Below, piece by piece: positions 1 to 64,000 of a stretch of 64,000 nucleotides of DNA; the first letter of the stretch is position 1; every line of letters starts with the position of its first letter. The position numbers and the translations under genes were made by a program. Under the pieces are notes generated by a model. The model made no database searches. It saw only the letters and a list, made by a program, of their open reading frames with translations, and had not been told where the DNA came from. The stretch is from Siderastrea siderea (Eukaryota > Cnidaria > Anthozoa > Scleractinia > Rhizangiidae). The DNA lies in NCBI GenBank assembly GCA_964030785.1, contig OZ034969.1, positions 29,802,901-29,866,900 of the forward strand. The letters run 5' to 3'.

Positions 1-204
1 GTTTGTTGATAACGAAGGCCTAACATCAGCCCACCATTGAAGGCGCTCATTGTACAATTTCAATTAGTTTTCAATCCTTGACATCATAATTACGCCTGAA
101 TAAAAATGTACCATCAAAATCTTTTGGAAATAATTAATATAAGCTTTCCAAGGCAATGAGCTTTAAATAACAAGTTTGCCAATCCAGGCCAGTCTTAAGT
201 TGAA

Positions 205-470
205 TAGAGTTGTGGTGGTAGTGGTGGGGAAAACAATAGAATTGTGGTGGTGGTGGTGGTGGTGAAAACAATAGAAATGTGGTGGTGGTGGTAAAAACAA
301 TAGAATTTTGGTGGTGGTGGTGGTGGTGAAAACGATAGAATTGTGGTGGTGGCGGTGGTTGAAATAGAATTGTGAAGATGGAGGGGGAGGGAAGTAAAAT
401 TGTGGAGGAGGAGGCAAAATTTGTGCTGGAGGAGAAGGAGGAGGAGGAGGGAGGGAAAACTGATCTCAGG
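205..470. repeat. GGT/GGA-rich minisatellite
   Basis: Imperfect tandem units of about 25-30 bases, each an AACAATAGAATT-like core followed by a run of GGT triplets. The triplets shift to GGA toward the right end. Proline/histidine/threonine-rich reading frames on the minus strand here come from the repeat and are not credible genes. Confidence 0.85.
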
Positions 471-2152
471 TTTGAAACGTGGTAAGAACATTATTTTTAG
501 TTGCTGTCGCAATCATTAACAAGCATAATTTCTGAATCAGTGAACGGTAATTTGTTTTCTATTGGTAAATAACAATGATTGTCTGAAATAACAATGAAAG
601 CGGCGAGGAATGAATGCGTGCGCAAGATCGTCACAGTTCAGTGATTTTGAATCACAAATGAGAAGCACGTTGGCACTTGTTAATGAATAAAGTTTTTATA
701 CGCTTCAAATAATGTCAAAAAAGCCTAGTTATACCAACCATGACCGCCATAGGTTAAAAACAGAACATGGCATCTTGATAAACCTTTCAAACCGGTTAAC
801 AAACTTGTAACTGAGTTGAAAATAAACATGTCATCATCCTACATTAATACATCCTCGGAGACCCAGTGGAAGTCATTTGGGTCGGAACAACGGTGTGACG
901 AAACTTTTCGCAAACATAGGCAAATTCCATGCATACTATATTACTCATGTTTCACTAAAAGTCGATTTCATTCATTTTGAGGAATATCACTGCCTTTGTT
1001 TCTCATCGTAAATTAAGACGTATAAATGTTTACAATTTCTGTTAGAATAAATCTTGCAAACATAGAGTTTAACTTGCAAAGGTGTGAAAAGTAATGTCAT
1101 TAGAATTTCCTCACTTGCTTCGCTAACGCAAGTGAAATTGAGTTGTCGAAATGATATTGGCTGCAATTGTAGCTGCCTTTAGCTGAATGAGTCAAATATC
1201 GCCATTAAACACCATTTTCCCGAGCGAAGCTCTATCCACTTGATGTAAAAATTTCTCGGAAAGTAGCAAAAAATCTCTCCTCAGCCATAGAGATTAATAC
1301 GCTAGTTGCACAAGAGACAGCGGATAATCACAAAATCCTTGTACCAGTCGATAAATCTGTTGGTTTAGTCATTTTAATGAAATATTATTATACAGAGGAA
1401 AAGAATTTCCGGCGGATGAGGTGAAAATCGTGTTTTGTTTTTAAAAAAAGAAAGCTACTGCACGTCATTGGTAGTGTAGTGAAGGCATTAGTATTCTAGC
1501 CACTTCGGCGTTCAAAACTGAAAATTTATCGATTCAAGTTTATTTTTACAATTTGTTCAAAAAACCCTCTACTGACGTTACAAAGAAACACAGAAGCCAG
1601 AAAATGAAAAATAAATTGCCTGCTTAAATAAAGACATCGCTATTTTGAGGGTCAAACAACAAAACGGCTGATTATTGTGCTCGCTGAATTTATTTACGTA
1701 CCGATAAATAGGGCATTGCTTCCCATCATCGTTGTACTTCCGAGTTTGATGAGAAATATTTTGTGACAAAAAAAAACTTAATCGTGATATACCAGTTCGT
1801 TCTGTGATTGGGAGTGTTTTAGAACGTAAACAGCGGTTTTACAACTAGCTAGGATAATATGGTTGTTTGCATTTGCACTCCCTTCTGGGTAATACTGGAG
1901 AAATTTCGGTTGGCATGGGACCAATATCAATCTTTTAGGCCCTGTTTGTTATAGCTAATGATCGTTTTTGGGATTTTTCGTTTTCATGGTAGGGGAGAAT
2001 ATACAGGATCCGAACAAATTACTCTTTCACTCCTCTACTTCCACTCCCTTTAGAAAAAACGCACCCTGTTAAGCCATAGAAAGCCATAACAACATATTTC
2101 TATTTTGCTTTTACTTCAGAAACCGTCTCGAACTACCTTGTTGTGAAGGAAA
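471..2152. other. 5' flank of gene 1, no gene seen
   Basis: AT-rich non-coding DNA. Parts of 960-1300 resemble 26600-26900, and 1300-2150 resembles 30300-31165 upstream of gene 2, so the tandem duplication that made the two genes included their 5' flanks. At the place where gene 2 has TATAAATAG, gene 1 reads only CCATAGAAAG, so the TATA-like element appears to be lost (about 2075-2085). Confidence 0.5.
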
Positions 2153-5100
2153 ATGAAAACTCTCAGTTTTGTGTTGTTTTTGTTTGGAGCATTGTCGACG
2201 GCTTGTGCAGGTGAGCGGAATATATTTCACGATGATCCCTGATTCAATCCTGAACTAAAATTGTTCACACACATTGTTCAACAGAAGTTTCCAACCTGAC
2301 ATGTACACTTGATCTTGGTTTGGTGGCTGACAAAACAGGGAGCATCAAAAGGAGAAACATCCCCAAAATGAAAATAGCACTTCAACTTCTCGTACAGCGG
2401 TTTGACATCTCAGCAGACAAGACTCGTGTCTCATATCTAACGTTCGCCAGGAGAAACAAGCTTCACAACAAGTTCAACGACGGCGCCTACCACAGCCAAG
2501 CCGCCATTCTAGCATTGATCTCCGGAAGTATCAAAAACCTTGGCCGTCAAACTCGCCTTGACAGAGCAATGAAATCAGCTAATGAAAAGATGTTCACCCT
2601 CAAGAATGGACTCAGACATGGCGTTGCAAAGGCATTGGTGCTGTACACTGATGGCAAAACACATCCGACTTCGAGGGACATGAGCCCACACGTTGCGGCA
2701 CTTAAGGTAACACCATAAGTGGTCGCTGAGATCATACAATACAAGATCAGAAAGGTAAAGCTGGTTTTAAAGTAGATAATAAGGCTGATTCAACAGCTTG
2801 TTGCCTGGTTTTGCTTGCACCTCCTGCCCAGATGTGCACCTGGCGACGCCAGCCTTTTCCAAGCACTAATGTTGATGTTAGGTACATTAAGGCGTCACTT
2901 ACATTAATGAAGACTTGATTCAAATGGACATTGGCAGCTAATGGAGGACTCAAAGCAACGAATTGGTTGTTCCAGGACAGAATATAGCATTCTCCGAATG
3001 TCGGCAACTAAAAAATGAGGGATATATGTTAGGCCCTGGACTTCCTGAGGCTTTTAAAAGCTTTTTTTCTGCATAAAACAAGAAAGTAAATTCTCGGAGT
3101 AAATTACACGCATGATAACGAATTTATTTGGTTATGAAAAGTATGTCATTAAGTGAGACAGATTACTCCAATTCACGCATTTGAAATCTAGCTCATTTAT
3201 GCGCCGATCAATTCGAAACTTCAACATCCCCCTCCCCCCCCCCCCGGGCATACCCCGGGCATTTGACTGTGTATCGTGCCCGGGGAGGGGGGAATTTGAA
3301 CGTTGCGTTGGAAGGGTGGGGAATTTGAACCGGATTTATCCCTTGTTCTGACGTAATAGGCCAGTGAATTTTTTCGGTTTTGGGGGGGTCTGACGGATTT
3401 ACAAGATAGAATTTCGCCTTTGTTAGTGAAAAACTCTTTGAAAAGGGTCTTTAAAAGAAGATTGAAGGTATCATTACCAAATATCTCTCTCTGAAAGGCA
3501 TGTAAAGTGCTTGATTGAAGACCAAATTTGCCTTTGAGGAGAGGCAGTTCAGTACTTATTGGTGGGGCATTTGAACGGCTTTCTTGCCCCGAGGGGAGGG
3601 AATTTTTGAACAAGCCAATCTTCAAAAGTTCAAATGCCCGGGGGGTTGCCCGAGGGGGATGTCGAACTTTCCAATTGATCGGCGCATTAAGAGGGAACAA
3701 AAACGCTAGAAGCTATACTGCGTTAATTTTGATGAATCAAAACATTTAGCGATGAAAACAAGCTTAGACTTCAGCAAAATGCAATTATATAAAAGATTCA
3801 TTCAGGAGAAACCTTTAACCCCGGGCGTTACGTTCTTACTGTATTGTAAAATACTGAAAATGTGAGGGCTCTAGGAGAATTCAGAGGTTTAATTCTAGCA
3901 ACTACGGTTTGCTTTCAAGTTCCTGTGGTATATATATATTTTTTGCAATTGATGTATTGATATACGTATCTAGTAAATCTAATGGCCCGCAAATTAACTT
4001 AAGCTTGCAGCTTTGATAAACCACAGGTTTTGCTTGCTTTGTTATGTCTTAGGGGAAAGGTGTCCGCATCGTAGTTGTCGGTATTGGTCCATTGTCCAGA
4101 AAACCAGAGTACCGCAAGGTTTTAAAAGAGATTGGTGGAGAAAACTTGCTTTTTGCTCATGGCTATAGCAGTCTTGATGATCACGTCAACGACATAATGA
4201 ACTTGGTTTGTCGTGAGTACAACAAATTCAAACCTTTTCCTTACTTTTAGCGGACTTCATAAACACATAAAGCTTCCTTATTCTCAATCTGTTAATTATC
4301 AATCTAAAATATTAGTATTGACTGAAAGTATCCTTAACACTCAAACATGTTTTAAGGGATCATCAGGCGAGCATCAGACCTGTCTAATGCCGGAATATAG
4401 CGCGCATTTATAACATCAATGAAGTAAAAAACCACATTGTGTTTAGGTTATCGTCTAAACTCAATGACGAAAGATTTGGACTTGGAAAAGAGTTGTGCCA
4501 ACTTTTATCGCCTCGGTCATGCACTCCCCGCAAATGCTTAGCCCCACAGCTATTGTGATATTCCAGAAGACTGAATATGTTTAATTTGTTGTATTCTATT
4601 GCTTTACACAGTCGACTATCTCGTCAGTTTCTTTAGCATCACAGTGTTAAATATATCACACTTAAAATAGCTTGATCTGATTCGATATCATTCATTCACA
4701 GCCTCCGGGGGTAACCAAATGGCAAATGAAACAAGGTACGTGTTAACCTGAACATCTTTTTTCAAAGATGCAACTGTAAGTAAGAAGCCCTTGGGCTTTA
4801 AGATCGATCCTTTTACTCTTATTACTCGTGGAGCCGAACACTAGATGCTATTACTGTTTTTTCTTTTCTTTCTCATTTCAAGAAAGAACGTTAATGTCTT
4901 TGCACTCTGATTGGCTGTCACAGCTGATCATTCAATTCCTAATTGAGATAGGGTGTTGGGAAATTCGTTTAACCATGTAATTAACCTTGCAATCATTGTT
5001 GATTTAGTCCTGCAGGGGGCCCAAAAAAGAATCCAAATGCAGTGGTGTGCACTCACTTCAGAGCAAAGAAGCAGCTCACATGCAAAAAGTAGGTATGAGT

Positions 5101-6479
5101 CAGTATGCTGAGATAGTAGGCAATGTCCTAAACTGGAAAGAGCGTATTGGTTTTGCAGTAGAACCATAGAATGCATTTTATCCACCATTTTCTGAGGTTG
5201 TTTGTCGCTTAAGATTTGTTGATTATCACCTCTTTTGTTACCAAGAAAATCGAAGTTCAGCAATAAAAGACATTCCGTCGGGGACCGCGGAGAAGATAAA
5301 AAAGCAATGACACGTAGTTGACCATAGGTATGCATAATGCAGTTACATGTAATTAGGGAAAAAGGTCAATGGGACATACAATGTTGATGTTTTTAAAAGT
5401 TCTTCCAGCGGACATATTTAAGACAAAAACTGCATGAAGAGGGCCAGAAGGTTTTCCTTAGTGTCCTTAGTTTCCATGCTGAAAATACAGACTTTAGAAA
5501 CTTCTAAGCGTGACAATGCAGCGTAGGAGCAGTTTTCGAATAATGTATAAACCAAAACCATTGTCAATTATTATGGCCAATCACAAACGCAAACAATATG
5601 ATGCGTCGATCTGCACTAAAACCAAATACATATGAAAATAGGGTCAGGCACGGGAAGAAACGTACGCGCAAGTCACGGTTGCTTTTGGCTTTGCTGCAAA
5701 TTGATTGAGATAGTGGCTCCATTTTTTTTTACCAACCACAGAACGAAGAAAACGCAAATTAAGTTGTGAAACTCAAACTTAAAACTGCCTTAACACCATT
5801 TAACAAATAGATTCGTGCGTCTGTTCAGATGCCGCCAAAATGTGGTAAGAACGAAAACGTGGCACACTAGCCGTTTATAGGCGAGTGTGTCACTGATGTT
5901 CTTACCACATTTTGACCGTCTTCTATGATCTATTACTGAACAGACACACGGCACCATGAAATCTATTTGTTTTAGCTAATAAAGAGACAAAAAGTTGCTA
6001 ATGATGACGTCATCTATGTGTCCGTCCTCTAATAGATTATAGCTAAGAACCAATAAAAATGGTCGTAGAATTCAGCAAATTATATAATTTCTTATACATT
6101 CAACAGAGGTGATGTGCAGGTGACATGTCCCACTCAACCACCAAAGCAGCCAAGAGACGATAAGCCTGGTGGCCCCACACCACTCGGCGAGTACCTTATT
6201 GGAAAAAGGCACAAACACTGGAAGCACAAAATCGACTGGTACAATCTCTACTCCAAAAAAGAGGACAACTCTGGTTACTATGGCTACACTCAGCCTACCA
6301 AAACGGGGCGTTTGGCGATGGGCCTGCATCCCGGAAAAGTAAGCTTAGGCTGCGTGACGGTCAAGGCGCCAACTTACGACAAAGACCCTTGTTGGCAGAG
6401 AATCCGCAAGGTCATAGATGCCGGGAATATGAAGTACCGCGGCTCCGCCTACAGCGGATTTTTGTATGTTGTCAAATGA
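2153..6479 (+). CDS. Secreted vWA - Tlde1/L,D-transpeptidase-like protein (gene 1)
   Basis: Predicted exons are 2153-2210, 2285-2706, 4053-4212, 4702-4735, 5008-5088 and 6107-6479. All introns are GT-AG. The coding length is 1128 bases, giving 375 residues and a TGA stop. Residues 1-19 (MKTLSFVLFLFGALSTACA) form a signal peptide. Residues about 28-213 are a vWA domain: DKTGS at 35-39, Thr109 and Asp142 fit the three MIDAS metal-binding motifs, and Cys26 and Cys213 bracket the domain. A short basic linker follows. Residues about 260-375 resemble the Tlde1/DUF2778 family of the L,D-transpeptidase fold: GGPTPLGEYLIG, then IDWYNLY, then GLHPGKVSLGCVTV with candidate catalytic His326 and Cys334. 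Bacterial relatives cut or exchange peptidoglycan peptides, so an extracellular bacterial-wall target is inferred. The start is chosen because it gives a signal peptide conserved with gene 2. The acceptor at 5008 rather than 5016 is chosen because only it keeps the frame conserved with gene 2. Activity is not shown. Confidence 0.8.
2285..4212 (+). CDS. Gene 1 vWA domain exons (2285-2706 and 4053-4212)
   Basis: The first exon carries the nucleotide-binding-like half of the vWA fold, with beta strand 1 followed by the DxTxS MIDAS motif. The second starts GKGVRIVVVGIG, a typical late vWA strand, and ends at LVC. Between them is an intron of about 1.35 kb holding a foldback insertion at 3200-3686. 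Gene 2 has the same boundaries with identical exon lengths (422 and 160 bases), which strongly supports both splice models. Confidence 0.85.
3200..3686. mobile_element. PIF/Harbinger-like MITE in gene 1 intron 2
   Basis: Terminal inverted repeats read TGCGCCGATCAATT at the left and AATTGATCGGCGCA at the right. The element is flanked by TTA on both sides (3197-3199 and 3687-3689), a 3-bp target duplication typical of PIF/Harbinger. The interior has C-rich and G-rich inverted segments (CCCCGGGCAT types). No transposase is encoded. Confidence 0.75.
3690..4052. other. Rest of gene 1 intron 2
   Basis: AT-rich intron sequence with no recognisable element. It ends in TTATGTCTTAG, which matches the acceptor of gene 2 at 31830. 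Confidence 0.6.
4213..5007. other. Gene 1 introns 3 and 4 around the 34-base exon
   Basis: Intron 3 is 4213-4701. It aligns to the gene 2 intron on both sides of the Ty3 insertion, for example at TGTCTAATGCCG in both. Exon 4 (4702-4735) encodes a short neutral linker, PSGGNQMANET plus a split Ser. Intron 4 (4736-5007) ends in TTGATTTAG. No other feature is seen. Confidence 0.6.
5802..5971. mobile_element. Small foldback/MITE in gene 1 intron 5
   Basis: The segment starts AACAAATAGATT and ends AATCTATTTGTT. Inner inverted pairs include GTCTGTTCAG with CTGAACAGAC, and ATGTGGTAAGAACG with GTTCTTACCACAT. It is about 170 bases with no coding capacity. It lies inside the 1-kb last intron (5089-6106), the rest of which shows nothing recognisable. 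Confidence 0.65.
6107..6479 (+). CDS. Gene 1 terminal exon: Tlde1/L,D-transpeptidase-like domain
   Basis: This single exon encodes the whole C-terminal domain. Landmarks in order are GGPTPLGEYLIG (the G-P-x-P-x-G-x-Y motif that opens the domain in Tlde1-type proteins), IDWYNLY, GYYGY, then GLHPGKVSLGCVTV with His codon 6327-6329, Ser codon 6342-6344 and Cys codon 6351-6353. DKDPCWQRIRKVI follows, and the protein ends in YSGFLYVVK. The His-x7-Cys spacing in an HPG...S.GC context suggests an intact active site. Confidence 0.75.
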
Positions 6480-9034
6480 ACTTGTCAGCGACCATTGACA
6501 CAAGCTGTAATAGTCTAAGCATTTAAGGATGTAAGCAGTAAAAAACTGGGATCTTCTCCTAGTTATAAGTGACTATCGAAAGTGTAGCCGTGCAAGTTCG
6601 ATTAAGCTATGACTGAGGCACGTTCATAAGTAGTTTAGACATTAAGCAAGTACCGGAAGCAGTTCAGAAGTAAGAACAATGGAAATATGTATTAACATAA
6701 GCGTAACTGAAGTATTAGATACAGAAGCGACACGTTCATAAGTAGTACAAAAGGCATTTTAATACTTAAAAGCATATTTAAAGCGACTCTGAAATCCTTT
6801 TTTTTTTTTTTGAAATAACAGAAATTAACAATAACATGATGTATGAGGTACATAAATGGGGAAAATTAAACGCAAAGTTAAAAGGAGCATCTATAACTCA
6901 ACCGTGTTTTGGTCAAGAATAACCCTGTACGCGAATACAATTTTTGCAACACTCCCCACTTTCCGCAATAGGTTAATTTTTTTGTGTGTAACAAACCCCC
7001 ACCACCTTTTTGAATTTGTGTGATTACAAATACGTGAAAAAGTCTGTCTTCCTCGAGATTCATGAGACCAATTTGCTTTTGACCTTGCTACTATAAGGAA
7101 AGGACGTGTAGGAAATGTGGGAAGCTATTAACTTAAAATACGCGGGAACAAAAATTTTGCCATCAAAATTTGAAAGATGGAAGATGTACGGACCAGCGTT
7201 CACGTGCGATATGACCCGGTTTACTCCGTGGAAAATTCACCGAAAATTCGTCAGATTATAATGACTGAATTTTGCGCCACTTTTGCAAAAGAAAACATTT
7301 TGGCTCTAGCTACATTATCCCCTCAAAGCAAAGTCTGAGAATTCGTTGTTCACGGTGCGTTTCACTACAACCCAAGGCAGGATGTGATACATGAAACTAG
7401 TTGATTAATTGTTGTGGTTCTTCAGTTTTTGAACACCGTAAAGCAGAGGAAACGATGGTTCCACTGCAAAAAAGCTGAAAAAATGAAGTACTTAAAAACG
7501 CAATAATGAGTTAAGTAATAAATTAAACATGGCATCCAGTCAGTTTATAAGTGTTCAGTACTGAAAATTTCAAACGAGTTGCGAATTAAACAAGAATCAC
7601 CGTTTTCCTTGTTTTTATAATTTGCTTGATGAAGATCGTAAACAGTATCGGGATAATTTATACCCATATAGTAAACAAACAAAAGACAGAAAAACAAAAA
7701 ATAAAAATAATTAAGAAATAACTGAATCCTATTTTCAGTTGATCATAGCACAAGGTGCTGAATGGCGCCGAGCATTCAAACATTAAAAACAATTGTATTA
7801 CGTACAGGTGAAGGTAGCTTATTGTGTAGTTTATGTGTTGTTATGTTGTCATTTACAAAATGACGACTCGCTGATCGCTAGTTTTTGAGAAAGAGAGGGT
7901 TGAAACTCATTGTAAGGTACGCCATTTTGAGCTGCCATCTTAGATTTTTACGTGTAGACTCCCTTCTGGTCTCGCGCATGGCTGCGCATGGCTGCGCAGC
8001 GGCCAAGCGAAAGAAATTAAGAGCAAATGAAAATAGATAACGACAAGCTATATCAACCAGAATACTAACCGGTGGTATTTTGATAGCTCATGCGTTTAAC
8101 AGAAAAACGCAAGTTTAGTTTGTCATAATAATACATAACCAGACGAAAAGTGTACCGCGCATTCATGCAACAAGGAAAAGTTGACAAATCGAATGAGAAA
8201 TTGCCGGTCACAATTGCCGGTAACAACTACATCCTACTACAAGTATTACCCCGTGCACACTCTTTCATCGGAGTATCTCCATTATTATTAAAATGGGTGA
8301 GATCTTCAATCTTTCTTCATGATGTGGTCCACACAGCTGAATGTTTCCCCCTATAAACTCCCGATATTTACCCCACGTCGACGTCATAACTACCTTTTGA
8401 ACAGATTTCCCTCCGATATTAATTACTCTGTCGCATCTTTGAAAGCTTTAGAACTGATCTCTTTCAGACGAATAAAACTGCGTAGTTCTAGCACTCTTTA
8501 GTTTCTAGTTATACGAGCCAGCCAGAATATTACTGAATATTATCATGTCTGCGCATTTGATCTTACGAAAATTCTGTTGAGTGCTATAAACGCGAGAGAA
8601 CGCCAATGTTTTCTCAGGACATTTCATTTTCCTTTCATAGTCCATTCAAAAAGAAATATTCACCCGATAAACGAAGGAAAAACTGTTTTGATTGAATCTC
8701 TTGCGCCGAGGAAGCCAAATAACCGCGTGATTACTCGATAGCTACCAGGGCGGGAAAAGGTTGGGTGATGAAACGAGCGCGTCCGAGCAATAAGGTGTGA
8801 TGCAGTAAACTGGGATCAAATTAGGTGCTAGATCAAAATTCAAAATCCTGATAATCTATTACTAGTTCCCGAAAAACGCCAACTTTGGATTAACTTTTCT
8901 TTGTCTTATCCACCTTAATCGATGGCAAGAAACTGCCTAAAAACTGTCTAAAAACGAGCAGAGCAAAGTAAAAAGATGAAAAATGGCGTTTGGATGACGC
9001 GTATTTATAGCGGAGCCAGCGGAGCTCCATTGCT
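6480..9034. other. 3' flank of gene 1, no gene seen
   Basis: The first 400 bases resemble the 3' flank of gene 2 (both have ACGTTCATAAGTAGT elements), so they are probably 3' UTR. A poly-T tract lies at 6799-6811. No good AATAAA was seen near the stop; CATAAAT at about 6851 is the closest. The rest is AT-rich non-coding DNA. Short open frames at 8150-8500 have no recognisable features. The stretch near 8740-8790 matches 21988-22035 in inverted orientation, indicating a dispersed repeat. Confidence 0.5.
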
Positions 9035-9600
9035 AAGCAAATTTCGTAACCTATCGATCCGAGAAATTTTGCTTGTGACGTGAGCGTGCGCCCGCCCGTA
9101 CAGACTCTGTGGGAGGGGGAGGGGGTCCCAAGACAACCCGACGGGGGTGGCTAATGCCATCTTTTCTTGGCGGGAAATCGCGCAGTGCTTTCGGGCAACC
9201 GGCGTTTCTCTTGGCGGGAAATCGCATGACCATCGTCGCTTTTGAAAGAGAGATTTCTTTAAAAAGCTTAAGTTTATTTAGCAAAACGATTGTTCGACAG
9301 TACTGTAGTTTTAAACTTGAGAAAAAACATCTAATATCTATAAATGGAAAGAAACAGTTCAAAAGAATACTGGTAGAAGGCAAAAAGTTCAAGTTACGAA
9401 AGCTGCCTTCAAAGGACTTCATCGCTTTGTTTTCTTCACGGTGGAGAGCTTGCCCTGTTCTGAAACACAACCGAGTAAGTGAAGTTTTTAAAGGGTTTAA
9501 GGTGCATGATTTTGAGTATTACGGTCAAAGAAATTACTTTTTGAAATGGAAATTTAATTTATGTCATTAGAAATGTGTCATTTACTTTTGACTTTAAAAA
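9035..9600 (+). other. Dispersed-repeat head with an unassigned 153-codon open frame
   Basis: The start (GTAACCTATCGATCCGAGAAATTTTG to a G-rich run near 9125) matches 23341-23430, so this is the beginning of a repeat family. An open frame at 9109-9570 begins in the glycine-rich GGGAGGG run and continues through a basic lysine-rich segment. I recognise no domain. It could be a decayed element ORF or chance. Confidence 0.3.
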
Positions 9601-10247
9601 ATTATTAGAAAACGCGCTCAGATTTGTGACAGATGTAGTCTTGAATAGTTTGCCATGCACAGCCGATTTCACTCGCGTGGACGAACCCACGATGCTGGAA
9701 GTGTAACGCGAATTGCATTCAAGTATTAACTTACGGGTTTTCGAATAAACTTTTTTAGAATTGATTTCTCTGTTTATTATTTTGTGTTTGTTTATTCATA
9801 ACAGTAGATCAAAGTACAGTCGCAAGGCAACTGCGCAAGCATCACTTCAATGACATTACGGCGAATAATTGCTTTCAATTTTGACTGTTTGGTCGGTTTG
9901 TGCAATTGTGGATTTTTTGTACTAGAAGTTTTCAATAGTAATAATCTTTAAGCAAAGCAGTTGTCGGTTTAAGGCTATTTTATCCGAAAAGCTTCGCATC
10001 CGCAAAACTTGTGCATAGAGCGTGTTTGGTGTTTGTTTGTTTTCAATCTTGATGGTAAAAATTTTTGACCAGACTAATAGTGGCAGTTCATGTCATTTGT
10101 TAACTGAACATCCGAACGCGATGAAGATCACCATTTACTTCAGAATAAGTTTTATTTTGTTGTTATAAATGAACGCCGTTTCAAGTTCATTCAAGAGAAC
10201 AGCCAATAATCCAAGGAGATTTGACAAGCCTTGACAGTTAATGAGAT

Positions 10248-11130
10248 ATGTCCAGGTTTGCACGCAGCTGCGAAAATTACAATTTTTGCGAAAAATTGAA
10301 AAAATCGTCGAGTCGATGTAAACATGTCAAAGAGGGCCCCGACAAGGTCTGCGATTTTTGCGAAAACTGCGAGAATTGCGATTATTGTAAAATCTGCGAA
10401 AAATTGGAAAAATCGTCAAGACGATGTAAACCTGTCAAAGGAGCCCTGACAAGGTCTGCGATTCTGCAAAAACTGGGAGAATTGCGATTACACTCTTTTT
10501 TTTATAAGAACGTCGAATTTTTTAGCTGAGGCTGAACCGGAACTGAATGTTCTTCTTAAGATTAATTGACAAGCATTTCAGTAAATCATAGTTCTGAATG
10601 AAAGAAAGAACAAATAGGTCACGTTCTACCAATTTCCTCAAAGATACGCGTGTTTGCTTTAAAAAAAATCAATGGAAGATGATTTGCAACATCACAAAAA
10701 TTCTAGCATTTGAGGATCAAGTAGGTTGTAAATTACTTTCATCAAATTATTACACTTAATTTTATTCTCACATAGCTTGTCCTAGAAATATGAAGACAAA
10801 ATAAAGACGTTCTTAACAACATCACAGGCTGGGTACGTTCTTAGCATGTTCTTAAAATTTTGGCCAATCACAGCCTCGACGTTCTTATAAAAAAGGTTCT
10901 TATAAGAAAAAAGAGTGTATTGTAAAATCTGCGAAAAATTGGAAAAATCTTCGAGTCGATGTAAACCTGTTAAAGAGGGCCCCGACAAGGTCTGCGATTT
11001 CTGCGAAAACTGCGATTTTTGCGAATATTGTAAAACCTGCAAAAAATTGGAAAATTCGTCGAGTCAGTGAAAAGCTGTCGAACAGGAGGTTAAGAGGGCT
11101 CCAATGAGAGTTACGATTTTTACAAAAACT
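10248..11130. repeat. Cys-rich minisatellite in two blocks
   Basis: Units of roughly 120-170 bases combine GCGAAAAATTGGAAAAATCG, a GATGTAAACCTGTCAAAG-like segment and GACAAGGTCTGCGATTTTTG. They occur at 10248-10500 and again at 10915-11130. The + strand frame at 10248-10529 reads as Cys-Glu-Asn/Lys repeats (CENCENCDYCKICEK type) because TGCGAAAA repeats. The start, TGTCCAGGTTTGCACGCAGC, reappears inverted at about 15140-15163. Confidence 0.65.
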
Positions 11131-11424
11131 GCAAAAATTGCAAATACTGAAAGCAATGTAAAGTTTGGGATAGAGGGCACAAACACAACTGTGGAATCCA
11201 CTTATATGACAAGTGATGTCATACACAATACAAAGTGGAATCATTTTATGGTACATTATTATATGGCTACAATAGTACGCGCGCTCTGATTGGCTGCTGA
11301 GCGGGCAATGGCCGGGAATTATGAACATTTTGCTCGACGCGACGGCTCTTTTAAGTTGTGAGTAAAAGCTACGAGCGCGGACGAAAACAACATAAAATTC
11401 CGACAAAATATATCTATCTTTTCA

Positions 11425-12303
11425 ATGACTGAAAAAATACTAGCATACCGATACTTCTTTAGTATGAGCGACGAAGAGAGCCACAGCGAGAGCGAGTTTT
11501 ATTATCCAGAGGAGGAAGAACAGGCCAAAACTGAGCAAAACAACATGACCAAGGTTACCACTCACGAAGACGAAAATTTCAGTAACAGTCAAGAGGAATT
11601 ACAAAAGTTTTTTTTCAAGGACAGAAAAGTGATAAACCTGTGAAAAAAACGTCAAGTGATATGAAGTGTTTTTACCGTTTTCTTGGCGAGATAAACAAGA
11701 CAAATGTTCAGATTTTGCTGTACGACACGGCGACCGCCAAGTAAATCCTCATTGTGGTACATGAAGGCGCCCTTTGGCAAGAATGAAATAGGTAAATTCT
11801 TAAAAACAGCCGCAGATGAAGACAGTCTACAAAGACAAGGATCAAAAGTCATAAACCACAGTGTCAGGAAGACCAGCATTGGCCGATTGCCAGATGCAAA
11901 TACTCCAGAGACTTTTGTGACTCAACTAAGCGGTCACAAAAATCTTCAAAGCCTCCAATCATACAACTCAGCAAATTAGCACCATCAGCGACAGATGTCG
12001 CATATCTTGTGTGGTTCAAATCAGTCCTAAGATGCCCAGCAGATAACTGCTCCTCCAGCCAGTAACAATTGCCAGTTAATGTCAAGTTCCCAGTAAACAC
12101 ACAGCCAGCTGAGTCTCCAACACACGACAAATTCGCTCGCTGTGAATAATGCAAGCGTTCCAGCAGCTTCAAATGGTGTTTTTCCTGGAGCGAATATCAG
12201 TAGTATCTCTGGATGCCAGTTTCAGATCTTCAATGGCTCAGTGAAGTTGATCCAACAAGGGAAAAAGCGACGTTATGTTATTGAGAGCGACGACGAAGAT
12301 TAA
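11425..12303 (+). pseudogene. Crypton-type tyrosine recombinase remnant
   Basis: Collinear pieces in different frames. 11425-11643 is an acidic N-terminal segment (MSDEESHSESEFYYPEEEE). Near 11645-11700 a KCFYRFLGEINK segment follows. 11704-11979 gives the C-terminal catalytic part, with NHSVRKTSI, QLSGHKN and QSYNSAN matching the H-x-x-R, G-H and catalytic Tyr motifs of tyrosine recombinases of the Crypton/DUF3504 group. A basic-acidic tail (KKRRYVIESDDED) ends at the TAA at 12301. Frame changes and a missing middle show it is dead. Confidence 0.65.
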
Positions 12304-12720
12304 CATTCATCGCAAATGTCACTGAAATCACTGCAAGTTCTCTGCACCTGTTCAAAATTCAATCAAAAACTTAGGCCCATTTTTGGCTTAGCTTTTAAAC
12401 TTTTTAAGGGTCAAACACTTGTAAACAGAGGTCAGTATGTTTTGTGAAATTAAAGTGGTTGAATTTGACCTTGATCTTGACATAATAAAGACAAAAATTG
12501 TCTCATGGTCAGAGAAACTGTTTCTTTGGTTTCGATCGCATCGCCAGGTTCGTTTGGGCTTAGTGAACACGACCTCGAACCAGACCTCTTGCGCGCGCAA
12601 GCGGATGTTGGAAATTACTTCCGGTGATTTTTATTATATTCTTTTTTTTGTTTTTTTTTTTGAATGGCGCTAAAAAGGTCATATAATAAATAACTTATTA
12701 ACCTCGTCCGTTCAGTCATA

Positions 12721-12808
12721 ACAGGGAAATCTCAGACCTCGGCCTTGATGTATTGACCTCGCTATCGCTCGTTCAATACATCAAGGCCTCGGTCTGAGAT
12801 TTCCCTGT
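12721..12808. repeat. Near-perfect 36-base-arm palindrome
   Basis: The left arm starts ACAGGGAAATCTCAGACCTC and the right arm ends GGTCTGAGATTTCCCTGT, with a 16-base spacer. Two adjacent mismatches lie in the CCTCGG segment. It is probably a small foldback element, not a bacterial-type terminator. Confidence 0.8.
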
Positions 12809-13384
12809 AATGACCTCACTCTCGGTTAAAAAGTGGTATGTAACCATGCGCAGTTGTTAATCAAGTGAATTATTATGACTAGTATGGTAAGCTTATTGTA
12901 AGAACATAGCTTACTATCGAGGGTAATTAGTTAGGCAAGTTACAAAACCAGTAGCATTAAAGGCAAATAAATATGGGTTTACTCACAAATCCACTTGTTG
13001 TTGTGATTAAGCTGGAAGCCACAAAATGTTGTTTGAGACTGTTACACTTTCGTCCTTTGTGTGATGTTTTACGTGTCATGGAAGCTTATGACCAAGATCA
13101 GAAATTCCTGAGAGGCTGCATCAGTGAAAATTAAAATTATATGAAGGAAAGATAGTCGGTAGAATGAAACAATATTGTCGTGGAAGTTTTAGCTGAAATC
13201 TTGCTCAATATCCTTGACCCCAAATCAGCAATGACTTGTAATTTACAGCACTCAATATGTGTGAAGGACCTTTGGCCAAATCCAACTGGTAATTACTGTC
13301 TCGCATTCCCTAAGATTGTTTCATGTCCCATATGGTCTTTCATTAGGAAGATTATCATTTCCATGTAAGTGTTAATGATGTAAA

Positions 13385-13665
13385 TGTTTGAATTAAAGGC
13401 CACTCAGCAGAAAAAGCATCTTTGAATTGTGGAAGTACGGGTAGAAATCGAAAGCACGTCTTTCACATTCCCAGCCGTGAAAAAGCGTGGGTAGTACAGA
13501 ATTTCTAAGCTCCAATGTAAACTACTGATGCAATTGACATATTTGAATTGAGGGCCATTCAGTAGAAAAAAAACATCCTTGAATTGTGGAAGTACTTGTA
13601 CAGACGTCTTTCACATTTCCAGACTGAAAAAGCATGGGTAGAACAGAATTTCTCAGCTCCCAGCT
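13385..13665. repeat. Tandem duplication, period about 150-160 bases
   Basis: GGCCACTCAGCAGAAAAA...CTTTGAATTGTGGAAGTAC...GTCTTTCACATTCC...GTACAGAATTTCT occurs twice with moderate divergence (about 13397-13515 and 13551-13665). It is non-coding. Confidence 0.75.
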
Positions 13666-13974
13666 TGTCGATGAGGAATCATAGATTATAGCAAACATAT
13701 AGCAGTGATGAAACATTTCTTTTCGCTTGTTTTCCTGTTTATAATCCCTAAAGACTATCACAAAGGACTGAAGTTGTTTCCTGTTCCTTTTGATGGCTTT
13801 TATTACACTTGTAATGACTAAACTTTTGCTACTGATGAGTCGAAACAAGCTAGAGTAGCGAAGACTTCAGTATAAATCTCCCTGGCCGCTGCCAAGCTGC
13901 CAGGCCTGCTTGAGAGAGACTAGAATAAAATCGCCCCAAATTCTGTGCTCGTGCATTCCCCTACGTCCACCCCT

Positions 13975-14190
13975 TCAGAGAACGAGGGATGTTTCATAAA
14001 GCTTGGGATATTCATAATTCACATTACATCTCGCGCTTGGAGTTTAAAGAACGAGGGATATTCATATATGCCTGGTAAATCTCGCCCTGGGAGCTTAAAG
14101 AACGAGGGATATTCATAGACTTATGTTTTATCTCGCGTTGTGTGCTTATAAGAAAGGAGGGATATACATAGATTGATGTTACATCTGCTG
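13975..14190. repeat. Four-unit tandem repeat, 52-68 base spacing
   Basis: AACGAGGGAT(A/G)TTCATA recurs near 13980, 14048 and 14100, with a variant near 14154. Each is followed by an ACATCTCGC-like block. The copies are divergent and no function is seen. Confidence 0.7.
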
Positions 14191-14929
14191 GATTAGTTAA
14201 CTAATATTATTTCATTGCTCTCGTGTGTCTACGTTTTAAATTTGACAGTGATCAGTAGAAATTGAGATTGCAGAATATTGAGAAGAGTAAACTTGCCGAT
14301 CTTTCGATCCGAAGCGTACACGTTGCGTTGTCAACATGCAACAAATGGCTCGTCAACTTTCTTTGGTATACATGTTTTCAATCGATAGAAATAAGTTTTA
14401 TAGTGAATGAAAGCGATGTAAGAATAGGCTGAGAGCTAACAAATTCCTCCGTTAACCTTCGAAAGTTCTTGATTTTGGATGGCATCATGACATGCGTAAG
14501 TGACAGTTTCTAATTACACGCGCCAGTTGTTTTGAAGTTATGCAAATTTGTGATGTGAAGTCAATTTGTGTAGTCCATCGGTTTTATTAGTGAACTGAAA
14601 GTTAAATATATATAGCTTGTTTGCTTACAATCGGTTTACTTTATTGAAGCAAACATAAGATAAGATATGTCGCTTGCTGAAAGAAACCTCAGAGACATTC
14701 ACTGTTTATGGCAAACTGAAAGCGACTGAAGCGACGTAAGATGCTGTAATTCGCTCACTACGGAATTATGAAATTCACAAACTCATACGCTCAAAGATAT
14801 TTGCGTAAACGAAACCAGAAACACATCAAATCTTTCTGTCTCGGTGTCATGGTAAAGCACCGAAGTGCAGTTGCTAAACCGTGAAAACCGCTCCGCGAGA
14901 TTGATCGGTTTCGCGAAGGATAATCGTTC
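14191..14929. other. No gene seen
   Basis: Non-coding sequence with no recognised repeats, motifs or convincing reading frames. Confidence 0.5.
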
Positions 14930-15165
14930 CTAATCACAGAACTGCGAAAAATCGCAAGTGAACGCGAAAAATCGTTGGCCTTGCGATTTTTCGCAATTTT
15001 CGCAAAATTCGCAACTCGCTTGTGACTTATATCATTAACAAGACTAACAACTGCGAAAAATCGCAAGTGAACGCGAAAAATCGTCGACCTTGCGATTTTT
15101 GCGATTTTTCGCAAGTCCACGAAAAATCGCAAATTTCGCAGCTGCGTGCAAACCTGGACATAAGT
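14930..15165. repeat. GCGAAAAATCGC palindromic cluster
   Basis: Many copies of GCGAAAAATCGC and its complement GCGATTTTTCGC pack into about 230 bases, so the DNA could fold into alternative hairpins. The right edge, CAGCTGCGTGCAAACCTGGACA, is the inverse of 10238-10265. The two sites may be the ends of one element family. Confidence 0.7.
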
Positions 15166-17097
15166 GCAGTTAATGACAGGATATGGAAACATTGCAAAAA
15201 CCAAGCAAGACGGCTCGTGAGTAAAATATGTGTCCAGTTTGATGCCCGAAAAAAACAAAAATTAATCAAACTGTGCTCAACCTCTAGAATGGTCTTTCGA
15301 GCTTGGTTTTACAAAACAGATCCTCAAAATATTGGAGGACAATTCGGAACACTTTTGGGCTTTTTGAGAAACACTTTTCGAAATTGAACGAGCCAAAAAA
15401 AAAAGCCCCGAAGTATATTTCAGACCGAAAAGTCTCAGGACTATTTTGAGAAACGAACACCAGTTTATTCCTTGGTGGCTCCGCTTTTAGGTTTATATAT
15501 TAATTCCTGCAGCTCGTGCAAGGTTAATCAGGACACGTCCCTGGTTAATTAAGTGGCAATCTCTGTAAAAGCGGTCCGCTGCATTTCGGGTCAGAAAATC
15601 AATTTCCTTCAAACTTTACCCACGAAACTATCTTAGTCTAAAAGTAAACATAAGCATATTTTTTTTGATAATGTTACAAAATATTTTTTTTCTAAACCAA
15701 AATCGCCCGCACCGCGAGGTGGCGATTTTTGGCGGCGATGTGACCCAAAAATAGGGAGTTTTGACGGGCTCGCCACTTCAAAATGTAGCGATTTCTGGTA
15801 AGCTATATATTTTTCTGTATTAGACTATTCCTTGAATAGTACATTGATGTTAATTTTAGCGCGATTTATCGAAGTTTCCTGCATCAAAGAATTTTTTTTC
15901 GAAGGCTCTCTCGCCATTAACGCCAATGAAGAAAAGATGCAAACTTTAAATTCGTCATTACGCAAAAGTCCAACTCCTTGAACACAATTTTTCTATTCAG
16001 ACCAACTAATCTTACATCAAATAGCATGTAAATATAAAAATATATTGTGGTTTAAGCGAATTTTAAAAACAGGTGGTCATGAAGTTTAGTGCTTTTTGCA
16101 ACAAGGTGCCAAATATGGCCCACACTCGAAGAATGTTAAACGAACAAATTTTGATGTCATTGAAGTGTTTTTGGTCTGCACGCTTTCCTAATTGAAATAT
16201 GATGATAAAAAAATCACGAATTACGGAATTTTGCCATGTTGCGACTCTTCGGCGCAATCGGAATACTGCGGAGTATCCGTGATTCGCTCCTACGTGATTG
16301 AGCCAAAACTTACCAGCGACGTCTCTTCAAGGCGAGAGCGCTTCTGACGCTGCTTTCCTCTATGCATGGCGAACATATAACTTAAATGGATCAACTGGGA
16401 CCACGAGGAAATATTTCAGGAAAAGAAACATACCATTTGAATCGTCTTTAGGTGCGAGTAAATTTTGATTGAAAAACGACTAAAAGAGCCCGGTCAAGTA
16501 ACGCAACAAGCGGTCATGTCACATTGCTGTTTGAGTTAATAATTAGTCGTCGCAAATATTCCATAAAAGTCACGAAATGTTAGGCATTTCTCACAAACAC
16601 AATATGGACCTCATATATTTGCCTCTATGTGACAAACACAATATGGACCTTATATATTTGCCTCTATGTGACAATTAAAGGTAAAATAGCGCATAAAAAC
16701 ATTTTTTCTTCGTACCTGTACCTAACGTTTATACGTAAAATCCATTCTGGTAGAAAGCAAATAGCCTGTCTGTGTACAGCCGCCCGCACTCCGGAGTGCG
16801 GGCGGCTGTACGCGAGCTAGAAAGCAAAATCACTTCTCTAGAAAACTCCAAAGAATTGCTTTATTTACCTTTACTAACTGTTAACAAATCACTTATAAAA
16901 AGCATCTTTTGGATAGTACTCTTTTCTTGCGTGATGAATGCAAGTCCGATTCAGTAAACGCATTACGTGACAGAACCATTTGTCACACAGTCAACCTGGT
17001 CTTACCGTGGACCTTCAGTTTTGTCTAGCGCAAAAGGTAACGAAAATTGACCTTTAATAATAACTCTGCTTCGAAACATCAAAAAGAAACGAGCTAA

Positions 17098-17227
17098 GGG
17101 ACGGACCATTATTTTTTTGGAGGGGGGGATAAAAATTTTTTCAAGACAAACAATTTTTTTCTGTGTTGTTGTCTGTGCAAACAATTTTTTCCCCGCTGCA
17201 TCTTCCTGCAAACAATTTTTTTGTGTG

Positions 17228-17287
<60 letters not shown>

Positions 17288-18695
17288 AATTATTATTATT
17301 ATTACATTTGTTTATATACGGTTAAAATTCATCAGGTAATCTTATGTAGTAAAAATACTAATCTAAACATTACTGCCTAAAACTGCTTTCCATGAGTGCC
17401 GTGTTTCATATGTCTCTAACTTATTAAAGTATAACTGCACCATGGCTTGTTTTGTTTCCTAAAAAAATTGAAAATTTCACGTCAAAGTATCCTGAAACAT
17501 TAAAATGCGAACGTAATTGCAAGTAATAATATAGAACTGCACCAGCGGCCTTTTCTCCCCTGATCCTAGAGAGGATTGAGGAGCCAAATGAAACAGCGCT
17601 TGTTTACACTTGCGCTTTATTTTGTAGTTTATACAAGACTGGATCCAATTTGCCTTCTTCATGCAAGTGGAAAACAGGAGACGGCTTGCTGTTTGATGAT
17701 TTATTAAATGTCATCATCAAACCAGCCTAGGACCCTGTTGAAAAGCCAGAGTGACTATTAGTGAATACATGCAACCCAGGAATTCAAGTTAATCTTTTCT
17801 CTTAGTTAGAGTTTCATTGCACTTCGAAGAGTTCTTGGTTAGTAATGGTAGTTGGACTCAGTGGAGCACAATTCAGGGAGTAATTGGACGAGTTAATTTA
17901 AATCAGCCGAGCGCGTAGCGCGAGGACGATTTGAAATTACGAGCACGATTACGCCTGAACTGTACAATACGAAGTCCATTTAATTCTATCTATAACAAAA
18001 TGCGAGATTAGAAAATCTATGTGCCCTTCAGGGATATATTTTTAATTATCAGTCTTGAAAGCAGTGGAGAAACGGCTATAAAAAGAACCCATTTCAGTGC
18101 ACCTGATTGACGCGTGCGCAACGTAGTTTTCCGATTACAGCTATTCAATTACAAAAAGTTCTTGTTGTAGAAACGATTGATACAATAACCTAACTTTAGC
18201 ATTTAATGCTTTCAAGGTCCTCAGAAGAGATTATTTTTAATAAAGGGGTTAAAAACTGATTTTAAGAAACTGTGGTAATTTGTTGGTGGAAAAGTAAAAA
18301 ACAGAAATTGGGGTTTATCAACCAAGTTGATTTGGTAAATTAGCCACCGGAAATAAATGACAAAACTGATGTTTGAGTGTTAAATAGCTCATTTGCTCTA
18401 ATGAATAGCAAACACTCAAGTGTCAACTTTTGAATTAGTTTGTGGTGGCTAATTTACCATGTCAAACCAGTGATGAATCCATGCAAATCATTTTGTTGCA
18501 TTGTTATCTTGCATTTTAACAAATAGGACTAAATTTACTTATATAAATCAAACTATATATCAACTAGTCTGCAAACTTTTTATTTTCTCCTTTTCATGTC
18601 TGCAAACAATTTATTTGGGCTTTTTTGATTTTGCAAACAATTTTTTTCAGGATTTTTCATCCCTCCCCCTCTCCAAAAAAATAATGGTCCGTCCC
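17098..18695. mobile_element. TIR element nested in the left arm of the foldback
   Basis: The ends are GGGACGGACCATTATTTTTT and AAAAAATAATGGTCCGTCCC. Target duplication TAA lies on both sides (17095-17097 and 18696-18698). Removing it rejoins the left arm so that it matches the uninterrupted right arm, an internal empty-site proof. The interior has repeated CAAACAATTTTTT motifs, an ATT microsatellite and an inverted pair around 18370-18430. PIF/Harbinger-type MITE by target duplication. Confidence 0.8.
17231..17304. repeat. (ATT)n microsatellite
   Basis: Over 20 TTA/ATT triplets, interrupted once by AACAA, inside the nested TIR element. Confidence 0.95.
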
Positions 18696-19089
18696 TAACG
18701 CCGTGTATGCGAAATGCGTGCAACTCCGCATTTTGTCATATCCTATGTGCGTGACCGTATGGTGGTGGGGGAATTCCATATAAAATTATCGGGAGTACTG
18801 TTTAAACTCCACGGTTGGTGCCACTCAAGGTGCTTAAATCTGAAGCCAACACAATGTAGTTATAGCGGTGCCTTTATTAAGGTTATAATCTTACAAAGAA
18901 AGTATGACCGGAACTACTTCCTTCCTCTTAGGTCTGAACCTTAATTTAATCCACGCCCCCAAACGAGATTCTGATACCTTTTAAGGGGTCCCTTTTACAA
19001 GTTTCGACGAGCCTTTCTATGGGTGTCTCCCCCCACCAGCCCCTGGAGAAATCCATACACTTGACACTTTTCAATGTACTACGACTGAA

Positions 19090-19330
19090 TTGCAAACCAT
19101 ATATTTGCCTCTATCTGACAATTAAAGGTAAAATAGCGCATAAAAACATTTTTCTTCGTACCTGTACCAAACGTTTTAGTACGTAAAATCCATCCTGGTA
19201 GAAGGCAATACAGCCGCCCGCACTCCAGAGTGCAAGGGGCCGTACACAGGCTAGAAAACTCGAAAGAATTGTTTTACTTACCCTTAGTGACTGTTAACTA
19301 ACCACTTATATAGAGCATTTTAAGGAAAAA
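19090..19330 (+). repeat. Third, diverged copy of part of the foldback arm
   Basis: Matches the left-arm segment around 16640-16910 in direct orientation, including ATTAAAGGTAAAATAGCGCA and the CCGCCCGCACTCC region. It shows internal rearrangement of the element's spacer. Confidence 0.65.
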
Positions 19331-19338
19331 TAAAATCG

Positions 19339-19722
19339 ATGACGTGGATAGCAGCTCCTTTGAATGCCCAGATCGCATTCAGCAGTCCTGAACAACTGGA
19401 CATTCACTTGAATGTCTTTGGGCACCGCCGCTCTACAGAACCGGCAAAAGTTGGCCTTTATGAGAAATCGCGGATAGATTGGGCTCAACGTTTCCAGACG
19501 ATTTCTTTGAGTGACACTAAAACATCTTACAAGGTCGGTGAGGGAGAATTGGCAACAAGTGAGGGCGACTTGGTTGAAATGGGATGGGCACCTCGCAAGT
19601 CACGATCCACTCAAAGGCGGTTTTCTAAGAAAGTGAGTGACTATTTGCAGAAAAAGTTTGAAATTGGACAGCAAACTGGGAGAAAAGAGGGTACCGCTCA
19701 AGTGGCAGATGACATGAGCTAG
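19339..19722 (+). pseudogene. Fragment of a repetitive zinc-finger/helix protein inside the foldback
   Basis: The open frame has SSPEQLDIHLNVFGH, which looks like half of a C2H2 finger without its cysteines. It is followed by RIDWAQRF, GWAPRKSRSTQRRFSKKV and DYLQKKFEIGQQTGRK. I recall this order (degenerate finger, R-x-D-W-A, RFS, YL..KF..G..TGRK) from repetitive cnidarian proteins, but cannot confirm it. The start is not defined and the frame stops at 19725, so it is probably a 5'- and 3'-truncated gene captured by, or part of, the element. Confidence 0.45.
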
Positions 19723-21314
19723 AGCTAGAAACGCAAACGGAGATTCCCCCACCACCATACGGTCACGCACATAGGATATGACAAAATGCGGAGTTGCACG
19801 CATTTCGCATACACAGTGTTAGCTCGTTTCTTTTTGATGTTTCCAAGCAGAGTTATTATTAAAGGTCAATTTTCGTTACCTTTCGCGCTAGACAAAACTG
19901 AAGGTCCACGGTAAGACCAGGTTGACTGTGTGACAAATGGTTCTGTCACGTAATGCGTTTACTGAAACGGACTTGCATTCATCACGCAAGATGCTTTTTA
20001 TAAGTGATTTGTTAACAGTCAGTAAAGGTATATAAAGCAATTCTTTGGAGTTTTCTAGAGAAGTGATTTTGCTTTCTAGCTCGCGTACAGCCGCCCGCAC
20101 TCCGGAGTGCGGGCGGCTGTACACAGACAGGCTATTTGCTTTCTACCAGAATGGATTTTACGTATAAACGTTAGGTACAGGTACGAGGAAAAAATGTTTT
20201 TATGCGCTATTTTACCTTTAATTGTCACATAGAGGCAAATATATGAGGTCCATATTGTGTTTGTGAGAAATGCCTAACATTTCGTGACTTTTATGGAATA
20301 TTTGCGACGACTAATTATTAACTCAAACAGCAATGTGACATGACCGCTTGTTGCGTTACTTGACCGGGCTCTTTTACTTGTTTTTCAATCAAAATCAGTT
20401 TACTCGCACCTTTAGACGATTCAAATGGTATGTTTCTTTTCCTGAAATATTTCCTCGTGGTCCCAGTTGATCCATTTAAGTTATATGTTCGCCATGCATA
20501 GAGGAAAGCAGCGTCAGAAGCGCTCTCGCCTTGAAGAGACGTCGCTGGTAAGTTTTGGTTCAATCACGTAGGAGCGAATCACGGATACTCCGCAGAATTC
20601 CGATTGCGCCGAAGAGTCGCAACATGGCAAAATTCCGTAATTCGTGATTTTTTTATCATCATATTTCATTTAGGAAAGCGTGCAGACCAAAAACACTTCA
20701 ATGACATCAAAATTTGTTCGTTTAACATTCTTCGAGTGTGGGCCATATTTGGCACCTTGTTGCAAAAAGCACTAAACTTCATGACCACCTGTTTTTAAAA
20801 TTCGCTTAAACCACAATATATTTTTATATTTACATGCTATTTGATGTAAGATTAGTTGGTCTGAATAGAAAAATTGTGTTCAAGGAGTTGGACTTTTGCG
20901 TAATGACGAATTTAAAGTTTGCATCTTTTCTTCATTGGCGTTTAGCGAGAGAGCCTTCGAAAAAAAAATTCTTTAATGCAGGAAACTTCGATTAATCGCG
21001 CTAAAATTAACATCAATGTACTATTCAAGGAATAGTCTAATACAGAAAAATATATAGTTTACCAGAAATGCTACATTTTGAAGTGGCGAGACCGTCAAAA
21101 CTCCCTATTTTTGGGTCACATCGCCGCCAAAAATCGCCACCTCACGGTGCGGGCGATTTTGGCTTAGAAAAAAAATATTTTGTAACATTTACAAAAAAAA
21201 TATGCTTATGTTTACTTTTAGACTAAGATAGTTTCGTGGGTAAAGTTTGAAGGAAATTGATTTTCTGACCCGAAATGCAGCGGACCGCTTTTACAGAGAT
21301 TGCCACTTAATTAA

Positions 21315-23300
21315 ATCAAATCAACATCAACACCGCGCTTCTTCTTCTTTTTCCACAAAACCTCCCCTCTGCTTGTCTGTTTCTTTAGGTACTACAAATA
21401 GAATTGCTCCTCAGTTTAGACGGTTTACTTTGCAATGTTTTTGTGAGATAAAGGGAGGAGAAAACTTCAAATCTATTTTTCACTTTTAATTAGTTTACAT
21501 AAAGTTGGCGGCGTTGCGACGAATCATCTCCATGGCGCGTTGCAAGGAGGCAAAGTTTAAAGTTGCAAAACGCCACTTTCTCCAAATATCTCCAGCTAAT
21601 TTTTTATTATGTTACGTAAAATTTATCGGCCTTAGAATTAGGGTGGAGTAATTTGGAGCTTTTGTAAAAGAGACGAGGAAAGACAACCATGTCATGTTTT
21701 TCGGCAAGAGCAAGCATTCGACACCCTCAAATTGAGCTCATTTTTCGGCAACTTACTATGAAAAAGACTGACACGCAGACGCAGACATAAACATTTTAAG
21801 CTTTGAGCCGGGACGGTGAAAAACGTTTTAATCATAGTGCACGTCTGGCTGAAAAATAAAGAAAGAAAATGAGATTTCCGGTTTGTTGAAAGGTAAATCA
21901 GTGCCAGCAACAAAACGTACCGGAAGCGCGGAAGAGCGCTCATGCCAGTCCTTCTCCGCATCACAAATCGCTTGAAGAGCGGACTGCTCGTTTCATCGCC
22001 CAACCTTTTCCCGCCCTAATAGCTACCTCGAACACGGGCGAAATATGTGCGTAGTGGCTTGTGCGCATTGATACCGCTGACAAAAAGATCGCAGTGTCAT
22101 TGTTTATCGCGGTTGCTAGGGACTCTGTGATTGTCTGATTCTAGGACGAGTTACACGCTCGAAATACGTCATTTTCCTCGTTTCCTCCACGAAATGAGTG
22201 TCCAAGAAAGCAATGCAACTTGAAACACGGAAAACAAACATGGCGGACGAGAATTGTGCAAACGAAAGCGTAAAGTCGTGCAAAATTCGACGGATTCTTA
22301 GCGCGTGTGAGGTGAAAACAGGAATATTATCCACACATTTTCTTCAATCGGAAGAGAAATGGGGCTATTTTCCCTGACTTAGCCGCCATTTCTCGTTGCA
22401 TACGATCGATGTTGTGGTGTGTCATGTGCCCCGTTTAGGGCTATTTGATTTTTTCCCGTAGCCGATTTCCACCTGGATGGCGGCTAAGTCACACAAGAAA
22501 CCCTTTTTCATAAATCTTTGAAATTCCAAATAAGAAATCTTTCAAATAAAAAGGAACGAAGAAAAGAAAATAATTTTAAATTTGAGAGACATTTTTAGGT
22601 GTTTATTTTCACACCTTTCTGACAGGACGTTGACATTTTTTATTTCAATTTCGAATTCTACGGTAGAAATATCCCAAGCTTAAAGGTAGGGCAATCACAA
22701 ATTTGAACAAAGTTGATAACCTGCTTCAAAAACTGGTTCTTTTTGGGTACATTTGCCCCGTAAGTACTACCTCAACCTGAAATTAATATGGTTGAAAAAT
22801 ATCCGATTAATTGAGTGGCTATTTACTTGCGTGGCCGGGTCTACTGTGAAGCTACTCTAGCTGGCGGTCAGAGCGGGACATGAACCCCGGGACCTCGGGT
22901 TTTAAGACAGCTGCCCTTGCCACTCAGCCAGGAAAATTCTAAAAACTGGAGTGGGTGGTTTCCGCTTGCTGAATTTCTGATGTTCTCAATCCATTGGATA
23001 GATCAACCCGTAAGTTATACTCTACTATACAGTGAAAACCCGGAAGTAAGAACCTGCATTTTCCAAGTTAGCCTAAACAGGTTCTTACATAAATAGTAAT
23101 TAGCACAAATTTAGGATATTTAGGTTCTTAAATAGGTTCATATTTTCTGAAGAAGCCCCTAACTCTCATTCACAAAAAGCCCTCCGATAATAAGCCTCCC
23201 GCGGCCCACCAAATATAAGCCCATGGCTTATATTGAGTGTACATCTCAAGAACGATTACGGCATAACGTCCTATGATTGCAAGTCCCCACACAATCTACC
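21315..23300. other. Intergenic; no convincing gene
   Basis: CpG-containing DNA around 22000-22400 holds a 45-codon frame starting ATGGCGGACGAG at 22240, too short to accept. An inverted 14-base pair, GACTTAGCCGCCAT with ATGGCGGCTAAGTC, lies at about 22376 and 22476. The rest is AT-rich with no recognised structure except the tRNA-like repeat listed separately. Confidence 0.45.
22860..22935 (-). repeat. tRNA-derived SINE-like segment
   Basis: On the minus strand an A box TGGCTGAGTGG (complement at 22920-22930) is followed by a B box GGTTCATGTCC (complement at 22876-22886). These are RNA polymerase III promoter boxes. The surrounding sequence does not fold as an intact tRNA, so a tRNA-derived repeat is the best reading. 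Confidence 0.55.
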
Positions 23301-23329
23301 GTATTAGCGGAGCTTGAGGAGCAACATGG

Positions 23330-23560
23330 GTAGGCAAATTTGGTAACCTGTTGATCCGAAAAATTTTGGTTCTGACGTCAGCGTACGTCCGTCCGTCCGT
23401 CCGTACAGACTCTGGGGGAGGGGGAGGGGGAGGAGAGCCCCAAAGGAACCCGACCGGGGGAGGTGGAATGCAATCTTTTCTTGTGGCTGATGTAAACAAT
23501 ATGGCGGCTGGTTCCTCGTACGCTCGAATATCAAAACGATAATTGTAATACATTCTTGGA
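23330..23560. repeat. Second copy of the dispersed-repeat head with CCGT tetranucleotides
   Basis: TAACCTGTTGATCCGAAAAATTTTG, four CCGT units and a GGGGGAGGGGGAGG run match 9045-9130 in the same order. Confidence 0.65.
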
Positions 23561-37100: not shown

Positions 37101-40100
37101 ATAAGTCAGTTTGTCTATTGTTTGTCTGTCTTGTTATTGTCGGCAATCAGTCGTTTGTAAGGTGCAGGTAGCTTTTGGCAACGGTTCAGTGGTGTTTGTT
37201 CTAAGTTAGTAAACCAGCTTTCCAGAGTGATTCGTTGATAGTAGTCCGTACTGTAGGTAACGCATTCAGCAGAGTCCCAGTCGATTCTGTGGTTTGTTTT
37301 TAAATGGTGCTCAGCAATGTGATTGTTGATATCACCATTTCTGGTCGCTCGTTTGTGTTCAGTCAGTCGGACGTTCAGATTTCTGCCGGTCTCACCAATA
37401 TAAGTGGCCTGGCAGTCGCACCATTTGATTTTATAAACTGCTCCCCGTCTGTCGCTCGGTTCGTCTTTGTCTTTAACGTTCGTCAGTAGCTGTCGTAAAG
37501 TAGTGATAGGTTTGTGAGCAACGCGGATGTTGTAGGGTTGTAGGATTCGTGCGATAGTTTCAGAAGTCCCTTTGATGTAAGGTATGGTTGCAGTAGTGAC
37601 AGTTGTCGCGTTAGTGTTCGTAGCGTTTGGTTCGGAGTTTCTGTAAGTGTTGTGTCTAATAAAGTCCCGGTTGTAATTGTTCTTGTTGAAAACGTTGTCT
37701 AAGTACTTGTTTTCGTCCGTTAAGCTGTCAGGTGAGTCACAAACTAGTTGCGCGCGTCTTGTCAGGGCCTGTACAGTCGTAGCTTTGTGAGAAGTTGGCT
37801 TGTAAGATGATTGGTCGAGTAGTCTGTCAGTATGTGTCGGTTTTCTGTAAATTGTCGTCCGTAGTTCGTTATTGTCGCGGGCAACTAAGCAGTCTAGAAA
37901 AGGTCTTGTCAGGGTCCGTATAGTCGTAGCTTTGTGAGAAGTTGGCTTGTAAGATGATTGGTCGAGTAGTCTGTCAGTATGTGTCGGTTTTCTGTAAATT
38001 GTCGTCCGTAGTTCGTTATTGTCGCGGGTAACTAAGCAGTCTAGAAAAGGTATTTTACCATTTTCCTCGATCTCCTTAGTAAACTGTATGTCGGCGTTTT
38101 GTCCGTTGAGGTGTTCGTGAAAATCGTCAATTTCGTCTTTGTGTACTGCTGTAAAGGTATCGTCAACGTAACGTAGCCAGAGTGGTAGTGTTCGTTTGTA
38201 AGTTGCGAGGGCTCGTTCCTCGATGTTTTGCATAACGATTTCTGCAACAACAACGGAAACTGGTGAGCCCATAGCTGTTCCGTGCAACTGTTTGTAGTGC
38301 TTGCCGTTGTACTGAAAATACGTAGAAGTAAGACAAAGGTTCAGTAAGTCCATTAAAGGGACACTGTCACCAATATCTAGGTAACTTTGAAAAGCAAAAG
38401 GACATATTCTAATCAGCGGAAATCCAAAAATACTGGTTGAATTTCGTTTAAAATTACTCTACCAGTTCCGTTGAGATTATAATGGAGTGTGTTTTGCTGC
38501 GGATTGTTAGGATGGATATGTTTGCAACTTGAAAACATCAGGCTGATGTTTTCAAGTTTTTCCTTTGTTTCTTGGAAAAATCGCCAGTAACTGAATATGG
38601 TTTGTTCTTCCTTTGAGAAAATCATATGATTTCCTTTTCTTGACGTTCTAGGAGTATTCTGTGTACGAGAAAAAAGCATTTAATTCAAATTTCAGCACAT
38701 TTTCACCCCAAAACGTAAAAATCCCCGTGACAGTGTCCCTTTAAGTCGTCTGTAGGTAGCGGTAGTTCAATAGTAGAGTTGTTGATGGCGGTCTCAGTGC
38801 AGTCTAGAGCCAGTTGAAGTGGAATACTGGTGAACAGTGATTTCACATCAAAAGACACTAGTTTGTAGTTGTCAGGTACTTGTACTGTTTTGATTGCGTC
38901 AATAAAGTTCTCAGTCGACTGTAGTTTGTGTCGTGATTCGTCGGTCAAAGGTTTCAGTACGGTAGTCAAGTATTTGGACAGTTGGTAAGTCGGGGACCCA
39001 CAGAATGAGACTATGGGTCGCATGGGTATGTTAGGTTTGTGCAGTTTTGGTAGTCCGTAAAGTTTCGGTGGTTGTGGTACACGAAACCTCAGTCTGTTGT
39101 AGCGTTGAATGTCAATAGCGTCAGTTTTCTTGAGGTCAAGTAGTTTGCTGTTAAGTTTGCGTTGAAGTGCTCGCGTCGGGTCTCGTTTAAGTACTTGGTA
39201 GGTCTGTTTGTCGTTAACAAGTGCCTCCATTTTGTCGTAATAGTCTGTCTTGTCCATAAAAACAGTCACTCGTCCTTTGTCAGCGGGGAGTATGACAAAG
39301 TTTTCGTCGGTTTTCAGTCGTTTTAGTGTCATTTTACTGTCATTTACAGTTTTACGGTAAAATAACTCTTGAAAACAGTGGATAATTTACAGTAAATGGT
39401 ATCCAGCGGCCATAACATGATGAAAAACAGGATTCTACATTCAATGGTGTAAGGTTAGAGCAAAACCAAGCTTATAAGTCGAGCAGAAAAGTACTAATTT
39501 GCGAACAAATAATTCTGACCTAAAGCATGACCTTTGTATTTTAAAACGAATGAAGCGTATCCGTTTGCCAAACAGAATTAGAAGAACATAGCTTTCCAAT
39601 TGACAGTTGTAAAACAGAATCAAAGTTATTCACAATAAACAGATTGAATTTACGACAAAATGTGTCAAATGTGTGCAACACTGTGCAATAATCTGTAAAC
39701 AAAACCAAAAGAGAATTTCTAGTAGTTTCGAAGCGAACACGCGTCTCCAATTACAAAATACAAACCGACAAGTAAAATAAAAGCACAAATAGATAAACTA
39801 GATTTGCTTGAATCACGAAAAAGAATTATAACTCCAAGTTTATACTGAAATGATACGCTTAATAAAACTATACAGTAATTAACGAGGTCAAGTACCTAGG
39901 TTAATAACAGTAAACAAGAAATTCTGAAGAATTTATAGGCGGCCGATGGTAACCAGGTAGATATGGAGTTCCGCTTTTAGGCTTGGCTAAATCTATACAT
40001 TAGTTTAATTTATCACTCAAGTTTCCTCAGACATAAACTGAGCTACGTATACGTTAATAGAAGATGGTATTTGACTTTAATATGTCCTCCAAAGATTCTT

Positions 40101-43100
40101 TAGGAGTCTACTCGTCGACGAAGCTTTAGAATAACAAACTGACTAAGGAAACAGCAGTAACAAACATCAAGAAATCATTTTGTTTTTCAGCAAATCCACG
40201 TTAAGTTCTGTATCAACATCGTCAATATCAAGTTCAATGTGTCTTTCAACACCCTCCAAAAGTGGTGAGGGTGGTTCAACTTCAGAGTCAACAAGGTAAA
40301 CGAAAACTGTTTCTGTTCACTCGCAATTCTTCAATTTTTCCCTCATTACAAATAAGAAGCCTTGCGGGTTTTTTGGGCTAAGTTCCGCAAGGGGCCATTG
40401 CAAATTACAACTGATCAATCAACATCCGCTTGAAATGGAGTGTTAAGAGGTTCGTTAAGGTCGTGTAATTTAGACCCCTCAAAACCATTCTACGTTCAGC
40501 GCGTTTCGGCTCGTTTGTGAAGGGCCTGAAGATAACAATCAGAAAAGAACATACCATTGAAAATTTATGTCGCGTCAATGCGATGCATCTGAACTCCTGA
40601 TTTCGGGCTGAACTCTGCACGGTCGGACTCGTTTGCAAGTGAAGTGAAATCCAAGAGATTTAATATTATATTATATTATATTCAACAACGTCTTCACCTA
40701 CGGAGTCCAGGTAATGACTGTAATTGTTGTTAACTTCAAGACTTCAGTCTATTTTGAATAAATTAATCAAACAAGGAAGCTGAAAGATTAATATTTATTG
40801 ATTTATTGAAAGATTAATATTTATTGTATTCCGTTTGCTATATAAATAAAAATCCAAGCTGGGCTAACAGAATTCAATAATCAATCGTTTCTCTTTTAGG
40901 ACTTTGAGCCGGTCTACTTCAAGTTCAGTGTCACCATCGTCCTCACTGGTGTCAACTTCGTCGAGGTAATAAAGGGGTCCTTCCATTAAGTGTGAAGACG
41001 TTGCTCAAGCTAAAAGTTATAAAATTATTTTTTCATGTTATCATCATCATCATCATCATCATCTACATCAGCTTTATATTTGTTATATTTGTTTGCCTCA
41101 GGGTAGTCCTCAAAATGTACCAGTGCTTATTATTGAAGATACCTTCATGATTAGAAGATAGAAACAGAGCTAGATGCGTCTTACGCAAAATCCCGAGTTT
41201 GAATAATACCCCATATACATGATAGCTACAATTTTTTGCCTTTAGATTTACGTCCCTTTCTGCCCGCATTGTCAGTAACTTTATCGCTCCTGGACCTTGT
41301 TTTATTTATTAACTGTACATTTCAAGCAGGTTAACAGCTATATATTAATTGATATCCGTTTTCCTTTTATGCCTTTCAGCGTGTCTACTTCAAGTTCAGT
41401 GACACCATCGCCTTTGCTTTCTACCTCATCAATGGTCACAACCTCGTCAAGGTATACTTTACTAGCTTTCTAACGCTCTAAATCGAGGCAATGCTCTTTT
41501 GTCAAAGAATATAAGCCCGGAAGGCTGAAACGTTTTAAGTATATATTGAAACATTTTTCATTTTCCGGACCCCCTCCATCGATATAACTTTTAGTTTAAT
41601 TTATCATTCAAGTTTCTCAAGTCTTTAACGAATGTTAATAAATGAAATGATCTTATATTTGAATTGCGGATTAAAGATAGAAATATATGTAGACCATGGC
41701 GATGACGATACTTCAACTTAAGCAGTTGAAAGAAGAAACCTGAAAAAATTCAGGCTTGAACGGGAATCGAACACATGACCTCTGCGATACCGGTGCAGCG
41801 CTCTAACCAACTGAGCTATCAAGCCAACTGGGAGCTGGGAGCTGGTCAATTATCCCGTGCATGGAGAATGAAGGAATGTTAATATATGAAATGAATTTTT
41901 TCAGGTTTCTTCTTTCAACTGCTTAAGTTGAAATATCGTCACTGTGATGGTCTACATATATTTCTACCAAGTTTTTTAGTTTAATTTATCACTCAAGTTT
42001 CCTCAGACATAAACTGAGCTACGTTAATAGAAGATGGTATTTGACTTTAATATGTCCTCCAAGGATTCTTTAGAAGTCTACTCGTCGACGAAGCTTCAGA
42101 ATAACAAACTGACTAAGGAAACAGCAGTAACAAACATCAAGAAATCATTTTGTTTTTCAGCAAATCCACGTTAAGTTCTGTATCAACATCGTCAATATCA
42201 AGTTCAATGTGTCTTTCAACACCCTCCAAGGGTGGTGAGGGTGGTTCAACTTCAGAGTCAACAAGGTAAACGAAAACTGTTTCTGTTCACTTGCAATTCT
42301 TCAATTTTTCCCTCATTACAAATAAGAAGCCTTGCGGGTTTTTTTTTTGGGCTAAGTTCCGCACGGGACCATTGCAAATTACAACTGATCAATCAACATC
42401 CGCTTGAAATGGAGTGTTAAGAGGTTCGTTAAGGTCGTGTAATTTAGACCCCCTCAAAACCATTCTACGTTCAGCGCGTTTCGGCTCGTTTGTAAAGGGC
42501 CTGAAGATAACAATCAGAAAAGAACACACCATTGAAAATTTATGTCGCGTCAATGCGATGCATCTGAACTCCTGATTTCGGGCTGAACTCTGCACGGTCG
42601 GACTCGTTTGCAAGTGAAGTGAAATCCAAGAGATTTTATGACCATAAGCAACTATGCATGTGAAGGAAAAAGCTCCATTTCTCCTCGTACAAGAATGTCA
42701 GCCGAACAACCCCCTTACAAACCTGGCATAGGAAGATTTATTATTTCCGCAGTAACCGAAGATAATCTCCCACGTATTGGCAGGCCCTCTCAGATCTTTC
42801 TCAGATTTCTAATAAATTCTGGGAAGCTGAATGAACTTAGTTAACTATTTATATAGACTACAAGTAGTCTCTCTTTCCGCTCAAAGATAGTCGAGGAAAA
42901 CGAACAAGCGAGCGAGTGTGAAATCGCCTGCTCACTACACTAGCGGCTCGACACGCGCGTCACGTTTCAACGCAGCAGGCGATTTTGCGCTCGCTCGCTT
43001 GCTTCAGCTCGTTTTCCTCGACTATCTCAACGCGACAGGCGATTTCGCACTCGTTCGCTTGTTCGTTTTCCTCGACTATCTTTGAGCGGAAAGAGAGACT

Positions 43101-46100
43101 TCTCGTAGTCTACTATTTATAAGAATTAGCTTACTTATTTAACTACGGAACTGTAATTATATTTCCACAACTACCAAAGCATTTGCCTTATTAAATTATT
43201 CGTAAAGGTTCAGCTTCTTTAGATTTCCACTTATATAATGCCCTTATAGAATGCTCGCAAATCTCGAATTATTGAATTGATGAATATTTGACTTATAACT
43301 TATAACTTATACCCTTTTCTGCAGAAAAAAAATTAGGGTAACATTAGTTCGACCCACGTAAGGGAATCCAAGCGAGTCGTGGATTCCGATTCCGACGGTT
43401 GGATTCCGGATTCCATGCCTATGGATTCTGGATTCCAAAGTAAACTTTCTGTGATTCCGGATTCCAAAGTTCTTTACTCTGGTTTTCATTCGTATTTCAA
43501 AGGCCAATACTTTTTATTCTGTATCTGAAGTCGTCTATCTAAACAGGAAAGTTCATTTGCTCTCCAAAAGCGAGTGTGTTAATGCTGATGCATATCTATA
43601 ATGGCTAATTTTCTAATCTAATTATAGGACTTTTTGACGGCTATTCTTTGTTTGTTCAATACCGTTCATAATAGTGGACACCTTCAAGAATTTTTTTATT
43701 TAGCCCCTTCACTAAAAGTTTAAAAATGTTAAAAATCACAGTTTACGTATCGATAAAGTTTTTTTACATACAAATACTTGTGAGCTTTAAATGTAAAGAC
43801 AGAGATTTCAGAAAATTTCCAATAAGCGACATAAGTAGCGGCTTGCTTAGAAAAAGGGCGACGTAAGAGTGCCTTTAATCTAGGGGGGCTGGGAGCATGA
43901 CCCCCCCTCCCCCCAAAAAAAATGTTTTTTGAAATCTAGATCCTCGGAAATGCAATTTCCAACATTCTGGACATCAAATAGAGTTGCGTTCATGAAAATT
44001 TTCATTGCGATATAGCGAATTTTTTCTGTGAAGACTGAGTAGTAAAAACGACTTACAGTCGCTGTTGTTGTTGTTTCCTTCTTTCATAAACTCTTAGCAG
44101 GAGCCCTCGCGAAAGCACTAACACAAAGCATTTATATGGAAAGCGGTACTGATTAAGCCCTATAGATGGCGGTGGACCTCCGGTAATCGGCATACACCAG
44201 ACACCACTACTAAAGAGGCAGCGTCTTCCAAAATTAACTGCCGACTGGTTGGCTCAATTGGTTGGGTACCAGACTTCGGAGCGTTAGGCCCGGGTTCGAT
44301 TACCGGCCGGACCAACACTCAGGGTCTTAAAATGACTGAGTAGAATGTGCTGCCTTTGTTTTACATCTCAGTGCAATAGCTAGACTTTGTAGTCTTCTCG
44401 GATAAGGACGAAAAACCGTATGACCCGTCTCAAGGCACTTTCACCGTCTTCACTGATCTGACCGTCACTGTGAGATGTATAAGACCCACTTACTGCTTTT
44501 CGAAAATAGCAGGGGATGTATACCCCGCTGGTGTGCTGAGCCTTTCATGCACTGGGTGGGTAATTAAGGGGTTGATGTCAATTGGGACGCAGTCCTGTTT
44601 TATCCTCTCACTGGGTTGATTCCCCGTGGCGAAAGAATTCAATAAATAAAAAAATTAATTGGTTAAAATGCCGTTTTGAATAAACATCCGCTCTGAACAG
44701 AAGCCAGGGCGGAAGGCATGTTTTTAAATGCACAAGTGTTTTTACTCCAACCCGCTCTCTGGTGCTCATTGCTAAGATTTCTGTGAAATACTTCGGAAGG
44801 TCGATGCAAAAATTTTGTCTAGGCTGCTCGGTGTAAGCGATTTTTTTTTCGCAAAATTTTCCCTTTCATGATTTTTTTGTCATTCTCCTTGATTCGCCCC
44901 CCCCCCCCCCCCAACACCCCCTCCATACTTTTCCTAGTGGTCCGTCCCTAATGGGTCTTGTTTTCATTCTCGCTGAGCGTCCACCCACCCTTCCTCCGAT
45001 CGTTTGTTGGGGATGATCGTTTCGTGACCAACCAAAAGAACCTTAGCTTTGCGTAGGATCGGAGGCTATTTAAAGAGTGGGTGAGCTCTCTATGAGCCAA
45101 CTGCCATCCATCACAGTTTTAAGCCCAGCAGCGGTGACACAGGCAGTACTTCGTAAAAATTGAATTTTCAAGTATCAGTTCGAAGCAAAATAATTCCAAA
45201 CTGAGTAATGCTGGGCAAAGATTTTTTGATTTCACGATCTGACACATGGAAATTATCTCAATAAACACAAGACCGACATGTATGACTACCAAATAGCTAT
45301 GTATTTATCAATTATCTTTCCCAGCTTCAGTGTACTTCTTTCGGCGTTTCCGTCCTTGATAAACAGATTATCAAAACAGCAGAATAAAACGGTAAACATT
45401 GGATACCACTACATGTAGCTCGATGTGAAAACCTGCATGAAAGAAAACAACTGTAAACGGTGTTCAGCATTTAGGGAGCGACCCTAAAACGAAGACTGGT
45501 GGAATGACGGAAGGGCGGAAGGGCGAAAAATCACCCCAAATCCTAAAACGCGGAACCGCGGAAAATCACCCATAAACCTAAAACGCAGAATGGCGGAAAA
45601 TCACCCATAATCCTAAGATGCAGAAAACAAAAATAGATGGCACTGATTCGTTTTCGCGAGATACATCGTGACGAAAAACAGTCACGCTAAGCCAAATGGC
45701 GTGTCTCTCGCGCCCAGTTATTAAAATAACGCCTGTTATGCAGGCTACAAGTCAATCATTTGGCTCAAAATTACAATGTACTGCATGCTAGAAACATGCA
45801 ACATGGAATTAATTGCCATAATTATCTTTCTTCTTTGGGACTCATGTTTTAGTCGGATCACATTTAAATGCCTCAAATATATCAAATTTCCTAAATTTTG
45901 TGCAAAGAATCCCGGAGAGGGTACTCTATAAATTTTAGGGTTGGGGTGTGCCGCTGGTACCCTGAAACTCTTGGCCTATACCAGACCATGGTCAGCTGCA
46001 AGGTGTCTGGCGAACCACCCACCCCCCCCCCCCCCCCCCCGTTACCTGTACAGCACGAACTGTAACTAACTTCATATTCCCGTACCTTTTCCCCACTTTC

Positions 46101-49018
46101 AGCAGTTTACTAAAGTAAAACAAAACAAAAGACATCTGCAGAACTTGCACTTCTCTTCCTGATTCTCTTTAATCCAACTGTTTGTTCATATCCTTTCTTA
46201 AAAATCACATACTTGTCAGTGCAAGAATATTTAGAGGCTACATTAGACAAATGTTTCCATTGTTAGAAGTCGTGCAGGCCTGTCGTTCCTTGCTACGTCC
46301 CACTTTTAAACGTTGTAAAATAAGCTGTTAAATGTTGTTTTTCTAGTATCATATTGCATACCCTTAGTTTAAATTGTAACGTTTTGCCCTTAGAGTCACT
46401 CTCTGTGAGACCCTGAAGAAGAAAGGTTGTGCATTTTGAAATATTGGTTAAAATATACACTAAGTTTTCCTACCGTTGAATCAGCATTGTTTTTTTTATC
46501 GAATTTAGTTCTTTATTTTTTGCTGATTAGATCCTTTACTACAAGAATCGGTACTTTTATTTTGTTACGGTGGTCCAAGAAAAATTAATCATTTCCTACT
46601 AAAACAAAGTCCAAATGACAATAACAATCATAAAAATCATTTTAAAATCATAAAAACTAAACACTGAGCTAACATTAACGTAACACTAACTTTAAAAGCA
46701 ATTAATATGAACAGCAACTGTCCATATATGTAAGCCTAAAAAAGCAATGTATTAATTTTGGAAATTCAATTAATATGAAAGGAAAAAATCGAGCGATTGA
46801 ATCGAACGATAGGCTAAAACGTAACAAAACAATACTTTAACTATTTAGTTTGGAAAAAAATGAATAAAAAATCTAACAGGATTACCGTTGTCAACGACAT
46901 TCCCTATACCGATAAGCTAATAGAACTGAGACTAAGGGGTGCTGAACCCGGTGCTGAATGGTACTAATAATTGTCATACGATATCCAAATGTCGGAAGTG
47001 TTTTTGATGGGTTGCGTCGTTTTAGTGTGTTCCTTTTCATTTCGACGGAGTTCAGAACTTTTTGCCCGACATCGGGTGAGTCATGGAATTTACCATTCGC
47101 CACCCCTAGAGTGTTATACTGCAAGTCTAAGGGAGTCAATTTGGCCCCAAAAGCCACTGAGTTCTCTTCGTTTTAAAATACACCAAACTCACTACGCAAA
47201 TGCTGAAGATGGACACCATCCATCAATTTGGGGGTCGCTACTATCGGGGGCATGGTTACTTTCGTGGATTTATTAGCTTGCTCCAATTTTTAACATGTCG
47301 CGTTTTAGGATTGTGGGTGATTTTTCACCTTTCCGCGATTTAGGATTTGGGGTGATTTTCCGCCGTTCTGTCATTCCGCCATTCCTCGTTTTAGGGTCGC
47401 CCGCTTTTAGGAGACAGTCCGGGTGAAAGTAGGAAAAGTTCAGAAAGACGGTATGTCAGAAAAATAATTTAAACATATGAAACATGTGCCCAATAAGGAA
47501 TCACACACACCCAGCCGCAGTGTTGACATAATTGATGTACATGTTTTTTGGTGATGGTGGTGGTAGGGACGCCGAGGGGAGAGGCGAGGTGGTGATTTGT
47601 TATGAAATTGCTACTAACAGTGCAGTACATTCCAGACCGGAATTCCAGAGTTCTGGATGAAGCTGGATTCCTGATTCCACGGGTTGGATTCCGGATTTCA
47701 CGGGTTGGATTCCGGATTCCAAAGCCTAGGATTCCGGATTCCAAAGGCAAAAAAATGTTGGATTCCGGATTCCGGATTCCCTTACATGGGGCGACTTAGT
47801 GGTGCTGTCTTGATTTCCCGTTATAATTATTACAAATATTTTCGTTTGCACTGTGATTGTTGTTGTTCCAGTCCCGCAGGGGGCCCAAGCAAGAACCCCA
47901 ACGCAGTGGTATGCACCTCCTACAGAAGCGCCAAGAAAGTCACGTGCAAAAAGTAGGTAATGATCTACGAAACCATTTAATGTTAAAACTGTTCGAACGA
48001 AACAGAACAACAATAACCAAGGTCCCAAATATCAAAAGTTTTTTCTTGAGTCTACTTGCAGCGAAGACACCTAAAAGTGGAAATTGCCACGAAATTATAT
48101 TTTTAAAGTCGTCATTATGGACTCTCAAATAGCATTTTATTCCACTTTATTACATTGTATTTGTTTCTGTCGTACCACGAGAAAATTAGTTCGTAAACAA
48201 AACAAAGAGGCATGTTGATGAGGGTGAAACTCGCATAAAGTGTTCCATAACCTAACTGATGGGATCATATATAATTTACAGGAGTGTGGTCAAAAATTAG
48301 CTCTGTGAATGTACAAATGCAACTTTGGGACAGCGTACTTTAGGATTTATTGTAGCACACTTTGAAATTAAAACTATTGGCAGAAGCCGGGGGCGTCTCT
48401 AGGGTGTTTGCATTGTATGTTGGCATTCAACTTAGCATATCTCGGTTATTTTGCAATAGATCGAATTGAGCCCTTTTTAAAGCTCCATATGATTTCTATT
48501 TGAACGCATAGTTTGTGTTCAAATAACCTCTAAACAAACCTCTGAAAACTACACACTTATTACTTAACACTTTTTAATTATGTCCAGGAACCACTGCGGC
48601 ATTTTAACCATTTCCTTTTACAATCAATAGAGGTGAGACTGAGGTGATGTGTCCCACCGTACCACCAGTCGAGCCAAGTGAGGATAAGGAAGGTGGACCC
48701 ACACCACTGGGAGAGTACCTTATTGGCGAGAGGCGTACAAATCCGACTTACAACATCGACTGGTACAATCTTTATCAAAAAAAAGAGAACAACTGTGGTT
48801 ACTATGGTTACAGAAAGCCTAATAAAAAAGGGCGTGATAAGATGGGTATACATCCCGGAAAAGTCAGCGAAGGCTGCGTGACAGTAAAGGCACCAAATTA
48901 CGACAATGATGCTTGTTGGAAAAAAATTCGCAAGGTTATAGACAGCGGGAATATGGTTTATACTGGAGAAAGCGGTTTCACCTCGACCTACAGTGGATTT
49001 TTGTATGTTGTTAAATGA
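31169..49018 (+). CDS. Secreted vWA - mucin-like linker - Tlde1/L,D-transpeptidase-like protein (gene 2)
   Basis: Predicted exons: 31169-31226, 31316-31737, 31831-31990, 35355-35451, 35835-35906, 36055-36216, 36384-36449, 40191-40295, 40900-40965, 41380-41451, 42161-42265, 47872-47952, 48631-49018. The total is 1854 bases, giving 617 residues plus stop, with every junction GT-AG and every phase closing. Signal peptide: MKTLSFVLFLFGVLSMTYA. vWA domain: residues about 28-213, with MIDAS DRTGS at 35-39 and Asp142 kept, but Ser109 where gene 1 has Thr. Residues about 214-462 are a Ser/Thr-rich mucin-like linker absent from gene 1. The C-terminal Tlde1/L,D-transpeptidase-like domain has HPGKVSEGCVTV with His563 and Cys571. 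The introns are bloated by a Ty3 fragment, a Penelope-like element and other repeats, so whether the full-length transcript forms is uncertain. Inclusion of each linker exon is a prediction; all but the first are skippable without a frameshift. Confidence 0.7.
31316..31990 (+). CDS. Gene 2 vWA domain exons (31316-31737 and 31831-31990)
   Basis: Same exon lengths as gene 1, but the intron between them is only 93 bases against 1.35 kb in gene 1, where insertions enlarged it. The domain reads LDLGLVADRTGSI, then SRLDRAM, then VLYTDGK, then GKGVRIVVVGIG, and ends in LVC. Confidence 0.85.
32060..35115 (+). mobile_element. Ty3/gypsy-type retrotransposon fragment in gene 2 intron 3
   Basis: The intron matches gene 1 intron 3 on either side of this block, so the block is an insertion. 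Coding remnants, in order and in several frames: a Gag-like helical domain (32254-32667); zinc-knuckle cysteines near 32841-32943, including a CHSCGRAGHITDAC knuckle; an aspartic-protease-like part with a changed active-site segment (about 33035-33340); reverse transcriptase (33346-34250) with an altered YxDD-like box (IQDDILI near 33941); RNase H (34289-34750); and a stub of the region preceding integrase (34800-34950). The integrase core and LTRs are not seen. Frame breaks and stop codons show it is inactive. Confidence 0.85.
33346..34305 (+). pseudogene. Ty3-type reverse transcriptase, degraded
   Basis: 319 open codons cover the palm and fingers of a Ty3 RT: LDLKSAYQQLLL, LPFGIASS and the DD box, then LRAFLGMVNYHGKFV of the connection. 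The Ty3 motif usually read as YKVTVNP is altered here, and the segment between the connection and RNase H is shortened. It reads out of frame into the RNase H part that follows from 34289. Confidence 0.8.
35355..35451 (+). CDS. Gene 2 linker exon 4
   Basis: 97 bases, entered with 1 base pending and leaving AG. It encodes GEQGEECGLSSSCTSSS, then SPSVLSSLSTSSVSAS. It occupies the position of the 34-base exon 4 of gene 1 and starts the Ser/Thr-rich linker. Confidence 0.65.
35600..35705. repeat. (ATATT)n pentanucleotide satellite in intron 4
   Basis: Imperfect ATATT units. Satellites of the same type lie inside exon 6 (36098-36187) and at 40664-40682, at the edge of a duplicated segment. Confidence 0.9.
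35835..35906 (+). CDS. Gene 2 linker exon 5
   Basis: 72 bases, symmetric phase 2. It encodes (R)TLSRSTSRSTSSPVSATSS, then VVTSW, and is closely similar to exon 6 without its satellite. Confidence 0.65.
36055..36216 (+). CDS. Gene 2 linker exon 6 with in-frame satellite
   Basis: A 72-base exon like exon 5 (TLSRSTSRSTSSSA ... STTSSATES) is split by exactly 90 bases of ATATT/ATATC satellite (36098-36187). The whole 162-base exon stays open and keeps symmetric phase. The satellite reads as Tyr-His-Ile-Ile-Ser repeats, unlike the hydrophilic rest. The exon may be skipped. Confidence 0.55.
36384..36449 (+). CDS. Gene 2 linker exon 7
   Basis: 66 bases, symmetric. It encodes (R)TLSWSTSSSVSPSSSLVST, then SS. 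A near-identical copy is exon 9 (40900-40965), with Arg in place of Trp. Confidence 0.65.
36495..36554 (+). repeat. Right part of the palindromic tRNA-like repeat
   Basis: CTACTTAAGTTGAAATATCG through CCAAGTTTTTTAG is nearly identical to 41921-41979. It lies directly next to the insertion that starts at 36555. Confidence 0.8.
36866..36908 (-). ncRNA. Candidate hammerhead ribozyme of the Penelope-like element
   Basis: On the minus strand: GACT, CTGATGA, a GAC...GTC stem, GAAA, CGTC, AGTC. CTGATGA and GAAA are the conserved hammerhead core. GACT pairs with AGTC as a short stem I after a GTC-type cleavage site. Stem III would be almost absent, as is said of the minimal hammerheads in Penelope-like elements. 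The fold was judged by eye only. Confidence 0.45.
37758..38051 (-). repeat. In-frame 147-base tandem duplication in the Penelope-like ORF
   Basis: Two copies encode FLDCLV(A/T)RDNNELRTTIYR, then KPTHTDRLLDQSSYKPTSHK, with few differences. The period from 37761 to 37908 is 147 bases (49 codons), so the frame is kept. Confidence 0.9.
38357..38740. mobile_element. TTAA-flanked MITE inside the Penelope-like ORF
   Basis: Ends AGGGACACTGTCAC and GTGACAGTGTCCCT, target duplication TTAA at 38353-38356 and 38741-38744. Removing it and one TTAA joins the codons for LPTDDL directly to MDLLNL in frame. Its 384 bases encode nothing. TTAA duplication fits Kolobok or piggyBac-type mobilisation. Confidence 0.9.
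40000..40660. repeat. Segmental duplication, copy 1 of the exon 8/11 segment
   Basis: Highly similar to 41976-42640, including linker exon 8, both flanking introns and the block from 40405 that reads the same in both copies. The similarity shows recent local duplication. Confidence 0.9.
40191..40295 (+). CDS. Gene 2 linker exon 8
   Basis: 105 bases, symmetric. It encodes SKSTLSSVSTSSISSSMCLS, then TPSKSGEGGSTSEST. The duplicate exon 11 (42161-42265) differs by only a few bases. Both acceptors are TTGTTTTTCAG. Confidence 0.65.
40664..41014. repeat. Segmental duplication of 36170-36494
   Basis: Starts in the ATATT satellite, carries the last 30 bases of exon 6 without its acceptor (a dead half-exon ending at the GT at 40711), then a full copy of exon 7 (exon 9, 40900-40965). 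The breakpoint inside the satellite suggests satellite-mediated recombination. Confidence 0.85.
40900..40965 (+). CDS. Gene 2 linker exon 9
   Basis: 66 bases, symmetric. A copy of exon 7 in a duplicated segment, encoding (R)TLSRSTSSSVSPSSSLVST, then SS. Confidence 0.6.
41041..41062. repeat. (ATC)n microsatellite
   Basis: Seven ATC triplets in the intron after linker exon 9. Confidence 0.9.
41380..41451 (+). CDS. Gene 2 linker exon 10
   Basis: 72 bases, symmetric. It encodes (S)VSTSSSVTPSPLLSTSSMV, then TTSS. More diverged from the others, suggesting an older duplicate. Confidence 0.6.
41690..41980. mobile_element. Palindromic element carrying a tRNA-like core
   Basis: Arms of about 60 bases (left GATACTTCAACTTAAGCAGT, right ACTGCTTAAGTTGAAATATC) flank a tRNA-like sequence. 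Its right arm is also at 36495-36554. Confidence 0.7.
41753..41825 (-). pseudogene. tRNA-like sequence (Thr GGT-like), probably not functional
   Basis: 73 bases on the minus strand with a perfect 7-bp acceptor stem (GGCTTGA with TCAAGCC), a D arm GCTC...GAGC and a TTCGATT T loop. The anticodon stem has a mismatched last pair, position 33 is C instead of T, and the T stem has an imperfect pair. It sits inside a palindromic repeat, so it is read as a SINE-like tRNA relic. Confidence 0.6.
42161..42265 (+). CDS. Gene 2 linker exon 11
   Basis: 105 bases, symmetric, the duplicate of exon 8. It encodes SKSTLSSVSTSSISSSMCLS, then TPSKGGEGGSTSEST. Confidence 0.65.
42640..42850. repeat. Copy of a segment also found at 58110-58265
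   Basis: CTTGGCATGGGAAG/CCTGGCATAGGAAG, ATTTCCGCAGTAAC and AAGCTGAATGAACT occur in the same order in both places. It links the gene 2 intron to the repeat field downstream. Confidence 0.55.
42862..43116. mobile_element. Foldback MITE
   Basis: Left CTCTTTCCGCTCAAAGATAG through TCGAGGAAAACGAACAAGCG, right the inverse ending CTTTGAGCGGAAAGAGAGAC. The interior has repeated GCAGGCGATTT and CGCTCGCTTG inverted motifs. Confidence 0.75.
43345..43470. repeat. GGATTCCGGATTCC minisatellite, copy 1
   Basis: Irregular repeats of GGATTCC. A similar block in opposite arrangement lies at 47640-47797. The outer edges, GACCCACGTAAGGGAATCC and GGATTCCCTTACATGGGGCG, are inverse to each other. Confidence 0.7.
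43471..44241. other. Gene 2 intron 11, no feature
   Basis: AT-rich sequence with short C- and A-runs around 43890-43925. No exon with the linker phase or composition was recognised. Confidence 0.5.
44242..44657 (+). mobile_element. tRNA-derived SINE
   Basis: The A box TGGCTCAATTGG (44250-44261) and B box GGTTCGATTACC (44293-44304) are followed by a long unrelated body and an AATAAATAAAAAAA tail. These are the typical parts of a SINE. Confidence 0.75.
45478..47403. mobile_element. 1.9-kb TIR element in gene 2 intron 11
   Basis: The left end, GCGACCCTAAAACGA, is inverse to the right end, TCGTTTTAGGGTCGC. Subterminal repeats of CGGAAAATCACCC with CCTAAAACGC on the left are mirrored on the right. 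The interior, including a poly-C run near 46022-46040, encodes no recognisable transposase. Confidence 0.65.
47640..47797. repeat. GGATTCCGGATTCC minisatellite, copy 2
   Basis: Several GGATTCCGGATT(C/T) units with CACGGGTT and CCAAAG spacers. It ends about 75 bases upstream of exon 12. Confidence 0.75.
47872..47952 (+). CDS. Gene 2 exon 12 (conserved pre-catalytic exon)
   Basis: 81 bases, the same length as gene 1 exon 5. It encodes (S)PAGGPSKNPNAVVCTSYRS, then AKKVTCK; the gene 1 copy reads PAGGPKKNPNAVVCTHFRA. This conserved frame decided both acceptors. Two cysteines in a basic context are shared. Confidence 0.75.
47953..48630. other. Gene 2 last intron
   Basis: 678 bases, AT-rich, ending CAATCAATAG. 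It lacks the MITE found in the gene 1 counterpart. Nothing else is seen. Confidence 0.6.
48631..49018 (+). CDS. Gene 2 terminal exon: Tlde1/L,D-transpeptidase-like domain
   Basis: Landmarks as in gene 1: GGPTPLGEYLIG, IDWYNLY, GYYGY, then GIHPGKVSEGCVTV with His codon 48851-48853 and Cys codon 48875-48877, then DACWKKIRKVID and YSGFLYVVK. It is five codons longer than gene 1, the visible extra being GESGFTS near the end. Retention of both candidate catalytic residues in both paralogues argues for selection. Confidence 0.75.
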
Positions 49019-49940
49019 GCATATTGATTGGCTACAATCAAGACCTTTGTAACAGTATACGCAAATTAAGCAGAGATCAGTTAAGCGGGGGAAACATGTA
49101 TTACTCTGGTCTGTTTAACAAAGTCATAACTGAGACACGTTCATAAGTAGTTGAATGTACTTAACAGGTGTTGTAAAGCAACTTGTTGTCATTTTTCGCT
49201 TTTTGTCACAAGTAAAGCGAGGAAAATAGAAATATGTATTCTCGCGGCTCGCGCTGCAGCGGATGTTTGTTCTTGAGATAAGCGTGTTAGGTACAAACAA
49301 GACAGGTTCATAAGTAGTATAAGTATTTTAACACTTATTTAAAGCAAGTATCTGAAGCAACCCATAGTCCTCTTCTTTTTAAAGTAACAAAAGTATTGGA
49401 CTTATAATTAACAATGATACGATGACTGTTAGGTACATAGAAGGATAAATAAAATGAGGTCAAATGAAGTATCTAAATCAATTGTGTTTTGATCATAAGT
49501 AGTGACCTTTAGATTTGAGTGCGAGTACGAGATTGAGTACGAGTACAACTTTTTAGTTCCAGTTTACAGGCTTTACATTATCAGGTCACATAGCAATCTT
49601 ATTCCTGAAACTTCCTTCTCCACTGAATAAACAACACGAAGGAGTGAGGGCTCTGGAAACGTCACCGGTTTGAAAATTGAAAGTAGTACTTGTGCTCTAT
49701 CACGTACTCGTAGTCCGATCTAAAGGTCACTAATAGCCCTATACACGACTACAACTATTGTAACAGCGTTGCCCATTTTTCCACTTTTGTGTCATTACTA
49801 CTTCATAAAGGTGTCCGTCTTATTCCGCGGAAGCCCGAACCAGTTAAAGTGCTTGTGACCTTGATACCACAAGTAAAAGAAAAAAGATATAGAAAATGTG
49901 AGAAAAACCTGTAAAGCATGGAAACAGTACATTGTCTGTT
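49019..49940. other. 3' flank of gene 2
   Basis: Shares ACGTTCATAAGTAGT elements with the gene 1 3' flank. AATAAA at 49448-49453 is a possible polyadenylation signal. An inverted pair (CTTTAGATTTGAGTGCGAGT against ACTCGTAGTCCGATCTAAAG) lies at about 49507 and 49706. Confidence 0.5.
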
Positions 49941-49944
49941 AAAT

Positions 49945-50170
49945 GCAAAGTGCATTTAACACAGAACCCTGCTTGGGCGTTCTTAGCTCCTTCCTCACAG
50001 TGAACACAAAGGAGATATCTGGCAAATTGCCATTATACATTCTGATGTCGTTTTACCAAACGTGCAAAGTGCATTTAACACAGAACCTTGCTTGGGTGTT
50101 CTTACCTCCGTCCTCGCAGTGAGCACTGGTAAATTCCGTTATCCATTCTGATGTCGTTTTACCAAACAGG
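49945..50170. repeat. Tandem duplication, period about 120 bases
   Basis: GTGCAAAGTGCATTTAACAC through CATTCTGATGTCGTTTTACCAAAC occurs twice, the second copy with a deletion. Related to the 'gatgtcgtttta' part of the downstream repeat family. Confidence 0.75.
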
Positions 50171-50799
50171 AGGATTGTTCGTAATTTTAGGATAGAGAAC
50201 AGCCATCAACAGTTTGAAAAAAGGTGATCATGAGGAAAGGTCCCCATTAAACTCGGTTAGCATTTGAGAATAGAAATGTTCACTTAATAAACTGTCAAAT
50301 ATGACACGAAGTTTTGCTTTAGTTAAAATTTCAGAAATTTGAACTGAAGATGTTACTTTACTAGCAAGCGGCTAATCTCTCTATTGAGGTACGTGGAAAT
50401 TACAAGGAAGTTCTTATACCAAAAGAATGTGAATGATTTCACGGGATCATCATGCTTACATCGTATCGTAAATGTGAAATAAATATTAAAGTTTGCCTGC
50501 GTGCTGTGCTGGTGGTTTTGTTCGTGTGAACCGACAGTTTAACAGTTTAAGCCAAATAAAAGCCCTGTAAGTATCCGATTTACTTTGATGTGCGTGAAAT
50601 TTAGCAACAGCAGATTATCACAAATTTGTTGCAAACTAGTCGTTGTTTTGGTTTTGTTGAATGTGCCAACGTTGTTTTAATTTGCATGATTCAATACTGA
50701 ACACAAGGAACAGTTATCGCTTGAAGAAATTGCTGATGCACCTTTTCGCTCATATTAAACTAATATAAACAAATTTTGGTTCAAACATTAACTGCTACT

Positions 50800-51150
50800 G
50801 TTTTCTTTTCTTTCTTCCTGTCCTTTCCTTTTTTTCCCATGTCCCTTTTTTTTAATTTTGTTATTTAAATTACTATTTATACATATTTAGTTACATTGTA
50901 CTTAATTTTTTTTCTTAATTTTTTTTTTGTACTTAATTACTTATTACTTGTCTTATTTTACTTTTGTCTTCTTTTATGTACAACCTCGTCAAAGCAATTT
51001 AATTTTTTCGTAACTACTCAGCTCGTTTAGTTTACTTCTATTCTGGGTAGTTTTTTTGCCTATTTTAGTTAATTTAGTCTATAGTGTAATTTTTTTTCTA
51101 TTTAATTTGGCAAAATAAAATGGTTGTTGTTGTTGTTGTTGTTGTTGTTA
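50800..51150 (+). repeat. T-rich tract with (TTG)n tail, possible LINE 3' end
   Basis: A long T/C-rich stretch ends in GCAAAATAAAATGGTTG followed by TTG repeats. A short 3' repeat like this is common on non-LTR retroelements, but no coding part is visible. Confidence 0.4.
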
Positions 51151-51448
51151 TAATATTTGAAATATTATGGCGCTCTAAGACTCGGCTAGGGTAATTCTTA
51201 CATTGCAAGCAAATGACATTCTTATACGTTATCACAAAACAATAAGTGTCAGTATATAATTTCTGTATTGAAATGATGTCTGTTAAGCTTATGTTAAATA
51301 CCACATGAGCAAAGTGAAAACGTTGACACTGTGCTTACATGGTGTCTTGTAAATGCGAAAGAAATATTGAGGTTGCCCTGAGCAGCCGGTGATGTTGTTT
51401 GTGACAACTGGCAATCAAAAGTTTAATCAAGAAAAAGTACTGTCTTCT

Positions 51449-52734
51449 CAGGGACCGCGCGAGGGGTGGGCTGAGGGGGCTTTAGCCCCCCCACTTTTTG
51501 GCACCATAAGAAAAAATAACAATGAGGAAGTCGGAAAATTTATTAGTGAGTGATTAGTTTCAGGGTTAACCAGTACATGGATCAAACAAAAATGGAATAG
51601 AAACGGAATACTCTACAACAGCTCGGATTAGTTGAAAATCAATCTAGGGGACTCTATCTTGAAGAGTTTGAACCTGCTCAGATCTTAATTATAATCCACG
51701 GAAGTTGAAACTTTCGCTGTCGTTTGGGCTCTAACTCTTGTGAACTCTCAATGACCGTCTTTCTGCTCCCAAAGAGTTTGAACCCTTGCCGACTCTCGTT
51801 CTTGTCTAGCCCGGGCATTAAAAACTGTAGTCTGTCTCCAGATAGGGTTATCGGCAACAGCGTGCCTAGATATTTGCTGGAAATCAACGTGACTTCTTCA
51901 AGCCTCTCTCTATGCATGTAAACTTTGCAACTAGGATAGCTGCCGAAATATCTCTTTCGCTCTTAACGATGACAAATAAGGCGTTCAGAAGTCAGGACAT
52001 ATGGACAGACTGAATTTGGCGAATTATATATTTCATGATACTCAGCTCAGTTTTCTCAGTTGGCCCTATTCTGTAATGATAACAGGTTTGCTTGCACAAG
52101 TTTTAAGAAAACTGTTTTTGAGTTTGAGATACTAAATGGAAATACGTCAAGGTTTGCACCGTGCCGGATACGTCTTAAAGTGTGTGTAGAGATGAAAGAA
52201 CAGGCCCAGGCACATTATTTTGGAAACATCCTGGCTATTCTTATTCCTATTTAGGAATAATAGACTCCGACTCCTTAACAAAATGCAATTTTTCGTATTC
52301 TGAGTAAACCTAAACATTCTACCCGCATTCTGTACATTTTGTTATCGTGGGTAAATAACAGAGCGAAAGGAATTATCTCCAAACTAAGAAAACAGTAACT
52401 GTATATTGTCTTCTATTTTGGATTGGGCCACTAAAACGTGTTCTAAGTAACGACATTATTAATCAGTGGTAAGTCGAAGAGTTTGATACCCTTAGCATAC
52501 TTTGATCCATGACTTATTAGTGTGTATTAAGGTTATAAACCAGGACACCTGGTATAAACTGACAACTTTTAACACACTTGGCCGCCCTAGATGCATTGTT
52601 AATTATTCACTAGAGAAAGCAAAAGTTTTGCGTGAGGCTGTCAACCCACACCCCCCCACTCCCGCCCCTACTTCACCCTTGGGCGACCAAGTTAGCCCCC
52701 CCCCCCCCATTCAAAATAGGCCGCTCGGTCCCTG
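51449..52734. mobile_element. 1.3-kb TIR element with CTTCT flanks
   Basis: Starts CAGGGACCGCGCG and ends CGCTCGGTCCCTG. C-rich subterminal runs (TTAGCCCCCCCAC) face each other. CTTCT is present on both outer sides (51444-51448 and 52735-52739). No transposase is recognised in the interior. Confidence 0.65.
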
Positions 52735-55700
52735 CTTCTGACTTACTTTGATGTACGTGAAACTAGTAACAGGGGACCATTTCAAATGTATCTTAAACTA
52801 ATCGATAGTCAGTGCGTAATTTCTGAGTAAGGGCTATCAAACGAGCTAATTGAAAACAGTTTCTTAGACACGATCTGGTCATTATGCGAATTTGAGTGTC
52901 TTTTGTCAATGTTTCCACTATTAATTCAATCCACAGTTCTTTACCTCATTTACACGACACCTCCCTTGAGTGGTTTATTTTCTTAGCAGCCTCCATACAG
53001 CATAGACTGCGGAAGGAGAGAGAGCTAGTTAGTCTTTAGCAAACATTTTAATGTCGTGTTATGAAAGGGCGGTTGTTCTCGATTTTAGAAATCCCGCGGC
53101 ACTTAGATTGTAGGATAGCTGGTGAATCCTCTCGCGAGCAAGACAGAATTGATGTCGCTACTGTTTTCAGTAAGCATTTTTTAAGCACTTTTTATCTATC
53201 TAGGCTTTTCAAACTCGAGAGTTTAAATGTCAGATATATGTCAACAAATCTCGCTTTCCAATTTTGAAAGAAGTACCTTTGCTAGGAAGCATGCAGCAAT
53301 GTAACTAAGCCCGCCGAAACTTTAGAGCCTATGGACTGGGAAAATCAGCCGAACTAAAGGAATTTATTTTTGTAATCATACTCCAATAAGATTTATGCTA
53401 AGATTCTATCAAAACACTCAGTGAAAACAACTGAGCTGTTAACGGTGTTACTCGGGTGAAGGCAAAGTTTGAACAGCCAAAAAACTTCGTTATCTGAGAC
53501 GTGCGTCTTATGAACGCAGAAACGACAGTGGCCAGATTAACACAACCTTATCAGACGATTGTGAATCCAACAATGAAAGTTATTAACAAACAGTGTTTTA
53601 AATTTACAATTTGCTTTAAAAAATATATATGCCTTTCAGCCAAGTTACACTCATGAAACAAACAAAAAGGGACGGAAAAATCAGACTAATTTGCCGGCGC
53701 AAAATTAAACAAAAAGGTGTCGCAAACGTAAGGGGTTGTTGCTGACGTGTTACCGAAACACCGTCGTATTAATAAAACAAACATTATATGCAGCCACGTA
53801 ATGTAATTTTATGTCGAGCCATTTTATTGGTTAATTAATCGTAACACGTGTCACGTCAGTTGTTTGGATAGAGCAGGGTTTGGCAGATCACTTTGGAGTC
53901 TCCAATCAGATGCAAGTAGGCGGGCTCATTGTTATTATTTAGATTGCTGGCGCTGTTAATTTCGGCCTCCTTACCATTCAGCGTCAACGCCATCTCCTTA
54001 ATTAACTTTCAAGCTTCCCTCCGCCTCCCCACTCCAGCCAAACATCTTTTATTTTAAAATTTGATTTCCAATGTGGCGGTTTTTTCGTGCCCCACCTTTG
54101 CTGAAGATACCATCAAATACTTGTAATTTTTGATAAGGATATTTTAGACAAACAAACGTCACGCTAGTGGCCATATTTACGCCAGAACGGTGTATTTGTT
54201 TTTGGTTTTCTTAATTACGCTTCAGCAAACGAGCGCGACGAGAGCAATCCCCTACCCCAACCGAGGAGTAAAATGGAAGAGATAAAAAATAAATTTAGAT
54301 TAATGGTCCTTGTTTAAATTTTATATTCAAAAGCCTTAAAAGGAGATAACATGAGCTAAATAAAAAAAGTTCCTTGGAAACGATCTGGTTGTTACGCGAA
54401 ACTGAGAATGTTTCTCCTGTTACCTGTTCCCACGTTTTCCGCATATTAAATATCCTTCATTCAGTGATTTACTGGCCTAGTATCTCCATTCTGTGAAGAA
54501 CAGAGGGATAGCTGGTAAGTTTGCACATGAAATTTGACCTGGCTTTATGAAAGGACTGTTGTTCGTTATTGTAGCTAGCGCAATGGGATCCCGGGATCGT
54601 GAGGAGTTTGGACTAAACTTTAAAGGGACTGGGTCACATGGATTTTGCTTGCATTTTGTGAAAACTTTGGTTACGTTATCATAAAGTATTTTCGCTCACA
54701 CGAGAAGCGGTTAGCAAGCCGTAATAAATTATTTCTGCAAGACACGTCCGGAGAACTTGAAAACGCTGGTCCAACTTTTTCCAGTTATAATCGATTCTGA
54801 TCCTGGCCATCCGCAACCAAAGACACTTCTTAAGGGTTTCATTCACTACTATACTAGTATAGCTTTGAACAAAAACGGGACCATTATTTTTAGGTTTTCG
54901 TTAACGCATATATTTGACTTTTGGGTTCAGTTCAAAGTGTTCCCAAAAATAGCTCACGCAGTCCCTTTGCAGGGCGGTAGCCAGTATAAGGTAAACCGAG
55001 GCACTTACCTCAGTCAATTTGTTAGTTTTCTCAGTCATTTTTTTTTCGTTTAACACCCTAAATACCCTAGGAGGAGAATTTAACCATGGACATTGCCTCA
55101 GTCATAATTTTTCAGGCTACGGCCCTGCTTTGACGTAAATTTTATCACGCCTTGCTTACATCGTATCATAGTGTGAAAGAAATCTTGAAGTCAATCTGCA
55201 TAGCTGGCCGTCTTGTTTGCTTCATTTGGCAATGAAAAGTTTGGGCCGCTAAAAAAGTCCTAGTATTGCACTGAAGGTGCGTAAAGCTAGGAAACGCCAG
55301 CAGAGTTATCAAATATGTATCTAAGACTAGTGGATAAACTGTGTTCGCTGTGTAGTTGTTTCGCGCGATACTTGTGTTGTATCATAACCACAGTTGGCGA
55401 TGTATAGCTCGTTTGAATGCAACGTTTGAGCAGCCAAAAATGTCTGTATTCTGAAATTTATATCAAGACGTGCACCTCTTGAACTGGCTTATCAGTGTGA
55501 ATTCAACGATGAAAGTTATTAACAAAACTGTTTTTTTAAATTAGTTTTAAGAAAAACGTATTTTATTGGGCTTAATTACCGACTCATAAAACGAACGCGA
55601 CAAAGAGGTCAGAAAAAGAAAAATAATTTACTGGCGTGACATGGAAAAAAAAGAGATGACGCAAACGTTAGGGTTGCTTACCGCACCACAGGTAGCCCAA

Positions 55701-56276
55701 GCTCACTATTTTAGGCCTTCAAACACAGTAATCCAACCCTCCTGTCGACGATTATAAGAGTTTGTATGGGAAATCTTTCTTTCACTTCTAAAACCGAAAT
55801 AAAATTGCCTACAAAACTCACCGTTCTCGTTTTCTTGTAGTTTCCTAGTATATCCTCGCCCCCCCTTTAATTAAGGTTAATTTGGCGCCTTTCCGAGCGG
55901 GCCAACTTATCAGCCCCAGCACGTACACGAATATAAGAGTTTGTACGGAAAATATAACGCGCGCTAAAAATGTGCTTGATGTAAAATAAAGTTGTCTTTT
56001 TAACTCACCTCTGGCTCATTCATGCGTTTCTCAGTGTTTTAACAGCGGTCTAGGCCTCGAAGGATCAATAAAACACCTCTCTGAGCGAGACGCTTTTCCA
56101 CCCTGAGAAGCGTAGAGAGAAGCGAAGCGAAGGTTGGAAACCGTCTCCTGACCGTTGACGGTTTCGGGGACGATAAATCCCGTTGAAGGTGCACCACGGG
56201 GAAAATTCCACCAGCGACAGATTTGTAGATAAACAACGACCTTTCTACGTCGTTCGCATTGCCGAATTCTTATTTT

Positions 56277-56491
56277 AAGAGACGTAAATGGCCAATTTAC
56301 TCAGCAGTTCTACGGCATGACTACGCGCGGACCGGGCTGCCCTGCAACGGACTCCAACCGTCAAGTGGCAAATTCAAACCAACGCGGGGCAGGCACAGTG
56401 AAATTTTACCAACCGACAAACGTAAATTTGAAGCCTAAGTGCAATGGGCACAGTAACATTTGTCGCTTCTCAAATTGCGGCTCCAGGAGTT
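56277..56491 (+). CDS. Cys-containing open frame in the left foldback arm (unassigned)
   Basis: About 70 codons beginning RDVNGQFTQQFYG and ending CNGHSNICRFSNCGSRS plus TAA. The right-arm copy (57080-57298, minus) is open throughout and has an ATG directly before RDVNG; this one lacks the ATG. Cysteines and Gly/Asn/Thr composition suggest the last exon of a secreted protein, possibly captured by the element. I recognise no family. Confidence 0.35.
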
Positions 56492-57079
56492 AAGTGCTGG
56501 AGGTAATTAACCACAACATCATCAGATAATTATGAAATCGCGTGACATTGTTTTGAAAGTCAAACGGAAAAAAAATTTGCAAGCTTAAGTCAGATTAACG
56601 GCAATTTTACGGAAACGGTTTAAAACCGAACAGTACTTATCTCTTCGCTGCTCTTACCAGTCTTCTTTTGAACGATGTTGTCCAAGCTGAAGCGTTTAAA
56701 TGAAAATGAGGATTTTTGAATCACTGCAATTCTAAAATTGACGAAATGAAACGAGCACGTACAAAAATAAGCAATCAACTCAGTTGTAATTTGCGTTACT
56801 TTCTGCCTAATGTTAGAAAAATATTTATAAACTTATGATTACAGCTCTCTGTTTGCAAGGCTTCAGATTAGCTACAGCTACTCATAAATTTGACTTCTGC
56901 CTTATTCTAAGCCTGTCTCGTTCATTACAAAAACAACAGTTTTTTTTTAAGTGACTGCGTAAATTGGAGTAACGACGGCTTGGCAAAAATATTCACCGAC
57001 GTGATTCCTCGGATATAAAGCAAAGGTCGTCTGTCATCTCGTTAACAGTCGTGATGTTGTGGTTAATTACCTCCAGCAC

Positions 57080-57298
57080 TTAACTCCTGGAGCCGCAATT
57101 TGAGAAGCGACAAATGTTACTGTGCCCATTGCACTTAGGCTTCAAATTTACGTTTGTCGGTTGGTAAAATTTCACTGTGCCTGCCCCGCGTTGGTTTGAA
57201 TTTGCCACTTGACGGTTGGAGTCCGTTGCAGGGCAGCCCGGTCCGCGCGTAGTCATGCCGTAGAACTGCTGAGAAAATTGACCATTTACGTCTCTCAA
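57080..57298 (-). CDS. Cys-containing open frame in the right foldback arm (unassigned)
   Basis: MRDVNGQFSQQFYGMTTRG, then GCPATDSNRQ ... CNGHSNICRFSNCGSRS. Mirror copy of the left-arm frame, with Ser for Thr at one place. An acceptor-like CTATTTTGAG precedes it. It may be an exon, an element product, or chance. Confidence 0.35.
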   Translation of the reverse strand: MRDVNGQFSQQFYGMTTRGPGCPATDSNRQVANSNQRGAGTVKFYQPTNVNLKPKCNGHSNICRFSNCGSRS

Positions 57299-58829
57299 AA
57301 TAGGAATTTGGCAATGCGAACGACGTAGAAAGGTCGTTGTTTATCTACAAATCTGTCGCTGGTGGAATTTTCCCCGTGGTGCACTTTCAACGGGATTTAT
57401 CGTCCCCGAAACCGTCAACGGTCAGGAGACGGTTTCCAACCTTCGCTTCGCTTCTCTCTACGCTTCTCAGGGTGGAAAAGCGTCTCGCTCAGAGAGGTGT
57501 TCTATTGATCCTTCGAGGCCTAAACCGCTGTGAAAACACTGAGAAACGCATGAATGAGCCAGAGGTGAGTTAAAAAGACAACTTTATTTTACATCAAGCA
57601 CATTTTTAGCGCGCGTTATATTTTCCATACAAACTCTTATATTCGTGTACGTGCTGGGGCTGATAAGTTGGCCCACTCGGAAAGGCGCCAAATTAACCTT
57701 AATTAAAGGGGGGGGGGGATATACTAGGAAACTACAAGAAAACGAGAACGGTGAGTTTTGTAGGCAATTTTATTTCGGTTTTAGAAGTGAAAGAAAGATT
57801 TCCCATACAAACTCTTATAATCGTCGACAGGAGGGTTGGATTACTGTGTTTGAAGGCCTAAAATAGTGAGCTTGGGCCACCTGTGACCGCACTTGCTAAT
57901 TTTATCGATATACTGCCACACAGTGCTCGCAGGCAAATTGATTTAGATTAACGATCCTCAATCGTTGTCAACATTGCTGTTGAATTTTGTATTCAAAAGC
58001 CCTAAAGGGATATAACTAAGTTAAATGGAAAAGGTTTCTTAGAAACGATCTGGTTTCACTCGTGAAACCCAAGCGAGGAATAAGCTTCTTTTCTCATCAT
58101 CAAAGGACGTTACCCAAAGAATTTTCTGCTTTCAAAATCCTCAACAAACTTGGCATGGGAAGTTCTCCTTATTTCCGCAGTAACTGCAGATAATTGCCCA
58201 CGTGTTGGCACACTTCTCAGTTCTACCCAGATTTTAAGTAATTCCTCGAAAGCTGAATGAACTGAGTTTAATATTTAAATGAATTTAACTTCTTGTTTAC
58301 GGAACAGTAATTATAATACACCCCCTATTTTCAGAACTCCTAAAGCTTTTGCGTTTTCAAAATAATCATAATCATATTTGATAATCATGTTATCACTATT
58401 TCGACAGTGGCCAGATTATCACAACCTTATCAGACGAGTGTGCATCCAACAATGAAAGTTACTCACAAACACTGTTTTGGCTTTACAACTTGCTTTTTAA
58501 AGAAATACATATTCCATTGAGCTAAGTTACACTAATAAAACAAAGAAAGAGGACTGAAAAGCAGAATAATTAGGCGCCCGGCGCAAACGTTAAGGGGTTA
58601 TTGCCTCACTTGCTCAATTTATATCGATATACCGTCATAGAAATAAAAATAATTTAGATTAATGGTCCTTGATTATCGTAAAAATTGCTTTTGAAATTTT
58701 GTATTCAAAAGCCTTAAAAGGAGATAACATGAGCTTATTGAAAAAGGTTCCTTGGAAACGATCTGGTTGTTATGCGAAACTGAGAATTTTTCTCCCGTTT
58801 GCAGAATCACATCCACGTTTTCTGCACAT

Positions 58830-59460
58830 TAACAGAATTACCCGGTTTCCACGCATTCACTGGATGTGATCAAACGGGCACCATATGTGGAAAGTCAAAA
58901 CTCTCGTGCTGGAATACCTTTAAAAAAGCTGACGAACAAGTGTTGGAAGCATTTGCAAGCCTTGGAAGCTCAGAGCAGATTACTGCTGATGTGACTGAGC
59001 AGATATACATGTGCCAGCTGTACGTGCCCTTAACCCAGATCAAAACTGTGAAGGAACTGCGGTGGTTCTTATTTAGCAAGAGGCAGTACTCGGATGAGAA
59101 GTTACCACCAACGAAGGGTGCTCTTGAACAGATGATCAAATGAGCCAACTGTGTTGCATTAGTCTGGAAGGAATGTGGGACCCCACACCCAGATCTTCCT
59201 GAGCCGACATCTCATTGATGGAGCCAAGATGGCGTCCGGCTACAAGCTATTCCCACAACCCTCCTCCCAGCTCCCAAGGCTGTCCTGGAACTAATCAAGT
59301 GCGGTTGCAGAGGAAGCTGCATTACCATGAGCTGTTCTTGCAGAAGACACAACCTAAAACGTACGGACATGAGTGACAAAGTGTCAAAACAGGACTGGCG
59401 AGCAAGCAAGCGTTGAAAGTGAAGACAGTGATGGGGAGGATCTCGTTTTGTAAGGAGTAA
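58830..59460 (+). pseudogene. Fragment of a repetitive 'GFHAFTGCD' protein
   Basis: Reads LPGFHAFTGCDQTGTICGKS, then a helical part (LYVPLTQIKTVKELRWFLFS), stops at TGA 59141-59143, and the same frame continues ANCVALVWKECGTPHPDLPE, a second stop, then LPAPKAVLELIKCGCRGSC and a Cys cluster. I recall this order from repetitive coding DNA in cnidarians and other invertebrates. GCD followed by G-K is reminiscent of the FEN1/XPG PIN-nuclease helix-turn-helix, a weak analogy. The first stop is where Arg (CGA) would be expected, so CpG decay is likely. Confidence 0.55.
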
Positions 59461-59475
59461 AATTTCATCTGACAA

Positions 59476-60130
59476 TGGTAAACACTTTCTAAACTAAACT
59501 GTGCTCTTTAAGCGTTACATTTTAAGGTCTTTTTATTTAAAGTTTGCTAGTACGTTAGACAACAAAGTGATATACATAAGACCAGCTCACTCTTCCGCGG
59601 CCAATATGAATCCGTGACGTCCCTGTACATTTGCATAAATTAACACACAGAACGAGGGTGAAATTGAAATTCATACATTTGGATCAAAAATGATTGTTGT
59701 TTCTGAACAACGGATTGGCAAACCATCTATTAATCTGTAAAAATTATCTGCACATAACGGTATTTATAGGCTTCCCTCATTTTTTTAATATTTCATGTTA
59801 ATGTATGACGTCATATATAATTAGCATAAATTTCAACAACCTTTCCAAATTAAGAAGTTTTCATTTTAGCCCTCACACCTAGCTCCAACTATAAAATTAC
59901 GATGAGAAATATGATTTTTTAACTGTGTATGTTTATTTTAGCCTCTTTTATAATCACTAAACAGCTACCTTATAACGTCATATTTCATTTGTATAAAATA
60001 TGACGTCACCATGGCTGAAAAAATTGGTGACAAAGCTTTTTCTATTTTTCATACTTGAAACTATAGTTTTAAGTAAAGAAACTAAAATGATCATGAAACT
60101 CCCACGGGAATGACATGTGGCCCCGGACTA
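59476..60130. other. No gene seen
   Basis: AT-rich DNA with several TGACGTCA-like sites (59808, 59960, 60001) as ATGACGTCATAT variants. It probably belongs to the sequence that interrupts the duplicated unit. Confidence 0.4.
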
Positions 60131-61700
60131 TATGCTTTATTCAGTGATTAGCCGGTAAGTTTGCAACATTGATATATAACATGGCTTTATGAAGGCAAGT
60201 TTTCCGAACGTGAGGAGTTTGAACGCAACCCCAGTTCAAAGCGACAAGGTCACGAGCCGGTCTTACTTGCATTTTGGTGAACAGTCTAGTTGAGATATGA
60301 TTAGGTAGCTTCGCACACACGGAAAATCCTCCTAGAGCACCCAGAGGAAAATATCAAGCGAATTTTCAAACGGATAGCAAATCTCAATAGGTTTTCAACG
60401 ATTTTTGTGAGACACAACGGCAGAACTTCAAGAGTTGGCCCAACTTTTTCCACTTGTAATCCATTTTCATCCTGGCCATCCGTAACCAAAGACACTACTT
60501 AAGAGTTTCACTACTTTACTAGAATAGCTTTGATCTAAACTGGACCATTATTTTTACGTTTTCGTTAACGCATATTTCACTTTTCACTTTAGCTCAAAGT
60601 GTTACAAATTCTATCACGTAAATTCTATCACGCCTTGCTTACATCGTATCATTAAGTGTGAAAGAGATCTCAGTTGAAGTCAATCTGTATAGCTGGCGGT
60701 CTTGCTTGCTCGCAAGGTAATAAAAAGTTTGGACCGCGGAAAAAGTTCTGTTTCTGATTTTCTTTGATCCTCCCGGCGTGAAAATAGCAACAGCAGATTT
60801 ATCCAATATGTATCTAAAAGTAGTCGATAAATTGTCTTCGCTGTGGATTTTTTTCTCGCCATGCTTGTGTTGTCTCATAACCACCGAGGGCGATGTAGCT
60901 TGCTTAAATGCAACGTATGAGCAGCCAAAAATCAAAGTCCATTCTGAAATACCAAGAACAAGAACATGAACAGGCTTATCAGTGTGAATTCAACAATGAA
61001 AGTTATTAACAAACTGTTTTTTCTTTTAATTTGTTTAAGAAAAGCATATTTTGTTGGGAAGAATAATTTGCTGGCGTGAAATGAAACAAATAGATGACGC
61101 CAACGTAAGAGTCGTTTACCACCTTTGCTAGTTTTATCGATATACTGCCACACAGTGCTCGCAGGCACAAATTAATTTAGATTAACGATTCTTACTCATT
61201 GTAAGCATTGCTGCTAAAGGGATATAACTAAGCTAAATGGAAAAGGTTTCTTAGAAACGATCTGGATGTTATGCGAGATTGAGAATGTTTTCCTGTTTAC
61301 AGGATTCAATTCACGTTTTCTGCCCCCTTATCAGAGAAACTTTCTTCGGTGTTTTATTGTCCTAGTAGTACAGTGAAGAGCAGAGGGATAGGTGGTAAGT
61401 TTGCAACCTACGCTGACGTCCCTTTATTAAAGGACAGTTGCTCGTTATTGAGGCAATCGGCATATAGCTGCTAAATTCGCAAATGAAAAGCAGAGCATAT
61501 TTGATGTTCCTTTTAATCAATTTCAAATTGGAGTAATGAAATGTTTCCTTATTAATCTAAGAAACATGACAAGAGATCTTGCTTTCCAGTTTGAAAAAAA
61601 GGTGGCTTTGCTAGGAAGCTGGCAATTTCACCTAGTCCGTGCAAATTCTACGGATCTTGAGGAGTTTGGTCATAAACATCTAAGGGACTATAATACGGGG

Positions 61701-62980
61701 ATTTTCTTTCGTTTTGTCAAATTTTTTTTTCAAACGAATCGACTGAGCAGAGAATACTAAAAATATAAAATTAGGCACAGTGCTTCTGTTATTGTTCTTA
61801 TCCAAAACTGTCGGGCAATTTAGAATGTCCGTTTAGTTTTATAATAAGATGCAATAAAAGAATGTTTTGTGGAGTAAAATGACAGCGGGGGTAATTCACG
61901 TTTGTAGACGCCAGTAAAATTGCGACGGCTTAAGGTGTCCTGGTGCGTTCAATTTTTTTGACTTTGAAAATTTTATTCCATATGGTCAGTCTAGTTTATA
62001 CGCTTTACACGTAAAATGATACGTAGGTTTGGGTACCTTGGTCTAAACCTGGGCACTAAAGAGGTTGTGAGTCTTGGTACAAAAGGTCTGATGTAACCTT
62101 CCATAACAAGAACACTTAGAAGCATCTACTTTAAATGAAGAAACAACCTTATACTCCCATCCGAAGTGAATTATAGTACTTTCTCAATTAAACGCCGGGC
62201 CTTGAATACTGTAGACGCCGGGTTCAATTTTGAAATTAACGTCCCCGGCATTTATTTGTGGTCCGGCGTTTATTTGAACCTGAAGCTTTATGTTACTGAC
62301 TCTCATCGAAAATTAGTTATAGCAATTTAGAAAGCGTCCCTGAACCTCTGCCGTACTTCAGCTTAATTCATTTTTGCTGATTCGATCTGAAAGAAGTTGG
62401 CATAATGTACTCTACACTCTGCTGACTGAGTTCCCAATTTTCCCTCCTTGTTTTGAATTTTCTCGATTAAAGACGAAATCGTTGCCTTTTTTCCTGTTTC
62501 ACTTATGTTGCGTTATATTATAGCTTACCGACCTAACTCAGCAATTAGATCGAGAAGCTTCAAACGACAGAAGCAAAAAATATATCTGCAGACCTTTTAC
62601 AACAAAAGTTTTTTTAATGGGTGCATTAGGAATTTATAAGTTCATAATTGTAATTATTCTGAAATGTGATTATTTTCCTTCAGTATTATTCAGTCTTACT
62701 AGTACTGATACATGTTCTTTTCTGAACTTGCTAAGGGAAGGTACGTTTTTTCTTGGGGGGGAGGCTGGGGCCTCAGAGGGGAGGGTCATCAGTGAAAGTG
62801 AGCACCAAAAGGAGAGGGCCATACCTCATTGTGAGATATTCAAGGGGTCACACATCTTTTCCAGAATTTTTTAATAAGAATTTTTGTGATGATGCTTTCC
62901 ATTTTTCTTACAGATTAAGTTTTTCTTTTCACCTACTTTGATTTAATTTGGTGTTTTATTATAGGTACTAGGTTGCATTT
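61701..62980. other. No gene seen
   Basis: Contains an inverted GCCGG motif cluster (GACGCCGGGTTCAA, GTCCGGCGTTTATTTGAACC at 62214-62281), probably one small repeat. The G-rich run near 62755-62780 gives short glycine-rich frames that I do not accept. Confidence 0.45.
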
Positions 62981-63799
62981 CTACATGTATATTATGCCAC
63001 GGCACATAGTTTTCTCGGAGGACTCGTGTCCTTTTCCGTCCGTATCGAAAACAGCTTCTTTCTGTTGGCTATCCGCTGCCTGATCTCCTGAGTCGTTTAG
63101 TTCTGAAGACTTACTAGTAGATCCAACAATTCGCTGTACCCTGTCACTGTCACTGTCAGACTCTGAATTTGAGCCAGAGGCTGGCTGAATGCTCTTCTGA
63201 CTGTCCTGCACAATACAAATCAAAATCTTACTGTCAACATGTGCCTTCACCACCCTCACTTTCTCATCTTTCTTTCCTTTAAATGCAGTATTGTGGTGAT
63301 TAATGTAAAGTTCAAGTTCACCTACTCCAAGGGATGACAACTTGTTTCTGTGATAGAGATCTTCCCAGTCAATGTCATTGTATTCCTGTTGCTTTCTATG
63401 TGCACGCTTCCTGTCGTTATCTGTTCGCCGCTTATCTTTTCTCATTTCAATGTCAGTTAGTTGCTCAATATAATCTGCAACCAGCTTTTCTGAACCAACG
63501 TATTCTTCAGAAAACTCTTTGATTGCCTTTTTATCCCCTGCTTTGAATGAGCTTACCCTCTTGAAACATCTGTTTTACTTGAGCTCGAGGCTGATCATCA
63601 TCATGTTTGCCGCCACTCGTAGGTGTTTTCGTACTTGGTAGTGAAAGTCGGGAAGTTTGCTGTAATCGGGAAAGGGTCGTGGCGTTGGTGTAGCTGGAGA
63701 AGGACTTACAAAGTCAGTTGCTCGACGGTATTCGCATACCTCGCCGCTTTTCTCTTGGCAAGACATTTTTTTCCTTGTTTCAGCGCGCACACATTCCAT
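62981..63799 (-). pseudogene. Repetitive SAP-like/acidic-tail protein with one premature stop
   Basis: The frame starting at 63799 (MECVRAETRKKMSCQEKSGE) runs through LPDFHYQVRKHLRVAANMM, meets TAA at 63575-63577 in LELK*NRCFKR, and continues in the same frame through AIKEFSEEYVGSEKLVADYI, IDWEDLYHRNKLSSLGVGEL, LYINHHN and GKKDEKVRVVKAH. A Ser/Asp-rich tail follows, stopping at 62981. W-x-x-L-Y...L...EL..YI..H...GKK..K looks like a SAP-type DNA-binding helix pair. It reads like a protein repeated in cnidarian genomes. One CAA/AAA-to-TAA change is enough to explain the break. Confidence 0.55.
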
Positions 63800-64000
63800 A
63801 CTATCGAGATATATTCAAATTCAAACACTTTGCGTTCACAAGCGAAACGTTCTGATGTTTCTACAGCATGGAACATACCATGTAGTAGTGACGGGAGGGT
63901 TGCACTTTTGTCAGTCACCTAAAGGTGGGGGTCAGGAGTTTTTTTATTAAAACGCAAGGGAAGGCCAACACTTTTTTGGGAAAAAATACCAAAATTCCCC
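63800..64000. other. Window edge, no feature
   Basis: The upstream end of the minus-strand fragment. The last 80 bases have short C/A runs. No gene seen. Confidence 0.5.

What the first reader, a model, noticed from the sequence alone, without database searches (positions are those of the whole stretch)
2153..6479. Animal secreted protein joining a vWA domain to a Tlde1/L,D-transpeptidase-like domain
Seen: a spliced six-exon gene encoding a signal peptide, a vWA domain with MIDAS residues, and a C-terminal domain with GGPTPLGEYLIG and GLHPGKVSLGCVTV. Known: Tlde1/DUF2778 proteins are bacterial type VI effectors of the L,D-transpeptidase fold acting on peptidoglycan, with catalytic His and Cys in an HPG...S.GC context. 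Inference: an animal lineage acquired this domain, perhaps by horizontal transfer, and uses it outside the cell against or to sense bacteria. I do not recall this architecture being described in animals.
Basis: partly seen in the sequence, partly recalled or inferred. Interest (0 to 1): 0.92.

Follow-up and report, generated by a model that had tools for sequence, protein, structure and literature searches.

The report
Coral-type vWA protein with Tlde1-like domain
A coral-like animal carries several neighbouring genes that join an animal adhesion-type domain to an enzyme-like domain of bacterial origin, whose known bacterial relatives attack the cell walls of rival bacteria, so the animal may use it against microbes.

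The parts
2153..2210 (+). exon 1 of gene A: signal peptide (residues 1-20)
   Evidence: GT donor; hydrophobic N-terminus read by eye; same exon length in L009, L010, L011
2285..2706 (+). exon 2 of gene A: vWA domain with DKTGS, T109 and D142 of a MIDAS-like site
   Evidence: Pfam VWA; collagen VI, a thread matrix protein and integrin A domains among 51 PDB sequences at E <= 0.001
4053..4212 (+). exon 3 of gene A: end of vWA domain
4702..4735 (+). exon 4 of gene A: linker PSGGNQMANET
5008..5088 (+). exon 5 of gene A: start of Tlde1-like domain (SPAGG...)
   Evidence: collinear with P0001 and with bacterial relatives
6107..6479 (+). exon 6 of gene A: main part of Tlde1-like domain with R320, H326, S331, G333, C334
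   Evidence: PF10908 and YkuD under cut-off; conservation; fold of a relative 69% identical
31169..31226 (+). exon 1 of paralogue B (signal peptide)
31316..31737 (+). exon 2 of paralogue B (vWA)
31831..31990 (+). exon 3 of paralogue B (vWA)
47872..47952 (+). exon 5 equivalent of paralogue B (start of Tlde1-like domain); no exon 4 found before it
48631..49018 (+). exon 6 equivalent of paralogue B (Tlde1-like domain)
   Evidence: 92.7% identical to P0068 over 124 residues

Best explanation
It is a secreted animal protein, product of an anthozoan gene family whose enzyme-like domain came from bacteria, nearest to those that carry it as the tip of an RHS protein. The domain first served as a standalone secreted protein (signal-peptide exon plus a two-exon Tlde1 module); in this lineage the module was placed, at an intron on the domain border, behind a signal peptide and vWA domain, and the fused gene was duplicated in tandem. 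Most likely working: the vWA domain holds the protein on matrix, mucus or another surface; the Tlde1-like domain uses Cys334 as nucleophile with His326 and Ser331 to attack L,D bonds of peptidoglycan stem tetrapeptides, cutting off the last D-Ala or swapping it for another D-amino acid, with Arg320 holding the carboxylate. This would weaken or mark bacteria outside the animal's cells, as an immune or microbiota-control protein. Shown here: gene structure, fusion, family, predicted fold, conservation, dN/dS. Inferred: order of events, activity, substrate, role, vWA ligand.
Against: No activity data and no observed role. Tlde1a H129A lost toxicity in E. coli and half of its carboxypeptidase products, though it kept D-amino acid exchange (PMC9638812); that position is Leu here and is His in 1 of 89 rows, so a weaker or narrower activity than Tlde1a is possible. 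H-to-C spacing is 8, not 10. One animal row (P0048) has Arg for the Cys and one (P0086) Ser for the Gly. Foldseek TM-scores are low (query-normalised 0.36-0.42 in the rows shown). Pfam scores lie under cut-off. Only three RHS rows are known to me, on long branches, and in the tree with the fungal row they stand outermost; forcing the animal rows with the secreted or the no-signal bacteria is not rejected (p-AU 0.064 and 0.066). No confirmed relative in GTDB r220 contigs, viral contigs, plasmids or phages. The vWA half folded badly for want of related rows.
Confidence: 0.55

Rival explanations
1. A binding protein: the domain kept the fold and pocket but serves to recognise D-amino acids or peptidoglycan fragments (sensing, opsonising) rather than to cut them.
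For: The second motif histidine, needed for Tlde1a toxicity (PMC9638812), is absent; vWA partners are often adhesive (recalled).
Against: His, Ser, Gly, Cys and Arg are kept in 88 or 89 of 89 rows, animal ones included; pseudoenzymes usually lose the nucleophile (general knowledge).
Confidence: 0.23
2. A matrix or mucus enzyme of the animal that acts on host proteins, cross-linking or trimming them, with no bacterial target.
For: vWA domain similar to collagen VI and to a thread matrix protein.
Against: Anemones, which build no skeleton, keep the standalone form; Tlde1a and its structural homologues in PMC9638812 act on peptidoglycan.
Confidence: 0.12
3. Digestive use: a gut enzyme for eating bacteria, as for another animal wall-degrading enzyme.
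For: Placozoan GH23 lysozyme, of bacterial origin, works in extracellular digestion (PMC12855814, abstract and passages).
Against: Cutting stem tetrapeptides yields little food, and an adhesive fusion fits poorly (my reasoning).
Confidence: 0.08
4. Artefact: bacterial contamination or a wrong joining of two genes.
For: None found.
Against: Introns, a 74 Mb contig, tandem copies with the same exon borders, P0001 at 326 of 328 to the spliced L020 model, relatives named for five anthozoan genera.
Confidence: 0.01

Closest known systems
Tlde1 / DUF2778 (PF10908), e.g. Salmonella Tlde1a (T6SS effector; PDB 7uma)
   Different: Animal signal peptide and vWA; residue before Gly-Cys is not His; H-to-C spacing 8, not 10; Pfam score under cut-off
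RHS-core proteins with this domain at the C-terminus (P0007, P0072, P0082)
   Same: Domain sequence and the four extra cysteines; grouped with the animal rows
   Different: RHS core in place of vWA
Gemmata-type secreted Tlde1 proteins (P0013 and kin)
   Same: About 55-57% identity over the domain for most rows; N-terminus like a signal peptide by eye
   Different: Lack the four cysteines; single domain
Anthozoan standalone Tlde1 proteins (Acropora LOC107327945, Nematostella LOC116618446)
   Same: Same domain and cysteines; this genome's array also holds standalone-type copies
   Different: No vWA domain; the coral ones shown have an Arg-rich stretch after the signal peptide
Dae2 of ticks (domesticated amidase effector)
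   Same: May work alike: a bacterial anti-wall effector taken over by an animal for defence (PMC5986905, passages)
   Different: Amidase of another fold (recalled), no vWA (recalled), other animals

Membership tests
Tlde1 / DUF2778 (PF10908) | Pfam gathering score of 30.1 bits | tested here: inconclusive
   28.6 bits, E 2.1e-6 for exon 6: significant, cut-off not reached; 7 of 7 rows of A2 match at E <= 1, best E 1e-6; P0022 24.7, P0013 34.2 bits
Tlde1 / DUF2778 (PF10908) | catalytic Cys with Ser three before it, His upstream, Arg of the exchange pocket | tested here: met
   88 or 89 of 89 rows against residues named in PMC9638812; matched by motif and spacing, not by a printed structural alignment
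Tlde1 / DUF2778 (PF10908) | strict motif (S/T)HGC | tested here: not met
   SLGC in the window; L, E, W, Q or K in the 25 anthozoan rows
Tlde1 / DUF2778 (PF10908) | delivery by a type VI secretion system with an immunity protein | not tested
   animal gene with signal peptide; no T6SS expected
L,D-transpeptidase (YkuD) fold | fold | tested here: met
   the model is of P0022, 69% identical to the window domain
L,D-transpeptidase activity | cleavage or exchange at L,D bonds of stem peptides | not testable with these tools
   needs an enzyme assay
vWA domain (PF00092) | profile score | tested here: met
   87.2 bits against cut-off 23.8
vWA domain (PF00092) | MIDAS residues DxSxS, T, D (motif recalled) | tested here: inconclusive
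   DKTGS (Thr for the first Ser), T109, D142 in A and L020; DRTES in L022
Bacterial domain acquired by an animal | animal rows beside bacterial rows in a tree, with introns in the animal genes | tested here: met
   root not inferred, donor not fixed

The most novel reading that the evidence does not exclude
Anthozoans took the enzymatic tip of an RHS polymorphic toxin, kept its active site and cysteine pattern since before anemones and stony corals parted, spread it as secreted proteins in gene arrays, and in one coral lineage built an adhesive, targeted version by exon joining to vWA: an animal family of L,D-transpeptidase fold that edits peptidoglycan stem peptides and gives corals a means to shape their surface bacteria.
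Probability: 0.42. Interest if true: 0.9.

Novelty: new variant of a known kind. Interest (0 to 1): 0.8.

Why it matters
Animals make no peptidoglycan, so an L,D-transpeptidase-fold domain kept by selection in a coral and present in anemones points to a target outside the animal. Tick Dae2 is a precedent for a taken-over anti-wall effector; this would be another enzyme class, in another phylum, with an adhesive fusion. It makes directly testable which coral host proteins act on surface bacteria. The RHS link adds a case to the idea, argued in PMC3482391 (passages), that toxin-system parts become eukaryotic genes.

Tried and rejected
Searched without result: PDB sequences with the domain (0 matches); NCBIfam (0 of 7); PHROGs (one unnamed family, 1 of 7 rows, E 0.0014); GTDB r220 contigs (13 and 5 pattern matches, none confirmed by tblastn); viral contigs (7, none confirmed); plasmids and phages (none). 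Papers: Tlde1 with cnidaria 0, YkuD with Nematostella 0. The lists are capped; I read titles and starts of abstracts there and saw nothing on this family in animals. The library lacks most subscription journals and preprints. PMC3482391: 12 of 101 places seen, none naming this domain; about 57,700 characters are not held, and the one YkuD mention counted was not in the held text.

Considered and dropped: contamination and wrong joining (see rivals); the exon 5 reading that my first script ranked best, which gives a linker unlike P0001. Searches used that 373-aa form; the residues scored (250-373) lie almost wholly in exon 6. The tree with the fungal row put P0054, of unknown origin, inside the animal rows; the 24 animal rows without it were not rejected as a clade (p-AU 0.403). 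Rows used: 55 of 88 proteins, 52 in A7, 36, 21, each plus two window copies; 88. A7 left out the RHS rows. Naming unnamed rows anthozoan or bacterial is mine, by similarity; 8 of the 25 anthozoan rows bear organism names and 2 are the window's. In one search Cys239 (16 of 26) and Cys250 (19 of 41) look less kept in animal rows; by my reading the exceptions are mostly ORFs that run into intron instead of exon 5. Exon 4 of paralogue B was sought with exon 4 of A, L020 and L022 and not found above chance, nor settled by a splice-site scan. Read-through into RG at the exon 5/6 border: 18 of 38 rows lacking the exon 5 part; of the 20 misses 12 start at or after the border. The halves of B differ in dS to A (0.23 and 0.68), unexplained. 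The confidence of the main reading was lowered from 0.60 to 0.55, and that of the novel case from 0.45 to 0.42, on re-reading that Tlde1a H129A is not toxic.

Full report
What is there. The window lies on a 74 Mb contig of an 831 Mb genome. Gene A has six exons with GT-AG introns, 375 aa: signal peptide (by eye), vWA (Pfam 87.2 bits, E 2e-24), a short linker, and a Tlde1-like domain.

The fusion is real. P0001, an uninterrupted 328-aa ORF of a 2,027-base contig, lines up with residues 48-375 without a gap, across exon borders 2/3, 3/4, 4/5 and 5/6. The own-genome search (counts are lower bounds) gave 19 matches to exon 6: 13 on contig 4 between 29.49 and 29.91 Mb, one at 44.39 Mb, five on contig 6; six of the 19 have stops inside. 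Of eleven places fetched with about 9.5 kb of upstream DNA, three hold all six exons, exons 1-5 with the lengths of gene A. Two of them, L020 and L022, read through to 375 aa; the third, L021, stops in exon 3 after residue 195. P0001 matches the L020 protein at 326 of 328 residues, so it is best taken as a spliced transcript of that gene or of a sibling species' copy; this is inference, since the contig's origin is not given.

Two architectures share the array. In L012, L014, L015 (E 3e-5 to 2e-4) and L017 (E 4e-9) a signal-peptide exon like that of the Montipora or Acropora standalone proteins lies upstream of the Tlde1 exons; in L013 and L016 none was found; no vWA was found in L012-L016 nor in the further upstream stretches L023-L026. 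The copies behind L013, L015 and L016 carry stops in exon 6. Two Acropora digitifera isoforms differ just before SPAGG (P0027, P0028), which suggests an intron at the same domain border. Standalone first, fusion later is the likely order; this is inference.

Selection. For A, L020 and L022, dN/dS over 375 codons is 0.27, 0.31 and 0.32; vWA 0.19-0.32, linker plus Tlde1 0.29-0.39 (Nei-Gojobori). Paralogue B against A gives 0.56 (vWA, dS 0.23) and 0.32 (Tlde1, dS 0.68), so B's halves have different histories. Exon 4 of B was not found, so that B is spliced as one gene is not shown.

Where the domain comes from. Among 86 proteins at E <= 1e-3 of 1,383 candidates the named animal ones are Montipora foliosa, three Acropora species, Actinia tenebrosa, Nematostella vectensis and Porites evermanni (partial); the named bacterial ones are Gemmata sp. 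and a Fimbriimonadaceae MAG; one fungus, Basidiobolus ranarum, stands far off. P0007, P0072 and P0082 carry an RHS core before the domain (58.3, 30.6 and 36.0 bits, cut-off 32.5). In a chosen set of 23 rows Cys 239, 250, 259 and 347 occur in 9 of 9 animal rows, in P0054 and in 3 of 3 RHS rows, and in 0 of 10 other bacterial rows; over 90 rows Cys259 is in 50 of 51 and Cys347 in 51 of 52 animal rows, 3 of 3 RHS rows, and 0 of 32 and 0 of 29 other bacterial rows. In the tree without the fungus, 13 animal rows, P0054 and the three RHS rows form one side of a branch with 98/95 support; the animal rows alone 79/86; joining the animal rows to either other bacterial group is not rejected at 0.05 (p-AU 0.064, 0.066). 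With the fungal row, animal rows plus P0054 have 87/84 and the RHS rows stand outermost. The root was not inferred. A bacterial source near RHS tips is the best reading, and one transfer before anemones and stony corals parted is the simplest, not the proven, history. Searches for longer relatives returned P0001 alone with a vWA domain (in one search only the 7,998 best candidates were scored).

How it works. Shown: joined domains in a secreted-type gene, conserved active-site residues, selection. Inferred: the vWA half binds a matrix, mucus or surface ligand; the Tlde1-like half edits peptidoglycan stems, perhaps by exchange more than by cleavage. The nearest precedent in use is tick Dae2 (PMC5986905, passages); placozoan lysozyme is another animal wall enzyme of bacterial origin (PMC12855814, abstract and passages).

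Species. The nearest named relative of any fetched copy is Montipora foliosa at 87%; with the named animal hits all hexacorallian (recalled taxonomy), a stony coral is likely.

Noticed in passing
window 31169-49018 (+): Second vWA and Tlde1 exon set (paralogue B), halves 16 kb apart, no exon 4 found; unequal dS to gene A (0.23 and 0.68).
   Followed up: partly
window 32224-34749 (+) and 37115-39386 (-): Retroelement ORFs inside paralogue B's long intron: gag (21 bits, under cut-off), reverse transcriptase (81 bits), RNase H (30 bits); the minus-strand pair looks like a Penelope-type element by eye but had no Pfam match.
   Followed up: partly
L021 (contig 4, 29904600-29909800): Fused copy with all six exon borders kept but a stop in exon 3: pseudogene, or an assembly or allele difference.
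   Followed up: partly
contig 4, 29.49-29.91 Mb and contig 6, 51.79-51.94 Mb: Tlde1 gene arrays; 6 of 19 matches have stops, some are on the minus strand.
   Followed up: partly
P0022, P0027, P0030 N-termini: Standalone coral proteins carry an Arg-rich stretch right after the signal peptide, as for a protease-cleaved pro-form or a cationic tail.
   Followed up: no
P0048: An Acropora-like standalone protein with Arg in place of the catalytic Cys: perhaps a dead copy.
   Followed up: no
P0085 (Basidiobolus ranarum): A fungal protein of the same superfamily, 34% identical, without signal peptide by eye: perhaps another transfer.
   Followed up: no
P0054: Unnamed secreted-type protein with the four cysteines that falls among or beside the animal rows: perhaps another animal group.
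   Followed up: partly
window about 3198-3690: Inverted-repeat ends around a C-rich/G-rich stretch in intron 2, looks like a small transposon (read by eye).
   Followed up: no
window 41752-41825 (-): tRNA gene-like match, 51.8 bits.
   Followed up: no
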